Assembly (NCBI RefSeq): GCF_900537175.1 | Contig: NZ_LS999835.1 | Span: 124,001-188,000 of the forward strand | Length of the DNA: 64,000 nucleotides | Origin: Lentilitoribacter sp. Alg239-R112 | GTDB taxonomy: Bacteria > Pseudomonadota > Alphaproteobacteria > Rhizobiales > Rhizobiaceae | Direction of reading: 5' to 3' | Shown: positions 1 through 64,000 of the stretch, in pieces | Numbering within the stretch: position 1 is the stretch's first letter | Layout: each line of letters opens with the position of its first letter | Notes under the pieces: generated by a model | The model's input: only the letters and a program-made list of their open reading frames with translations | Told to the model about the DNA's origin: nothing | Databases searched by the model: none | Program-made: the position numbers and the translations under genes

Positions 1-1318
1 GTTCACTTAGTTTTGCATTTAGTTTCGCCAAGTGAAGACGAGCTACATGCTCATCAAGACGTTTTGGAAGAACATAAACTTCGTTCTTATACTCATCACC
101 TTTCGTATAAAGCTCGATTTGAGCTAGCACCTGGTTGGTAAATGAAGCTGACATTACAAATGATGGATGGCCCGTTGCATTACCGAGGTTCAAGAGGCGA
201 CCTTCTGACAGTAAGATCATACGGTTTCCTTTTGGAAATTCGATCATATCGACTTGTGGCTTAACATTATTCCATTTGAAATTCTTCAGATCAGCAACTT
301 CAATCTCGTTATCAAAGTGACCGATATTACCAACGATGGCCATATCTTTCATCTCACGCATGTGATCAACTTTGATGATATCCTTATTGCCTGTTGTCGT
401 GATGAATATATCCGCTGATGAAACCACATCCTCAAGTTGAACAACTTCAAATCCATCCATTGCGGCTTGCAATGCACAAATTGGGTCAACTTCTGTGACT
501 TTAACACGTGCGCCAGCACCACTTAACGAAGCGGCGGAGCCTTTACCCACATCACCATAGCCACAAACAACAGCAACTTTACCAGCCATCATCACATCTG
601 TTGCTCGACGAATGCCATCAACCAATGACTCTTTACAACCGTATTTGTTATCGAATTTTGATTTTGTCACCGAGTCATTCACGTTAATTGCAGGGAATGG
701 CAATTGATCGGCTTTTTGTAATTGATAAAGACGATTCACACCAGTTGTTGTTTCTTCTGTCACACCTTTGATGGCGTCACGTTGCTTGGCAAAGAAACCA
801 GGTGATTGAGCCATACGTTTTTTGATTTGAGCAAAAAGAACTTCTTCTTCTTCCGAGCCTGGGTTCGACAAGACATCTTCACCAGCTTCTGCACGTGCAC
901 CAAGAAGGATGTACATTGTGGCATCACCACCATCATCCAGAATCATGTTGCAAGGTTCGCCATCTGGCCACTGGAACATACGGTCTGTGTATGTCCAATA
1001 TTCTTCTAGCGTCTCACCTTTAACAGCAAAAACAGGAACACCAGTTGCTGCAATTGCAGCCGCAGCATGATCTTGTGTTGAAAAGATATTACAAGAAACC
1101 CAACGAACATCTGCACCTAGCGCTGTTAAAGTTTCAATTAAAACTGCTGTTTGAATGGTCATGTGGAGCGAGCCACAAATACGAGCACCTTTAAGTGGCT
1201 GGCTTTCGCCAAACTCTTCACGGGAAGCCATAAGGCCCGGCATTTCGGTTTCTGCGATGTCTATTTCTGTCCGGCCGAAATCGGCTAACGAAATATCTGC
1301 TACAATATAATCTGACAT
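1..1318 (-). CDS. ahcY: Adenosylhomocysteinase, 3' end cut by the window edge
   Basis: S-adenosylhomocysteine hydrolase cleaves SAH to adenosine and homocysteine in the cytoplasm and clears the product inhibitor of methyltransferases. I translated the minus strand from the ATG at 1316-1318. It begins [20 protein letters not shown] and contains the family stretches [15 protein letters not shown], the Rossmann loop [12 protein letters not shown] and [10 protein letters not shown], all diagnostic of AhcY. The frame is open to base 2; the last residues seen, [12 protein letters not shown], lie a few tens of codons before the usual PYRY-type C terminus, so only the end is missing. It follows ptsH on the same strand after about 125 bases that can form competing hairpins. 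An AhcY next to HPr/EIIA and chvGI is the usual rhizobial order. Identification is secure. Confidence 0.97.
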
Positions 1319-1443
1319 GATGGTCTCCAAGGGCTTATCAAATTGCTAAAGGGGAGAAACACTCGCCCTTTTTAAATTCATTTATCAACAATTTGGATTT
1401 GTAGCAAGAAACATATAAAGAAATGTTTATATCGTTATGGTAA
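1319..1443 (-). promoter_or_regulatory. ahcY leader with two mutually exclusive hairpins
   Basis: On the minus strand, AAAGGG (complement of 1366-1371) can pair with CCCTTT (complement of 1348-1353). Alternatively AAGGGC (complement of 1365-1370) can pair with GCCCTT (complement of 1329-1334), which directly precedes the GGAG ribosome-binding site of ahcY. The two pairings share the same 5' strand, so they exclude each other. There is no U-tract, so this is not an obvious terminator. A regulatory role is inference; I could not match it to a known SAM or SAH riboswitch. Confidence 0.3.
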
Positions 1444-1734
1444 CTATTCAGACTCACCGAATTTACTTGTAACAAGTTCTTCCAGTGCATCAAGGACGTT
1501 TACAGCCTCTGGTCCGGAAGCTTCAACAAGGATAGAACATCCTGGGCTGGCAGCTAGCATGAGTAATTCCATAATCTCATCACCGCCAACCTTCATATTA
1601 TCTTTCGAAACACTCACAGTGGCATCAAATTTTTCAACAACTTGCACAAAACGGTGGGATGCACGTGCATGCAAACCTCGTTTATTCGTAATGTCGAGAA
1701 TACGAGAAAGTTCAGACGAATTTACAGAAGTCAT
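1444..1734 (-). CDS. ptsH: HPr-family phosphocarrier protein, regulatory serine replaced by Glu
   Basis: HPr passes phosphate from Enzyme I to EIIA. The 96-residue protein has the active-site motif RGLHARAS with His22, equivalent to canonical His15. Counting the same offset, the canonical regulatory Ser46 falls on residue 53, which is Glu in the segment VGGDEIMELL; related rhizobial HPr proteins read approximately VGGTSIMGLM there. The C-terminal LAASPGCSILVEASGPEA is typical. Its start overlaps the EIIA stop by four bases (ATGA), so the two are translationally coupled. The loss of Ser46 matches the absence of hprK upstream. It probably belongs to the regulatory, nitrogen-type PTS rather than to sugar transport, because no sugar permease is nearby. 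Confidence 0.95.
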   Translation of the reverse strand: MTSVNSSELSRILDITNKRGLHARASHRFVQVVEKFDATVSVSKDNMKVGGDEIMELLMLAASPGCSILVEASGPEAVNVLDALEELVTSKFGESE

Positions 1735-2135
1735 TTTTTATTGAGCAACCCACTGGCAACATTAATGTATTTACGCCCTGCATCCTGGGCCTCAGAAAGT
1801 GATTTTTCCATATCATCATCTTCGCGAATTCGGGCAAGCTTAATCAGCATTGGCAAGTTTACACCTGCAATAACTTCAATTTTCCCACTTTCATCCATGA
1901 CAGAAATTGAAAGGTTAGATGGAGTTCCACCAAACATATCTGTCAAAATGATAACACCTTTGCCTTGATCAGCTTCAGCTGTCGCATCGATAATGTCCCG
2001 ACGGCGCAAATCCATATCGTCATCTGGACCTATACATATGGTTTCAAATGCAGTTTGCCGGCCGACAACATGCTCAAGCGCATTTCGAAATTCATCTGCC
2101 AAATTTCCGTGAGTGACAAGCACCAAACCAATCAT
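1731..2135 (-). CDS. PTS EIIA component, mannose/fructose type
   Basis: The protein is an EIIA domain of the mannose family that accepts phosphate from HPr, probably on His9 in MIGLVLVTHGNLA. I chose the ATG at 2133-2135, giving 134 residues, because homologues begin exactly at MIGLVLVTHG and an AGGAG lies about 11 bases upstream; an upstream in-frame start at 2174 would add 13 unrelated residues. FGGTPSNLS and VNLPMLIKL are family signatures. No EIIB, EIIC or EIID gene is present, which fits a regulatory role, as known for the rhizobial EIIA next to ChvGI. The 161-base gap upstream, to chvG, is where hprK sits in most relatives. Confidence 0.92.
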   Translation of the reverse strand: MIGLVLVTHGNLADEFRNALEHVVGRQTAFETICIGPDDDMDLRRRDIIDATAEADQGKGVIILTDMFGGTPSNLSISVMDESGKIEVIAGVNLPMLIKLARIREDDDMEKSLSEAQDAGRKYINVASGLLNKK

Positions 2136-2296
2136 GCTTTCCCATACTCCTGTGGATAGCAACAGTTTTTCCAATTTAAACCTATCTTCAACAGGTTTGA
2201 TATAAGTTCAAGCGAAAAAAAGAGTTCAATCCTAAAAACGCTAAGAACCTCTACTATTCGATGCAACTTTACTGAAACTTATCAAAGTTGAGGACG
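2136..2296 (-). other. chvG-EIIA spacer lacking hprK
   Basis: This 161-base spacer occupies the position of the HPr kinase/phosphorylase gene in most rhizobial chvI-chvG-hprK-EIIA-HPr clusters. I see no P-loop or HPrK signature coding in any frame and too little room for the gene. It holds one inverted repeat, CAACTTT (2264-2270) and AAAGTTG (2284-2290), with a 13-base loop just after the chvG stop. It lacks a clear T-run, so it is at best a weak terminator. Confidence 0.6.
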
Positions 2297-4138
2297 TTAC
2301 TGCATCAAAGGAAGAGAGATTACGAAACAAGCACCTGATTCTTCATTGTTCGAAGAAGTCGCCAAATTTTCAACATCAATGGTGCCACCATGAGCTTCTA
2401 TAATTTGCCGACTGATTGACAGACCCAGACCGGAGTTCTGTCCAAAATCTTCATCCGCAGGTCGATCAGTATAAAAACGTTCGAAAACACGATTAATATC
2501 TTCGATTTGAATACCTGGCCCATTGTCTTTCACTTTTATAATGCAGGCATCATTCTCTATTGATAATTCAATATGAATGCGGCCATGGTCTTCTGGAACA
2601 AAGCTTCGGGCATTTTCAATCAAATTTGTAATCACTTGCCCGAGCCGTAATTCATGACCCAAGACTTTATATTCTGAATCCTTGGCCCCTTCTTTAATAT
2701 CAAATGTGATATCAACTCTTTTACCTCTGTCCATCTGCAATGACAGATCAACGATATCTGATAGAAGTTTTACTAATTCTACCAACTCTGAATCATCACG
2801 AGCAAGCTCAGCATCCAGACGTGACGCATCAGAAATGTCCGTTATCAATCGGTCAAGACGCATAACATCATGCTCGATGACGTCTAGAAGGCGTTTTTGT
2901 GATTCTTGTTTTTTTGCCAGCGGTAGTGTTTCAACAGCGCTTCGCAATGACGTGAGTGGATTTTTTAGTTCATGGCTAACATCTGCGGCAAAGCTCTCAA
3001 TAGCCTCAATACGGTCGTAAAGAGCAGTAGTCATATCTCGTAATGCAGTTGATAGATTACCAATTTCATCTTGCCGTGCAGAAAAATCAGGGATTTCTTC
3101 TCTTGCCTTGACACCGCGGCGCACGCGAATTGCAGCTGCCGATAAACGACGTAGTGGTGTTGCAATCGTGCTTGCCAAAATTAAAGACAACACAATTGTT
3201 ACAAGCGCCGCCACGCCAAATACGCGGAAAATCGCCATCCGTTCAGCATGAACAATTTTATCGATATCGCCCGCTTGTGTTGATAATAAAAGAACGCCTA
3301 ACACGGCGCGAAATCTCTGAACAGGTACGGCCACTGATACAATAAGCTCGCCCGCTTCGGTGACACGCACCACCGCACTGCGTCCACCAGTTAACGCACT
3401 CATTACTTCAGGGTAAATTGTTCCATCGGCACCGGGTGCTTCGCGATAGACGGATAGTCCGCCAGGTTGAAGTAGCTGATTAAAAAGGCGTGAAATTGAA
3501 TCATAGATCTGAAAATCATCTGAATCTGGTGCATCGAGGTCAAATTTCAAGACCTGTCCGCTGGTATACAAGAAACGCGAATCTAACAAAAGACTAGCAT
3601 CTTGATCATAAATACGGGCACGCGTTCTCGTGGGTGATATGACACGACGTAAAACTGGCGCAATCACTTTTGGATCGAATGGAAATGCTAAATCATCTGA
3701 AACAGATGGAGATACACTTTGACCCGCTTGCAGTTCCAGAAGCTTTTGCGGATCAATCGTTATGGAATCCGTTTCAACACTTGCAGATGCTGCAATCGCA
3801 CCAGAGATAATCTCGCCTTGGGTGAGAAGGCTTTCGACGCGCGCATCAATAAGGCCTTCACGGAATTGGTTCAGGTATAATATACCCGATACAAGCACCA
3901 AAAGCGCCAGAAGATTTAAGAACAATATTCGACGGGCAATACTTGAAAACAAGATTCCGCCGAAAATACGTCTTAAATAGGTAAAAGGATGCGTAAACCC
4001 TCGACTTGAAAACCCTTGGTTCTCTTGGCCTTGGGTAATCTTGGTCTCACCAGCTTGGGTGCGAGTAACCTGCCTACTCAAAGGATTTGACTCGTCCAAA
4101 TCTTCACTTGGTTTGTTATTATCAGACACGTCACCCAA
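2297..4138 (-). CDS. chvG: Sensor histidine kinase ChvG
   Basis: ChvG (ExoS/BvrS) is the inner-membrane kinase of the ChvG-ChvI system, which responds to acid or envelope stress in rhizobia and controls surface polysaccharides and central metabolism. The 613-residue protein has a cytoplasmic N terminus, a membrane segment near residues 71-90, a periplasmic sensor domain to about 300, a second membrane segment near 302-324, a HAMP region, and a HisKA domain with phospho-acceptor His389 in FAADVSHELKNPLTSL. It ends in an HATPase domain with NLIENARSF and DNGPGI motifs. It lies 12 bases after chvI and is surely cotranscribed with it. Length and architecture are normal for the family. Confidence 0.95.
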   Translation of the reverse strand: MGDVSDNNKPSEDLDESNPLSRQVTRTQAGETKITQGQENQGFSSRGFTHPFTYLRRIFGGILFSSIARRILFLNLLALLVLVSGILYLNQFREGLIDARVESLLTQGEIISGAIAASASVETDSITIDPQKLLELQAGQSVSPSVSDDLAFPFDPKVIAPVLRRVISPTRTRARIYDQDASLLLDSRFLYTSGQVLKFDLDAPDSDDFQIYDSISRLFNQLLQPGGLSVYREAPGADGTIYPEVMSALTGGRSAVVRVTEAGELIVSVAVPVQRFRAVLGVLLLSTQAGDIDKIVHAERMAIFRVFGVAALVTIVLSLILASTIATPLRRLSAAAIRVRRGVKAREEIPDFSARQDEIGNLSTALRDMTTALYDRIEAIESFAADVSHELKNPLTSLRSAVETLPLAKKQESQKRLLDVIEHDVMRLDRLITDISDASRLDAELARDDSELVELVKLLSDIVDLSLQMDRGKRVDITFDIKEGAKDSEYKVLGHELRLGQVITNLIENARSFVPEDHGRIHIELSIENDACIIKVKDNGPGIQIEDINRVFERFYTDRPADEDFGQNSGLGLSISRQIIEAHGGTIDVENLATSSNNEESGACFVISLPLMQ

Positions 4139-4150
4139 ACTAACGACAGC

Positions 4151-4858
4151 TTATGCTTCTTTAAAGCGATATCCGACACCATATAGTGTCTCAATCATAT
4201 TAAAATCATTATCGACCATCTTGAATTTTTTACGTAAACGCTTGATGTGGCTATCAATGGTCCGGTCATCCACATAGACCTGATCATCATAAGCGGCGTC
4301 CATCAAAGAGTCACGGCTTTTAACGACACCTGGACGTTGAGCAAGGGACAAGAGGATAAGAAATTCTGTTACCGTGAGCGTAACGACTTGATCTTTCCAA
4401 GAGCAAATATGCCGCTCTTGATCCATCGAAAGATGCCCGCGCTCCAAATTCTTCTGCTGAGAACCATCCGCCTTTGCAGACGCGCCAGCTTCTCTATTTG
4501 CCGCACGGCGAAGAATGGCTTTAACCCGCTCGACAAGTAGTCTTTGGGAAAATGGCTTCTTTATAAAATCATCTGCACCCATCTTTAAACCGAACAATTC
4601 ATCAATTTCTTCGTCTTTTGATGTCAAAAAAATAACAGGTACGTCAGATTTTTGACGAAACCGACGTAGAAGCTCCATTCCATCCATTCTTGGCATCTTA
4701 ATATCAAAGACAGCTAACTGCGGAGGCCTCGCAAGCAACCCATCCAGCGCTGATGCACCATCTGTATATGTTTCAACTTTATAACCTTCTGTTTCCAGCG
4801 CGATGGAAACAGAAGTCAAAATATTTTTATCATCATCCACTAAGGCAATGGTTTGCAT
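4151..4858 (-). CDS. chvI: Response regulator ChvI, OmpR/PhoB type
   Basis: ChvI is the DNA-binding partner of ChvG. The receiver domain has the acidic pocket DDD at residues 8-10, phospho-acceptor Asp52 in [12 protein letters not shown], Thr79 and Lys101; the C-terminal winged helix ends with [10 protein letters not shown]. At 235 residues it is slightly shorter than many rhizobial ChvI proteins but complete. The start ATG is preceded by AGGAGAAATCC. It is the first gene of the leftward chvI-chvG-EIIA-HPr-ahcY run and is divergent from pckA, a neighbour known in rhizobia to be influenced by this system. A proteobacterial PhoB-like regulator would look similar, but the context makes ChvI the safe call. 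Confidence 0.95.
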
Positions 4859-5184
4859 GGATTTCTCCTGATTTGCTCGTTTTTACCACATACGGTTACG
4901 CTTAACATCTCTCTTGCGGATAAAAAGAGAACAAATTGTGGCAAAGCTCAAATTTTATCAAAACAAACATTCATTTAACTTTTAATATTCCTATAAATGG
5001 TCCGATAACCATAATCTTTTCAAAGACTAATTTTAAATCGTTTGAAAAATTGTGACAGTTTTTTAAATCGATTAAATATTTGTTTTTATTGATTTTTCAA
5101 CTTTTTTCACTTGCCAATTTAAAATTTTTAATTATTTATAGCCAAATATTTAAATGTCATTTTATCTCTGGAAAGGCTCCTGCT
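4859..5184. promoter_or_regulatory. Divergent chvI/pckA intergenic region
   Basis: This 326-base AT-rich stretch must carry the promoters of chvI (leftward) and pckA (rightward). It contains a 10-base direct repeat TTTTAAATCG at 5031-5040 and 5061-5070, spaced 30 bases start to start (about three helical turns), which would place two protein half-sites on the same face. GGAAAGG at 5170-5176 is the likely pckA ribosome-binding site. I see no open frame that looks coding here. Confidence 0.5.
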
Positions 5185-6798
5185 ATGCAACAGGAATTTG
5201 GTACTCGCAATAAACAGTTTGGTTTAGATCAGTGTGGATTAACATCCATTTCTTCGATCTATTATAACCTTACTGAGGGCGAGCTTTATGAAAAAGCCCT
5301 CCAACGCAAAGAAGCAACTTTAACCGCTCATGGTGCTCTGCGCGCAATCACCGGTCAACATACTGGTCGCTCTGCCGCTGACAAATTCACAGTTCGTGAT
5401 GCAACAACGGAAGATCAAATCTGGTGGGATAATAACAAAGCCATGTCACCGGAACATTTTGAAAATCTTTATGATGACATGATTTCTCATGCAGAAGGTC
5501 GTGATCTGTTCGTTCAGGACCTTGTTGGAGGTGCAGACAAAGAAAATGCATTGCCAACACGTGTCGTGACTGAATTTGCATGGCATTCACTGTTTATCCG
5601 TAATCTTCTTATTCGTCCCGAGCGAAGTGAGCTTGCAGATTTTACAGCAAAAATGACGGTTATTGACCTTCCAAGTTTCCGTGCGGACAAAGAACGACAT
5701 GGTTGTCGTTCTGAAACAGTTATAGCGATCAATATTGCCAAAAGGATCGTTCTTATTGGTGGTACATCATATGCTGGCGAGATGAAAAAATCTGTCTTCA
5801 CAATGCTTAACTACTTGCTTCCACAAAAAGGTGTGATGCCGATGCATTGTTCAGCCAATGTGGGCAAAGATGGCGATGCTGCTGTTTTCTTTGGCCTATC
5901 TGGCACAGGTAAAACAACTCTTTCTGCTGACCCTGCGCGCACACTTGTTGGTGACGACGAGCATGGTTGGGGTGAAGATGGTATCTTTAATTTCGAAGGT
6001 GGCTGTTATGCAAAAACCATTCGTCTTTCCAAAGAAGCAGAGCCGGAAATTTTCAGCACAACAGAGCGCTTCGGCACTGTGCTTGAAAATGTAGTTTTAG
6101 ATGAAAATCGCGTCCCCGATTTTGACGATGGATCGCTGACTGAAAACACACGTTGTGCTTACCCGCTACATTTTATTCCAAATGCAAGTGATACAGGCAA
6201 AGCAAAACACCCAAAAAACATTATCATGCTAACGGCTGATGCATTTGGTGTTATGCCACCAATTGCGAAATTAACACCAGATCAAGCCATGTATCACTTC
6301 CTATCCGGTTACACTGCAAAAGTAGCTGGTACAGAAAAAGGTGTTACGGAACCAGAAGCAACATTCTCAACCTGTTTTGGTGCACCATTTATGCCACGTC
6401 ACCCAACAGTTTATGGTAATCTTTTGCGCAAACTTATCGCCGAGCATGGTGTAAATTGCTGGTTGGTCAATACAGGCTGGACCGGAGGCGCTTATGGCGT
6501 TGGTGAGCGTATGCCGATTAAAGCAACACGTGCCCTTCTAACCGCAGCACTTGATGGGTCATTAAATGAGGCTGACTACCGCCCAGACGACAATTTTGGT
6601 TTCCAAGTCCCGGTTTCAGTGGAAGGTGTTGACACTCAAATCCTTGACCCTCGCTCTACATGGGACGACAAAGAAGCATACGATAAAGTGGCCTCAGGAC
6701 TTGTTGATATGTTTGTTTCGAACTTTGACAAATTTGAAGACCATGTTGATGGTACTGTGCGCGATGCTGCCCCGGGCATCCGTATCGCTGCCGAGTAA
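5185..6798 (+). CDS. pckA: Phosphoenolpyruvate carboxykinase (ATP)
   Basis: PckA converts oxaloacetate and ATP to PEP, CO2 and ADP, the entry step of gluconeogenesis from organic acids. I start it at ATG 5185 ([19 protein letters not shown]), giving 537 residues, because the in-frame extension back to 5080 is hydrophobic, unlike the family, and a GGAAAGG lies upstream of 5185. The kinase P-loop GLSGTGKT is at residues 237-244, followed by [17 protein letters not shown] with the metal-binding acidic pair. [14 protein letters not shown] and [15 protein letters not shown] are further family signatures. It is divergent from chvI and ends at a strong terminator. Confidence 0.97.
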
Positions 6799-6829
6799 GC
6801 CTCCTCCAGTCAATTGTGTATAATGTTAC

Positions 6830-6861
6830 AAACCCGCCGGTTTTCAATCGGCGGGTTTCGT
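6830..6861 (+). terminator. Rho-independent terminator of pckA
   Basis: A perfect 10-base-pair stem pairs AAACCCGCCG (6830-6839) with CGGCGGGTTT (6849-6858) around a 9-base loop. It is followed by CGTTTATATT. It lies about 30 bases after the pckA stop codon and before arfB. Confidence 0.85.
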
Positions 6862-6898
6862 TTATATTGTATTTAACAATATCACTAAAGGATAGGTT

Positions 6899-7333
6899 TT
6901 GGCGCAACGAGCACTTTATGTCAGCGATAAGATTACCATTGAGCCATGGGAAATAGTCGAGTCTTTCATTCATTCTGCAGGTCCTGGTGGGCAAAATGTC
7001 AATAAAGTTGCGACATCCGTTCAGTTGCGTTTTGATCTTAAGAACTCACCCTCTGTACCTCCATTTGTGAAAAATCGTACCGTTAAGATTGCAGGGCGGC
7101 GTCTCAATAAAGATGGTGTTCTCGTACTTGAAGCAACAAAACACCGCTCGCAAGAACGAAATCGCGAAGATGCGCGCGAGCGCCTCAAAGAAATCTTGCT
7201 GGAAGCCAGCAAACCATTGCCACCACCGCGGCGAAAAACAAAACCCACACGTGGCTCAGTAGAACGACGTCTCAAAGCTAAATCTAACCGTTCTGGCATC
7301 AAGAAGATGCGCGGGAGTATCAGTGATGATTAA
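6899..7333 (+). CDS. arfB: Peptidyl-tRNA hydrolase ArfB, ribosome rescue
   Basis: ArfB (YaeJ) is a short class-I release-factor relative that hydrolyses peptidyl-tRNA on stalled ribosomes. The 144-residue protein has the catalytic GGQ at residues 30-32 in HSAGPGGQNVNKVATSV and a basic, disordered C-terminal tail (PPRRKTKPTRGSVERRLKAK) that enters the empty mRNA channel. It lacks the codon-recognition domain of RF1/RF2, as expected. The start is TTG at 6899, with AAAGGA about 8 bases upstream; the next in-frame starts would delete conserved residues. It follows the pckA terminator, so it probably has its own promoter. Confidence 0.93.
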   Translation: MAQRALYVSDKITIEPWEIVESFIHSAGPGGQNVNKVATSVQLRFDLKNSPSVPPFVKNRTVKIAGRRLNKDGVLVLEATKHRSQERNREDARERLKEILLEASKPLPPPRRKTKPTRGSVERRLKAKSNRSGIKKMRGSISDD

Positions 7334-7423
7334 ACCAAAATCACGCGGGTCACATAAAAGACTTCGCAATCAGTTATAAATCTACTATCAATAGTTAAAA
7401 TCGTAATAATAGGGGAGAATTCC

Positions 7424-7876
7424 ATGAGCTTTTTTGATTTTGTAAAATCTGCGGGTAAAAAACTAGGCCTTGTTGATGATGAACCACCAGTGGCAGAAGC
7501 TGTTGAAAAGGAACTCGCATCGCATAAGTTAGGTACCGATGATGTTAAGGTTGTCGTTAAAGGCGATACTGTTGTGCTTGAAGGTAATGTTGAAGATCAA
7601 TCTGTTTTCGAAAAAGCCATTCTTGCTGTTGGCAACACTTTAGGTATCTCAAAGGTTGAAGCGGCTGAACTAAAAGTTGCTGATGCACCAGCAGCAGCTG
7701 AACCAACTTTTCACACTGTTCAAAAAGGCGACAATCTTTGGAAAGTAGCTGAAGCTGCCTATGGCAAAGGCAAGGGTGGCAAGTACACCGTTATTTTTGA
7801 AGCTAATAAACCGATGTTATCAGATCCTGATCTTATCTATCCCGGTCAAGTTTTGCGTATTCCAGCGCTAGACTAG
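7424..7876 (+). CDS. kbp: BON-LysM protein, Kbp (YgaU) family
   Basis: This 150-residue protein has a short N-terminal FxxFVKSAGKKLG segment, a BON domain around residues 25-85 and a LysM domain around 95-148 with YTVIFEANKPMLSDPDLIYPGQVLRIP. That layout and the C-terminal sequence match Escherichia coli Kbp, a cytoplasmic potassium-binding protein. No signal peptide is seen, so it is cytoplasmic despite the LysM domain. AGGGGAGA precedes the ATG. The potassium role is inferred from the family; binding residues cannot be confirmed here. Confidence 0.88.
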   Translation: MSFFDFVKSAGKKLGLVDDEPPVAEAVEKELASHKLGTDDVKVVVKGDTVVLEGNVEDQSVFEKAILAVGNTLGISKVEAAELKVADAPAAAEPTFHTVQKGDNLWKVAEAAYGKGKGGKYTVIFEANKPMLSDPDLIYPGQVLRIPALD

Positions 7877-7939
7877 TCTCTGCGAGACCGGTCATTAAGA
7901 TTACCGTACCAAATAAACCTTTGGGGAGAAGCCAGTTAA

Positions 7940-8554
7940 ATGCAAGTTCTTCCCAAAGGCTTTTCTCATATTCCAAACCATCTCAATATTTCTACGCAGC
8001 GCGAACTTGTTGATGTTATCCGCGAGATCGTCAAACAAGCCCCGTTATATCGGCCAGAAATGCCGAAAACTGGTGAACCCTTCTCTGTTCGCATGACCAA
8101 TTGTGGGGAGCTGGGTTGGGTTTCTGATGAACAATCTGGCTATCGCTACCAGCCCAATCACCCTAAAACCAGCAAGCCCTGGCCCAAAATACCTGATCAG
8201 CTTATGCAAATCTGGCGAGAATTATCTGGCGCTGAATATTCACCTGAAGCCTGTCTTATCAATTTTTACGATACATCAGCGCGCATGGGGCTGCATCAGG
8301 ACAATGATGAAAATAATCTAGAAGCGCCAGTGCTTTCAATATCACTGGGCGACACATGTCAATTCCGCATCGGTCAAACAACGCGCGGAGGTCAAACCAA
8401 AAGCTTTAAGCTCCATAGCGGTGATGTTGTTGTTCTTGGTGGAGAATCTCGTCTTTGTTTCCATGGTGTCGATAAGATTTATCCTGATACATCACCGCTT
8501 CTTAAAAACGGTGGCCGGATTAATCTCACCCTGCGGCGGGTAACCCAAACTTAG
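7940..8554 (+). CDS. alkB: Alpha-ketoglutarate-dependent DNA repair dioxygenase AlkB
   Basis: AlkB oxidatively removes methyl groups from 1-methyladenine and 3-methylcytosine in DNA or RNA, using Fe(II) and 2-oxoglutarate. The 204-residue protein shows the iron ligands His119 and Asp121 in MGLHQDNDE and the distal His175 in CFHGVDKI. The 2-oxoglutarate-binding arginines are in GGRINLTLRR, probably Arg193 and Arg199. SLGDTCQFRIG is the conserved jelly-roll strand. A GGGGAGA ribosome-binding site precedes the ATG. It converges on the PAP2 gene, with only four bases between the stops, and no adaptive-response regulator (ada) is adjacent. Confidence 0.93.
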   Translation: MQVLPKGFSHIPNHLNISTQRELVDVIREIVKQAPLYRPEMPKTGEPFSVRMTNCGELGWVSDEQSGYRYQPNHPKTSKPWPKIPDQLMQIWRELSGAEYSPEACLINFYDTSARMGLHQDNDENNLEAPVLSISLGDTCQFRIGQTTRGGQTKSFKLHSGDVVVLGGESRLCFHGVDKIYPDTSPLLKNGGRINLTLRRVTQT

Positions 8555-8558
8555 ATAA

Positions 8559-9647
8559 TCAGCCAGATGCTTTCTTCATAAAACGACGTGTTGAATAATA
8601 AATTACGGCGACCAAGAGTGCCCCTGCAAGCCCGTCAATTGCATAATGCCATGCCAAGTAAACGGAGCTAACCCAAACAAAGAGCGCATAAATTAGCGCG
8701 ATAAATCCGAGTTTACGATTGATCTCAAATGCAAAGAAAACATTCATACACACAAGCGAAACATGCATGCTGGGAAATGCGGATATACCTGTACCTAGAC
8801 TAGGTGTCGTGCTGGCATAAGCACTCCAAAGATAAGCTTGATATCTGATAGCGCTGCTCTGTTCATGCTGAGCAAGTATTGCTAACTGCTCTCCAAAACG
8901 CATCTCATCACCGGTAACAAGACCATAAAAAGCAGGTCCCGCAGATATAAATAACCCAGCAAATATTGTTCCCACGATTACCCAAACCCAAACAATGGAA
9001 GCAAGATATCTAACCTTCATTTCACTGCGAGAATCTGCATATGCTGCAAGAGCAATGATCGCAAAAACTTGAATATGCCAGTACATATTGTAATTGATTT
9101 CAACGAACTTTTGTAGCGCTATACTATGAATTGAATCAAACATAATACGCCAAGGGTCACCACCGAAAAATAGTAATTTATCTAAATCGGCTTGCCAAAT
9201 ATCATGCTGAAAGCCCTGTAAATCTGCAAAACTGGTTTTAATTGCGGTGTACATTCCCATAAACATACAAAGCAGGATCATCAAAACGACACCAACAAAG
9301 AAATTTGCGATGTTCTGATTGGAAAACGTCCGTTTCAGTGCCCAACGCGAGCGATGTTTACCACGCCTAACGGCACCAAGGGTTGCGCTAAATATAAAAA
9401 AAGTAGGTAGAACAACGACCACTAACGGAAGAAGTGTCTCAAGATAAATAAAGAAATGTTGTCCGGCGAGCTTTTCAAAATAACCTAAATAGACAAACCC
9501 AATACCCCAATATGCGAGCATGAGCATAATTACAGGTTTTGTTTTGGAAATACTGAATAAAAAATGCTCTCTGAATTCAAATATTTGCACGCCAAACTCT
9601 TCCCGCGTAGGCATATAAATCATTTGAGCTTTATTTTGTAACATCAT
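8559..9647 (-). CDS. PAP2-superfamily membrane protein, unassigned substrate
   Basis: This is an integral membrane protein of about 360 residues with roughly six to eight hydrophobic segments and a PAP2-type (type 2 phosphatidic acid phosphatase) site near the C terminus: FPSMHVSLVCM supplies SxxH and WHYAIDGLAGALL supplies the second histidine motif. Such proteins include lipid phosphatases and inositol-phosphoceramide or phosphatidylinositol synthases of the Aur1 type. The long N-terminal half before the PAP2 core resembles the latter layout, but the substrate cannot be told from sequence. The start is uncertain: ATG at 9647, 9644, 9623 or 9614 are all possible and none has a strong Shine-Dalgarno. 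Neighbours (alkB, coaA) give no functional hint. Confidence 0.75.
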   Translation of the reverse strand: MMLQNKAQMIYMPTREEFGVQIFEFREHFLFSISKTKPVIMLMLAYWGIGFVYLGYFEKLAGQHFFIYLETLLPLVVVVLPTFFIFSATLGAVRRGKHRSRWALKRTFSNQNIANFFVGVVLMILLCMFMGMYTAIKTSFADLQGFQHDIWQADLDKLLFFGGDPWRIMFDSIHSIALQKFVEINYNMYWHIQVFAIIALAAYADSRSEMKVRYLASIVWVWVIVGTIFAGLFISAGPAFYGLVTGDEMRFGEQLAILAQHEQSSAIRYQAYLWSAYASTTPSLGTGISAFPSMHVSLVCMNVFFAFEINRKLGFIALIYALFVWVSSVYLAWHYAIDGLAGALLVAVIYYSTRRFMKKASG

Positions 9648-9732
9648 AAGCAAAACCAACCATTTAGCACTAAGTGCTCACATGGTAGTATCTTGCTCTT
9701 AATTATCGATTAAGTCAGATCGAGAACATCTA

Positions 9733-10731
9733 CTACAATCTGCGCAGAAAAACTTCTTCGATGAGATGATCATCACCTTTTCGTAGGATCAAATCCGCAC
9801 GTGGCCGTGTCGGCAGGATATTTTCATAAAGATTTTTAAGATTGATATTTTGCCACAGATCATTAGCTATTTTCAAGGCGTCTTTATCACCAATTTCAAC
9901 ATAACGGTGAAAGAAAGATTTTGGATCTTTAAATGCTGTGTCTCTTAAACGCATAAAACGTTCGATATACCATTCTTCGATTTTTTCTTCTTCAGCGTCG
10001 ATATAAATCGAGAAATCAAAAAAATCTGAGACAAATGGCACCACTCGCCCGTGAGATGGTAGTTCCCGAACTTGAAGGACATTAATTCCTTCAAATATGA
10101 GGATATCCGGCTTTTCTATTAATTGGTATTTATCCGGCAAAACATCATATGACATGTGCGAGTAAAGAGGTGCTTTTACCTTTGGTTTTCCAGACTTAAT
10201 TGCAGCGAGGAACCGCAAAAGTGCACCGATGTCATAACTATCTGGAAATCCTTTTCTTGCCATCAGATCATGCTCTTTTAAATAGGCATTTGGATAAAGG
10301 AACCCATCCGTTGTCACCAAATCAACTTTTGGATGCGATGGCCAACGGCTCAGAAGCTCTCGCAAGACACGCGCGGTTGTAGATTTACCTACCGCGACAG
10401 ATCCACCAATCCCAATGACAAAAGGAGCCTGAATGGCACTTTCCATATCTAGAAAATGTTGCCGTTGAGAAAATAGACTCTGGGTCTTCTCAACATGAGC
10501 AGACAACATGCGCGATAAAGACAGGTAAATTTTTCGGATTTCATTGAGATCAACGGGATCATTAAGCGATCTCAGGCGCCTTACTTCCTCTTCACTTAAT
10601 GTGAGAGGGGTATCAGCACGAAAATCTGACCATTGATCAGCACTGAATTTTAAAAAAGGCGAATATTTATCGTGACCCAAATGATCGATATCTACCGACG
10701 TATCATCCATTGGCACGCGAAGCTTTTTCAT
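9733..10731 (-). CDS. coaA: Pantothenate kinase, type I
   Basis: CoaA phosphorylates pantothenate, the committed step of coenzyme A synthesis. The P-loop [15 protein letters not shown] is typical of the bacterial PanK-I family, as are [29 protein letters not shown] and the C-terminal [23 protein letters not shown] start it at ATG 10731 ([10 protein letters not shown]), which overlaps hisE by 29 bases; ATG 10710 is an alternative with an 8-base overlap. An open frame back to 10797 lies inside hisE and is not family-like. It is the last gene of the histidine cluster, as in many Rhizobiales. panB and panC, which supply its substrate, lie about 34 kb away in this window. Confidence 0.94.
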
Positions 10732-11026
10732 CAATACCCGACTGGCCCGTTCGTTTTGCCAATTCAGCCATAACATCATCCAATGGAATATCGGCAATTT
10801 TCAACACAACAAGTAAGTGAAATAGGAGATCGGCGGATTCTGATACCAGTTCACCGCGATCATTTTTCATCGCCGCAATAACAGTTTCAACCGCTTCTTC
10901 ACCTAGTTTTTTGCTAGCTTTTTCCTGACCTTGGGAAATAAGTTTTGCCGTCCAAGACTCATCCGGTGAAGCCGCAGCGCGACTTGCAACGATCGTTTCG
11001 AGATCAGAAAGAATAAAATCTGTCAT
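10703..11026 (-). CDS. hisE: Phosphoribosyl-ATP pyrophosphatase
   Basis: HisE hydrolyses PR-ATP to PR-AMP, the second step of histidine synthesis. The 107-residue all-helical protein has [10 protein letters not shown], the metal-binding [14 protein letters not shown] and [13 protein letters not shown], hallmarks of the family. It stands alone and is not fused to HisI, the usual state in Alphaproteobacteria. A good GGGAG precedes the ATG. It lies 77 bases after hisF and overlaps coaA, so it is part of the leftward his operon. Confidence 0.95.
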
Positions 11027-11103
11027 TTGAACCGCTCCCTTTATTCAAATGTCCCCGTCATCATACCTAAATGGTATGGATTGTTTCATTAGTCAAGATA
11101 AGG

Positions 11104-11877
11104 CTAGTCGAGGCGAACTGCCAAACCGTTGTCAGCCATATATTGTTTTGCCTCACCGATTGTATAGGTACCAAAATGGAATATCGAAGCTGCAAGTACA
11201 GCTGTCGCATGCCCATCACGGATACCCTCAACCAAATGATCGAGATTACCTACGCCACCAGATGCAATAACCGGCACTGAGGTCGCATCAGCAATGGTAC
11301 GGGTTAGACCTAGGTCATACCCGATTTTAGCCCCATCACGATCCATAGATGTCACAAGTAACTCACCTGCACCCAACTCTGTCATTTTAATGGCAAAATC
11401 CACCGCATTAATACCGGTTTCATTACGCCCACCATGGGTAAAAATTTCCCATCGGTCTGTTTCACCATCTTTAGAAACACGTTTTGCATCGATGGAAACA
11501 ACAATACATTGATTACCAAATTTATCGGCAGCTTCTGCTACAAATTCCGGATTATTGACTGCGGCCGTATTGATTGAAACCTTATCCGCACCAGACAAAA
11601 GCAATTTGCGAATATCTTTAACCTCTCGCACACCACCGCCAACAGTAAGGGGCATAAAACAATGATCGGCTGTTTTTGCGACCACATCAAAAATTGTGTC
11701 GCGATTACCAGATGAGGCAGTAATATCCAGAAAACACAGTTCATCGGCACCGGCAGCATCGTAAGCTTTTGCAGCTTCTAGCGGATCGCCAGCATCAATC
11801 AAATCCACAAAGTTGACGCCTTTTACGACGCGTCCGTCTTTAACATCAAGGCAGGGAATAATACGTGATTTAAGCAT
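11104..11877 (-). CDS. hisF: Imidazole glycerol phosphate synthase, cyclase subunit
   Basis: HisF is the TIM-barrel subunit that turns PRFAR and ammonia from HisH into imidazole glycerol phosphate and AICAR. The catalytic aspartates are Asp11 ([10 protein letters not shown]) and Asp130 (VVSIDAKRV), at their canonical positions. Phosphate-binding loops LTVGGGVR and VIASGGVG are intact. The 257-residue length is normal. It overlaps the end of hisA by eight bases and pairs functionally with hisH. The AICAR it releases is recycled by PurH, encoded at 52.1-53.7 kb. Confidence 0.97.
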
Positions 11878-12604
11878 CTGATCCTCTTAAAACCGCAAGC
11901 GCTTCATCAGGATCAATACGGCCATCATAAAGCGCACGGCCTGAAATAGCACCCTCGAGTTTTCTCGCCTTATCACTCGCGAGCATTTTAATGTCATCCA
12001 TCGATGCCAAACCACCAGACGCGATCACAGGAATTGAAATTTCTTCTGCCAAGTGCAGTGTAGAATCCCAATTAATACCCTTTAAAATCCCATCACGATC
12101 AATATCCGTGTAGATGATGGCTGCAACACCTGCATCCTCAAATTCTTTTGCCAACTCCACAATACCAAGCTCGGATGCTTCGGCCCAGCCTTCAACAGCA
12201 ACCTTTCCACCTTTGGCGTCAATTCCAATAGCAATTTGATCTGGGAATTCACGACAGGCTTTTTTTACTAAATCTGGGTCTCGAACTGCTATTGTACCAA
12301 GTATGACACGTTTGACACCTTTGTGGAGCCAATTGGAAATGTGATCGAGGTTGCGGATACCTCCACCAAGCTGAACAGGATTGCTTGTAGATGCCAAAAT
12401 CTCTTCAACCGCAGCGCCATTTACGGCTTCACCAGCGAATGCACCATTTAGATCGACAACATGGAGCCAGCTAAATCCCTGATCCTCAAATGCTTTTGCT
12501 TGCGCGCCTGGACTGTCATTATAAATAGTTGCCTGATCCATATCGCCAAGTTTAAGGCGTACACATTGACCATCTTTAAGATCAATTGCCGGAAATAAAA
12601 TCAT
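11870..12604 (-). CDS. hisA: ProFAR isomerase (HisA)
   Basis: HisA isomerises the aminoaldose ProFAR to the aminoketose PRFAR, the substrate of HisFH. It is a TIM barrel of 244 residues with general acid/base residues Asp8 (FPAIDLKDG) and Asp129 (GIDAKGGKV), and the two phosphate loops QLGGGIR and IASGGLAS. An AGGAAA precedes the start. It sits between hisH and hisF on the same strand, with short gaps or overlap, so subunit expression is probably coordinated. Confidence 0.97.
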
Positions 12605-12620
12605 TTATGTTTTCCTAGTT

Positions 12621-13271
12621 CTATATTTGCCACTTCAAAAAATTCGTAATAAGCGACAAGCCAAGTTCCTGACTTTTTTCAGGATGGAATTGCGTACCCA
12701 CCATATTATCTTTAGCAATCACTGCAGTAACGTCGCCACCATAATTGGTAGTTGCAAGCACATCGCCAGAATTTACCGCCTTAAAATGATAGGAATGAAC
12801 AAAATAGGCATGTTTACCATCATCACCCGTTTTAATGCCTTCAAACAGCGCATGATCTCGTTTGAGATTAATGGTGTTCCAACCCATCTGCGGAATTTTA
12901 AGATCAGGGTCATCAATCTCGATTTCGGTCACATCACCAGAGATCCAGCCCAATCCTTCCGTCGTCGTTTTTTCCAAGCCGCGATCTGACATGAGTTGCA
13001 TGCCCACACAAATTCCAAAAAACGGACGTGCTTTTTTGATAACGGCTTCGTTAAGCACCTCAACCATACCGTCAACTGCACCAAGGCCTTTGCGGCAATC
13101 GGCATAAGCCCCCACACCCGGCAAGACAATGCGATCTGCATGTAAAACATCTTCCGCATGATTAGTCAGTATGACTTCTGCTCTTAGATTAGCTTCACGA
13201 ACAGCGCGCTCAAATGACTTAACAGCGGATCGTAAATTACCCGACCCATAGTCAATCACTGCAACTTTCAT
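12621..13271 (-). CDS. hisH: Imidazole glycerol phosphate synthase, glutaminase subunit
   Basis: HisH is the class-I glutamine amidotransferase that feeds ammonia to HisF. The nucleophile Cys88 is in FFGICVGMQ; the His196-Glu198 pair is in GTQFHPEKSQ. The oxyanion-strand motif PGVGAYADC is present. The 216 residues fit the family. It lies directly upstream of hisA, preceded by the DUF2628 gene. Confidence 0.97.
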   Translation of the reverse strand: MKVAVIDYGSGNLRSAVKSFERAVREANLRAEVILTNHAEDVLHADRIVLPGVGAYADCRKGLGAVDGMVEVLNEAVIKKARPFFGICVGMQLMSDRGLEKTTTEGLGWISGDVTEIEIDDPDLKIPQMGWNTINLKRDHALFEGIKTGDDGKHAYFVHSYHFKAVNSGDVLATTNYGGDVTAVIAKDNMVGTQFHPEKSQELGLSLITNFLKWQI

Positions 13272-13279
13272 TTATGGTC

Positions 13280-13714
13280 CTAATTTCTGCCGAAAACCAT
13301 ATCGGCTTGTTGTGGGGACGGTTTTGTCTTTAATATCGGCTTTACGACTTTCATATGAGATTTTGGCTGCTCTGCAAGATATATATCTCGTGCCATTTCA
13401 GAATTTAATGCCGAAACACGTGCCAAAACAACCAATCCCTGTTTCTGTAAAAATTCTAAATAGAAAAATCGCGCCTCAAAACCCAGCCAAAATGCAATCA
13501 ATAAACTCAAAACTAATTGTAAAGCATCGAGCGGTAAAAGAGAGACGGCTAAGAATACCATTAAGCTTATTCCTGCGTGAAGCCACATGCCTCTCCATAA
13601 AAACCACAAAGGCGGCACGATAAAAGCAAAAAAGCTAAACCCATCACGGATGGCAAACAGGTCCTCTTGGCCTTGTATCCCAGGCCGCTGGCCTAAAACG
13701 GTAAAATGCTTCAT
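13280..13714 (-). CDS. DUF2628 membrane protein in the his operon
   Basis: This 144-residue protein has a short soluble N terminus and about three membrane helices between residues 30 and 100, followed by a polar tail. The sequence GFSFFAFIVPPLWFLWRGMW is typical of DUF2628, a family of unknown function. In many Rhizobiales the gene sits exactly here between hisB and hisH, so cotranscription is conserved, but no role in histidine synthesis is established. An AGGAA precedes the ATG. Confidence 0.85.
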   Translation of the reverse strand: MKHFTVLGQRPGIQGQEDLFAIRDGFSFFAFIVPPLWFLWRGMWLHAGISLMVFLAVSLLPLDALQLVLSLLIAFWLGFEARFFYLEFLQKQGLVVLARVSALNSEMARDIYLAEQPKSHMKVVKPILKTKPSPQQADMVFGRN

Positions 13715-13737
13715 GGATTAATTCCTGAAAATACAAC

Positions 13738-14346
13738 CTAGTTTAATGAACCCTTAGTTGATGGCACACGATCACTTTGCCTTGGGTCAATTTCGCAAGC
13801 TGTTCGCAGCACGCGAGCAACTGCTTTAAAGCAAGTTTCTGCAATATGGTGATTATTAACGCCGTAATAGTTGTTAATATGCAACGTCATACCTGAATTT
13901 TGTGCAAGAGCCTGAAAAAACTCGCGCACAAGCTCGGTATCAAACGTTCCAATCTTCGGAGATGAAAAATCAACATCCCACACCAGAAATGGACGACCGG
14001 AAATATCAATACCGGCTTTGGTCATAGTCTCATCCATAACCAAATCAAGAGATGCATATCGGGTAATACCCTTACGATCGCCAAGTGCTTTTGAGATGGC
14101 CTGGCCAATTGCAATACCTACATCTTCAACCGTATGGTGATCATCAATATGAAGATCACCATCCGCCTGAATATCCATATCAATCAAAGAATGCCGAGAC
14201 AATTGTTCAAGCATATGATCGAAAAATCCAACACCAGTTTCAATGTTTGATAGGCCTGTGCCATCTATTTTCACCGTCACTGAGATATCTGTTTCGTTGG
14301 TTTTACGATCAACCGAACCTAGCCTGTTACTCATAGTAATTCTCAC
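13738..14346 (-). CDS. hisB: Imidazoleglycerol-phosphate dehydratase
   Basis: HisB (monofunctional) dehydrates imidazole glycerol phosphate to imidazole acetol phosphate using manganese bound by paired histidine motifs. Here these are [10 protein letters not shown] (residues 66-75) and a later [28 protein letters not shown] is a family signature. At 202 residues it lacks the phosphatase domain of the enterobacterial fusion. It is the first gene of the leftward his cluster. ATG at 14334 (MSNRLG) is an alternative start. No histidine-rich leader peptide was found upstream. Confidence 0.96.
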
Positions 14347-14556
14347 ATCTTATATCGTATGTGCATATATGAAGTTATAAATGCATCTAAAAATCATATT
14401 CTTAAGGTGCTAAATAACAGGCAAAGATGTAAATTTCCATACGCATCCGAAGAATAGATGATGTTTAGCTTTTGATTTTTGTTTCTTTTGACCTACATAG
14501 AGGCTTAGAAGATCACGAATTTGCCCAATATAGGCGGCACAGCACACTAATTAGGA
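14347..14556. promoter_or_regulatory. Divergent hisB/hslV intergenic region
   Basis: This 210-base region must hold the promoters of the leftward his operon and the rightward hslVU operon. It is AT-rich. I could not single out a convincing sigma-32 or sigma-70 site by eye, and it contains no plausible gene. Confidence 0.4.
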
Positions 14557-15126
14557 ATGAATATGAGTGAACATAACCCTTTTGGCACAATGCATGCGAC
14601 AACTATTATTACTGTCAAAAAAGACGGTGTGGCTGTAATGGCAGGCGACGGACAAGTCAGTCTTGGCCAAACGGTGATGAAGGGAAATGCACGAAAAGTG
14701 CGCCGTATTGGTAAAAATGGTAATGTTATTGCAGGTTTTGCTGGCGCAACAGCCGATGCATTTACGCTTCTAGAACGCCTAGAAGCAAAATTAGAACAAT
14801 ATCCAGGTCAATTGATGCGCGCCTCCGTGGAGCTTGCCAAAGATTGGCGTACAGATCGATATTTACGCAAACTGGAAGCCATGATGCTGGTAGCAGATAA
14901 AGATGTAACACTTGCAATCACAGGTAACGGTGATGTACTTGAACCAGAACATGGAACAATGGCGATCGGCTCTGGTGGTAACTACGCCTATGCGGCGGCC
15001 AGAGCATTGATGGACACAGATATGTCGGCAGAAGATATTGCCAGAAAAGCAATGGGAATCGCTGGCGATATCTGTGTATACACAAATCACAACTTTGTCG
15101 TTGAAACGCTTAAGACAAGTGATTAG
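14557..15126 (+). CDS. hslV: ATP-dependent protease subunit HslV
   Basis: HslV (ClpQ) is the proteasome-like threonine protease that works with the HslU ATPase. The catalytic core begins [24 protein letters not shown], with AGDGQVS and the [14 protein letters not shown] segment conserved. The N-terminal threonine nucleophile is not next to the initiator Met: about 14 residues ([14 protein letters not shown]) precede it, as in other alphaproteobacterial HslV proteins, so the active form needs their removal. ATG 14563 is an alternative start. hslU follows after 59 bases, the normal operon. Confidence 0.96.
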
Positions 15127-15185
15127 GCAATCCTCAAGACGCATTTATTTATCTTAAGTATTTATATTATTTGGACATTTATTTT

Positions 15186-16493
15186 ATGACAGCTTTTTCC
15201 CCACGTGAAACCGTATCAGAACTCGACCGCTATATTATCGGCCAGAAAGATGCAAAACGCGCCGTTGCTATTGCCATGCGTAATCGCTGGCGTCGTCAAC
15301 AATTGCCTGAAAGCCTTCGTGATGAAGTGATGCCAAAAAACATCCTGATGATTGGACCCACCGGCGTTGGTAAAACTGAAATTTCTCGCCGTTTGGCTAA
15401 ACTCGCTGGCGCGCCATTTATCAAAGTGGAAGCAACAAAATTCACTGAAGTTGGTTATGTAGGTCGAGATGTTGAGCAAATCATTCGTGATCTGATTGAA
15501 GCTGGTATTTCCATCATCAAAGAGAAAAAGCGCGCCGAGGTGAAAGCCAAAGCCCATGTAAACGCTGAAGAACGCGTGCTTGATGCACTTGTGGGAAACA
15601 CTGCTTCACCTGCGACGCGAGATTCGTTCCGTAAAAAACTTCGCGAAGGGCAAATTGACGATAAAGAAATTGAAATTGAAATCGCAGATAATCAATCCAA
15701 TATGCCTAACTTCGAAATCCCTGGCATGCCTGGTGCAAATATTGGTGTCATGAATATTAGCGAGATGTTTGGCAAAGCGATGGGTGGTCAAACTAAAAAA
15801 ATAAAGACGTCTGTTAAAGAATCATATGAGCAGCTTATCAATGATGAAGCTGAAAAACTTATTGATGATGAACAAATTCAACAGGAAGCGCTCGCTTCTG
15901 CTCAAAATGATGGCATTGTTTTTATTGATGAAATTGATAAAATTGCGGCTAAAGACGGCGGTTCAGGCGTTGGCGTATCTCGCGAAGGTGTTCAGCGCGA
16001 TCTTTTACCTCTCGTTGAAGGAACCACCGTTGCGACGAAATATGGCCCGATTAAAACCGACCATATTCTTTTCATAGCATCAGGTGCATTCCATGTTGCA
16101 AAACCATCTGATCTTTTACCCGAACTGCAGGGTCGTTTACCAATTCGAGTTGAATTGCGTGCACTTGAGAAACATGATTTCCGCCGTATTTTAACTGAAC
16201 CAGAAGCGAGCCTCATCAAGCAATATGTGGCGCTGATGAAAACAGAAGATGTGGACCTCGATTTCACTGATGATTCGATTGAAGCACTCGCAGATGTCGC
16301 TGTTCACCTAAATTCAACGGTTGAAAACATCGGTGCGCGACGTTTGCAGACCGTTATGGAACGCGTTTTAGATGAAATTTCATTCAAGGCGCCCGATATG
16401 AATGGTGAAACACTTAAAATTGATGCGGAATATGTACGAAAACACGTTGGTGATCTTGCACAGGACACAGATTTGTCTAAATTCATTCTATAA
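15186..16493 (+). CDS. hslU: ATP-dependent protease ATPase subunit HslU
   Basis: HslU (ClpY) is the AAA+ unfoldase that feeds substrates to HslV. I start it at ATG 15186 ([20 protein letters not shown]), giving 435 residues, the usual length; an in-frame ATG five codons earlier is less family-like. The P-loop GPTGVGKT is at residues 57-64; the Walker B is [11 protein letters not shown]; the pore loop lies in [13 protein letters not shown]. An intermediate (I) domain precedes the Walker B. The C-terminal LSKFIL tail, which docks into HslV to activate it, is intact. Confidence 0.97.
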
Positions 16494-16547
16494 ATCAGCG
16501 ATAAAAACCGGTGCACAAGCCGAAGTTGCTAAGGGATGCCAAGAAAT

Positions 16548-17492
16548 ATGCGAATTATATTGATCTTTGCAGCGCTTTTCAGCCTGCTTGCTACACAATA
16601 TTCTGTGGCTAAATCTGTTCGCGAGGTGCCAAGTGGCAATCGCCTATCGCGCCAACCTGCCATTCCTTCTGGTTCAAAAAATAGAACCGTTGCAAAGAAA
16701 ACCAGTTTTGATCGAAAATATGAAAAGATAAAAAAGCTTCTCGAAAAAGATCGTAATCTTCAAAATCGCATTAAACGCGTGTCAAAGGCCTACAAAATAG
16801 ATCCAATACATATTGTTGGCGCCTTGGTTGGTGAGCACACGTTCAATGTCGATGTTTATGACACTTTTCAATCATACTATGTCAAAGCAATTGCCTATGC
16901 GACAAACAATTTTACCTTTGAGTATGATGGCGAAAAAGTCATGGATTTTGTCAATCGAGAAGAATTTGCAAAGTGCAAAGACATAAAAGGATCATATGCA
17001 TTATGGTCCTGCCGTGAAAATGTTTGGCAGAAGAAATTTCGTGGTAAAAAAGTGGATGGAAAACGATATCCGAAAGATCGATTTAGCGCGGTATTTTTCC
17101 AACCCTTTTTTGCAGGGCAAACATTTGGTTTAGGGCAACTTAACCCTCTCACAGCTTTAAAACTAACAGATAAAGTTTCATCCGTTTCAAGACATAAAAA
17201 GCTAAATGCAAATAAAGCTAAGGATGTCTACAAAACAATTATGGATCCTAATACGACGCTAAGCTATATGGCTGCTCTTATTCGTGTATCCATTGATGCT
17301 TATAAAAAGAAAGCTAAGCTTGATATTTCAAAGAATCCGGGGATTACAGCTACACTTTATAATTTAGGTAATCCAGAAGCCCGCGCTGTTAGACATGCGC
17401 GTAGTGGCCGACGATACCCACGTGAAAATTACTATGGCTGGTTTGTTAATAAACACGAAAAAGAACTGCGTGAAATCGTCAAAAAATGGTAA
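16548..17492 (+). CDS. DUF1402 family exported protein
   Basis: The protein has an N-terminal signal peptide (MRIILIFAALFSLLATQYSVA) followed by a basic linker and a roughly 230-residue domain with IDPIHIVGALVGEHTFNVDVYD and AGQTFGLGQLNPLTALKL. It matches DUF1402, a family commonly found directly after hslU in Rhizobiales. The GEH and GLGQLNP stretches resemble the glutamate region and GLGQ-type motif of lysozyme-like transglycosylases, so a peptidoglycan role is possible but is only inference. I prefer ATG 16548, 12 bases after AAGGG, to 16536, which touches that site. Confidence 0.85.
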   Translation: MRIILIFAALFSLLATQYSVAKSVREVPSGNRLSRQPAIPSGSKNRTVAKKTSFDRKYEKIKKLLEKDRNLQNRIKRVSKAYKIDPIHIVGALVGEHTFNVDVYDTFQSYYVKAIAYATNNFTFEYDGEKVMDFVNREEFAKCKDIKGSYALWSCRENVWQKKFRGKKVDGKRYPKDRFSAVFFQPFFAGQTFGLGQLNPLTALKLTDKVSSVSRHKKLNANKAKDVYKTIMDPNTTLSYMAALIRVSIDAYKKKAKLDISKNPGITATLYNLGNPEARAVRHARSGRRYPRENYYGWFVNKHEKELREIVKKW

Positions 17493-17512
17493 TTTTCCCC
17501 ATCAATGTCGGT

Positions 17513-17869
17513 TTATTTCGCATTCTCAATAATCATTCGAATTTTATCAAGATCCTCTGATGACAATGTCTGAACAGATTTGGACAAAAGATTGGCAACC
17601 TCTGTCGCCTTGGCATTTAACCCAGACGTATTGATTGTAATTTTAGGATCAGACAAGCCTGCAAGTTCCATCAGGTTCTCTGCATCATCCCAAATTACAT
17701 TAAAGTACCCGATGGTCCGCTGAACAAATTGCCAACTTGGTTTTGAACGGTGGCCGTGTTCAAGCGCAGACAAATAGGCTGCCGAGACACCTAGCTCTAT
17801 GGCCATTTGTTTTTGTGTTACATTGCGATCTTCACGCAATTTTCGAATAGCTTCACCAAATGGGGTCAT
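17513..17869 (-). CDS. XRE-family transcriptional regulator
   Basis: This 118-residue protein has an N-terminal helix-turn-helix of the XRE/Cro class (REDRNVTQKQMAIELGVSAAYLSALEHGHRSKPS) and a short C-terminal region of unknown function. Its start overlaps the end of the Smr gene by four bases, so the two are coupled. In rhizobia a gene of this kind commonly follows the Smr gene. There is no toxin-like partner, so a toxin-antitoxin role is unlikely. Its target is unknown. Confidence 0.85.
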   Translation of the reverse strand: MTPFGEAIRKLREDRNVTQKQMAIELGVSAAYLSALEHGHRSKPSWQFVQRTIGYFNVIWDDAENLMELAGLSDPKITINTSGLNAKATEVANLLSKSVQTLSSEDLDKIRMIIENAK

Positions 17870-18453
17870 CTGATTTTTTCCGTTTTCTTACGCAACCTAA
17901 CATAAAGTGCTCCTTCACCGCCATGATGCTGAGCAGCATTACGGAACCCTGAGACAAACATTTTAAAATCTGATTTTGTGAACCAGTCAGGTACTGCGCG
18001 CTTTAAAACACCCTGCCCACCGGAAGAATTTCCTTTGCCGGTAATAACCAGAACATGGCGTAAACCTTGCTGATAAGCATCATCTAGAAAATTGTAGAGT
18101 GCCCAATGTGCCGATTGTTGCGTCATGCCATGCAAATCAATACGAGCATCTATAGAAACACGACCTTTTGAAATTTTGCGATGAACGGGCCGTTCAATTG
18201 GATTTAACGATTGTTGCTTAACACCCTTAGAAGCTACTTTTGGTTTTGAAATTGGCGGTTGATAGCTCTCGGCTACAGACCGCAGGACCGGTTTCTTTAA
18301 AAAGGGTTTTCGTTCCTTTTCATCAATATGATGAATATCAAGCAGATCATCCTCATCGAGCGCGGTCATTTTTCCATAAGGCGTCACAGTTTTGGTCACT
18401 TTGTGCCAAATTTTGCGATCATCTTCTGTAAGTTTTTTCTGCCGTTTGGTCAT
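17866..18453 (-). CDS. Smr/MutS2-C domain endonuclease-like protein
   Basis: The 195-residue protein has a disordered N-terminal half and a C-terminal Smr domain with the two signature motifs, RIDLHGMTQQSA and VITGKGNSSGGQGVLKRAV. Stand-alone Smr proteins can nick nucleic acid and are linked to RNA cleavage or recombination, but the substrate here is unknown. The N-terminal sequence LTEDDRKIWHKVTKTVTPY is typical of the rhizobial version that sits downstream of mltA. It is coupled to the XRE regulator by a four-base overlap. Confidence 0.88.
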   Translation of the reverse strand: MTKRQKKLTEDDRKIWHKVTKTVTPYGKMTALDEDDLLDIHHIDEKERKPFLKKPVLRSVAESYQPPISKPKVASKGVKQQSLNPIERPVHRKISKGRVSIDARIDLHGMTQQSAHWALYNFLDDAYQQGLRHVLVITGKGNSSGGQGVLKRAVPDWFTKSDFKMFVSGFRNAAQHHGGEGALYVRLRKKTEKIR

Positions 18454-18496
18454 AATCTGATTTTAGATACTGCCTTAAAAGATTTCGTTACCAGAT

Positions 18497-19600
18497 CTAA
18501 TTCTTTGGAAGCAAAATGTAAAATTCAGCATCGTGACAGACTTTACCTGCTATTTGGCCAGCATCTTCACCGCTGCCCATAAATATGTCCCCACGAGATG
18601 CACCAAGAATGGCAGAACCTGTATCTTGGGCAATCATAAGCCTTCTAAACCGGTCTCCATCCTCCAATAAATCAGTTTGCATGTTTATGAATATCGGCAA
18701 ACCAAATTGATGTATTGACCTGTCAACAGCAAGAGAACGTCGAGGTGTTAGCTGAACCTTTGCTGCACCCACCGGCCCGAGATTATCCTCAAGCTGACTA
18801 TTTTGAGAAAAAAAGATGTATGATTGATTTTGCCATAATATTTCATCAACTCGATACGGATTTTCCTTCATACCTTCAGCTATCCAACTCCGAATAGCTT
18901 TCATAGAAATATGTTCTTGGCTAATTATCCCTCGTTCGACCAGTATTTTGCCAATACTCGTATAGGGATGACCTGTTTTTGCAGCATAAGAAATACGCAT
19001 GGTTTGACCATGATCATCGATAAGCTTTGCGGAACCTTGAATATGAGTAAAATAGACATCAGATCTCTCAGCGGCATAGCCAATTTCCAGGCCTTTGCTT
19101 TCTAAACAGCCACAATCTATAGCTTTTCGATCCGAATAAACCTCATAACCATCATCGACCTGCCGCGCGAAATCAAAATTTTTTGGAACAGTGTTTGGCT
19201 TTATCGTGAGGTGTTTGATCGATTTTAAATCTTCTGGTTGCCGATAGATGGGGTATTGAAATTCACTGTCCTTTATAAATGATACCCGCACCTCTGGCTC
19301 ATAATATGCGGTGACGAATCCTGATTTCCCGGCATCGTCTATGAAATGTGGTGTAAAATTCTCCTCAAAGAACGTTTTCGCCTGCGCGGTGGTAATATCC
19401 TGCCCTTCGCTTAACTGTATCGCTTGATTGCAGATCTCGCTAAAGCGTTGTTGCGATACACTAATCGCTCGCGTTGGGTATGGTTTTTGATTTATATGGT
19501 GATTAGCTGAAACAACAAAGGCGGCAAAAGCCGCCTTATGATCATCGTCCTGCCAACCATCAAGAACATCAAACCTACAAGGCTGGCACATAAAAGTCAT
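18497..19600 (-). CDS. mltA: Lytic murein transglycosylase A
   Basis: MltA cleaves the glycan strands of peptidoglycan. The 367-residue protein has the MltA barrel (FVTAYYEPEVRVS, YPIYRQPEDL) and the C-terminal 3D domain (MIAQDTGSAILGASRGDIFMGSGEDAGQIAG) with its conserved aspartates. It begins MTFMCQPCRFDVLDGWQDDD, with no signal peptide or lipobox and no room upstream because the Tim44-like gene ends 24 bases away. How it reaches the periplasm is therefore unclear. Neighbouring order (Tim44-mltA-Smr) is the rhizobial norm. Confidence 0.92.
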   Translation of the reverse strand: MTFMCQPCRFDVLDGWQDDDHKAAFAAFVVSANHHINQKPYPTRAISVSQQRFSEICNQAIQLSEGQDITTAQAKTFFEENFTPHFIDDAGKSGFVTAYYEPEVRVSFIKDSEFQYPIYRQPEDLKSIKHLTIKPNTVPKNFDFARQVDDGYEVYSDRKAIDCGCLESKGLEIGYAAERSDVYFTHIQGSAKLIDDHGQTMRISYAAKTGHPYTSIGKILVERGIISQEHISMKAIRSWIAEGMKENPYRVDEILWQNQSYIFFSQNSQLEDNLGPVGAAKVQLTPRRSLAVDRSIHQFGLPIFINMQTDLLEDGDRFRRLMIAQDTGSAILGASRGDIFMGSGEDAGQIAGKVCHDAEFYILLPKN

Positions 19601-19624
19601 TTGTTTTAACTTTACACCTTTAGC

Positions 19625-20332
19625 TCACGCGTCAGGTTCAGAAGCAACAAGACGCCAGTTTGGATCACGTGACTTAAGATCGCGTGAGAATGTCCACACA
19701 TCGATAACTTCGGCGATATCTTCTTCATCACCTTCTATAATCTCACCATCTTTATTAAATGTCGCTGAGATAATCTGACTAACCAAGCGAACTGTCACGT
19801 TCGCGACGCGATTTTGAACTTCTGCTTGAACGATATTGGCTTTTTCAACACCAACAAAGTTAAATTTAACCACCTCGCCACGCGATTCACGTTCATTGAT
19901 CGCTGTTGCATAACTCTCATAAACATCTCGAGACAATAAGTTTTTCAACTCTTTACGATTGCCATCTGCAAAGGACGTTACGATCATATCATATGCCATT
20001 CGCGCGCCTTCAACGAATTGTTTGGGCGTAAACTGCGGATCTTTATCGAAAATTGCACGGAGACCTTTATTCAGGTCGGAACCTATATCAGCATAATCAT
20101 CGATAGCTGCATATTTCTTACTATCGTCTCGTTTATTATCACGCTGTGGAAGAGTTACCACATTTGAATCAGCATCATGATCTGCTCTTGTATCATCACG
20201 GTGCAAAGCTTCCGGTCTTTCATTACGAGGCTTCTCATGGCCGGTGCGTTTTCCTAAAACACCGCGCAATTGCATGAATACAATAATTGCTACTGCAAAG
20301 AAGAAAAATGTTACAAAGTCAAAAGAACCCAT
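19625..20332 (-). CDS. Tim44/TimA-family membrane-anchored protein
   Basis: The 235-residue protein has one N-terminal membrane helix (FVTFFFFAVAIIVFMQLRGVLG), a charged linker with EKPRNERPEALHRDDTRADHD, and a C-terminal Tim44-like domain (residues about 90-232, with FDKDPQFTPKQFVEGARMAYDMIVTSF). Bacterial Tim44-like proteins of Alphaproteobacteria are inner-membrane proteins related to the mitochondrial import motor subunit; their role in bacteria is not well fixed. It is the first gene of a leftward run with mltA and is divergent from fxsA. Confidence 0.88.
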   Translation of the reverse strand: MGSFDFVTFFFFAVAIIVFMQLRGVLGKRTGHEKPRNERPEALHRDDTRADHDADSNVVTLPQRDNKRDDSKKYAAIDDYADIGSDLNKGLRAIFDKDPQFTPKQFVEGARMAYDMIVTSFADGNRKELKNLLSRDVYESYATAINERESRGEVVKFNFVGVEKANIVQAEVQNRVANVTVRLVSQIISATFNKDGEIIEGDEEDIAEVIDVWTFSRDLKSRDPNWRLVASEPDA

Positions 20333-20495
20333 AATTATCGCCGTTATTTAAAAAATCATCTACTAGGCATATAGAGTGCTTAGGCCTATCATTCAAATGA
20401 CTTTCTCTTTAAAAATGACATTCAATTCATTATCTAAAGAATAAAATCAATATTAAGGCCATAATACTTGGCCAAATTTAGTAAGAAATTATAAA

Positions 20496-21077
20496 ATGCG
20501 CTTATCAATTATTCCAATTTTGCTCTTAGTAGTTCCAATTTCTGAAATTGCTGTATTCATTCTCATTGGTGGGCAAATTGGTGTCTTTCCAACACTGGTA
20601 ATGATCTTCGTCACCGCAATATTAGGAACATTCTTCTTACGCCAGCAAGGACTGGGCATTTTACAACGTCTACAAAATGAACAGAAAGCAGGTAGACTTC
20701 CTGGTCGAGAGCTTGTTCATGGTGCCATGATCATGATTGCGGGTGTATTATTGCTGACACCTGGATTTGTTACAGATTCCATCGGTTTTCTTTTGTTTTT
20801 TCCACCGTTTCGCGATTTAGCGTGGAACTTCATAAAATCACGAATTAGCGTCGTTAATTTTGGAGGTGGACTAGGCGGTGGCCCGAATGGTGGAATGGGT
20901 GGTTTTCATTCGACAGATAGACATCCGAATTACCCAAAAGAACCTTATGTTGATTTGAACGAAGATGAATATACCTCTGAACCAAACCCAGATTCACCGT
21001 GGGGAGATGGCGGGAAAAACGAAGAACACAAAACATCAAAAACAAATCAGGTCAGCGACCAATATAAACGAAAATAG
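20496..21077 (+). CDS. fxsA: FxsA family membrane protein
   Basis: FxsA is a small inner-membrane protein whose overproduction eases phage F exclusion in E. coli; its housekeeping role is unknown. The 193-residue protein has the core MRLSIIPILLLVVPISEIAVFILIGG, a second hydrophobic hairpin, and LVHGAMIMIAGVLLLTPGFVTDSIGFLLF, characteristic of the family. A hydrophilic Gly/Asp/Glu-rich tail of about 80 residues follows, as in other alphaproteobacterial members. It lies upstream of secB on the same strand. Confidence 0.92.
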   Translation: MRLSIIPILLLVVPISEIAVFILIGGQIGVFPTLVMIFVTAILGTFFLRQQGLGILQRLQNEQKAGRLPGRELVHGAMIMIAGVLLLTPGFVTDSIGFLLFFPPFRDLAWNFIKSRISVVNFGGGLGGGPNGGMGGFHSTDRHPNYPKEPYVDLNEDEYTSEPNPDSPWGDGGKNEEHKTSKTNQVSDQYKRK

Positions 21078-21191
21078 ATTTTTTTGTTGTCACAAATGGG
21101 CTGAAATGCTAGCTCCACCTCAATTAAACCATCAATAAGCCTATTACCTCTGATATGCTTTTCCAAAACTAAGCCAAACAAGGATAATTAA

Positions 21192-21695
21192 ATGTCGGAT
21201 AAACCAGCTGAAAATAACGCTGCAAATGGTGAAGCTGCTGCTGCGCCATCACTAAATGTCCTAACTCAGTACGTCAAAGACCTTTCATTTGAAAACCCGG
21301 GCGCGCCTAAATCTCTTGGCCCAAAGGAAAAAGCTCCAGACATTAACATTAATGTAAATGTGAATGCTAATCCGCTTTCAGAAACAGATTTTGATGTTGT
21401 ACTTAACCTTACAGCTGACGCCAAAGATGGCAAAGACACCTTATTCCACATTGATTTGGTTTATGGCGGTGTTTTCCGTATTGAAAACTTCCCGCAAGAA
21501 CATGTTCTTCCTGTTCTTTTCATTGAGTGCCCACGTCTTTTATTCCCATTTGCACGTCAGATCGTTGCAGATGCATCACGTAATGGTGGTTTCCCACCAT
21601 TGATGATCGATCCAATTGATTTTGCACAAATGTTCCAACAGCGCATGGCTGAAGAACAAGCAAAGCAAAAAGTTGAAGCTCCTAAAGCTAACTAA
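21192..21695 (+). CDS. secB: Protein-export chaperone SecB
   Basis: SecB is a cytoplasmic tetrameric chaperone that keeps precursor proteins unfolded and hands them to SecA. The 167-residue protein has a low-complexity N terminus and the family core [52 protein letters not shown] and [17 protein letters not shown]. Length is normal. It is followed by a strong terminator and then the convergent dnaQ. Confidence 0.97.
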
Positions 21696-21713
21696 TCATT
21701 TCGATTATTTCAG

Positions 21714-21748
21714 ACCGGTTTATGCAAAAGCGTAAACCGGTTTTTTTA
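21714..21748 (+). terminator. Rho-independent terminator of secB
   Basis: ACCGGTTTA (21714-21722) pairs with TAAACCGGT (21733-21741) over a 10-base loop and is followed by a run of T. It sits 18 bases after the secB stop and directly beside the convergent dnaQ stop. Confidence 0.88.
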
Positions 21749-22450
21749 TTGCTTATATTTTGCCCAGATGGAATTTTCGCCCAGGCCATCAATTAATAAA
21801 TCATGGGCTTGTTTTTCTTCATCAGTAACACGCGATGGCAAAGGTTCAGGTCTTTGGCCGAATCGGACAATTGTTCCATCCGTTGCTTCAAACGTCTGAT
21901 CGCCATCATCTTGATTATTCACAAGACTTAGAGCTGTTTGGCGACCACCTGACATTTCGATATAGACTTCCGCAAGCAACTCAGCATCGAGCAACGCGCC
22001 GTGCTTCTCACGTCTAGAATTATCTATTCCATAACGACGACACAAAGCATCCAAACTATTTGGGCCCATTGGATGACGACGACGAGCAATTGCCAATGTA
22101 TCAATAACATGCTCATTGCCAATTGGCGGAATATCTAATCGAGCAAGTTCAGCATTTAAAAAACCCATGTCAAAACTAGCATTATGCGCAACAAGTTTTG
22201 CACCTTTTACAAACGTCAAAAGATCATCAACGATGTCTTTAAACAGAGGCTTATCATTCAAGAACTCGTCAGTAATACCATGGACTTCAAGCGCATCAGG
22301 ATGTACTTTTTTACCAGCGGCATTGATATAGATATGAAAGGAATTCCCCGTTGGAAATTTGTTATCAAGTTCAAGACCACCAAACTCAATAATTCTATCT
22401 TCCTTGTTGCTAAGACCTGTTGTTTCAGTATCGAAGATGATTTCACGCAT
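21746..22450 (-). CDS. dnaQ: DNA polymerase III epsilon subunit (proofreading exonuclease)
   Basis: DnaQ is the 3'-5' proofreading subunit of the replicative polymerase. The 234-residue protein is a DEDDh exonuclease: ExoI motif FDTETTGL with Asp7 and Glu9, ExoII VAHNASFDMGFLN, and ExoIII REKHGALLDAELLAEVY with the catalytic His and Asp. It is last in the leftward maf-aroE-coaE-dnaQ run, which reads away from the origin, the usual order in Rhizobiales. Confidence 0.96.
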   Translation of the reverse strand: MREIIFDTETTGLSNKEDRIIEFGGLELDNKFPTGNSFHIYINAAGKKVHPDALEVHGITDEFLNDKPLFKDIVDDLLTFVKGAKLVAHNASFDMGFLNAELARLDIPPIGNEHVIDTLAIARRRHPMGPNSLDALCRRYGIDNSRREKHGALLDAELLAEVYIEMSGGRQTALSLVNNQDDGDQTFEATDGTIVRFGQRPEPLPSRVTDEEKQAHDLLIDGLGENSIWAKYKQ

Positions 22451-22472
22451 GGTATAATTCCTAATTACAGTG

Positions 22473-23057
22473 TTAAGAATGTCGCAAAATGTTAATAATT
22501 GCTATGACTTGGGCTTCTGTTTCTTTTAAACTCACAGACGTATCCACAATATGGTCCGCGCGGCGACGTTTTTCATGATCCGGTATTTGCTTGGCTAATA
22601 TCGCTTCGAATTTCTCTGTTGTCATGTTTTTGCGGGATAGAACGCGTTGTCGTTGAACATCGGCATCACAAGTTACCACTATAATTGCATTGAAACGTTC
22701 TTCAGCACCTATTTCAAATAGGAGCGGAATATCTAGAAGAACAAGATCATGACCTTTTTGACGCGCAACTTCGACAAATTCATCTTGTTTAAGTTTAACA
22801 AGGGGATGAACCAGAGCTTCAAGTTTAGCAAATGCATCAGAATTTCCTATTACATATTTAGAAAGCGCAGCTCTATTCACCTTGCCATCTTTTGTTGATC
22901 CCGGAAACAATGATTCAATAGGTTCTACGGCTTCATTATCATAAAGTGCATGCACAATATCATCGGAGCCGATTGCAGGAACGCCATGTTGTTCAAACAT
23001 TTTGGTCGTTGTGGTTTTACCCATACCAATAGAACCTGTGAGGCCAATTATCTTCAT
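22473..23057 (-). CDS. coaE: Dephospho-CoA kinase
   Basis: CoaE phosphorylates the 3' hydroxyl of dephospho-CoA, the last step of CoA synthesis. The P-loop GLTGSIGMGKTTTTKMF is at the N terminus, followed by FEQHGVPAIGSDDIVH and DLVLLDIPLLFEIGAE. The 194 residues match the family. It sits between aroE and dnaQ on the same strand with gaps of about 20-30 bases. Confidence 0.96.
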   Translation of the reverse strand: MKIIGLTGSIGMGKTTTTKMFEQHGVPAIGSDDIVHALYDNEAVEPIESLFPGSTKDGKVNRAALSKYVIGNSDAFAKLEALVHPLVKLKQDEFVEVARQKGHDLVLLDIPLLFEIGAEERFNAIIVVTCDADVQRQRVLSRKNMTTEKFEAILAKQIPDHEKRRRADHIVDTSVSLKETEAQVIAIINILRHS

Positions 23058-23086
23058 TTTGTCTCCAGTTATAGACAGGTTAGCTT

Positions 23087-23926
23087 CTAGGCGCTTAAAA
23101 TAATCTCTCGAAGTTCTTTTGTTACTTGCGGTCTCTCACCAAACCAATGTTCAAATCCAGGAACTGCCTGATGAAGCAACATACCAAATCCATCTGCTAT
23201 TTTCATATTCTGATCCATTGCCATCTGCAGAAATGGTGTAATCAATGGCGTATAAACAATATCAGTGACCAAAGCATCATCTGCCATAACTGTAAAATCT
23301 AAACTCGGAACTTTTGTTCCGCCCATACCAAGAGATGTTGTGTTGATAAAAAGATCTGCATCCTGCAGACCAGATTGCAATTCATTCACTGGTAAGACTT
23401 TGATATAATTACCAAAATCCTGTGCTAGATTTTCAGCTCGCTCTATAGTTCGATTAAAAAGGAAGACTTCGTCAAAACCTATCTGTTTAAGAGCAAATAA
23501 AATAGCGCGACTAGCACCACCGGCACCTAAAACAATTGCCTTCTTTCCTTTGCGCCAGCTCTTATCAAAATCGTCTAGATTTGCAGTAAAGCCATAAACA
23601 TCCGTATTTGTGGCATGAAGTTTTCCACCTTCTTTGTAAATCGTATTAGCTGCACCTATCTGAGCGGCAATATCATCAACATAATCAACTAATTTAAAGG
23701 TCTGTTCTTTGTGAGGAATTGTCACATTTCCACCTAAAAATTCAGCATCATCTAATTTCAACATCTGAATAAATGACGGATATTCATCTGGGGAAACATC
23801 TACAGCCTCATAAGAACCTTCTAGCCCATATTTTTTAAGCCAGTAACCATGAATTAGCGGAGATTTTGAATGCGAAATCGGATGCCCTACAACAAACGCT
23901 CTCTTAAAAACCTGTTCAGCCATCAA
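23087..23926 (-). CDS. aroE: Shikimate dehydrogenase
   Basis: AroE reduces 3-dehydroshikimate to shikimate with NADPH in aromatic amino-acid synthesis. Substrate-binding SHSKSPLIH, catalytic Lys73 in NVTIPHKE and Asp109 in NTDVYGF are present; the NADP-binding loop is VLGAGGASRAI. The 279 residues are typical. Two adjacent ATG codons begin the gene (MM); the second, at 23923, is equally likely. The start overlaps the end of the Maf gene by eight to eleven bases, so translation is coupled. Confidence 0.96.
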   Translation of the reverse strand: MMAEQVFKRAFVVGHPISHSKSPLIHGYWLKKYGLEGSYEAVDVSPDEYPSFIQMLKLDDAEFLGGNVTIPHKEQTFKLVDYVDDIAAQIGAANTIYKEGGKLHATNTDVYGFTANLDDFDKSWRKGKKAIVLGAGGASRAILFALKQIGFDEVFLFNRTIERAENLAQDFGNYIKVLPVNELQSGLQDADLFINTTSLGMGGTKVPSLDFTVMADDALVTDIVYTPLITPFLQMAMDQNMKIADGFGMLLHQAVPGFEHWFGERPQVTKELREIILSA

Positions 23927-24515
23927 TCACTCCCAAGTTCCGCAGCTCTTCCAAAAGTGGTAACATAGGCAACCCGACGATTGTAAAAAAATCACCCTTG
24001 ATGTTGTCAAACAATTGCACACCTTCTTTTTCCAATTGATAGGCACCAACAGAGGTAAGAACATCATCGCCTGCTTGAGCAAGATGGCGGCCTATAAATT
24101 CTGGTGTTAATTTTCGCATTGTTAATTCAGCGGTTGATACATGTTGCCATATCGTTTCACCATTTTTTACAATTACTACAGCACTGTTTAATTCATGCGT
24201 ACTACCTGATAGTTCCAATAAACGGCGCCTTGCATCATCCATATTTTCGGGTTTATGAAACATCTTGTCTTGCATTGACATCGTTTGATCAGAACCAATT
24301 ACATATTGATCAGTATTTTTTTGTGATACATCTAAAGCTTTCGCATTAGCTAGAATAAGAGCTAGTTCTTTTGGTATCACACCAGTATCTTTAACTGCGG
24401 TTTCAATCGTACGCTCGTCGATATCTGCTGAAGCAGTATCAAAGTTAAGACCAGCATTTTCCATTAACATCTTCCGATGGATACTTTTTGAAGCAAGAAT
24501 AATTTTGGAATTCAT
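23916..24515 (-). CDS. Maf-family nucleoside triphosphate pyrophosphatase
   Basis: Maf proteins hydrolyse non-canonical or ordinary nucleoside triphosphates and help keep nucleotide pools clean. The sequence begins MNSKIILASKSIHRKMLMENAG, the family N terminus, and has the conserved ADIDER, QYVIGSDQTM and SVGAYQLEKEGVQLF motifs. I start it at ATG 24515; a GTG at 24524 adds three residues. It is the gene nearest the origin on its left side and reads away from it. Which Maf subfamily (YhdE- or YceF-like) it belongs to is not settled here. Confidence 0.92.
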   Translation of the reverse strand: MNSKIILASKSIHRKMLMENAGLNFDTASADIDERTIETAVKDTGVIPKELALILANAKALDVSQKNTDQYVIGSDQTMSMQDKMFHKPENMDDARRRLLELSGSTHELNSAVVIVKNGETIWQHVSTAELTMRKLTPEFIGRHLAQAGDDVLTSVGAYQLEKEGVQLFDNIKGDFFTIVGLPMLPLLEELRNLGVIDG

Positions 24516-24524
24516 GAAGCTCAC

Positions 24525-24952
24525 TGATTCTCTGAAAGTTACATTTCAATTTCTAAGTTCGTTACTTTGGTCAATCATTTTGCTGATCTACGCACAATTA
24601 TAATTTTGACCTGTTAATGAAATTGGATAACATTTGGTTAACAAAACAGCACTAGATAAGTTATTAAAACAATGCTCAGTTTATCCACAATGTGAATAAG
24701 TCGAATAACTATTAATTAAAATCTCAAGATACTCTGTGATTATAAGGTATAACTTTTTTTGTAAGTTATATTATATTGAAAAATATATATTTTTGCGATG
24801 TTTCGGTTTTGAAATGATCGATATTTGATGCGACAAGATTGTGGATACCTTGTGGATGAATTGTGGTTTATTGTTAATCACCATTATTCACAGACTCTAA
24901 GAATAAAAATACAAATACATATATAATTTATATATTAGCCCGGAGTGTATAA
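24525..24952. other. oriC: Probable chromosomal origin of replication (oriC)
   Basis: The gap between leftward maf and rightward hemE carries three perfect DnaA boxes (TTATNCACA): 24681-24689, its inverted partner TGTGAATAA at 24691-24699, and 24884-24892. Single-mismatch boxes lie at 24840-24848 and 24851-24859. A long AT-rich stretch at about 24711-24800 between the two groups would serve as the unwinding element. GANTC methylation sites lie at both ends (24526-24530 and 24893-24897). In Caulobacter and Rhizobiales the origin is beside hemE, and parAB is close by. Gene strands diverge from this point. Function itself is inferred. Confidence 0.88.
24627..24642 (+). promoter_or_regulatory. 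CtrA-like half-site pair in oriC
   Basis: ATAA (24627-24630), seven bases, then TTAAC (24638-24642) matches the CtrA consensus TTAA-N7-TTAAC except for the first base. CtrA represses initiation at the Caulobacter origin. One mismatch in an AT-rich region is weak evidence, so this is only a candidate. Confidence 0.3.
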
Positions 24953-25987
24953 GTGTCAGAGAAGAGAAAATTACTACGTGTTCTCGATGGAGAAACTATT
25001 TTTCCACCACCCATATGGCTTATGAGACAAGCAGGACGTTACTTACCGGAATATCGTGCCACTCGAAAAACAGCGAAAGATTTTTTATCACTTTGTTATA
25101 ATCCGGAATTAGCTGTTGAAGTTACAATGCAACCAATTCGCAGATTTGGTTTTGATGCAGCTATTATGTTTTCTGATATATTAGTTATTCCAGATGCTTT
25201 GAATAGAAATGTTCATTTTGTAACGGGTGAAGGGCCTAAAATGGATCCTATCGACCCTGCAGGCATTGATGCTTTGAAAACAGATAATTTTCTGAACCAT
25301 CTTACACCGGTCTTTGAAACGCTTAAGCGGTTACGAATAGAACTCCCTAATGAAACTACTCTTCTAGGCTTCTGTGGTGCTCCGTGGACGGTAGCAACCT
25401 ATATGATTGCTGGTCACGGGACACCTGATCAAGCTCCAGCCAGATTATTTGCTTATGAACATGAGCAAGCTTTTAACAAACTGCTCGATATTTTAGCGGA
25501 TATGTCCGCTCAGTATTTAATCGCTCAGATAGATGCCGGTGCAGATGCTGTACAAATATTTGATTCTTGGGCAGGTGTTTTAGGGGAGAAAGAATTTGAG
25601 AAATATGCTGTTCGTCCTGTTAAGCGAATTATTGATCAGGTTCGAGCTGCCCGCTCGGATGCTAAGATAATTGCCTTTGCAAAGGGCGCTGGTATTTTAC
25701 TCCAAAACTATCGTTCTCAAGTAGGTTCTGATGCTATAGGTCTCGATTGGACCGTACCTGTTACTTTTGCAAAAGAATTACAAAAACAGGGCGCTGTCCA
25801 AGGCAATCTTGATCCTATGTTAATGGTTGCAGGTGGAGAAGCCCTTGATAAAGGGGTTGATAGGATTATGGCTGAGTTATCCGACGGACCCTTAATTTTT
25901 AATCTTGGCCATGGAATAACACCTCAAGCTGATCCGGAAAATGTCACTCGCTTATTGAAACGGATAAGAGGATATCAGCGTGGATAG
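24953..25987 (+). CDS. hemE: Uroporphyrinogen decarboxylase
   Basis: HemE removes four carboxyl groups from uroporphyrinogen III to give coproporphyrinogen III in haem synthesis. The 344-residue protein has the signature [17 protein letters not shown] near the N terminus, [11 protein letters not shown] and [16 protein letters not shown]. The start is GTG at 24953 with GGAG about nine bases upstream. It reads away from the origin and overlaps hemJ by eight bases. Origin-proximal hemE is a hallmark of Alphaproteobacteria. Confidence 0.97.
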
Positions 25988-26492
25988 TTCTGTGAAAAAA
26001 AAGGTCGTTTCAGGTGTTATCTACATCATGTTTTTTGCAATATTAGCTATAACTTGGAAAAGTGTTCATGCTTATCCTTGGATTAAAGCTTTGCATGTGA
26101 TTGCTGTTATCTCATGGATGGCTGGTATGCTCTATTTGCCACGGCTTTTTGTTTATCATGCTGCATCGAAAGTTGGATCGGATGTTTCTGAACAATTCAA
26201 GGTGATGGAACTTAAGCTTTTGAAAATTATCATTAATCCAGCGATGATAGTGGCTTGGGGATGTGGTATTTGGTTGATATTTAGTGGCTTTGTACCACTT
26301 GAGACGTGGTTTATCATTAAGTTTATATTGGTTTTGGTTTTGTCTGGATTTCATGGTGTTTTATCTAAAGCACAAAAACGTTTTGCAATGGATGAAAATA
26401 CAAAATCCGAGAAACAATGGCGATATCTTAATGAGGTCCCAACATTGTTAATGATCGGTGTTGTTATCATGGTAATTGTGCGACCATTTTAA
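25980..26492 (+). CDS. hemJ: Protoporphyrinogen oxidase HemJ
   Basis: HemJ is a membrane protein that oxidises protoporphyrinogen IX to protoporphyrin IX in many Proteobacteria lacking HemG/HemY. The 170-residue protein has about four to five membrane helices, with the family motif [24 protein letters not shown], whose His is thought to bind haem, and [20 protein letters not shown] at the end. The start is a GTG overlapping the hemE stop; a second GTG at 25992 is possible. The hemE-hemJ-rho order is conserved in Rhizobiales and supports HemJ over the related CopD-type proteins. Confidence 0.92.
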
Positions 26493-26616
26493 TGCAAAAT
26501 TATAGGGCCTTGCGATTCCGTTTGAGAATCGTTATGCTAGCTCTATCCAAGCCCGTCCGATTTCTTCGGCTTTGTCATTTCGGGTTTACTTCTCAATAGT
26601 TATATCTGGATTTTCC

Positions 26617-27882
26617 ATGCAAGAAATGAAGCTTCAAGAGCTTAAAAGTAAAAAACCTGCTGAGTTATTAGAATTCGCAGAAGGTGTTGATGTCGAAAAC
26701 GCGAGTGTTATGCGCAAACAGGAATTGATGTTTGCCATCCTGAAGCAGCTAGCTGCTCAGGACGTCACGATTATTGGTGAAGGTGTTGTTGAAGTTCTTC
26801 AGGATGGGTTTGGCTTTATGCGTTCAGCACAAGCTAATTACCTGCCAGGTCCTGATGATATATATATCTCTCCGTCTCAGATTCGAAAGTTTTCTTTAAA
26901 AACCGGTGATACTGTTGAAGGTCCGATACGTGGACCGAAGGAAGGTGAGCGTTATTTTGCACTCCTAAAAGTCAATACAATAAACTTTGAAGATCCGGAA
27001 AAGATTAGACACAAAGTACATTTTGATAATTTGACTCCTCTTTATCCAGATGAGCGAATTAATATGGAGATGAATGATCCAACGCGGAAAGATTTATCTG
27101 CTCGGGTTATTGATTTGGTCGCACCTTTGGGTAAGGGTCAGCGTGGTTTGATTGTTGCGCCGCCCAGAACTGGTAAGACTGTTCTCTTGCAGAATATTGC
27201 GCATTGTATCACAGAAAATCATCCAGAATGCTATCTGATCGTTCTTTTAATCGATGAACGCCCTGAAGAAGTTACGGATATGCAACGATCAGTACAGGGT
27301 GAAGTTGTTTCTTCAACTTTCGATGAACCTGCAACACGTCATGTACAAGTTGCTGAAATGGTTATTGAAAAAGCTAAGCGCCTTGTCGAACATGGACGCG
27401 ATGTTGTTATTTTGCTTGATTCTATCACAAGACTTGGACGTGCTTATAATACTGTTGTGCCCTCATCCGGTAAGGTTTTAACAGGCGGTGTTGACGCAAA
27501 TGCTTTGCAACGCCCGAAACGTTTCTTTGGTGCTGCGCGCAATATTGAAGAGGGTGGTTCTTTGACGATTATTGCAACTGCCTTGATTGATACTGGTAGC
27601 CGTATGGATGAAGTGATTTTTGAAGAGTTTAAAGGTACTGGTAACTCTGAGATTGTTCTTGATCGTAAGATTGCTGATAAGCGTATATATCCGTCGATGG
27701 ACATTTTGAAATCAGGTACTCGCAAAGAAGATCTTCTTGTTGATAAGCAAGATTTACAGAAGGTATTCGTATTACGACGTATTTTGTCACCTATGGGAAC
27801 AACGGACGCGATTGAATTCCTTATCGATAAATTAAAGCAAACAAAGAGTAATTCCGATTTCTTCGATTCAATGAATACTTAG
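26617..27882 (+). CDS. rho: Transcription termination factor Rho
   Basis: Rho is the hexameric RNA helicase that ends transcription of untranslated RNA. I start it at ATG 26617 ([22 protein letters not shown]), giving 421 residues, because the family begins there; the frame is open upstream to 26572 with no homology. Domains in order are the Rho N-terminal helices, the cold-shock-like RNA-binding fold (DGFGFMRSA), and the RecA-like ATPase with Walker A APPRTGKT, Walker [17 protein letters not shown] and the Q/R loops ([20 protein letters not shown]). It follows hemJ after 124 bases. Confidence 0.97.
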
Positions 27883-27931
27883 GTTTTAGAATCTAAATAT
27901 CCGTACGACTTGAAACTTAGGGCTTTGAGTT

Positions 27932-29257
27932 ATGTCTGAACAGGATACTATTTACGCTTTATCATCTGGCTCATTACCCAGCGGTGTTGCTATTGTTCGT
28001 ATCAGTGGTTCCAGGACTCGATTCGTGCTCGAAACACTTTGTTCAGTGATACCTAAACCACGAATGGCAGTGTTGAAAACGATTCGTGATCGGAACGATC
28101 TGGTTATTGATAAGGCTTTGGTTCTTTTTTTCCCCAACCCAAATTCATTTACGGGTGAAGATTGTGCGGAGATTCATTTGCATGGCGGACGTGCAGTTGT
28201 CAGTGCTTGTCTTAATGCGTTATCGATCTTGCAGGGTCTTCGTATTGCAGAAGCCGGTGAATTTACAAAACGCGCATTTGATAATGGAAAGATGGATCTG
28301 ACCGAAGCGGAAGGATTGGCCGATTTGATATCTGCCGAAACCGAAATGCAGCGGAGACTGGCTATACAACAGTCAGATGGGGTTCTTAAAGATTTATACG
28401 ATGGATGGGCAGCACGGATATTGAGATCTCGGGCATTAATAGAAGCAGAACTCGATTTTTCGGACGAAGATGATATTCCTGGGGCTATTTCAGATCAGGT
28501 TTGGTCAGATGTTGGTCTACTCGCAAAAGAGATATCCCGCCATCTAAAAAAGTCTCGCGCGGGTGAAATAACGCGTAATGGCTTCTCTGTAGTTATCGCT
28601 GGAGCTCCAAATGCTGGAAAATCCTCACTTCTAAATGCTTTGGCTGGAAGGGATGTGGCTATAGTATCTGAGGAGAGAGGAACTACGCGAGATATATTGG
28701 AAGTCCGCTTAGATATAGCGGGACATCTCGTTGTTGTAAAAGATACGGCGGGTATTAGAGACACTGACAATATGCTGGAGAGAGAAGGCATTCGACGTGC
28801 GGAGCAAGCACTTGAAACTGCTGACTTAATTTTACATCTTATAGATATATCTCGAGATCATGATGCCTTACCGGAGAGATTGATTTCAAAAAGTAATGTA
28901 CTAAAAATTGGTACGAAAACTGATATTGTGACTGCAGATTTTGGTGAACAGTTTGACGCGTTAATTTCCACTACTACGGAAGATGGTTTGGAAGGCTTAC
29001 TGCATAGGGTTGAGCAAGCGCTAGAAATTTTGGTTGTCCCGGACGATTTCGTGGTTCCGACACGACAAAGACATATAGATCTGTTGAAAATCGCGCAGCT
29101 AGAGTTAGCTGAAGCTACTCTACTGATTGATGAACCGATCGAAATTAGATCGGAACATCTACGTTTGGCGCAGGATGCTTTGGGCAAAATAACAGGCAGA
29201 ACTGATGTTGAAGATTTACTGGGAGTGATCTTCGGCGAATTTTGCGTTGGTAAATGA
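27932..29257 (+). CDS. mnmE: tRNA modification GTPase MnmE
   Basis: MnmE (TrmE) acts with MnmG to install the 5-carboxymethylaminomethyl group on wobble uridine of certain tRNAs. The 441-residue protein has the N-terminal folate-binding domain (YALSSGSLPSGVAIVRISG), a G domain with P-loop GAPNAGKSS (224-232) and DTAGIRDTDN, and the C-terminal FCVGK whose Cys is conserved. The TGA stop at 29255-29257 lies within a parS-like site. mnmG follows after the parS cluster. Confidence 0.97.
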   Translation: MSEQDTIYALSSGSLPSGVAIVRISGSRTRFVLETLCSVIPKPRMAVLKTIRDRNDLVIDKALVLFFPNPNSFTGEDCAEIHLHGGRAVVSACLNALSILQGLRIAEAGEFTKRAFDNGKMDLTEAEGLADLISAETEMQRRLAIQQSDGVLKDLYDGWAARILRSRALIEAELDFSDEDDIPGAISDQVWSDVGLLAKEISRHLKKSRAGEITRNGFSVVIAGAPNAGKSSLLNALAGRDVAIVSEERGTTRDILEVRLDIAGHLVVVKDTAGIRDTDNMLEREGIRRAEQALETADLILHLIDISRDHDALPERLISKSNVLKIGTKTDIVTADFGEQFDALISTTTEDGLEGLLHRVEQALEILVVPDDFVVPTRQRHIDLLKIAQLELAEATLLIDEPIEIRSEHLRLAQDALGKITGRTDVEDLLGVIFGEFCVGK

Positions 29258-29270
29258 TTCACGTGAAACA
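29255..29270. repeat. parS: parS-like site 1
   Basis: TGATTCACGTGAAACA differs from the ParB-binding consensus TGTTTCACGTGAAACA by one base. The first three bases are the mnmE stop codon. It is the first of four sites within about 100 bases. Confidence 0.85.
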
Positions 29271-29280
29271 TATTTGTTGA

Positions 29281-29296
29281 TGACTCACGTGAAACA
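29281..29296. repeat. parS: parS-like site 2
   Basis: TGACTCACGTGAAACA has the CACGTG core and a perfect right half-site, with two mismatches in the left half. Confidence 0.75.
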
Positions 29297-29311
29297 TCGG
29301 TGGCGATAGCA

Positions 29312-29327
29312 TGACTCACGTGAAACA
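29312..29327. repeat. parS: parS-like site 3
   Basis: TGACTCACGTGAAACA is identical to site 2, 31 bases further on (about three helical turns). The right half-site is perfect; the left has two mismatches. Confidence 0.75.
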
Positions 29328-29340
29328 TGGAATATTTGAG

Positions 29341-29356
29341 AGTTTCACGTGAAACG
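29341..29356. repeat. parS: parS-like site 4
   Basis: AGTTTCACGTGAAACG is a perfect 14-base parS palindrome (GTTTCACGTGAAAC); only the outermost bases differ from the 16-base consensus. It lies 62 bases before the mnmG start. Confidence 0.88.
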
Positions 29357-29417
29357 CCAAATTTGCTTGACATTTATTCGATACTGACTGAACAAGATAT
29401 CGAAAAGAAGGTGAATT

Positions 29418-31298
29418 ATGAAGTACGATGTAATAGTTATAGGCGGTGGCCATGCTGGTTGCGAAGCGGCATCAGCTTCAGCGCGAATGGGCGCTTCTAC
29501 AGCGCTAATTACTCACAAGCTTAATACAATCGGTGTTATGTCATGCAATCCGGCCATAGGTGGGCTTGGCAAAGGACACCTGGTTCGTGAGATCGATGCG
29601 ATGGATGGTCTTATGGGTCGAGTGACCGATGATGCAGCTATTCAATATCGCATGTTGAACCGCCGCAAAGGTCCTGCGGTTCGCGGTCCCAGAACTCAAG
29701 CGGATCGAAAACTTTATCGCGAATCTATGCAAAAAAATATTTCAGAGATTGAAAATTTGGATGTAGTAGAAGGTGAAGTAGATGACTTGATTGTTAACGC
29801 TGGTCAAATTGATGGTGTTCTGACTAAAGATGGTCGTTCGTTTATGTGTTCCGCTGTTGTTCTAACGACTGGAACCTTCCTTCGCGGTCTTATACATATT
29901 GGTGATAAGAAAATCCCTGCTGGTCGCATGGGGGAGGCGCCAGCTCTGGGCCTATCTGATCGTTTGGAAAATCTTGGCTTAGATCTGCGACGACTAAAGA
30001 CTGGAACGCCTGCGCGTTTGGACGGAAAAACAATTGCCTGGGACAAATTAGCTACTCAGGAGGCTGATACCGATCCGGTGCCCTTTTCATTTATGTCAGG
30101 GGCTATAACGCAAAAGCAAATTCCATGCGGTATCACTCGAACAACAAACGCCACGCATCGTATTATTGAAGATAATATTTCTAAATCCGCCATGTATTCG
30201 GGACAGATTGAGGGCGTGGGTCCTCGTTATTGTCCATCGATTGAGGATAAGATAGTAAAATTCGGTGATAGGGATGGACACCAAATTTTTCTTGAGCCTG
30301 AGGGTTTGGATGATGATACCGTTTATCCAAATGGTATCTCGACTTCTTTACCGGAAGATATACAGGATCAATTTATTCGAACTATTCCCGGTTTGGAGAA
30401 TGTAAATATTTTGCAACCCGGATACGCTATCGAGTACGATTATATCGATCCGCGGGAATTGTCATCAACTCTTGAGTTGAAGAAGTTATCTGGATTGTTT
30501 TTGGCAGGACAGATTAATGGAACGACTGGTTATGAGGAAGCGGCTGCTCAGGGGTTAGTTGCAGGTTTGAATGCGGCGAGAGTGGTTCAGGGTGGCGAAT
30601 CTGTTTTATTTAGTCGTACCGAATCTTACATCGGAGTTATGATTGATGACCTTACGACGCATGGCGTTACTGAACCCTACCGTATGTTTACTTCTCGGGC
30701 TGAGTATCGTTTAACACTTCGTGCTGATAACGCTGATGTTCGATTAACACCATTTGCAATAGAGTTAGGCTGTGTAAGTAATGAACGCCGGCAAAAATTC
30801 GAGCAATGGCAGAAATCTCTAAAGAAGTGCCGCAATGATTTTGAAAGTAGACATCTTTCGCCTTCTGAGGCTGAGAAGTTTGATATTAAACTCAATAAAG
30901 ACGGCGTTGTTAGGTCTGCATTTCAGCTTTTGTCTTATCCTCAAATTTGCTTGGAAGATATTTTGCGCGTTTGGCCAGAACTTGGTGTTTACGATACTAA
31001 ACTGTTGGAAACAATTGAGGTTGATGCGACTTATGCAGTATATTTATTGCGTCAGGAAGCAGATATTAAGAATCAAAAGCGTGAGGAGTCTCGTTTGATA
31101 CCCATAAATTTCGATTATGATGTTTTACCAGGCTTATCTAATGAACTGAAATCTAAGTTAAACAGGTTCAAACCTGTATCTATTGCTCATGCGAATCGAA
31201 TTGATGGAATGACACCTGCTGCGATTGCTATTATTCTGACATATATGAAGCGAGAACAAGCCTCGATCAGAGTTGAGGTGGCGCAGAATGAGCAATAG
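29418..31298 (+). CDS. mnmG: tRNA uridine modification enzyme MnmG (GidA)
   Basis: MnmG is the FAD- and NADH-dependent partner of MnmE in wobble-uridine modification. The 626-residue protein begins [18 protein letters not shown], the FAD-binding dinucleotide fold, and has [20 protein letters not shown], the Cys-containing [12 protein letters not shown] segment and [20 protein letters not shown] ribosome-binding GAAGGTG precedes the ATG. Its end overlaps the start of rsmG. The gene reads away from the origin in the conserved mnmE-mnmG-rsmG-parA-parB order. Confidence 0.97.
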
Positions 31299-31926
31299 AG
31301 AGAAACTGGAGGCAGGTAACGATGTTTTTGATGTTTCACGTGAAACATGGGAAAGATTGCAATTATATGCTGATCTCGTAAGAAAATGGCAGAAAACCAT
31401 AAATCTAGTATCTCCGTCCACCGTGGATAATCTCTGGAGTAGACATATATTAGATAGTCTGCAAATCTATCGATATAACCAACAGCCTAAAACTTGGTTG
31501 GATATGGGGAGTGGAGCAGGTTTTCCTGGGATCGTAACCGGTATTTGCCTTGCGGAGAATGAAAAAGGTTGGGTTCATTTGATTGAAAGCAATCAAAAGA
31601 AGGCCGCATTTCTGCGAAATTGTATTATTAAAACAGGTGCTCGAGCAAGTGTTCATCCCGTTCGAGTATCGAATGCAATCAAGGATATAGCAAGCGTAGA
31701 TGCAATATCTGCACGCGCACTTGCATCATTGTCCGATCTTTTGGAGATGTCCGCACCTTGGTTTGCCAAGAATGAAAAATGTTGTGCATGGTTTCACAAA
31801 GGTAGGGATTACGCCGCGGAATTGGATATTGCCCGTAGTCGTTGGACGTTTGATCTGGTAAAATATGATAGCCAGATTGAAGACGACTCCGTTATTTTGA
31901 GTATCAGTCATCTAAGGCAGAAATAG
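31288..31926 (+). CDS. rsmG: 16S rRNA (guanine527-N7)-methyltransferase RsmG
   Basis: RsmG (GidB) methylates G527 of 16S rRNA using SAM. I start it at ATG 31288 ([20 protein letters not shown]), 212 residues, overlapping mnmG by 11 bases; an ATG five codons earlier is less likely. The SAM-binding motif [13 protein letters not shown] and the [14 protein letters not shown] segment are typical, as is [22 protein letters not shown] perfect parS palindrome is embedded in its N-terminal coding region (31332-31347), in codons for DVSRET. Confidence 0.95.
31332..31347. repeat. parS: Perfect parS site inside rsmG
   Basis: TGTTTCACGTGAAACA is an exact 16-base match to the canonical parS palindrome recognised by chromosomal ParB. 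It lies within the rsmG reading frame, about 600 bases before parA. Confidence 0.95.
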
Positions 31927-31951
31927 TCACTAAAGAACCTTCGATGTAAAT

Positions 31952-32770
31952 ATGTTGATACCTATGCCAAAGAGTAAGAAGATAAATCTCAATCGTATTA
32001 TTACTATTGCTAACCAAAAAGGCGGTGTCGGCAAGACGACGACAGCAATCAATTTAGCAACTGCTCTTGCTGCTATTGGCGAGAAAGTATTGGTTGTCGA
32101 CTTGGATCCGCAAGGTAATGCGAGTACCGGACTTGGAATAGAACGACGTGATCGGGAATTGTCATCTTATGATGTTCTAATTTTTGAAGCGGAGTTATCT
32201 AAAGCTGTTTTAAAAACCGCCGTTCCTAACTTAAGCATTATTCCTTCGACGATGGATCTTCTTGGTCTTGAAATGGAAATTTCTAACGACCCAAAGCGAG
32301 CTTACCGTTTGAAAGAAGTATTGCACGGTCCGGCTGCTCAGAAATATAGTTATATTCTTATTGACTGTCCACCATCTCTAAATTTACTTACCATGAATGC
32401 AATGGCCGCAGCTCACTCTGTTCTTGTACCGCTTCAATGTGAGTTTTTTGCTTTGGAGGGCTTAAGTCAGCTTTTGGAAACTGTTGGACAGGTTCGAGAT
32501 ACTCTTAATCCAGACCTTGAGATTCAAGGAGTTGTAATGACCATGTATGATGCACGAAACAATCTTGCACATCAAGTTGTTGCAGATGTGCGAGAAAATT
32601 TGGGTGAAAAAGTATATCAAACGCTTATCCCTAGAAATGTTCGAGTTTCTGAAGCGCCTTCTTATGGTAAACCTGCAATTTTGTATGACCTTGCTTGCTC
32701 AGGTAGTCAGGCGTATCTGCAGTTAGCCTCAGAGGTAATTCAAAGAGAGCGTGAGCATAAAGCTGCTTAA
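31952..32770 (+). CDS. parA: Chromosome partitioning ATPase ParA
   Basis: ParA is the Walker-type ATPase that moves the ParB-parS complex during chromosome segregation. The 272-residue protein has the deviant Walker A NQKGGVGKTTTAIN (P-loop about residues 23-30), VVDLDPQGNASTG and the switch region YILIDCPPSLNLLT. It lacks the long N-terminal helix-turn-helix of plasmid type Ia ParA, so it is the chromosomal (Soj) kind. ATG 31964 is an alternative start. parB follows after 40 bases. Confidence 0.97.
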   Translation: MLIPMPKSKKINLNRIITIANQKGGVGKTTTAINLATALAAIGEKVLVVDLDPQGNASTGLGIERRDRELSSYDVLIFEAELSKAVLKTAVPNLSIIPSTMDLLGLEMEISNDPKRAYRLKEVLHGPAAQKYSYILIDCPPSLNLLTMNAMAAAHSVLVPLQCEFFALEGLSQLLETVGQVRDTLNPDLEIQGVVMTMYDARNNLAHQVVADVRENLGEKVYQTLIPRNVRVSEAPSYGKPAILYDLACSGSQAYLQLASEVIQREREHKAA

Positions 32771-32810
32771 TTCGTTTGATAATAGAATAAGCTAATTTAA
32801 TAGGTGTTAT

Positions 32811-33701
32811 ATGAGTGATGAACAATCAAAGAAACGTTTAGGGCGTGGACTGGCCGCTCTTATTGGTGAGATGGATACTGCTGAGCAAAAAGCTGAACCT
32901 TCTGCGATAGCACCTGATCAAAACTTACCGATTGAGTTCATTGTTCGTAATTCAGAAAACCCTCGTCAATATTTTGATCGGGAGGGCTTAGCTGATCTTG
33001 CTCGCTCTATCCGAAAACATGGCATCGTGCAGCCGATTGTTGTTCGTAAAACATCTGAAGATAGATATGAAATTATTGCAGGCGAACGTCGTTGGCGGGC
33101 AGCACAACAAGCAGGTCTTACTAATGTACCTGTGCTTATTCGTAACGTAGATAATAAGACAGCGTTAGAAATTGCTATCGTTGAAAATGTTCAGCGTTCA
33201 GATCTTAATCCTCTGGAAGAGGCGCTTGGCTATGAGCAGCTTATGTCTCATTACGGATATACTCAAAATGATTTGGGTGAGGTAATTGGTAAGAGCCGAA
33301 GTCATGTCGCAAATAGTTTACGACTATTAAAGCTACCAGATGAAGTTCGTCAGATGCTTGTCGATGGATCATTATCAGCAGGCCATGCCCGGGCAATTGT
33401 ATCTACGTCTAATCCCTTAGAGCTTGCAAAAAGAATTGTTAGTGAAGGTTTATCTGTTCGCGAAGCAGAGCGTTTAGCGCAGCTTGATATAAATGGTGAA
33501 GATGTACGCTCTTCAGCGGGAAAATCAAATCAAGTCGTGCAAAAAGATGCGGATACTCTTGCTCTTGAACAAAGCCTTAGTGACGTTCTGGGGTTAAAGG
33601 TAGCTTTGAACCATAAAGGTGAAAAAGGTCAACTGCAGATTAACTACAAATCGCTCGAACAACTTGATAATATTTGCAAATTACTTGGCGTTGCCGGCTA
33701 A
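32811..33701 (+). CDS. parB: Chromosome partitioning protein ParB
   Basis: ParB binds parS, hydrolyses CTP and spreads as a sliding clamp. The 296-residue protein begins with the ParA-stimulating basic tail (KKRLGRGLAALIGE). It has the NPRQYFD motif, the CTP-binding GERRWRA (residues 91-97), ENVQRSDLNPLEEA, and the helix-turn-helix QNDLGEVIGKSRSHVANSLRLL. The C-terminal dimerisation domain ends at residue 296. At least one perfect and several near-perfect parS sites lie within 6 kb. It converges on holA, with 14 bases between the stops. Confidence 0.97.
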   Translation: MSDEQSKKRLGRGLAALIGEMDTAEQKAEPSAIAPDQNLPIEFIVRNSENPRQYFDREGLADLARSIRKHGIVQPIVVRKTSEDRYEIIAGERRWRAAQQAGLTNVPVLIRNVDNKTALEIAIVENVQRSDLNPLEEALGYEQLMSHYGYTQNDLGEVIGKSRSHVANSLRLLKLPDEVRQMLVDGSLSAGHARAIVSTSNPLELAKRIVSEGLSVREAERLAQLDINGEDVRSSAGKSNQVVQKDADTLALEQSLSDVLGLKVALNHKGEKGQLQINYKSLEQLDNICKLLGVAG

Positions 33702-33715
33702 GATTCAATGTGAAT

Positions 33716-34744
33716 TTAGCGACTTAGAAGGCAAACACGCATCAAAGCCTGTCTGGCGATGCTTTCTTCAAGCGCTGCATTTTTTCGCGTTTCCAAAATA
33801 GTGTTAGATAAACGATCCATTTCCTTACTCAGTTTGCTACAAGTCCATTTTCGTAATGCTTTCTCAAAAGCTGGTTTACGTTTGAAATGAATATATCGTC
33901 CCATTTCAGACATAACTTGCCCAGCTTGCTTTTTGTTTACTTCAATTTCTGATCGCATGATGTCGATCTGCTGTAGTTGAACGAGGCAAGAGCGTAAAAC
34001 CAGAAAGATAGGTGTTTTGGAGATGATAATTTTTGAAAAAGATTTATCTAACTCATTGATATTACCGGTTAATATAGCATCAACTGTTTCGTCAACTGAG
34101 ATCGAAGAAGCGTCCCCAATGGCATTAGTGACGTCTTCTGCGGTAATATTTTTTTGTTCTTGGCAATAGAGCGTTAGTTTTTGCAGCTCACCACGGCTCG
34201 CTAGGCGATCTCCGCCTAAAAAACTCAGTAATAACTGGCGCGCGTCATTTTCAATACGTAAGTTCGCTGCGCCGAGTTCTTGATCAATCAAAGCTTGTAA
34301 TGAACGACCATCATCTGCGTAACAAGGAATTGCAAGAGCAGGAGGTGCTTTTTCAATCATCTTACGTAAGGGTGAGGATTTCTTAAGGTCGCCAGCCTCA
34401 ATGATTAATGTTACACTCTCGGTAATCTCTTCAAGAACCCCACTTATAATTGCCGGCAATTTCTTGTCGCCGCCGGCGTTCTTTACCCAGATAAGTCGAT
34501 CACCACCAAACAGACCGATGGACCCGATCTCATCGGCTAGTCGACCAGGATCTGATGAAATTTCAGATGACTCGAGCCTTATGGTGGCGAAATCATCAGC
34601 TAAATCGACATTAATTTTTTTGGAAAGTTCTCGTGCGCGCTCCGAAACAAGACCATTGTCGGGGCCATAAATAAGAAAAGCACGATAGGGTATACCCGTT
34701 CGTTTGATTAAACCATCGAACTCATGTGCCTTAATCTGCGCCAT
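33716..34744 (-). CDS. holA: DNA polymerase III delta subunit
   Basis: HolA is the clamp-loader subunit that opens the beta clamp. The 342-residue protein has the family N terminus (AFLIYGPDNGLVSERA), a degenerate AAA+ fold without a functional P-loop, and FLGGDRLASRGELQKLTLYC, which is typical of the alphaproteobacterial delta subunit. It lies seven bases after lptE on the same strand, the conserved leuS-lptE-holA order. Confidence 0.93.
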   Translation of the reverse strand: MAQIKAHEFDGLIKRTGIPYRAFLIYGPDNGLVSERARELSKKINVDLADDFATIRLESSEISSDPGRLADEIGSIGLFGGDRLIWVKNAGGDKKLPAIISGVLEEITESVTLIIEAGDLKKSSPLRKMIEKAPPALAIPCYADDGRSLQALIDQELGAANLRIENDARQLLLSFLGGDRLASRGELQKLTLYCQEQKNITAEDVTNAIGDASSISVDETVDAILTGNINELDKSFSKIIISKTPIFLVLRSCLVQLQQIDIMRSEIEVNKKQAGQVMSEMGRYIHFKRKPAFEKALRKWTCSKLSKEMDRLSNTILETRKNAALEESIARQALMRVCLLSR

Positions 34745-34750
34745 ACTAGA

Positions 34751-35260
34751 CTATTTGCGCAGTGCTATGGCGAGATCAGCGTAAATAAGTTCGGCCAATT
34801 CACGTCCCGCTCGGTCCTCAGCGTCTCTAAGTGCGCGAATTTTTGAAAATTCTTGATCTGGAAGGTCGTAGAGCGCGGTAGAACTGCGCTTTCCTTCTCT
34901 AATAACTGTCCCATCGCTGAACTTCATGAGTTTATAAGTCCCATTTGCAACCATTCGTCCGGCGGAAAAATTATTATCAGTTCCTGAATCAAGTACACCG
35001 GAAGCACTGCGTGTAACGTTCAATTCGAGTTTATAGTCACTAGCACTTTGATTTCCAGACCCGCCATTTAGAAAAACCAATTGATTTCGGACCACCTGCT
35101 CAAGCCGATCGTCGGCATCTGATATTTCGATTGCTGGTAACGCACTAGAGGTTGCACTGTTATAAAGAGGTGTTACCTGACATCCGGCCAGAATACTGAC
35201 ACATCCTGCAACAAAACTAATTCGTATGGCTTCTCTTGAGAGCACATTAGATAACAACAT
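34751..35260 (-). CDS. lptE: LPS assembly lipoprotein LptE
   Basis: LptE is the outer-membrane lipoprotein that plugs LptD and helps insert lipopolysaccharide. The 169-residue protein has a hydrophobic signal sequence and a lipobox LAGC with Cys27 as the lipidation site; the mature part contains QVTPLYNS, common to the family. It overlaps the end of leuS by 14 bases and precedes holA, the standard context. Sequence conservation in LptE is low, so context carries much of the call. Confidence 0.88.
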
Positions 35261-37862
35261 TCACAATCCTTTTAGGCACGATAATTAGTTTTCGTATAGG
35301 TTGAGCATTGATTTTATCAGCAACAAAATCAAGTGCTAAAACAGCTTCTTCAATTGTCTCTTTGTCGGCATTGGCCTCAATTATTAGTTCGCCCCGTTTC
35401 TTTCCATTAATCTGAACCGGCATCATAATAGTACTTTCTGCCACAAGATCTGGGTTAAATTCAGGCCAAGCAGACTGTGCAACCAAGCCTTTGCAGTCTA
35501 GTGCCATCCAACACTCTTCGGCTAAGTGAGGCATCATAGGAGCAATTAGGTGAATTAGTATCTCGCATGCTTCGCGACAAGCTGCCTTCATGGTGTCGTC
35601 AGCATCACCATTTGCAACCTGTGAAAGTGGCGCAGCAATCGCATTGACGAATTCGTAAATTCTGGCGACTGATTTATTAAATGCGAGCTTCTCAAGGTCG
35701 GCGCCAACAAGTTTTAATGTCTTATGGGCAATCTTTGAAATGTCATTTGCTGGCCCATCTGGAGCAGATTTGCTCTTAATATATTTAAGTTCAGGTGCTG
35801 CCTCACCAATAATACGCCAAACGCGTTGAACGAACTTATGTGCGCCTTCGACGCCACCTTCGGTCCAAATAACGTCACGTTCCGGTGGAGAGTCGGATAA
35901 CATAAAGAAACGAGCCGTATCAGCACCGTATGATTCAATAATATCATCCGGATCAACTACGTTCTTCTTCGATTTTGACATTTTTTCAATCGAACCAATT
36001 TCAATCTTGGTTTCTTTGCCGATCAATGTTGCTGTACGTTTTCCATCAACATCACTAATATCAATTTCAGCTGGGGTGACCCATCCTTCAGGACCTTTAT
36101 ATGTTTCATGAACAACCATACCTTGGGTGAAGAGACCTTTGAAGGGCTCCTTTATATCGAGGTGACCGGTGACTTGCATAGCTCGCGTGAAAAAACGGGA
36201 ATAAAGTAAGTGTAAGATCGCGTGTTCAATACCGCCAATATATTGATCAACCGGAAGCCATTCGCTGGCAGTTTTTGGATCAGTTGGATTAGCGTTTTTA
36301 GAATCTGTGAAACGTGCGAAATACCACGATGAATCCACAAATGTATCCATCGTGTCTGTTTCACGTCTTGCTGGCTTACCGCAGGATGGGCACTCTGTAT
36401 TGCGCCATGTGTCATGACGGTCAAGTGGATTACCCGGTTTTTCAAAATCAACATCATCGGGCAGTTTAATTGGAAGATTTTCTTTCTTCTCGGGAACAAC
36501 GCCGCAGGTATCGCAATGAACAACCGGAATTGGGCAACCCCAATAACGTTGACGGGAAACACCCCAATCGCGAAGTTTAAACTGGGTTTTACGAACGCCT
36601 TGTGGTTCCCCGCCAAGCATAGTTGCTTTGAGTGCACTAGCAACTTCATCAAAAGCTTGCTTTGGTGTTTTTCCATCCAGGAACCTGGAATTGATCATGA
36701 TGCCGGAGCCAGTGTAGGCTTCCTTCGTAATATCAGTAGTTTCACCATTACTATTTTCTGGCGCTACAACAGGCAAAATAGGTAGACCATACTTGCTAGC
36801 AAAATCATGGTCGCGCTGATCATGAGCCGGACATCCAAATACTGCACCTGTACCATAATCCATCAATACGAAATTGGCGATATAAACTGGAAGCTTCCAA
36901 TTTTTATCAAGCGGGTGGGCGACTGTAACTCCGGTGTTAAAACCATGTTTCTCAGCTGTCTCCAATTCGGCAGCAGAGGTGCCCATGTTTCTGCATTCTT
37001 TGCAGAAGTTGGCAAGATCTGAATTGTCTTTTGACAATGCGATTGCTAGCGGATGGTCTGCGGAAATGGCTAGGAAAGACGCACCAAACAATGTGTCTGG
37101 GCGTGTTGTGTAAACTTCAACATCATCGAAGCCTTCTGGTGCAGAACTATCCAAAGCCCAACGAATTTGCAGGCCTTCTGATTTGCCGATCCAGTTGGAT
37201 TGCATCAAGCGTACTTTTTCTGGCCAGCGATCTAAACCGTCTAGTTCAGTTAATAGGTCATCTGCAAAATCTGTGATCTTGAAGAACCATTGTGTTAGTT
37301 CGCGTTGTTCGACTTCGGCACCTGAGCGCCAACCTTTGCCGTCGATAACCTGCTCATTGGCAAGCACTGTCATGTCGACCGGGTCCCAGTTTACTTTTGC
37401 ATTCTTGCGGTAAACAAGGCCTTTGTCCAAAAAGTCCAGGAACAAGCTTTGTTGTTGCGCGTAATATTCAACATCACAGGTCGCAAATTCACGGGACCAA
37501 TCAAGTGATAGACCCATTGATTTAAGCTGACGGCGCATCGTGTCGATGTTTTGATATGTCCATTCACCGGGGTGGACTTTGTTTTGCATGGCCGCATTTT
37601 CGGCTGGCATTCCAAAAGCATCCCAGCCCATGGGATGAAGAACATTATAACCTTTCGCTCGGCGATAACGTGCAACTACATCACCCATCGCATAATTGCG
37701 AACATGGCCCATATGAATGCGGCCTGACGGGTATGGGAACATTTCGAGCACATAATATTTTTCACGCGGATCATCATTGTGTGTTTCGTAGATTTTTTGT
37801 TCGTCCCAGCGCTTCTGCCATGTTGGTTCAGTCTGTCTAGGGTTATAACGTTCAACGGCCAT
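35247..37862 (-). CDS. leuS: Leucyl-tRNA synthetase
   Basis: LeuS charges tRNA-Leu. I start it at ATG 37862 ([22 protein letters not shown]), giving 871 residues; the 19 further codons upstream are not family-like. The class-I HIGH motif appears as HMGH (residues 50-53) in [15 protein letters not shown] and the KMSKS loop as [13 protein letters not shown]. The editing (CP1) domain, with [15 protein letters not shown] and the [19 protein letters not shown] segment, and the zinc-type Cys cluster (CPSCG) are present. A half parS motif in the coding region is probably chance. Confidence 0.97.
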
Positions 37863-38049
37863 TTTTATTCCTGATAGTTCAATCGGTGAGCTTTTACATT
37901 TGTTGCGGAGCTTCACCATGAAAGCTGCGCATCGTCAACACTAAAGACTATTCAAATGTTCGCTTTTGATATTAAAAGGAGCTTAGCTGCTTTGGAATTC
38001 GCAAAGCTTGCCAATTTCGATATGGGTTTAATAGGGATCCTATAACAAA

Positions 38050-38065
38050 TGTTTCACGTGAATCG
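38050..38065. repeat. Degenerate parS-like site upstream of yggS
   Basis: TGTTTCACGTGAATCG has a perfect left half-site and core but two mismatches in the right half. It is in the leuS-yggS intergenic region, about 13 kb from the origin. It may be a weak ParB site. Confidence 0.5.
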
Positions 38066-38081
38066 CTAATTGAGGCTGATA

Positions 38082-38750
38082 ATGTCTGTAGAAGAAAATC
38101 TAAAAATCGTACTAGAAGACATCCAAAACGTGGCTTCGAAATCCAAAGGTGCATCAAAAGATTTGCAACTCATCGCAGTTTCAAAAACGCATAATGCAGA
38201 TAAAATTCGCCCGGTTATCGAAGCTGGTCAACGCGTATTTGGTGAAAATCGTGTTCAAGAAGCCCAGGGTAAGTGGCCAGAACTAAAATCTGAAATACCG
38301 AATATTGAACTTCACCTTATTGGGCCATTGCAGTCTAATAAAACTGTAGATGCAATCGAGTTGTTCGATGTTATCCAATCTGTAGATCGCGAAAAAATTG
38401 CAAAAACCATTCAAAAAGAAGCCGTTAAAATTGGGAAATGCCCCGATCTTTATGTTCAAGTAAATACGGGGCTCGAGCCGCAGAAGGCTGGCATAGCACC
38501 GCAGGATGCAGTTGCCTTTGTAAAGCATTGTAAGAATGATTTATCATTACCCATTATTGGTTTGATGTGCATCCCGCCAAATGGTGAAAACCCAGGTCCA
38601 CATTTTGCGCTTCTGCAGAAATTGGCGGAAGAGGCAGGTGTAGAGAATTTATCCATGGGAATGAGTTCTGATTACCAAACTGCAATCGAATTTGGAGCTA
38701 CACATGTTCGCGTGGGATCTGCTATTTTTGGCGAGCGTTACAAAATCTGA
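38082..38750 (+). CDS. yggS: PLP-homeostasis protein, YggS family
   Basis: YggS/PLPBP proteins bind pyridoxal phosphate without known enzyme activity and influence B6 and amino-acid homeostasis. The single TIM-barrel domain has the PLP-binding Lys in LIAVSKTHNADKI, FGENRVQEAQGKW, the phosphate-binding SMGMSSDYQTAIEFGATHVRVGSAIFGER and LHLIGPLQSNK. I start it at ATG 38082 (MSVEENL), 222 residues; ATG 38070 adds four residues. A degenerate parS-like sequence is just upstream. Confidence 0.94.
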   Translation: MSVEENLKIVLEDIQNVASKSKGASKDLQLIAVSKTHNADKIRPVIEAGQRVFGENRVQEAQGKWPELKSEIPNIELHLIGPLQSNKTVDAIELFDVIQSVDREKIAKTIQKEAVKIGKCPDLYVQVNTGLEPQKAGIAPQDAVAFVKHCKNDLSLPIIGLMCIPPNGENPGPHFALLQKLAEEAGVENLSMGMSSDYQTAIEFGATHVRVGSAIFGERYKI

Positions 38751-38843
38751 TCGCATGTGTTGTCGTGCGACAATCATCCAGCTTGAAATATTTCAGAATT
38801 TAGGTCATTGCTTGACGAAGTAAAACCTTTGGGAGGGGTCTTC

Positions 38844-40742
38844 GTGACAAGTAAGTATCATTCTGTTTATGCAAACTGGCAATCTGATCCAGAGGGTTTT
38901 TGGCAAGAAGCCAGTAAATCAATTGATTGGTTTGAGGAGCCGAAGACTATCTTTGATGAAAGCAAGGGAGTTTATGGTCGATGGTTTACCGACGGTGTAA
39001 CCAATACCTGCTATAATTGCCTCGATCGTCATGTAAATAACGGCAAAGGCAACGATGTTGCATTGATCTATGATAGTCCTGTCACGGGGTCTAAAGACAA
39101 GATTACATACGGTAAACTGCTTAGTGATGTCCAAGCTTGTGCTGCTGCAATTCGAGCACAGGGTATCGTGAAAGGTGATCGGGTCATTATCTACATGCCG
39201 ATGATCCCTGAAGCAATTGTAGCGACACTGGCCTGCGCGCGCCTAGGTGCTGTTCATTCAGTCGTTTTTGGTGGCTTTGCTGCTAATGAGCTGGCAACCC
39301 GTATTGAAGATTGTGAAGCGAAGTTAGTTATTGCCGCATCTTGTGGTATAGAGCCAAGCAGAAATATAGCATATAAACCGCTTCTCGATCAGGCGATAGA
39401 GTTATCCAACCATAAACCAAACTCGACAATCATTGTTCAGCGCAAGCAAGTCTTAGCGGATATGATTGATGGTCGTGATTATGATTATGCTGGTTTATTG
39501 GAAGAATTTGAGGGTGCTAATATAGAGTGTGAGCGTCTTCTAGCGACAGACCCACTTTATATTCTCTACACGTCAGGGACGACTGGTCAGCCAAAAGGCG
39601 TAGTGCGTGATAATGGTGGGCATATGGTTGCCATATCGTGGACGATGGAGTCAATTTATGGCGTTAAGCCGGGAGAGGTTTTTTGGGCTGCATCAGATGT
39701 TGGCTGGGTTGTGGGTCATTCTTATATTATTTATGGTCCGTTGATGACGGGTAATCCATCTGTGCTTTTTGAAGGTAAACCGATTGGGACACCTGACGCT
39801 GGAACATTCTGGCGAATTATTTCAGAATATAAAGTAAAAAGCCTTTTCACAGCACCAACTGCCTTTCGAGCAATTCGCAAAGAAGATCCAGCTGGTGAAT
39901 TTATAGAGAAATACGACCTATCCCATTTTGAGTTGCTTTTCTTAGCTGGAGAGAGAGCTGACCCTGATACCATTAAGTGGGCAGAAAACATGCTCAAAGT
40001 TCCCGTGATTGATCATTGGTGGCAGACAGAAACTGGCTGGACAATTGCAGGTAATCCAGCCGGGCTTGGTTTGCTTCCTGTCAAATATGGATCACCTGCC
40101 GTTCCAATGCCAGGTTATGATGTGCAAATTGTTGATGATGGGTGTGAGCCTCTTGGAGCAAACGAGCTTGGAAATATCGTGGTGAAATTACCACTTCCGC
40201 CATCAGCAATGCCGACATTGTGGAATGCAGAAGATCGTTTTATTGAAGCATATCTCGAAGAGTTCCCGGGATATTATAAAACGGCGGATGCTGGATATAA
40301 GGATGACGATGGTTATCTTTATATTATGTCGAGGACTGATGACATAATTAATGTTGCAGGCCACCGTCTTTCAACAGGTGCCATTGAAGAGGCCATTGCC
40401 GGACATAAAGACGTTGCTGAATGCGCTGTTATTGGGGTGAATGATAAATTGAAAGGTCAGTTGCCGATTGGGTTTGTGGTTATCAATTCAGGCGTTGATC
40501 GTGGTGCTGATGAAATTGAAGCTGAGATCGTTGCGCATGTACGTAATCAGATCGGGCCTGTTGCAGCATTTAAGACAGCTATCCAAGTATCTCGTTTACC
40601 GAAAACACGATCTGGCAAAATGTTGCGTGGGACTATGCAAAAAATCCATGACGGTCTGGAATGGAAAATGCCGGCAACAATTGATGATCCGGCAATTCTT
40701 GATGAAATTAAAACAACGATTGATAATTATCGATCAAAGTAA
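38844..40742 (+). CDS. prpE: Propionyl-CoA synthetase-like acyl-CoA synthetase
   Basis: This acyl-CoA synthetase of the Acs/PrpE family activates propionate (or acetate) with ATP and CoA. It has AMP-binding motifs ILYTSGTTGQPKGVVRDNGG and WWQTETGW, and the C-terminal acetylation site TRSGKMLRG. The N-terminal GVYGRWFTDGVTNTCYNCLDRHV and the VVRDNGGH wording are PrpE-like rather than Acs-like. I start it at GTG 38844, with GGGAGGGG five bases upstream, giving 632 residues; a TTG at 38808 is less likely. No methylcitrate-cycle genes are adjacent, so the in vivo acid is not proven. Confidence 0.9.
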   Translation: MTSKYHSVYANWQSDPEGFWQEASKSIDWFEEPKTIFDESKGVYGRWFTDGVTNTCYNCLDRHVNNGKGNDVALIYDSPVTGSKDKITYGKLLSDVQACAAAIRAQGIVKGDRVIIYMPMIPEAIVATLACARLGAVHSVVFGGFAANELATRIEDCEAKLVIAASCGIEPSRNIAYKPLLDQAIELSNHKPNSTIIVQRKQVLADMIDGRDYDYAGLLEEFEGANIECERLLATDPLYILYTSGTTGQPKGVVRDNGGHMVAISWTMESIYGVKPGEVFWAASDVGWVVGHSYIIYGPLMTGNPSVLFEGKPIGTPDAGTFWRIISEYKVKSLFTAPTAFRAIRKEDPAGEFIEKYDLSHFELLFLAGERADPDTIKWAENMLKVPVIDHWWQTETGWTIAGNPAGLGLLPVKYGSPAVPMPGYDVQIVDDGCEPLGANELGNIVVKLPLPPSAMPTLWNAEDRFIEAYLEEFPGYYKTADAGYKDDDGYLYIMSRTDDIINVAGHRLSTGAIEEAIAGHKDVAECAVIGVNDKLKGQLPIGFVVINSGVDRGADEIEAEIVAHVRNQIGPVAAFKTAIQVSRLPKTRSGKMLRGTMQKIHDGLEWKMPATIDDPAILDEIKTTIDNYRSK

Positions 40743-40757
40743 GATTTAGAGGCTTCT

Positions 40758-41537
40758 ATGTTGAAATCTGTTGTTGTTACTGGTGCCGCGCAAGGTATCG
40801 GGCGAGCTATTGCCGAACGATTTTTAAAAGATAATGCTCGCGTTATGATTACAGATATTAATGAGAAAGCGCTGATGGAAACCCAGAAAGCACTTTCGCA
40901 AGTGGGTGAGGTGGAAACCTTTGTTGGAAGTGTTGCCGAGCGAATTGATGTTCATAATCTAATTGCACAGACAATAGGGGCATTTGGACAGATTGATGTT
41001 TTAGTAAACAATGCCGGCGTCGTTCATGTGGCGGATTTTTTAGATATTACAGAGGAAGATTTTGATCGCGTCATGGCGGTTAACCTCAAAGGAGTTTTTC
41101 TTCTAAGCCAAGCTGTAGCTAAACATATGGTTGAACGGGTTAAAAATGGCGAACCAGCTGGATGTATTATCAATATGTCATCTATAAACGATACGGTCGC
41201 CATTCCTTCGCAGATACCATATTCGGTGTCAAAAGGGGCCGTGAAACAGCTTACGCGTGCTACCGCGCTGTCTTTGGCACCTTATGGTATTCGTGTAAAT
41301 GCGATTGGACCGGGTTCTATTAAAACGAATATGCTTATCGATGTGATTGGGAATCGTGAGATGGAACAGAAAGTTTTGGAGCGTACACCGCTATATCGTA
41401 TCGGTGAAGCATCTGAAATTGCTTCCATAGCCACTTTTTTAGCTTCGAAAGCAGCTAGTTTTATAACGGGTGAAACCATCTATGCAGATGGTGGACGACT
41501 TGCTCAGAACTATCCGGTGACAATCGAAGAGGATTGA
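40758..41537 (+). CDS. Short-chain dehydrogenase/reductase, unknown substrate
   Basis: A classical SDR of 259 residues: the cofactor motif TGAAQGIG at residues 8-15, NNAG at 84-87, and the catalytic Ser142, Tyr155 and Lys159 (PYSVSKG). Asp33 after the second strand (MITDINEKAL) favours NAD over NADP. It follows prpE by 15 bases and is probably cotranscribed. That may point to an oxidoreductase of short-chain acid or sugar-alcohol metabolism, but the substrate cannot be inferred. A strong terminator follows. Confidence 0.88.
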   Translation: MLKSVVVTGAAQGIGRAIAERFLKDNARVMITDINEKALMETQKALSQVGEVETFVGSVAERIDVHNLIAQTIGAFGQIDVLVNNAGVVHVADFLDITEEDFDRVMAVNLKGVFLLSQAVAKHMVERVKNGEPAGCIINMSSINDTVAIPSQIPYSVSKGAVKQLTRATALSLAPYGIRVNAIGPGSIKTNMLIDVIGNREMEQKVLERTPLYRIGEASEIASIATFLASKAASFITGETIYADGGRLAQNYPVTIEED

Positions 41538-41561
41538 AACCAATTTTTTAGATAAGTAAAA

Positions 41562-41596
41562 TGGGCGCTAAACTTATGTTCGAGCGCCCAATTTTT
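41562..41596 (+). terminator. Terminator between SDR gene and trcR
   Basis: TGGGCGCT (41562-41569) pairs with AGCGCCCA (41583-41590) over a 13-base loop and is followed by ATTTTT. On the other strand the stem is followed by TTTTAC, so it may serve both convergent genes. Confidence 0.85.
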
Positions 41597-41622
41597 AGAT
41601 CTAGTTCTTTTTAAATAAAGAT

Positions 41623-42336
41623 CTAGCTTTCATCTGAAGTGTTATCGTCTTTCAAAGATGAAAGTTTAGAAAATACGGCATCAGCATCATATATTTTGCT
41701 GTTCTCTTCGCTCGGTGCTGGTGGTGTCATGTCCATCACATCAGCATCAGGGTTCTGTGTTTCAGAAGCTGGCAATAATGTTTCCTCAAGTGTGTATGGC
41801 ATGTTTGCAGGGCGGTTTTTCGCAGCGCGTTCTACTTCAAGGTCTAGGTCAATTTGTTTACAAAGGCCTAAAGTTACAGGATCCATTGGTGTAAGTTTTG
41901 CTGAATTCCAGTGAGTACGCTCACGAATTTGGCCAATTGTATTCTTCGTTGTACCAATCAGACGAGAAATTGCTGCGTCTTTCAGTTCAGGATGATTGCG
42001 CACCAACCACAAAATAGCGTTTGGACGGTCCTGACGCTTAGACAGTGGTGTGTAACGTGGTCCTTTGCGCTTTTTCTCCGGCAAATGAACTTTAGCCGTT
42101 GCAATAGCTAACTTATATGTTGGCGTTTCTTCAGCTTTCTTAATTTCATCGCGAGTCAACTGGCCTGTTGATATAGGGTCCAAACCTTTAATACCCTGCG
42201 ATGCTTCACCGTCAGCAATGGCTTTGATTTCCAGCGGATGCATTTTACAAAATAATGCGATCTGATCAAATGTTAGCGCTGTGTTATCAACTAGCCAAAT
42301 CGCTGTTGCTTTTGGCATAAGTAATTGTTGTGCCAT
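41623..42336 (-). CDS. trcR: DUF1013 / TrcR cell-cycle regulator
   Basis: This 237-residue protein belongs to DUF1013, now called the TrcR family, an alphaproteobacterial transcription regulator linked to the cell cycle. The sequence MAQQLLMPKATAIWLVDNTALTFDQIA is diagnostic. FCKMHPLEIKAIADGEASQGIKGLDPI is a helix-turn-helix-like segment, and a second one (HPELKDAAISRLIGTTKNTIGQIRERTHW) lies near the middle. The C-terminal 60 residues are acidic and Pro/Ser-rich and probably disordered. It stands alone and is convergent with the SDR gene. Confidence 0.9.
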   Translation of the reverse strand: MAQQLLMPKATAIWLVDNTALTFDQIALFCKMHPLEIKAIADGEASQGIKGLDPISTGQLTRDEIKKAEETPTYKLAIATAKVHLPEKKRKGPRYTPLSKRQDRPNAILWLVRNHPELKDAAISRLIGTTKNTIGQIRERTHWNSAKLTPMDPVTLGLCKQIDLDLEVERAAKNRPANMPYTLEETLLPASETQNPDADVMDMTPPAPSEENSKIYDADAVFSKLSSLKDDNTSDES

Positions 42337-42488
42337 AGACAGAATCCTTTTCTTAACCCCGCGCCGGTGCCGCAGGCTGTGTACTTGTTACCACAATTTC
42401 CGGAGGAATTGGAGATCTCTATATCCATAATTTTAATGAAAAGCAATTGTCATCATTGCAAGAGATAAAAAGTACTCGAAAATAAAGT
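42337..42488. other. Spacer between trcR and the nuclease gene
   Basis: About 150 bases holding the trcR upstream region. A locally GC-rich patch (about 42358-42378) sits just before the trcR leader. I see no terminator with a T-run and no gene. Confidence 0.4.
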
Positions 42489-42947
42489 TCAGCTTGTCTG
42501 ACAAAAATTTGCCCGTTTGCCTTTTTGATATGGTCTAGCATGGCCTATTTTGAGCATTTGATCGCTGGCGTTAATACCAGATAATGTTTCAATATCAGCT
42601 AGAATACGGCCATAATATTTTCCGCCAGAAATACGGCGTAAGGTTATTGTATTGCCATCTATCATTTTGCTCAGAGCATGTTTTGCGTGATGAGCGGCGA
42701 TTCGTTCTCTTTTGCACTTAGATTTAAGTTCCGGTGTATCGATATTGCGAAGCCGAACATATACACGGATTGTGTGAGACGGCCATGGTGTTGCGTCAAC
42801 CAATACCGTGTCGCCATCTACTATCCTGATAATTTTTGCGAAAACTGGACCTTCTATGTAACGAATAGTATCTTTTGCATGCGCATATAGTGAGCTTGCT
42901 AAGATATATATTATTGCACTAAATAGGAATATAATCACTGATTTCAT
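42489..42947 (-). CDS. Thermonuclease (SNase) family secreted protein
   Basis: The protein has an N-terminal signal or anchor (MKSVIIFLFSAIIYILASSLYA) and a staphylococcal-nuclease fold with RIVDGDTVLVD and RLRNIDTPELKSKCKRE, giving the calcium-binding Asp and a catalytic Arg-Glu environment. It is shorter than typical SNase proteins but the core is present. I prefer ATG 42947, 152 residues, because it starts at the signal peptide; ATG 42983 adds 12 residues. Substrate and export are inferred. Confidence 0.82.
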   Translation of the reverse strand: MKSVIIFLFSAIIYILASSLYAHAKDTIRYIEGPVFAKIIRIVDGDTVLVDATPWPSHTIRVYVRLRNIDTPELKSKCKRERIAAHHAKHALSKMIDGNTITLRRISGGKYYGRILADIETLSGINASDQMLKIGHARPYQKGKRANFCQTS

Positions 42948-42998
42948 ATCTAAAGGAATATATTCCTTTATATGATTCGTCAAGTAGAATAATTTTGA

Positions 42999-43211
42999 TT
43001 AAAAATCGATCGCTCTGCCATCAATTTCCCAATCACCAAACCGAGATGGATCCTTGCCACCCCTGCCGCCGTATTCTTTGGCTGGTTCGTTGATATTTTG
43101 AGCCTGCCGGCGTTCTCCTGCTTCTTTTAATGCGCGTTTTGCAGCGTCAGAGAGTTGCTTTGTCGGCAATTTAGTTTCATCTCCATTTTTGGATGTTAGA
43201 TTATTGGTCAT
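42999..43211 (-). CDS. DUF1674 protein, SDHAF4 homologue
   Basis: A 70-residue protein whose C terminus EYGGRGGKDPSRFGDWEIDGRAIDF is the signature of DUF1674, the bacterial relatives of succinate dehydrogenase assembly factor 4, which binds flavinated SdhA in mitochondria. The N-terminal half is polar and disordered. In many Rhizobiales this gene lies beside rsmB; here rsmB is about 5.6 kb away, so local rearrangement is likely. Bacterial function is inferred from the mitochondrial homologue. Confidence 0.85.
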   Translation of the reverse strand: MTNNLTSKNGDETKLPTKQLSDAAKRALKEAGERRQAQNINEPAKEYGGRGGKDPSRFGDWEIDGRAIDF

Positions 43212-43349
43212 ATGATTATCCTAATTAGAATATTCAACTTGTTTGTAAATAGTACCATTTCTACGGTGCGAATTAAACAGGTATGTACAATCAATTTACT
43301 TGAAATAACATCGTTTTATGTATTTGGGTGAAAGTTGCTTATTTTGTAA

Positions 43350-44162
43350 TCAAGAATAAGTTTCATCACTGTTTGGGAACGAACGAAGTTTAACATCATT
43401 TGCATAACGTTGCACAGCGTCTTCGATCATGGGGCCTAATTGGCCGTAAACTCTGACAAATTTTGGGGTCCAGGGATTCATGCCAAGCATATCTTCCAGA
43501 ACTAGGATTTGCCCATCGCATGTGGCAGAGGCGCCTATGCCGATGGTTGGAATTGTTATTTCCTTAGTTATTTTTGCTGCAAGTGGTTCAACCATGCCTT
43601 CCAAAACAACAGCAAAAGCGCCAGCTTCGGAGACTGCTTGGGCGTCGGCGATGTGTGTTGGCCATGTTTCTTTATCGCGCCCTTGGGTTTTGAAGCCTCC
43701 CATGACATTGCTTGATTGTGGGGTCAATCCAATATGAGCCATGACGGGTATACCGCGCTCCACCAGAAATCGGATTGTTTCAGCCATACGCGCGCCACCT
43801 TCAATCTTAATGGCACCACATCCGGTTTCCTTCATAATTTTGGCCGCATTGCGGAAAGCAACGTTTGGGCTTTCCTCGTATGAACCGAACGGCATATCTA
43901 CAACAATCAATGCTTGCTCCGTTCCGCGCACGACTGCTTTTCCATGCATAATCATTAAATCAAGCGGCACGCCTACAGTGCTATCCATCCCGTGCATTAC
44001 CATGCCCAAACTATCGCCGACGAGTATAAAGTCGGCGTATTTATCGACGATCGCCGCGGTATGTGCATGATACGATGTGAGCGAAACAATGGGCTCGCCA
44101 CCTTTACGCGACCCAATTTGAGTGGTTGTTGTCCGGCTAATATTCTTGGTCTGTTTACTCAA
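43350..44162 (-). CDS. panB: 3-methyl-2-oxobutanoate hydroxymethyltransferase
   Basis: PanB makes ketopantoate from alpha-ketoisovalerate and methylene-tetrahydrofolate, the first step of pantothenate synthesis. It has [37 protein letters not shown], and the metal/substrate residues in IKIEGG and [10 protein letters not shown]. The start is probably TTG 44162 ([11 protein letters not shown]), preceded by AGAAGG at a spacing of eight and overlapping the panC stop by eight bases; ATG 44183 would overlap panC by 29 bases. It is the last gene of the nadA-nadB-nadC-panC-panB run. Confidence 0.94.
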
Positions 44163-45006
44163 AGGTAAGTTCCTTCTGATCAATTAACAAAACGTCACCA
44201 AATTGCACCGAAATCATTATGCAAATGGTATCGATCGGCTTTCCTGTGGCAAGTTGAAAAGTATTAGCATTTACAACATCGGCTGCTTTTAGTTCTGCAA
44301 GTGGTTCGGCCTTAATAATGCTTGTGATTGTTGCTATTGCCGTCTCAATAGTTTCCCCGGATTTCAATTGCAGCTCTGCTTCTTCCAGTGCTACATTTAA
44401 TATTGAGGCCGCTGCCCTTTGGGGTTTAGATAAAAGTGTGTTTCGTGAGGATAACGCCAACCCATCAATATCTCTAACGGTTTCAACCGCTTCAATCTTT
44501 ATAGGAAAATGCAGGTCATCGACCATCTTTCTGATAATCGCTAGTTGTTGATAGTCTTTTTTTCCAAAATATGCGTGATCTGCTTGAACTATATTGAAAA
44601 GCCTCGCAACGACGGTTGTTACACCACGAAAATGACCAGGGCGAGTTATCCCATGGAACGAGTTTGCGAGCCTGGTTGTTTCCACGACGGTTTCATCATT
44701 GCTCGAATAGATCTCACCTGCGCCCGGGACAAAAACAGCTTTAACACCCGCTTTTTGAAGTATGGCAAAATCAGTTGCTTCATTACGTGGATAATTATCT
44801 AAATCGTTAGAGTTCCCAAACTGAGTTGGGTTAACAAAAATTGAAACAACAGTATTTGAATTTTCCTTCACGGACTGATCAATGAGAGCTACATGTCCAT
44901 CATGTAGGGCACCCATTGTAGGCACAAACCCAAGTTTACCTTCCTGATGCATTTTAGTTGTGATGCTGCGCATCTCAGGTATGGTTCTGCAAATATGCAA
45001 TTTCAA
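44155..45006 (-). CDS. panC: Pantothenate synthetase
   Basis: PanC joins pantoate and beta-alanine with ATP to form pantothenate. The nucleotide-binding HxGH motif is HDGH in [32 protein letters not shown], GRxxNT-type [10 protein letters not shown] and VFVNPTQFG are family marks. At 283 residues it is complete. It follows nadC by 15 bases and overlaps panB. Confidence 0.96.
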
Positions 45007-45021
45007 ATACTCCTATGGCAA

Positions 45022-45870
45022 TCAAAAATCCAAACCGACATCAATTGAAGGTGCTGAATGGGTGAGCGCTCCTGATGAGATATAATCAACGCCTGTTGCT
45101 GCGATTGAATGAACTCGTTCGAGTGTGACGTTTCCACTGGCTTCAGTCTTCATCCGTCCATCCACAATGGTAACGGCTTTACGCATCATGTCTGTATCCA
45201 TGTTATCCAAAAGAACAACACTGGCACCTCCAATTTCGAGCACTTCGGACAATTGATCTAACCGATCAACTTCGATTTCTACAGCCATCATATGGCTCGC
45301 CTGGGCTTGGACAGCTTCTAACGCCTGACGCACACCACCTGCTGCTGCAATGTGGTTATCTTTAATCATAATGGCGTCTGATAGTGAAAAGCGGTGATTG
45401 GAGCCGCCGCCGTGCAGTACTGCCAATTTCTCGACAAGACGTAGGCCCGGTGTCGTTTTACGTGTGCAGGTAACGCGCGCTCTAGTACCTTTCGTCTTGT
45501 CAACAAATCGGGCTGTTTTGGTAGCAATTCCTGATAGTCGGCCAGCAAAGTTAAGAGCCACACGCTCGCCTGACAATATTGAAGCCGCTGATCCTTTGAT
45601 TGTCATCAGGGTATCACCCTTTTGACAGCGCTGCCCGTCAGATATGTGTGTTGTAATCTCCAAATCGGCATCAATAAGCTGAAATGCGATCGCAGCCACT
45701 TGCATTCCAGACATTACGGCATCTTCTCGTGCGACTAATTCGGCGTGGCAGGTTGTTGTTGCCGGAACAACTGCCCGAGTTGTCACATCACCGTAACTAC
45801 CCAGGTCTTCCATTAAAGCCGTCCGGATTATCGGTTCCAACAATAGGTTTGGCACATTTGCAAAGCTCAT
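45022..45870 (-). CDS. nadC: Quinolinate phosphoribosyltransferase
   Basis: NadC converts quinolinate and PRPP to nicotinate mononucleotide and CO2, closing the de novo NAD branch begun by NadA and NadB. The 282-residue protein has DVTTRAVVP, TRKTTPGLRLVEKLAVLHGGGSNHR and the catalytic IMIKDNHIAAAGG. Its ATG overlaps the nadB stop by four bases. It is the middle gene of the NAD-pantothenate cluster. Confidence 0.97.
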   Translation of the reverse strand: MSFANVPNLLLEPIIRTALMEDLGSYGDVTTRAVVPATTTCHAELVAREDAVMSGMQVAAIAFQLIDADLEITTHISDGQRCQKGDTLMTIKGSAASILSGERVALNFAGRLSGIATKTARFVDKTKGTRARVTCTRKTTPGLRLVEKLAVLHGGGSNHRFSLSDAIMIKDNHIAAAGGVRQALEAVQAQASHMMAVEIEVDRLDQLSEVLEIGGASVVLLDNMDTDMMRKAVTIVDGRMKTEASGNVTLERVHSIAATGVDYISSGALTHSAPSIDVGLDF

Positions 45871-47438
45871 GATGTGTCCTGACTAATTTCGGCGCGTATG
45901 TCGAGTGCCTCAGAAAGATAAATTTGTGATCTTTTCTCAGCTAATTTATTGGTTTTTGGAAAGTCTGTTCGCTCATGCGCTCCACGGCTTTCTTCGCGCA
46001 GGAGTGCTGATACTGCAATTAAGGTCGCCGTTGCGCACATATTGATAAATGAAATATTAGTTCGTTGGCTTTCCTCAAGCACAGCAATATGTTGAAGTGC
46101 CTCACGCAATCCATCACCATTTCGTAACACACCAACAAAGTCCGTCATGGTCTGTCGCAACTGGTTCATGGCCTCGATATCATTGTGTTTCTCGCTGCTT
46201 GCTTCAAATGAAACATCGAGCTGTGGACTTTCAATTATCTGAGGTGTTTCTGCAACAATACTTTGAGCACAAATACGGGCATAGACCAAGGCTTCAAGCA
46301 GGCCATTTGATGCCAAACGGTTTGCGCCGTGTAAACCGGTTGAAGATGCTTCGCCACAAACCCAAAGTCCTTTAACACTTGCATGTCCATCAGTATCTGT
46401 CGCAATGCCACCCATGTGGTAGTGTGCGGCGGCGGCAACGGGGACAGGAGCTTTAATTGGGTCAATATTATTGCGCGCGCAAGCCTCAAATAAAGCAGGA
46501 TATCGCATTTTCACATTTTCACCTTGAATTGGGCGAATATCCAGCATCGGATTAAGTCCGGCTTGTGTTTGTTCAAAAATGGCACGGGCCACTATATCGC
46601 GCGGTGCAAGTTCTGCGTCTTCATGAATTGGTTCCATAAAACGAACGCCATGCTTGTTAACCAATATTGCCCCTTCACCTCGCAGAGCTTCCGTTGCCAA
46701 CGGAGCGGGGTCTTCGCCAACATTGAGAGCTGTTGGATGGAACTGAACAAATTCAGCATCTGCAATCAAAGCGCCAACGCGGGCGGCCATTCCAATGACT
46801 TGTCCGCGTATTCTCGGCGGGTTCGTTGTTAATGCGTAAAGTCCTCCCGAACCACCTCCTGCAAGAAGAACGACTGACGTGGTTAGCCGAATTTGATTTG
46901 AACATGGCATATTCGCATCTTCAATGACAACACCGGAAATCCTATTGCCCTCTTTGAGCAATTCAACCGCCATCGTGCCTTCGAGCACTTGAATTGAGGG
47001 TGTTTGGCGAACTTGTTTGATGAGTGCAGCCATAATTTCAAACCCGGCCTGGTCGCCTTTCACGCGAACCACACGAGCAAAAGAATGCGCCGCCTCGCGA
47101 GATAAAGTATAGCCTCCATCCTCGGTTCGATCAAACGGTGTGTCCATTCTCGTTAATGCTAAAATATGGTCCTTTGCAACGTTCGTCACCATATCTGCTA
47201 CATTTATGTCTACTGTACCAGCTCCGGCGCGTACTGTATCAAGTGCATGCTTCTCCGGACTATCATTTATATCCATGGCTGCTGCCACGCCGCCTTGCGC
47301 CCAAGCTGAACTCGCCCCCTCGCCTAAAACTTCTGGCGATATCACAATCACAGGGCGTGGTGCGAGATTCAACGCAGCATAAAGTGCGCCAAGACCAGCC
47401 CCAATAATGACAACTCGTTCTGTTGTAATTTCTTCCAT
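45867..47438 (-). CDS. nadB: L-aspartate oxidase
   Basis: NadB is the FAD enzyme that oxidises L-aspartate to iminoaspartate, the substrate of NadA. The 523-residue protein has the dinucleotide-binding GAGLGALYAALNLAP, the succinate-dehydrogenase-like SSAWAQGGVAAAM, MEFVQFHPTAL-like DAEFVQFHPTALN, and GLWVCGEASSTGLHGANRLASN. It begins eight bases after nadA and overlaps nadC, so the three are one operon. Confidence 0.96.
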   Translation of the reverse strand: MEEITTERVVIIGAGLGALYAALNLAPRPVIVISPEVLGEGASSAWAQGGVAAAMDINDSPEKHALDTVRAGAGTVDINVADMVTNVAKDHILALTRMDTPFDRTEDGGYTLSREAAHSFARVVRVKGDQAGFEIMAALIKQVRQTPSIQVLEGTMAVELLKEGNRISGVVIEDANMPCSNQIRLTTSVVLLAGGGSGGLYALTTNPPRIRGQVIGMAARVGALIADAEFVQFHPTALNVGEDPAPLATEALRGEGAILVNKHGVRFMEPIHEDAELAPRDIVARAIFEQTQAGLNPMLDIRPIQGENVKMRYPALFEACARNNIDPIKAPVPVAAAAHYHMGGIATDTDGHASVKGLWVCGEASSTGLHGANRLASNGLLEALVYARICAQSIVAETPQIIESPQLDVSFEASSEKHNDIEAMNQLRQTMTDFVGVLRNGDGLREALQHIAVLEESQRTNISFINMCATATLIAVSALLREESRGAHERTDFPKTNKLAEKRSQIYLSEALDIRAEISQDTS

Positions 47439-47446
47439 GTTATTAA

Positions 47447-48517
47447 TCAGGAACTCAATTTTTGTGAGAGATCTATCATCCGTTGGACTGATAAACGTGC
47501 TTTTGCGGAAATAGCCGGATCGAGCTCAATCTGATGGTCCATTGTGTGTAAAGAATATAGTATTTTCTCAAGTGTGATCTTCTTCATGTAGGGACACATG
47601 TTACATGGTTTGGCAAACTCCACCTCTGGCAATTGATCTGCTATATTGGATGCCATAGAGCATTCTGTCACAAGCATGGCCTTTGCCGGATTGTGATCGT
47701 GCACCCATTTGACAATACCACTGGTTGATCCGGTGAAGTCAGCTTCAGCCACAACGTCGGGGGTGCATTCTGGGTGAGCAATGATTTTCACTTCTGGATC
47801 ATAACGCCGATAAGACCGCAGATCATCTGCGGTATAAAGTTCGTGAACAATACAGGATCCCGGCCAGAAAACGATCTCCTTTTTTGACTGATTTGCGACA
47901 TTTTGAGCCAGAAATTTATCCGGTGTCATAATAACTGTATCGCCTTCCATTGCGTCCACTATTTGCAATGCGTTTGCGGAAGTACAACAGATGTCGGAAG
48001 CTGCTTTGACTTCCGCTGTGGTATTTACATAAGATACCACAGCCGCGCCGGGATACTTATCACGCATTTCTTGCACACCATCTGCGGTAATACTTTCAGC
48101 CAGAGAACATCCAGCTTCCATATCCGGCATAAGAACGATCTTTTCAGGGCTAAGAATTTTGGATGTTTCTGCCATGAAATGCACACCAGCTTGCACGATA
48201 ATATCGGCATCTACTTCAGTTGCCTTTATAGCGAGCTGAAGGCTGTCTCCGGCAAAATCCGATACGCCGTGAAATATCTCAGGTGTCATATAATTATGGC
48301 CAAGTATGACCGCGTTTCGCTCTTTCTTTAACTCGTTTATTGCCTTCACATAAGGTGCGTAAATAGCCCATTCCGGCGGAGTTACAACACGTTTCATCCG
48401 ATCATAAATATCCTGCATCGATGTTGCCAATTCAAGTGAAGGTGCAAGATCGTAGTGGTCGGCGAGTGAGGTGTTCAAGGGTAAAGAATTAGACAAGTCG
48501 TACTCTCCAGATATCAT
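47447..48517 (-). CDS. nadA: Quinolinate synthase
   Basis: NadA condenses iminoaspartate with dihydroxyacetone phosphate to quinolinate using a [4Fe-4S] cluster. Its three cluster cysteines appear in DICCTSANALQI, the LVTECSMASNI region and CNMCPYMKK. VILGHNYMTPEI, FMAETSKIL and AHPECTPDVV are further family motifs. The 356 residues match the alphaproteobacterial type. It is the first gene of the leftward nad-pan cluster. Confidence 0.96.
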   Translation of the reverse strand: MISGEYDLSNSLPLNTSLADHYDLAPSLELATSMQDIYDRMKRVVTPPEWAIYAPYVKAINELKKERNAVILGHNYMTPEIFHGVSDFAGDSLQLAIKATEVDADIIVQAGVHFMAETSKILSPEKIVLMPDMEAGCSLAESITADGVQEMRDKYPGAAVVSYVNTTAEVKAASDICCTSANALQIVDAMEGDTVIMTPDKFLAQNVANQSKKEIVFWPGSCIVHELYTADDLRSYRRYDPEVKIIAHPECTPDVVAEADFTGSTSGIVKWVHDHNPAKAMLVTECSMASNIADQLPEVEFAKPCNMCPYMKKITLEKILYSLHTMDHQIELDPAISAKARLSVQRMIDLSQKLSS

Positions 48518-48835
48518 AATGGCTTTCTTGTAGAGCGTTTTTCGTTAGAGGCCTACCCTAAGCCGCCGTCTCATTTGGCATTATCCACCCAGTACTTGTA
48601 CCTAGAGTGGTTTTCTCTAGAAGGGTGATAATAATGTGAGTTTATTATTGTTGTTATTTGTGATCAAAATACTAGAAGGCTTATAACCGCAAGAAATTTG
48701 ACAATTCAAATTCTGATGCGCATATGCATGATGAAGTGGCGCATAAACAGCGTAATATGGAGCCGCAGAAATCCAAACGCACTAAATTTTCGGATCCATT
48801 GGAACGTAAAAGTGCTAAGAAATAGGGCTTGATCT
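48518..48835. promoter_or_regulatory. Divergent nadA/rsmB intergenic region
   Basis: These 318 bases must contain the promoter of the nadA operon. A GTACTTGTAC element, two GTAC palindromes separated by TT (near 48592-48601), sits within an imperfect inverted repeat flanked by CCAC and GTGG. It could be an operator, for example for an NAD-pathway repressor, but I cannot confirm a match to any published motif. A small Lys/Arg-rich open frame lies at the right-hand end. Confidence 0.4.
48724..48825 (+). CDS. Possible small basic protein upstream of rsmB
   Basis: A 33-codon ATG frame encoding a Lys/Arg-rich peptide (MHDEVAHKQRNMEPQKSKRT, then KFSDPLERKSAKK) ends 10 bases before the rsmB start. 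No convincing ribosome-binding site precedes it and I recognise no family. It may be a spurious frame, a leader peptide or a degraded remnant. Confidence 0.2.
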   Translation: MHDEVAHKQRNMEPQKSKRTKFSDPLERKSAKK

Positions 48836-50182
48836 TTGGCACATAAATCCGGTGCGGAAAAATCTGAATTAATCAAACCAGGTTTAGCGACACGCGTTGC
48901 AGCGACAAAACTTTTGTCCGCAATTATTGATAAAAAAACATCTATGGATGGCCTTTTGGATTCAAAAGGTGGTAATCCAAGTTATCTTGTTCTTTCGCAA
49001 CAGGATCGTCTTCTGGTGAAAGCTATATTACTTTCAACATTGCGCAATTATGGCATTATCGATGCTTTTATTGATAAGCTTTTGGAAAGTCCGCTCCCTG
49101 GTGGCGCAGTGTCATTGCGCCATATTTTGCGTGTTGGCGCAGCGCAAATCTTGTTTTTAGATATTCCCGATCATTCTGCAGTGGATCTGAGCGTTGAACA
49201 GGCTAATGCCGATCCGCGAAACAGAAGATTCGCCAATCTAACAAATGCTATTTTGCGGCGTATGTCTCGCGAGAAAAAGAAGCGTATGCCTGGGCTTATT
49301 CATAAATCTATTAATCTACCAACTTGGTTTTACGATCGGTTAGTAACATCTTATGGTGATGAGCAAGCGCAAGACATAGCAAAGACAATATCGACACCCG
49401 CACCAGTCGATATTACTGTTAAAAGTGATGCTCAGGGTTGGGCGGAGAGGCTTGGCGGAAAAGCCTTGACGGATAGTTCTGTCCGGCTTGAGACGATTTC
49501 TGGTGCTATTCCTTCACTTGATGGTTTTGAAGACGGTGAATGGTGGGTTCAGGATGTGGCTGCGAGTTTGCCCGCAAAATTATTTGGTGATCTAACAGGT
49601 AAACGAGTGATTGATCTCTGCGCTGCACCGGGTGGCAAAACGGCGCAATTGATTATGGCCGGAGGACGCGTAACAGCGCTTGATCGTTCAAAAAATCGCC
49701 TTAATCGTTTGAACGAAAACCTATCTCGTCTAAAGTTTTCTGCTGACCTTAAATTGGGCAAGATGGAAGCTTTCGAGACAGATGACTTATATGATGCTGC
49801 GCTATTAGATGCGCCTTGTTCGTCTACGGGAACCATCAGGCGTCATCCTGATGTTGTGTGGACTAAGTCTGAAGAGGATATAGGCTTCTTAGCGAATTTG
49901 CAGTTTAAGTTACTCGAGCACAGTTTAACATTGGTAAAGCCCGGTGGGCAGATTATCTTTTCTAATTGTTCGATGGAGTTAGATGAAGGTGAAAAGATGC
50001 TTGAAGCATTTTTAGAGAAGAATAGTGACAAGGTAAAACTTGAAAAAATTGATGCTAACTTATGCCCAGGTTTTGAGGAGGCCATTGCTTCATCGGGTAT
50101 TTTGCGTACGACACCGAACTTTAAAATTGGTGATGAAAAAGGCGTCGATGGGTTTTTTGCAGCCAGCTTGCGCGTAATTTAG
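48836..50182 (+). CDS. rsmB: 16S rRNA (cytosine967-C5)-methyltransferase RsmB
   Basis: RsmB (Fmu/Sun) methylates C967 of 16S rRNA. The 448-residue protein has an N-terminal NusB-like RNA-binding domain (SAIIDKKTSMDGLL to VEQANADPRNRRFANLTNAILRR) and a Rossmann methyltransferase domain with VIDLCAAPGGKTAQL, the motif IV Cys in DAPCSSTGTIRRHPDVVW and the motif VI Cys in SNCSMELDEGE. The start is a TTG at 48836 with an AGGG upstream. It heads the rsmB-heparinase-purH run seen in rhizobia. Confidence 0.94.
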   Translation: MAHKSGAEKSELIKPGLATRVAATKLLSAIIDKKTSMDGLLDSKGGNPSYLVLSQQDRLLVKAILLSTLRNYGIIDAFIDKLLESPLPGGAVSLRHILRVGAAQILFLDIPDHSAVDLSVEQANADPRNRRFANLTNAILRRMSREKKKRMPGLIHKSINLPTWFYDRLVTSYGDEQAQDIAKTISTPAPVDITVKSDAQGWAERLGGKALTDSSVRLETISGAIPSLDGFEDGEWWVQDVAASLPAKLFGDLTGKRVIDLCAAPGGKTAQLIMAGGRVTALDRSKNRLNRLNENLSRLKFSADLKLGKMEAFETDDLYDAALLDAPCSSTGTIRRHPDVVWTKSEEDIGFLANLQFKLLEHSLTLVKPGGQIIFSNCSMELDEGEKMLEAFLEKNSDKVKLEKIDANLCPGFEEAIASSGILRTTPNFKIGDEKGVDGFFAASLRVI

Positions 50183-50304
50183 GCAATATCCTATTGGTAT
50201 TTAATACATTTTTGCTTAAAACGTCTACTAAATTAAGAGCGTTTACTATTTGAGTAGGGATGAATTTCAGGTTTATTTTTGAATGTAGGCTTGAATTTAG
50301 GTTG

Positions 50305-51990
50305 ATGAGGATAATGTCAGGCTTTGGCCGTATAATTGGATTGGTAATGAGACGAGCTTGGCGACGTTTGCGCCAGGCTGTTTCATATATTGTGCGAAAT
50401 CCGCTGAGTACGTCAAACCAAAATCCAACTCGCTTGGTTGTTGCACCGGTAGATTTGCGGCAAGCAGATGTATTTGTGGCAAGCGAAATTATTGAGGGTC
50501 GATTTCCTCTCGCTGGTACCGCTTTTGATGCAAATGGCAAAAACCCATTTCTTGAAAATACCACTAACACTGACTTCAGGCATAAGTTGCATGCTTTTAG
50601 GTGGCTTAGACACTTGCGTGTCAGTGATGATCTGTGTGCAGGTCATCGTGCAATGCAGTTAACTGATGAATGGATGGCATCTCATTTAAATAAAATGAGT
50701 GGTTATGCATGGGAATTGGAGACTGCAACCCAAAGGCTAATTGCGTTTCTTTCTCATTCGCCCATTATTCTGCAAAAAGCTGAGCAGGATTTTTATCAAC
50801 GGTTTCTCTACTGTATTGCACAGCATGTCCGTTATTTGCGACGTGTTGTGCCAGCACAAGAGCGAAATGCTGCACGGCTTAAGGTCAGAATAGCTCTTGC
50901 TATGTCTAGTATTTGTCTTCCTTCATCAAAGACCTATATTCGCATTAATGCTGCTGCATTGGAGCAGGAATTAGATAAGCAGATCTTACCCGATGGGGGG
51001 CATGTTTCCAGAAATCCACAAGTCTTAATGGATTTACTTGCCGATCTTTTGCCGTTGCGCCAAACCTATTTGAACCTTAATCAAGCTGTACCAGAAAATC
51101 TGCTGGACGTTATGGACCAGATGTTTGCGGCTTTGCGGTTCTTCAGGCATTCCAGTGGAGATATAGCTTTATTTAATGGGTCTAATTACGTGTCGGCAAA
51201 CTATTTAATGTCGATTTTGCAGAATGATGAAAAAACCAAGGAAAATCAATCGAATCTACGTGATAGCGGTTATGTTCGTTTAGATGCCGCAAGATCTGTT
51301 ATATTATCAGATGTTGGTCATGCTCCCAAAGGTGAGTTATCCAAAGATGCTCATGCTGGATGTCTATCATTTGAATTTTCTTCCGGCGCTAATCGATTGG
51401 TTGTTAATTCCGGATACCCAACATATAGGCAAAAAGATTATGGTGAATTTTCACGGCTGACTGCCGCACATTCAACATTGATTGTAAATGATACTTCATC
51501 GGCGCGATTATCGTCTTCCAAAATTGTTGGGCCGATAATCATTCAAGAACCCAGTATTATAACATGTGAAAATGAGTTGAATGACGAAGAGATAGGTTTT
51601 ACAGCTTCACATGATGGTTATGCACGAGAATTTAACATTATTCATAAACGACAGTTACGATTAAAAAATGATGGTCAGTTATTCTCTGGGCTGGACACTA
51701 TTGAATCAGTAAAATCCGGCGAAATTGCAAATCAACCAATCGTTATTCGTTTTCATATTCACCCTTCTGTTGAAATTAGCCAATCAGAAAATGGGATGAT
51801 ATTTTTGTCGACAAAAGATGGAGAACGTTGGGCATTTACCTCAACGGTTAAAGCTAATGTTGAAAAGGATATTTTCTTTTCGGAATTACTTGGACCCGTA
51901 AATAGCCAGCAGATCACACTGTCTTTTATAACAGACCAAGAGCGTAAAGTGGCGTGGATATTTAAAGCTTTGCATACATCATATATATGA
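50305..51990 (+). CDS. Heparinase II/III-like protein
   Basis: A roughly 560-residue protein with an N-terminal alpha-helical alginate-lyase-like region and a C-terminal heparinase II/III beta domain. The stretch GHAPKGELSKDAHAGCLSFEFSSGANRLVVNSGYPTYR is typical of the family found between rsmB and purH in Rhizobiales. It has no clear signal peptide; the N terminus is basic and amphipathic. The substrate is unknown and may be an endogenous polysaccharide. ATG 50305 and 50314 are both plausible starts; an earlier one at 50260 lacks support. Confidence 0.88.
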   Translation: MRIMSGFGRIIGLVMRRAWRRLRQAVSYIVRNPLSTSNQNPTRLVVAPVDLRQADVFVASEIIEGRFPLAGTAFDANGKNPFLENTTNTDFRHKLHAFRWLRHLRVSDDLCAGHRAMQLTDEWMASHLNKMSGYAWELETATQRLIAFLSHSPIILQKAEQDFYQRFLYCIAQHVRYLRRVVPAQERNAARLKVRIALAMSSICLPSSKTYIRINAAALEQELDKQILPDGGHVSRNPQVLMDLLADLLPLRQTYLNLNQAVPENLLDVMDQMFAALRFFRHSSGDIALFNGSNYVSANYLMSILQNDEKTKENQSNLRDSGYVRLDAARSVILSDVGHAPKGELSKDAHAGCLSFEFSSGANRLVVNSGYPTYRQKDYGEFSRLTAAHSTLIVNDTSSARLSSSKIVGPIIIQEPSIITCENELNDEEIGFTASHDGYAREFNIIHKRQLRLKNDGQLFSGLDTIESVKSGEIANQPIVIRFHIHPSVEISQSENGMIFLSTKDGERWAFTSTVKANVEKDIFFSELLGPVNSQQITLSFITDQERKVAWIFKALHTSYI

Positions 51991-52103
51991 ACATTTTGGT
52001 GCCGGCTGTTTTCTTATTCAAGCCAGTGTGCTAACCGAGCCCGCAACTTCATTTATCTTCCGTCTGGCAATCATATTGCTAAGGTCAATTAGAAAGCTAA
52101 GAA

Positions 52104-53726
52104 ATGGCTGGTCATATCCAATCGAAAAAACACATTGCACCCGAACTTGTACGAGTTAAAAGAGCATTACTATCCGTTTTTGATAAAACTGGAGTTATTG
52201 AGCTTGCTCAAAAACTATCAGATCATGGAGTAGAGCTCTTATCAACTGGCGGTACTGCGAAAGCACTCAAAGACGCTGGTCTTGCGTGTAAAGATATTTC
52301 TGAGATTACGAACTTTCCAGAGATAATGGACGGGCGTGTAAAAACACTTCACCCGAATGTTCATGGTGGATTATTGGCCATTCGTGATGATAAAGATCAT
52401 GCCGCTTCAATGGACGAACATGGTATTGTTGATATTGATATGGCGGTGATAAACCTTTACCCCTTTGAAGAAGTTCGCTTCTCAGGAGGTGATTATCCCA
52501 CGACGGTTGAAAATATCGATATTGGCGGCCCAGCAATGCTTCGAGCTGCTGCGAAAAACCATGCCTATGTTACGGTTGTTTCCAGTCCACAGGATTATGA
52601 TCGTATTGGACAGATGTTGGATCAAAATGATGGTCAAATACCATTTGAGCTTCGAAAAGAATTAGCGGCACTTACGTATGCCCGGACTGCGGCTTATGAT
52701 AGTGCTGTTTCATCATGGTTCGCTCAGGAATTGGGTTTGGAAAATCCGCGTCATTGTGCATTTGGTGGCACATTGAAAGACGTTATGCGTTACGGTGAAA
52801 ACCCACATCAGTCTGCTGGTTTTTATGTCACTGGCGAACAGCGCCCCGGTGTTGCAACTGCGCAATTGCTTCAGGGTAAGCAACTTTCATACAATAATAT
52901 CAATGACACTGATGCAGCTTTTGAGCTGATAGGTGAATTTGATCCTGACCGGACAGCAGCTTGCGCGATTATCAAGCATGCAAACCCTTGTGGTGTTAGC
53001 GAAGCTGCGACGTTGAAGGATGCATATTTACAAGCGTTTGCATGTGATTCTACATCAGCATTTGGCGGGATTGTTGCGTTTAACCGAGAGCTGGATGCGG
53101 ATACGGCGAAAGAGATTATCAAAATTTTTACAGAGGTTATCATCGCGCCATCTGTTAGCGCGGAGGCGAAAGAGATTATTTCTGCTAAGAAAAATTTGCG
53201 CCTTCTAGTAACAGGCGGTCTGCCAGATCCACGCGCAAAGGGCATGACAGCAAAAACTGTTGCCGGCGGTATGCTCGTTCAAAACAGGGATGCAGGAAAC
53301 GTTGACGATGTAGACTTGAAAATTGTCACTAAGCGTGCTCCGACAGAGATTGAACTTGCCGATCTTAAGTTCGCTTTCCGCGTGGGCAAACATGTAAAGT
53401 CTAATGCCATTATTTATGTAAAAGAGGGTGCAACAGTTGGGATTGGCGCTGGCCAAATGAGCCGTGTAGATTCATCACGCATCGCAGCTCGAAAAGCACA
53501 AGATGCAGCAGATGCAATTGGTGCTTCAGAACCACAAACCAAAGGTAGTGTAGTTGCATCGGATGCATTTTTCCCATTTGCTGATGGTTTAATCTCAGCT
53601 ATCGAAGCCGGTGCAACCGCAGTTATTCAGCCAGGTGGCTCTATGCGTGATGACGAAGTCATTGCCGCGGCAGATGAAGCAGGTATTGCAATGGTCTTTA
53701 CGGGAATGCGCCATTTCCGCCATTAA
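52104..53726 (+). CDS. purH: Bifunctional AICAR transformylase/IMP cyclohydrolase
   Basis: PurH performs the last two steps of IMP synthesis. The 540-residue protein has the N-terminal cyclohydrolase domain ([45 protein letters not shown]) and the C-terminal transformylase with the catalytic KHANPCG and [17 protein letters not shown]. It ends FTGMRHFRH, the exact family C terminus. The AICAR consumed here is released in part by HisF in this window. Confidence 0.97.
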
Positions 53727-53755
53727 TAGACCAGATATGAATTCTCACCGGAGCA

Positions 53756-56700
53756 TTAGCTCCGTGCGAGATCATTTATGACGCCTGATGCAATAGTAAG
53801 TTTGGCCGCAGTCGCTTGGCCACTTTCTATAATATCGTTGATTAAGCTTGCTGCTTGAACAATTTTTACATTGTTTTGTTCTGCCCAAAGTTTCGCTGGA
53901 TCCGGTTTTTTAGCAAATGCTTCAAGGGCGTTTATTGTCATTGTCCGGCGTGCTTGTGAAATTTCATTTAGGCTTCTTGATAGCGCCAATATATCATAAT
54001 GATCAGTCATGGTAGCATTATCAGCTGCGGTCAGAATCTTACCGATCTGTAGTGTTTCGGTGATCGCGAAGAATGTTGCCGCTGTTTTTTCAAGGTCAGT
54101 TTTTGTTGTAGTTGCTACCTGATTGATCTCCGGTATTAAAACACGTGTTTCAAGTTCAGCAATATCTTTTGCAAGTTTTCTGGGCACCGACAGGTTTTGT
54201 AGTTTATCTTTTATTTGTTCAATATGTGTACTGATGAATTCAGGTAGATGATCTGTTATTTTAGGTGAAAGTGCTTCAAAGGCTTTCTGCATTTCAATGA
54301 CACTGGTACTTAAGTCACCTGCAAATGCATTGGTTTTAATTGCCCAACTAGATGTTTTAATAAGAGCATTGCAGGTTTTGAAATAAAGCATATTTTGCTC
54401 ATGGCCACCAAGCCTGTTATCTAGTGCATCTATTGCAGCAAATATCTGCTTAAAGAATAGACCATCCCTTGATAATATGTATGATTTTACAATATCTGAC
54501 GCACTTGCTCCTGTGTGTTCCTGCATCTTGGAGATATAAGAAGGTCCGCCACGATTGATTGCGTCATTGATAATCACAGTAGAAATAATTTCGCGTTTCA
54601 AACGGTGAGCTTCAATGTCTCCTAAGTGATTAGTCAGCATTTTTTTAGGGAAATAGCCATTAAGTGTATCATTAAAGTACGTATCATCGGGTAAGGAACT
54701 GGCAATAACCTCATCAAAGAGTACTATTTTGGAATAGGATAAGAGGACGCCAATTTCGGGTCTTGTGAGTGATTTCCCAGCCGCTAATCGTTCTTGCATT
54801 TCCTGATCATCAGGCAGTGTTTCAACTGTGCGATTCAGTAAGCCGTCTGCCTCTAATGTGGACATAAGTCGAGCTAGCTCGTCGCCAGCTGCCACGCCAT
54901 TGCGCTCCACAAGCGATATAGCTAATGTTTGAAGGTAATTGTTGCGCAATACTAGTTTGGATACATCATTGGTCATCGATGATAACAGGCGATTTCGTTT
55001 AGGCAACGTTAGCCTGTCTTCGCGCATTGCATTTGCCAGAGCAATTTTGATATTTACCTCGACGTCAGAGGAATTAACGCCTGCCGAGTTGTCAATCGCA
55101 TCCGAATTACAACGGCCACCCGACGCAGCATAAGCAATACGTGCCTCTTGCGTGATGCCAAGATTAGCGCCCTCTCCTATTACTTTCGCACCAACTTCGG
55201 TGGCTATAATTCGGATTGGATCATTTGCACGATCACCAACCTCTGCGTCATTTTCGCTTACATCTCTGATATAAGTGCCGATGCCCCCAAACCATAAGAG
55301 ATCTACTGGTGCCTTTAAAATTGCTCGCAAGATATCATGTGGTGAAACATTTTTACCATTGATTTGAAGAAAGTCAGCGACCTCTTTGGTTAGGTTTACG
55401 GACTTTTCCTGCCGAGAAATTATCATGCCGCCTTTGGATAATAGCGACGTATCGTAGGATTGCCAAGATGAACGATCCAACTCAAACAAGCGCTTTCGTT
55501 CGATAAAGCTTGTATCGCAATCAGGATCTGGATCGATGAAGATGTCACGATGATCAAATGCAGCTTTTAGGCATATTTTCTTTGATAACAACATGCCGTT
55601 GCCAAACACATCACCCGACATGTCGCCAACACCGGAGACTGTAAATGGTTCAGACTGTATGTCGGTGTTCATTTCACGGAAATGGCGTTTAACAGCTTCC
55701 CATGCACCTTTGGCGGTAATGCCCATTTTTTTATGATCGTAACCAGCTGAACCACCCGATGCAAAAGCATCATCAAGCCAGAATCCGTGTTCCTGGCTGA
55801 TTGCATTTGCAGTATCAGAAAATGTTGCGGTCCCTTTATCTGCAGCCACGACAAAATACGGGTCATCGCCATCATGACGTATCGTATTCTTTGGCGGTAT
55901 AACTTTGGCACCAGTTAAGTTATCGGTGATTGATAACATGGTTGAAATAAAGAGCTTATAAGCTTCACGCCCGGCGTTAAAAATTGCATCTCGGTCTCCT
56001 CCTGCCGGGAGTTGTTTGGGATAGAACCCACCTTTTGAACCAACCGGCACAATAACAGCGTTTTTGACTTGTTGAGCTTTTACAAGACCTAGAACCTCTG
56101 TGCGATAATCTTCTCCTCTATCAGACCAACGAAGACCACCACGTGCAACTGGTCCAAATCTTAAATGCAGACCCTCAACATCGGCTCCATAAACAAATAT
56201 TTCGCGGAAAGGTACAGGTTCAGGCAATCCTTCGATCGCATTGGGATCAAATTTGAAGGCCAAAATTGGATTGCGGGCGCCATTCTGCATGATTTGGAAG
56301 TAATTTGAACGTAGTGTGCTCCATATGATATTTGAAAACCGTTTGATAATTTGATCATCATCAAGACTAGGCACTGTTTCTAGTTCGATATTGATATTGT
56401 TTTGGATATTACTCAATTCTGTTTCGCGAATTTCATCATGATGTGATGGATCAAAACGAGTATTAAATAAATCAAATAAGTAAGCCGTAATTTTAGGATA
56501 TCGAATGAGGCACTCGGCCATATACCGTTGTGAGTATGTAACACCTGCTTGTTTGAGATATCTTGCATAGGCACGTAAGACTTTGATTTCTGATATCGTA
56601 AGATTGGTTTGGGTAATAAGCCGGTTAAATGGATCGTTATCCACTTCACCGCTCCAAACAGTCAAGAATGCATCTTCTAATCGATCATGATCTTTATCGA

Positions 56701-58543
56701 GATCGATTTTGGCGCCTTGCGGTAGTTCCAGCTCCATATCGTGGATGACAACGGTTTGTAATTGATTGTCTTTATCACGCACATCGATTTCAAGGGTATG
56801 TTCGCTGGTTACACCGAAGCCCATATTTTCTAAGAGGGGTACTCGTCTTGAAAGGCTAAGTGGTTTTCGTGCATGAAATATTTTAATTGAAAGCTGATCG
56901 TCGCTTGCGATTGGTCTGCGCATAAAGATGACACGCATCTCTCCTGCACTTGTACATGCTTTAAGATGGTCCAAATCAGCAAAGGTTTCTTCGGCTGTAA
57001 AGTGCTCCATATAGGACTGATTGACTTCAATTCGAGTTTTTTCGTCCTTTGCTAAATCAGCAAACTTATCTTCCCAGCGGGTCGCAATTGCTTTGATATC
57101 TTGTTCAATAAGTTTTTGATCTAGAATGGGGGTTTTTCCGCCTGACCGCCCAATTATAAAGTGGACACGTGCAACACCTTCTGTTGGAAATGCTGGGTAA
57201 TATGCAGACACTCGATCTCCATAAATTGCTTTCAGGTAAAGGCCGATTTTCTCGCGCGAGAGTGAGTTATATTGATGCCGTGGCACGTAAACGATAATGG
57301 ATACAAAGCGATCAAACCTATCAATTCGTGTAAGAACGCGGACGCGAGGGCGGTCTTCCATATCGTTGATTTGAACGCAAAATTCATAAAGTTGCTTTGC
57401 AGAGATCTGGAAGAGTTCATCGCGGGGGTAGGATTCAAGCGTGTTTAGCAGGCTTTTGCCTGAATGGCTGTTTTCGTCAAAGCCAAATTTTGTTGTTACC
57501 CGATGCATTTTTTCACGCAACACAGGTACCTTCGTGACAGAATGATTGTAGGCTGAAGACGTAAACAGGCCAATAACTCTTAATTCACCACAGACATTGC
57601 CTTTAGCATCGTATTTTTTAATGCCAATACAATCCATATACGTGCGTCGATGAACAACAGACCTCACATTAGCTTTCGTAACAAGGAGGTGATCCTTGCC
57701 GTTTAGAAAGGCAATAATTTCAGGTGTAGAAATCACAGGTGTTGTGCCAAGACGTAGCACAGCTAGTTTGGGATCCGATAATATACCGAGGCCGTTTTTG
57801 CCGTCATATTTAAGCTCGGCTTTTTTACCGCGCTTAGAATAGCTATATTCACGCATGCCCAAAAATGTGAAATTCTCATCGCGCAACCAGTTGAGAAATG
57901 CCACTGCTTCCTGGCGTTTTTTAAGCTCTATGGAACCTGGAATATTACTAATTCCGGCAATGGCCTGATCAAGTTTAGTCAACATTGGTTTCCAGCCATT
58001 AACGGCTTGAGTGACCTGTTTAAGCACATGGTTGATGCGTTTTTTAAGTTCAACTGCATCTGCTTTTGAGAGTTTAGGAAGATGTATTTGGATGTAACTT
58101 ATCTGAAGTTTTTGGGCTGGTTTATGGCGTTTATTTCGAAGTGCTAAATGTCCATCTTCATCTTTCACCAATATAGGGTGCAATGCCATATGGATTTGCC
58201 GTGCACCATTGGTAATTTCACCAATGATCGAATCATAGAGGAATGGCTTATTTTGAGAAATAACGGAGATGACAGATGTCTGTTCGCCTTCTACCTTAAT
58301 GCCAGGAATATCATCAATGATCACACGTGGGGTTCGTCCTCCCCATGAATTGATTTCTTCTGCTGAATATATTGCAATATCAGCGAGCATGGATGCGGAA
58401 AATAGTTCGATATCATCACTATTGGATTGATCAAATGCGGTTAGCGGAAATATGTGACCCATCTTTTTGGATTTAAGAAGCTTTTCAGTATCTTTGATAA
58501 GCGTATTAAAATCTGAATCATTCGAACCGTTTGCTTTTGCCAT
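53756..58543 (-). CDS. gdhB: NAD-specific glutamate dehydrogenase, large (180-kDa) type
   Basis: This 1,595-residue protein is the large bacterial NAD-GDH class (GDH-180), which deaminates glutamate to 2-oxoglutarate in catabolism. It has a long N-terminal regulatory half, then the catalytic core with [28 protein letters not shown] and [15 protein letters not shown], followed by [16 protein letters not shown] and [28 protein letters not shown]. A C-terminal extension of about 400 residues follows. GGGGACAG precedes the ATG. A short hairpin (CGGAGC/GCTCCG, 53749-53764) overlaps its stop codon but has no T-run. Confidence 0.95.
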   Translation of the reverse strand: [1595 protein letters not shown]

Positions 58544-58821
58544 GCGCCTGTCCCCTTTGCTTCGAAATTTCTAGAAGCCTAACAAAAGAAATTAATATGG
58601 CGAGAAAATTCCCAAATAATGTAACCATTTGGGTATAAAAAATGTAATTCTGCGAAAATTACTCGCAAATTTGAATAAATTTGGTTCGTAATTGCCTAAT
58701 ATATGAACGAAATGGAATTTGAGGCTTGTGATCGAATCACTTTAGATCAAATTTCAGATCGCAATTTTTTGTGTGATATAGCTTATCTGTTACTGGAACT
58801 GGAGCAGAGTTTTCTGTTTTC
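58544..58821. other. Divergent gdh/pdxY intergenic region
   Basis: About 280 AT-rich bases between divergent genes, presumably holding both promoters. The right half contains a 42-codon open frame that runs into pdxY, described separately. Confidence 0.4.
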
Positions 58822-58831
58822 ATGGGGTTAG
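58703..58831 (+). CDS. Possible 42-residue acidic peptide overlapping pdxY
   Basis: An ATG frame encoding MNEMEFEACDRITLDQISDR followed by NFLCDIAYLLLELEQSFLFS and WG ends in a TAG that overlaps the pdxY start by ten bases. pdxY itself lacks a well-placed ribosome-binding site, so translational coupling from this frame is possible. The peptide is acidic and amphipathic and resembles nothing I recognise. No good ribosome-binding site precedes it either. Confidence 0.3.
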   Translation: MNEMEFEACDRITLDQISDRNFLCDIAYLLLELEQSFLFSWG

Positions 58832-59709
58832 TTAAGAGGAATGATAAACTGTCTGATTTAAAGAAAGCGGTCATTGTTATTTCAAGCCATGTTGTTCGTG
58901 GAAGTGTTGGTAATCGTGCTGCGGTTTTTGCGTTGGAAGCTTTGGGCCATCAGGTTTGGGCATTGCAGACGGTTACCTTGCCTTGGCATCCTGGTCATGG
59001 GCCTTCAACCCGAATTGTACCTGATGTGAAACAATTTGATGCTGTCATCGAAGATCTGTGTAATTCGCCCTGGTTATCTGAAGTTGGAGGAATTATTTCA
59101 GGTTATTTGGGCGATAAGGATCAAGCAAAAAGCGTTGCAAAGTTGGTCCATGCAGTTAAATGCGCGTCGCCAGAAGCTTTATATCTATGTGATCCTGTTA
59201 TTGGTGATCTAGGCGGTTTGTATGTGCCGGAACATATTGCTCTTTCCATTAAAAGTGATCTGCTGCCTCTTGCTGATATTATCACTCCGAATCGATTTGA
59301 ATTGTCGTGGCTGACAGGTATGGATATTCAAACAAACAGTGATATTTTATCTTGCATCAAAACAACTGATATTCAGTGTGTTTTGGCTACATCAGCATTT
59401 TCTGACAAGGTTGAGCAAACCGCGAATTTGTATTTTGATGGTAAGAATTGCTTTGTAGCCGAGCATCGCTCATTTGCTGTACCCATAAATGGTCCAGGTG
59501 ATCTAACCTCAGCAATCTTGATGTCGCGTTTGATGGGTGAAAATGATGCGCGTACCACACTTGGTTTGGTGACATCCAGTGTTTATGAAATATTGGAGCG
59601 GACTATTCATGCGGGTGGTAACGAATTGATATTGGAACAAAATATCTCGAGTCTTAAAACACCAAATATACCCATCAAAATTACAAAATTGCCAATAGGC
59701 AGGATTTGA
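58822..59709 (+). CDS. pdxY: Pyridoxal kinase
   Basis: PdxY/PdxK phosphorylates pyridoxal to PLP in the salvage pathway. The 295-residue ribokinase-like protein has the conserved SSHVVRGSVGNRAAVFALEALGHQVWALQTV, YLCDPVIGDLGGLYVP, ADIITPNRFELSWLTG and the anion-hole motif NGPGDLTSAIL, in which the usual GTGD is GPGD. That variant occurs in this family, but kinase activity is not proven. It lies 66 bases before carbonic anhydrase on the same strand. Confidence 0.92.
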   Translation: MGLVKRNDKLSDLKKAVIVISSHVVRGSVGNRAAVFALEALGHQVWALQTVTLPWHPGHGPSTRIVPDVKQFDAVIEDLCNSPWLSEVGGIISGYLGDKDQAKSVAKLVHAVKCASPEALYLCDPVIGDLGGLYVPEHIALSIKSDLLPLADIITPNRFELSWLTGMDIQTNSDILSCIKTTDIQCVLATSAFSDKVEQTANLYFDGKNCFVAEHRSFAVPINGPGDLTSAILMSRLMGENDARTTLGLVTSSVYEILERTIHAGGNELILEQNISSLKTPNIPIKITKLPIGRI

Positions 59710-59775
59710 AATTGGCACATTGTATTATAGTTTGATATAGCCTTTATATGTCTAATAAATTGGTTATCTGATTTT

Positions 59776-60420
59776 ATGAATAAATTTCCAAAAGATCTTC
59801 TTACTGGCTACCAGAATTTTATGAGTGGTCGTTATTTAACGGAAAGTTCTCGATATAAAGAACTCGCAGATCGTGGGCAAAAACCTCATACAATGGTTAT
59901 TGCTTGTTGTGATTCCCGATCAGGGCCTGAGACAATATTTGATAGCGGTCCGGGTGAACTGTTTGTTGTTCGTAATGTTGCCAACCTTGTTCCAACTTAT
60001 AAGCCCGATGGTGAAAATCATGGGACATCTGCGGCTCTTGAGTTTGCAGTTCAATCACTCAAAGTTCGGCAAATTGTTGTCATGGGTCATGGGCGTTGCG
60101 GTGGTATTTCTGCGGCTCTTGCTCAAGATTCTGAACCGTTATCTCCCGGTGATTTTATTGGCCGATGGATGGAGATGTTAAAGCCTGCGGCTGAAACTAT
60201 TCAAGATAGCCCATTAATGACACAGTCTGAACGTCAGACCGCTTTAGAACGAATCTCGGTTAGAAACTCTATCGATAATCTGCGGACTTTCCCTTGCGTT
60301 AAAATTTTAGAGGAACGCGGAACACTGTCTATTCATGGTGCCTGGTTTGATATATCGACAGGCGAACTGTGGATCATGGATGGAGATACGGGAGATTTCA
60401 AGCGACCGGAGTTTGACTAG
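59776..60420 (+). CDS. Beta-class carbonic anhydrase
   Basis: A 214-residue beta-CA that hydrates CO2 to bicarbonate. The zinc ligands are Cys45 (ACCDSRSGPE), His105 and Cys108 (GHGRCGG), with the Asp46-Arg48 dyad. The sequence is of the bacterial Can/CynT type; no cyanase gene is adjacent. It converges on the lytic transglycosylase, 28 bases away. Confidence 0.95.
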   Translation: MNKFPKDLLTGYQNFMSGRYLTESSRYKELADRGQKPHTMVIACCDSRSGPETIFDSGPGELFVVRNVANLVPTYKPDGENHGTSAALEFAVQSLKVRQIVVMGHGRCGGISAALAQDSEPLSPGDFIGRWMEMLKPAAETIQDSPLMTQSERQTALERISVRNSIDNLRTFPCVKILEERGTLSIHGAWFDISTGELWIMDGDTGDFKRPEFD

Positions 60421-60448
60421 AGGTCTTTATGCAAAATTGTGTAGATAT

Positions 60449-61255
60449 CTAACCATCGATTTTTGCAGCAATTGCCGCAATTGCTTTTTGGTATACGCCT
60501 GCTGCATTCCAAGCTTGTATCGCACGGTAGTTAGTTTGACCGGGCTGATACCCCCCACCTTTTCTCCACCCTTTACCACGCAGAAAATTAGCGGTTGAGG
60601 CAAGAGCATCAAATTTATTGGATAGATCAACGCGGCGGTTTGCGTCGCCATTTGCGCCGAATTTTAAAACATTGCTTGGCAGAAATTGGGTCTGTCCGAT
60701 TTCACCATGAGCAGCACCCCTAAAATTCGGGCTAATCCAACCTTTTTGGATGAGTGTTAAAAGCGCATAAAGTTCCTTTGTGAAGAATGCTGATCTTCGG
60801 CAATCATAGGAGAGTGTAGCAACCGCTGACACGGTGTGTTGGTTTCCTGTAAATGAGCCGAAGCCACTTTCCATACCCCAAATTGCAATAAGTACACCTG
60901 ACGGTACGCCGTATTTCCGTTCTAGTTTACCAAAGAAACTCGCATTTTGCTTCTTAAGTCGTTTGCCTTTGGAGATGATGGAAGCGGCCCCGCGCTTTTT
61001 CATGAACTGATTAAACGTAAGTTTAAAGCTGCGTTGGTTTCGATCAAGGCTGATCGTCTTTTTAGCGTAGCTGGCTTTCGCGAAAGCTCTATCGAGTGTT
61101 TTCTTGGAGATTCCGTTGCGCACGGCTTCTTTTTTAAATTGTGTAACCCAATTCGAGAAATTTGCTGATGTATTAGAGCATTTAGCTGCGAATGCTGGAT
61201 TTGCTGAACTCAGGCCAATCGCTAAAACAGCGGCAATTGTATAAGCGCGGATCAT
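60449..61255 (-). CDS. Lytic murein transglycosylase, MltB type
   Basis: A periplasmic peptidoglycan transglycosylase of 268 residues with a signal peptide (MIRAYTIAAVLAIGLSSANP, then AFA). The catalytic Glu129 is in VLIAIWGMESGFGSFTGN; GQTQFLPSNVLKFGANGD and GWRKGGGYQPGQTNYRAIQAWNAAGVYQKAI are family motifs. There is no lipobox, so it is soluble rather than outer-membrane anchored, and no C-terminal peptidoglycan-binding domain. It follows the asd terminator. Confidence 0.92.
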   Translation of the reverse strand: MIRAYTIAAVLAIGLSSANPAFAAKCSNTSANFSNWVTQFKKEAVRNGISKKTLDRAFAKASYAKKTISLDRNQRSFKLTFNQFMKKRGAASIISKGKRLKKQNASFFGKLERKYGVPSGVLIAIWGMESGFGSFTGNQHTVSAVATLSYDCRRSAFFTKELYALLTLIQKGWISPNFRGAAHGEIGQTQFLPSNVLKFGANGDANRRVDLSNKFDALASTANFLRGKGWRKGGGYQPGQTNYRAIQAWNAAGVYQKAIAAIAAKIDG

Positions 61256-61316
61256 GAAGCTTCTCTCTATCTAAATTGATACGAATCAAATGATAGATCA
61301 AAGATCATATAATCGC

Positions 61317-61345
61317 AAAAAACGCCGGATGTTGCCATCCAGCGC
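61317..61345 (-). terminator. Rho-independent terminator of asd
   Basis: On the minus strand a GC-rich ten-base stem (complement of 61336-61345 with 61322-61331, two G-T wobbles) closes a four-base loop and is followed by six T residues (complement of 61317-61322). It lies about 25 bases after the asd stop. Confidence 0.8.
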
Positions 61346-61371
61346 TTTCGTTTATTCGGCATAAACTCAAT

Positions 61372-62394
61372 CTACTTTGCTTTTAGTAATCCACGATTAA
61401 TCAGAAGTTCAGCGATTTGAATTGTGTTGAGTGCTGCACCTTTGCGCAAGTTATCTGAAACCACCCAAAGATTAAGGCCATTTTCAACCGTTGCATCTTC
61501 ACGAATTCGAGAGATGTAAGTCGCATCATCGCCTGCACATTCTACAGGTGTAATGTATCCACCATCTTCATGCTTGTCGATGACCAAACAACCCGGAGCT
61601 TCACGCAAGATATTACGTGCGTCATCCGCTAAAAGTTCGCTTTCAAATTCGACATTGACAGATTCAGCATGACCAATAAACACAGGCACGCGAACCGCTG
61701 TACAAGTGACCTTGATTTTAGGATCAAGCATCTTTTTAGTTTCAGCCAGAACTTTCCATTCTTCCTTTGTGTAGCCATCTTCCATGAAGCTATCGATATG
61801 AGGAATAACGTTAAACGCAATGCGTTTTGTAAACACATTGTTTTCAATCGGATCGGCGACAAAAACAGCGCGACTTTGATTGAATAGCTCATCCATTCCG
61901 TCTTTACCGGCGCCAGAAACAGACTGGTAAGTTGAAACAACAAGACGCTTGATTTTTGCAACATCATGCAAAGGCTTTAGCGCGACAACCAATTGTGCCG
62001 TTGAGCAATTTGGGTTGGCGATGATGTTTTTCTTGCGAAAACCATCAATTGCATCTGGATTCACTTCCGGAACGATCAATGGAACTTCTGAATCGTAACG
62101 CCATGCCGATGAATTATCGATGACAATGCAGCCTTGTGCGCCAATTTTTGGAGACATCTTCTTGGAGACAGAACCACCAGCTGACATAAGGCAGATATCC
62201 GTGTTTGAAAAATCGTAGTTCTCCAGATTTTTTACGACAAGCGTTTTATCACCGTAAGAGACTTCTTTACCGACTGATCGAGATGATGCTAGCGGGATGA
62301 TTTCCGATGCTGGGAAATTACGCTCTTCGAGAATATTGAGCATTTCTCTGCCCACATTGCCGGTAGCGCCAGCGATTGCAATTTTAAAACTCAT
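61372..62394 (-). CDS. asd: Aspartate-semialdehyde dehydrogenase
   Basis: Asd reduces aspartyl phosphate to aspartate semialdehyde, the branch point to lysine/diaminopimelate, threonine and methionine. The 340-residue protein has the NADP loop IAGATGNVGREM and the catalytic Cys130 in IIANPNCSTAQL; the later YQSVSGAGKDGMDEL segment is also conserved. An AGGAT lies about ten bases before the ATG. Upstream, on the same strand, is a 39-codon frame ending in Thr, Met and Lys codons, followed by RNA that can cover this ribosome-binding site. Confidence 0.96.
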   Translation of the reverse strand: MSFKIAIAGATGNVGREMLNILEERNFPASEIIPLASSRSVGKEVSYGDKTLVVKNLENYDFSNTDICLMSAGGSVSKKMSPKIGAQGCIVIDNSSAWRYDSEVPLIVPEVNPDAIDGFRKKNIIANPNCSTAQLVVALKPLHDVAKIKRLVVSTYQSVSGAGKDGMDELFNQSRAVFVADPIENNVFTKRIAFNVIPHIDSFMEDGYTKEEWKVLAETKKMLDPKIKVTCTAVRVPVFIGHAESVNVEFESELLADDARNILREAPGCLVIDKHEDGGYITPVECAGDDATYISRIREDATVENGLNLWVVSDNLRKGAALNTIQIAELLINRGLLKAK

Positions 62395-62487
62395 TTTTTG
62401 GTTTATCCTGTCTCTCTCCGCTTTGGTCCACGAAAACTCGTGTCCTTCATCCCCGACTATCGGGGAGAGTGCGACAGACGAGAGGTG
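62395..62487 (-). promoter_or_regulatory. Candidate translational attenuator over the asd RBS
   Basis: On the minus strand the RNA between the small frame and asd can form two local hairpins: CCCCGA/TCGGGG (62451-62465, plus coordinates) and CACGA/TCGTG (62429-62442). A long-range stem can join CTGTC and CTCTC (complements of 62473-62477 and 62465-62469) with GAGAG and GACAG (complements of 62414-62418 and 62408-62412). The last strand runs into the AGGAT of asd, so the fold would hide it. A ribosome halted at the end of the upstream frame would cover the CTGTC/CTCTC strand and free the site. The fold was drawn by eye. Confidence 0.45.
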
Positions 62488-62607
62488 TTAGGTTGTTTTT
62501 GTCGTCTTGGTCATTGTCTGATTGATTTGAAAAGAGCGCACAGATGCATCACTTACACAAAGTGCAAGTTGAAATGCTTCCAAATTTTGAGCTTCATAAA
62601 AGTTCAT
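62488..62607 (-). CDS. Candidate Thr/Met/Lys leader peptide upstream of asd
   Basis: A 39-codon frame starts at ATG 62607 with a good AGGAAAAG ribosome-binding site seven or so bases upstream. It encodes MNFYEAQNLEAFQLALCVSD, then ASVRSFQINQ, and ends TMTKTTKTT: the last nine codons (62491-62517) are only Thr (six), Lys (two) and Met (one). These are the end products of the pathway that Asd serves. It lies 93 bases before asd on the same strand. It is too short for usual gene callers. An alternative is an ordinary small protein or a chance frame. Confidence 0.5.
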   Translation of the reverse strand: MNFYEAQNLEAFQLALCVSDASVRSFQINQTMTKTTKTT

Positions 62608-62617
62608 GTCTTTTCCT

Positions 62618-62639
62618 ATCGGGGCGGTAATGCCCCGAT
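62618..62639 (-). repeat. Inverted repeat before the asd leader frame
   Basis: ATCGGGGC (62618-62625) and GCCCCGAT (62632-62639) form a perfect eight-base stem with a six-base loop. It lies between leuB and the small frame and directly abuts that frame's ribosome-binding site on the minus strand. There is no T-run in the leuB direction, so it may be a weak leuB terminator or part of the leader control. Confidence 0.6.
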
Positions 62640-62692
62640 TTGCTTTCAGAGTCAATTGACCTTACAGCGTAAGTCCTCAATTCTTGGTTAAA

Positions 62693-63802
62693 TTAGCCAA
62701 GTAGAGACGTGTATTCAGCCAAAATCGCATCACCCATTTCAGATGTTGTGATTTTTGTCATGCCGTCCGTCATGATATCGCCTGTGCGTTTGCCAGTCTC
62801 TAAAACATTGGCAATAGCTTTTTCGACGCGATCAGCATCTTCGATCATGTTAAATGAATATCTTAGGCACATCGCAAATGATGAGATCATAGCAATCGGG
62901 TTTGCAATGCCTTGACCAGCAATATCAGGCGCTGAGCCATGAACGGGTTCGTAAAGTGCTTTGCGACTACCTGTTTGAGCATCTGGTGCACCCAATGAAG
63001 CAGATGGTAACATGCCGAGTGAACCTGTTAGCATTGCTGCAATATCAGACAGCATATCACCAAACAGGTTATCTGTAACGATCACATCAAATTGTTTCGG
63101 CCAGCGAACGAGTTGCATTCCACCTGCATCTGCAAGCATATGACTTAGCTCAACATCAGAATATTTAGCTTTGTGAGTAGCTGTGACAACCTCGTTCCAA
63201 AGAACACCAGATTTCATCACATTACGCTTTTCCATAGAGCAGACTTTATTTTGACGTGTACGTGCAAGTTCAAATGCAACGCCTGCAATCCGGTCGATTT
63301 CATATGTGTCATAAACTTGCGTATCAATTGCACGTTTCTGTCCATCACCAAGATCATGAATTTCCTTTGGTTCACCAAAGTAAACGCCGCCTGTAAGCTC
63401 ACGAACGATTAAAATATCGAGGCCTTCCACAACATCAGCTTTCAATGATGAGGAAGCCGCTAGCGCGGGATAACAAATCGCGGGGCGTAGGTTCGCAAAA
63501 AGTTCCATGTCTTTACGTAAGCGTAACAATCCTGCTTCTGGGCGAACATCGTAAGGCACATCATCCCATTTTGGCCCACCAACAGCGCCAAAGAGCACAG
63601 CATCGGCTGCCATGGCCTTTTCCATGTCGGCATCAGAAATAGACTGGCCGTGCGCATCATAGGCTGAGCCGCCAACAAGACCCTCGTCGGTTTCAAAATT
63701 TGAACCTTGCTTTTCGTTCATAAGGGTAATGAATTTACGAACTTCGTTCATGGCTTCTGGGCCAATACCATCGCCAGGAAGAAGGAAGAGTTTATTTGTC
63801 AT
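62693..63802 (-). CDS. leuB: 3-isopropylmalate dehydrogenase
   Basis: LeuB oxidatively decarboxylates 3-isopropylmalate in leucine synthesis. The 369-residue protein has [53 protein letters not shown] and the metal-binding [27 protein letters not shown]. It lies upstream of asd on the same strand, separated by the leader region, and 14 bases after the RidA-like gene. Confidence 0.97.
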
Positions 63803-63816
63803 AATTTGCCTGTCTT

Positions 63817-64000
63817 TTAGCTCCGTTTAAGAGCGGTTACTTCAATTTCAAATTTTATTTCTGGTTTGATGAGATCGGCAATAATCATCGTCGCTGCTGG
63901 ACGTATCCCGTCAAAATATTGCCCCAAAAGCGGAAACACTATATCGACAAATTTTTGATCTGTTACGATATAATTGGCCCGAACAATATCTGCCCGTTCA
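63817..64000 (-). CDS. RidA-family protein, 5' end cut by the window edge
   Basis: Only the C-terminal 60 codons are inside the window. The translated end reads [20 protein letters not shown], continues to [16 protein letters not shown] and closes [14 protein letters not shown], which matches the C terminus of Rid/YER057c/UK114 proteins. RidA deaminates reactive enamine/imine intermediates; other Rid subfamilies have unknown roles. The Arg of RPAATM is the carboxylate-binding arginine of the family. It precedes leuB by 14 bases and is probably cotranscribed. Confidence 0.85.

Follow-up and report, generated by a model that had tools for sequence, protein, structure and literature searches.

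We found that asd, in the 64,000-nucleotide stretch of DNA analysed here (the window), is preceded by a short reading frame ending in threonine and lysine codons, and that the RNA between this frame and asd can form alternative helices. This leader is real and conserved and, judged by comparison with relatives, very likely functional. We consider it probable, from sequence comparison, that it belongs to a ribosome-mediated attenuator of asd, which would sense charged tRNA-Thr and tRNA-Lys and work without an intrinsic terminator.

Three frames lie one after another on the minus strand: leuB (63802-62693), a frame of 39 codons (62607-62488) and asd (62394-61372). The frame runs from an ATG at 62607 through 39 codons to a TAA at 62490-62488, with 93 nt between its stop codon and the asd ATG (62394-62392). 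Its final nine residues, TMTKTTKTT, are encoded at 62517-62491, Thr and Lys make up 8 of its last 12 codons, and AGGAAAAG lies directly 5' of its ATG as a candidate ribosome-binding site. The frame, its good ribosome-binding site, its tail and its distance to asd had been described in the original prediction, and all were confirmed in the sequence. NCBIfam identified the downstream gene as Asd (NF011456, E 7.9e-155; TIGR01296) and the upstream gene as LeuB (TIGR00169). Searched against Pfam and NCBIfam, the window's leader peptide matched nothing above cut-off, and the peptides of five relatives matched nothing in NCBIfam. The features of the leader and of asd are as follows.

62488..62607, minus strand: leader peptide frame with a Thr/Lys-rich tail (from the sequence; tail kept in relatives)
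62608..62617, minus strand: leader ribosome-binding site, AGGAAAAG (candidate, from the sequence)
61372..62394, minus strand: asd, aspartate-semialdehyde dehydrogenase (NCBIfam NF011456)
62406..62409, minus strand: asd Shine-Dalgarno AGGA, 11 nt before the ATG (from the sequence)

A GC-rich hairpin at 62618-62639, between leuB and the leader, adjoins the leader ribosome-binding site. Its stem is identical in three same-genus genomes (L018-L020), and it was terminator-like on the plus strand in our scan (1 found, 1.2 expected); it possibly marks the end of leuB or controls leader translation. When window 61000-64000 and 13 relatives' loci were scanned, all Rfam 15 families stayed below their gathering scores. 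A match to CRISPR-DR16 at 62620-62637 on the plus strand (E 0.97) was far below the gathering score and was taken as chance.

We scored each ORF of at least 150 codons by the number of Thr and Lys codons among the last 12 codons of a start-containing frame ending 20-330 nt upstream of it. The window contains 54 such ORFs; only asd scored 8, and the rest scored 5 or less. For the relatives' loci L047-L126, 740 ORFs were scored and none exceeded 6 except one entry (L075), which was asd itself in a shorter locus, leaving 739 other ORFs at 6 or less. A score of 7 was reached by 0 of 1200 and 1 of 2400 dinucleotide shuffles (together 1/3600). The KTTKTT pattern had two matches in the window's own genome, the asd leader and C1:437495, and a brief look through the ORF list surrounding the latter site showed no leader that stood out.

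A protein search with the 39 residues against the window's own genome and 100 related genomes returned only the query itself at E < 0.1. Because the leader body diverges too fast, the protein search was replaced by a comparison anchored on asd. The results showed a Thr/Lys-tailed frame before asd in all three same-genus genomes found, with the tail IAKTAIKTTKTT and a stop codon 90 nt from asd as against 93 in the window; the first half of the leader differs among these genomes while the tail persists. At the family level, 23 of 30 regions scored at least 7 (L017-L046, own region included, the 30 best of 60 matches). The other seven regions (L023, L025, L031, L033, L036, L038 and L039) scored below 7. 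Among 80 named family loci, drawn from 574 relatives and partly overlapping the 30 regions, 72 scored at least 7. The commonest tail in the family was SKTKAKTTTKTV or a near variant, and some genera carried a tail such as MTTIKTKTTI at the same position. An ATG with a Shine-Dalgarno-like motif was present in 90 of 106 relatives' leaders, 73 of these 90 being 38-41 codons long; in L022, L047 and L110 the frame is readable from a Met 10-15 codons before its end, its start not being established. leuB lay within 3 kb upstream (less than 3 kb in L075) in 10 of the 80 named loci, and because it was not found upstream in the other 70, the leader goes with asd and not with leuB.

Beyond the family, regions were chosen and not random. 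The 60 order-level regions were hand-picked, one to three per family, among the listed places of 243 genomes with a match, and nine of them came from the window's own family. Of these 60, 25 scored at least 7 and 28 scored below 6, which indicates that the leader is not universal. Outside the window's family, 19 of 51 picked regions and 15 of 39 other families sampled reached a score of at least 7. From other orders of the class, 40 regions were picked among 101 genomes with a match, and four scored at least 7. asd without a Thr/Lys-tailed frame was found in L162 and L163 (f35), L129 (f4), L179 (f1/g100) and others.

The product of Asd is a precursor of lysine, threonine, methionine, isoleucine and cell-wall diaminopimelate, and the tail had been predicted to sense Thr, Lys and Met. 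In 47 mutually unlike representatives, the last 12 residues were 45% Thr and 20% Lys, compared with 8% and 3% in the body; this richness is partly built in, because the representatives were picked by tail and family loci were admitted at 4 or more Thr/Lys in 12. Methionine occupied 2.1% of tail positions compared with 4.1% in the body. With Thr and Lys set aside, Met accounted for 12/198 of the tail residues and 40/871 of the body residues, and Ile for 23/198 and 47/871, respectively. These counts give no clear signal for Met and leave a minor part for Ile possible. The Thr and Lys parts of the prediction are supported; Met as a sensed residue is not. All four Thr codons and both Lys codons occur in the tails. 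We know of no other case of lysine codons in attenuators.

Between the leader tail and the asd start, the window contains the following RNA strands and helices.

62502..62507, minus strand: strand 1, AGACGA within Lys-Thr codons, which can pair with strand 2
62472..62483, minus strand: strand 2, TCTCGTCTGTCG, close behind the stop codon (its UCGUCU at 62481-62476 pairs with strand 1)
62451..62462, minus strand: strand 3, CGATAGTCGGGG, which pairs with strand 2 (covariation of 2:3)
62450..62466, minus strand: hairpin P2 (TCCCCGA-TAG-TCGGGGA), mutually exclusive with 2:3
62464..62469, minus strand: P1 5' strand, CTCTCC (paired, nearly invariant)
62414..62419, minus strand: P1 3' strand, GGAGAG, adjoining the asd ribosome-binding site (paired, nearly invariant)

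Strand 3 is the 3' arm of P2, and strand 2 pairs alternatively with the tail (strand 1). The locus combines two features of ribosome-mediated attenuators of the trp/thr/his type. One is a short frame that carries consecutive codons for end products of the pathway; the other is a set of helices that exclude one another, namely 1:2 (supported only in the family), 2:3 and a further helix in which strand 3 also takes part. The 2:3 helix, a candidate antisequestor or antiterminator, comprises 11 bp with one U-U mismatch in the window (-14.2 kcal/mol) and a median of 14 bp in relatives. In 85/85, the P2 fold likewise pairs at least four bases of strand 3, a weak criterion; the best duplex was not always the intended 2:3 helix, and that of L031 included part of P2. 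A third hairpin (AGGACACGAGTTTTCGTGGAC) lies between P2 and P1 at 62446-62426, and many relatives' folds, among those listed, show a hairpin of different sequence there.

The structure work started from 110 asd loci (L017-L126). Four were removed: L023, L033 and L038, in which no Thr/Lys tail was found (the asd match of L033 also starts without Met), and L065, which contains an ambiguous base and whose tail scores 6. Removal of near-duplicates at 88% identity reduced the remaining 106 loci to 54. In the 54-sequence alignment, 88% of 2:3 cells were paired and 7 of 10 pairs had changed on both sides, and every measure was reached by only 0-1 of 500 shuffles. Every measure fell when the helix was slid, apart from the number of pairs with changes on both sides, which tied at +1. 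Pairing persisted despite sequence turnover: a strand-2 U and strand-3 A became C and G in the same-genus genomes, and more distant forms were GGCC/GGCC (L021), GGCU/AGCC (L029), GCUUGU/ACAAGC (L044) and, with a bulge, GCUUU/AAAGC (L046). P2 and 1:2 each exceeded 500/500 shuffles in cells paired, cells changed and covariation score; on two other measures, P2 exceeded 477 and 475 and 1:2 exceeded 495 and 492. P1 had 92% of cells paired, and its values were reached by 11 to 155 of 500 shuffles; because it is nearly invariant, it gains hardly any support from covariation.

We also performed an alignment-free swap test, in which cognate strands were compared with strands swapped between species. 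Of the order-level regions, only those with a score of at least 6 went into the swap, duplex and start-opening tests (L180, of the same genus as L030, was omitted), so these tests are silent on tail-less regions. With 43 representatives, z was -6.7 for 2:3, -3.8 for P2, -2.4 for P1 and -0.6 for 1:2; the controls gave -1.3 (1:3), 0.0 (2:SD) and -1.8 (1:SD), the last of which, pairing the tail with the asd start region, reached p 0.038. With a second clustering, z for 2:3 was -7.7 overall and -5.3 both within and outside the family. P2 gave -3.0 overall, -1.7 within the family (p 0.053) and -1.9 outside, and 1:2 gave -0.7 overall and -2.2 within the family (p 0.017), with no support outside it (+1.7). 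P1 gave -2.4 overall, -0.5 within the family and -1.8 outside (p 0.009 over the order and 0.30 within the family), and the controls ranged from -1.6 to +1.5. The alignment shuffles ignore relatedness, and the swap tests on reduced sets offset kinship only in part. These results indicate that the 2:3 helix covaries strongly, and comparison supports the frame, its Thr/Lys tail, the opposition of 2:3 to P2 and, within the family, 1:2.

Where the ribosome stands, which way the response runs and what the switch acts on we infer as follows. When threonine and lysine are plentiful, the ribosome would read the tail, stop at the UAA and cover at least the first half of strand 2; P2 would then form and, with P1, keep asd low. 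On termination, a ribosome extends some 12 nt past the first nucleotide of the stop codon, and because strand 2 lies 7-18 nt after that nucleotide in the window, about half of it would be covered there; in the commonest family form, nearly all of it would be. The ribosome footprint is given as about 30 nt in PMC12218461. When threonine or lysine is scarce, the ribosome would halt in the tail, with strand 1 masked and strand 2 free. A halt at least four codons before the stop would cover strand 1 and leave strand 2. The 2:3 helix would then form, undoing P2 and enclosing CTCTCC in a loop, and asd would be expressed. With the leader untranslated, 1:2 would form and asd would stay low. This order of events is that of classical attenuation, here without a U run.

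The absence of a U tract, noted in the original prediction, was confirmed in the window. Because no U tract exists, the output would most likely be access to the asd start or Rho-dependent termination. Ribosome access to the start is the most likely output, which we place a little above even. Hiding of the start fits the complementarity of CTCTCC with GGAGAG, which is kept beside the asd start in the family. Opening the start was cheaper with 2:3 enforced in 54 of 85 cases; among the 43 independent representatives this held for no more than 20 (p 0.39), and in the window the costs compared were 5.0 and 5.2 kcal/mol, which is no difference. The opening energies did not change consistently and lend hiding no general support. 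Hiding of the asd start, as originally proposed, is weakly supported.

Rho-dependent termination is the next most likely output, though well short of even. As an explanation set against start-site access, it shares the Thr/Lys sensor and so is a sub-case of our preferred one in that respect; without 2:3, the C-rich stretches between stop and asd would lie open to Rho. It fits both the missing U run (45 of 47 representatives) and a proposed precedent in S. meliloti, a uORF-linked and presumably Rho-type attenuator (PMC12218461), and the inconsistent start-site opening also favours it, but the GGAGAG kept next to the asd start, matching CTCTCC, speaks against it. As a rival, we rate it unlikely.

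Intrinsic-terminator attenuation as in E. coli thr, with P2 or a later hairpin as the terminator, is much less probable. No run with 6 of 8 U was found between stop and asd in the window or in 45 of 47 representatives (two had one), and a scan for minus-strand terminators between leader and asd found none; an intrinsic terminator was accordingly rejected for the window. In its favour is L227, outside the order. Its Thr/Lys leader before asd (558-700, plus strand) comes with a hairpin of 10 bp that runs into a T run (590-614), and a 2:3 helix is possible there too; this is an intrinsic-terminator form of the same control. The 5' arm of the L227 hairpin can pair with the stretch after the leader stop codon, and two terminator-like sites were found in this locus with 0.5 expected. 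A Trp_leader match in Rfam at L227 585-678 on the minus strand (E 0.22) was far below the gathering score and was taken as chance. In L156, from one family of the order, a U-rich stretch separates leader and asd, 21-29 nt before the latter.

The stem originally predicted joined CTGTC (62477-62473) and CTCTC to GAGAG and GACAG (62412-62408), with a stalled ribosome covering the upstream strand. Its letters are indeed complementary in the window, where CTCTCC lies at 62469-62464, GGAGAG at 62419-62414 and AGGA at 62409-62406, but CTGTC has become CTGCC in 3/3 congeners while GACAG stays, and the CTGTC/GACAG stem was rejected; the CTCTCC/GGAGAG half is kept, though it hardly varies. Counted from the first base of the leader stop codon, CTGTC lies at 13-17 nt and CTCTCC at 21-26 nt. 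The mechanics of this model fail because a ribosome halted in the tail would leave both upstream strands free, and we regard the model as very improbable. The switch that finds support is the 2:3 helix in competition with P2 and the tail, which the original prediction did not include.

Equally improbable is that the frame encodes a small protein with its own function, its Thr/Lys tail being a property of that protein. Western blotting in S. meliloti revealed a tagged SEP5 fusion in the soluble S100 fraction only (PMC10117765), but the leader body diverges strongly, the frames of L022, L047 and L110 are readable as little more than tail (start not established), strand 2 has a second pairing partner within the family in the codons of the tail, and the peptides lacked the family matches sought above. 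A chance low-complexity frame can be dismissed as next to impossible: Thr/Lys codons are A-rich in the window, but the tail score is unmatched by window ORFs, relatives' ORFs or shuffles, the tail is conserved across families that use different codons, and 2:3 covaries.

A broader reading, which we advance tentatively, is that this is an old two-input (Thr and Lys) attenuator at the branch-point enzyme Asd, Hyphomicrobiales-wide and sporadic in other Alphaproteobacteria, in which the 2:3/P2 switch was kept and the output diverged; as part of the same tentative reading, the output would have shifted from an intrinsic terminator (as in L227) to start-site hiding or Rho. By counting Thr and Lys jointly, such a leader would provide simple multi-product control at a branch point.

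The system resembles the E. coli thr attenuator in having a leader rich in end-product codons and alternative RNA helices; the E. coli system differs in controlling thrABC, in using Thr and Ile and in ending in an intrinsic terminator. The trpL/rnTrpL attenuator of S. meliloti likewise has an intrinsic terminator. It is an amino-acid leader peptide attenuator from the same order (PMC10117765), and differs from the asd leader in its amino acid (Trp), its 14-codon leaderless frame and the gene it controls. The E. coli thrL leader has 8 Thr and 4 Ile codons (cited in PMC12925634). The asd RNA motif (RF01732), which takes its name from asd, is listed for Lactobacillales (table in PMC2864571). Neither it nor the lysine riboswitch matched the window at 61000-64000 (E ≤ 1) or 13 relatives' loci (E ≤ 0.5).

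The closest known system is SEP5 of Sinorhizobium meliloti 2011, whose translation was shown (Hadjeras et al. 2023, PMC10117765) and which was proposed as a possible leader peptide and called conserved only in Sinorhizobium. Since SEP5 was already proposed as such a leader (PMC10117765), the basic idea is in print; the original prediction knew of no described asd attenuator in Rhizobiales. The Sinorhizobium loci L060, L061 and L064 have tails before asd with six Thr and three Lys, so that SEP5, a Thr/Lys-tailed frame in the asd 5' UTR, agrees in position and tail as judged through its congeners and is probably the counterpart of the window's leader. The spread over families and the 2:3/P2 switch appear to be new as far as the literature was searched, Vitreschak et al. 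2004, reportedly the main survey of proteobacterial attenuators, not being included; the missing support for Met and the corrected stem are further additions within the same literature. The available part of the SEP5 report (PMC10117765) gives no RNA structure or mechanism, whereas here tails are described in many families together with a proposed switch. The breadth of the leader widens the published statement on SEP5 conservation. Many bacteria, plant symbionts among them, thereby gain a structure open to experiment, and the RNA element is one that had no Rfam 15 family at gathering score in the stretches scanned.
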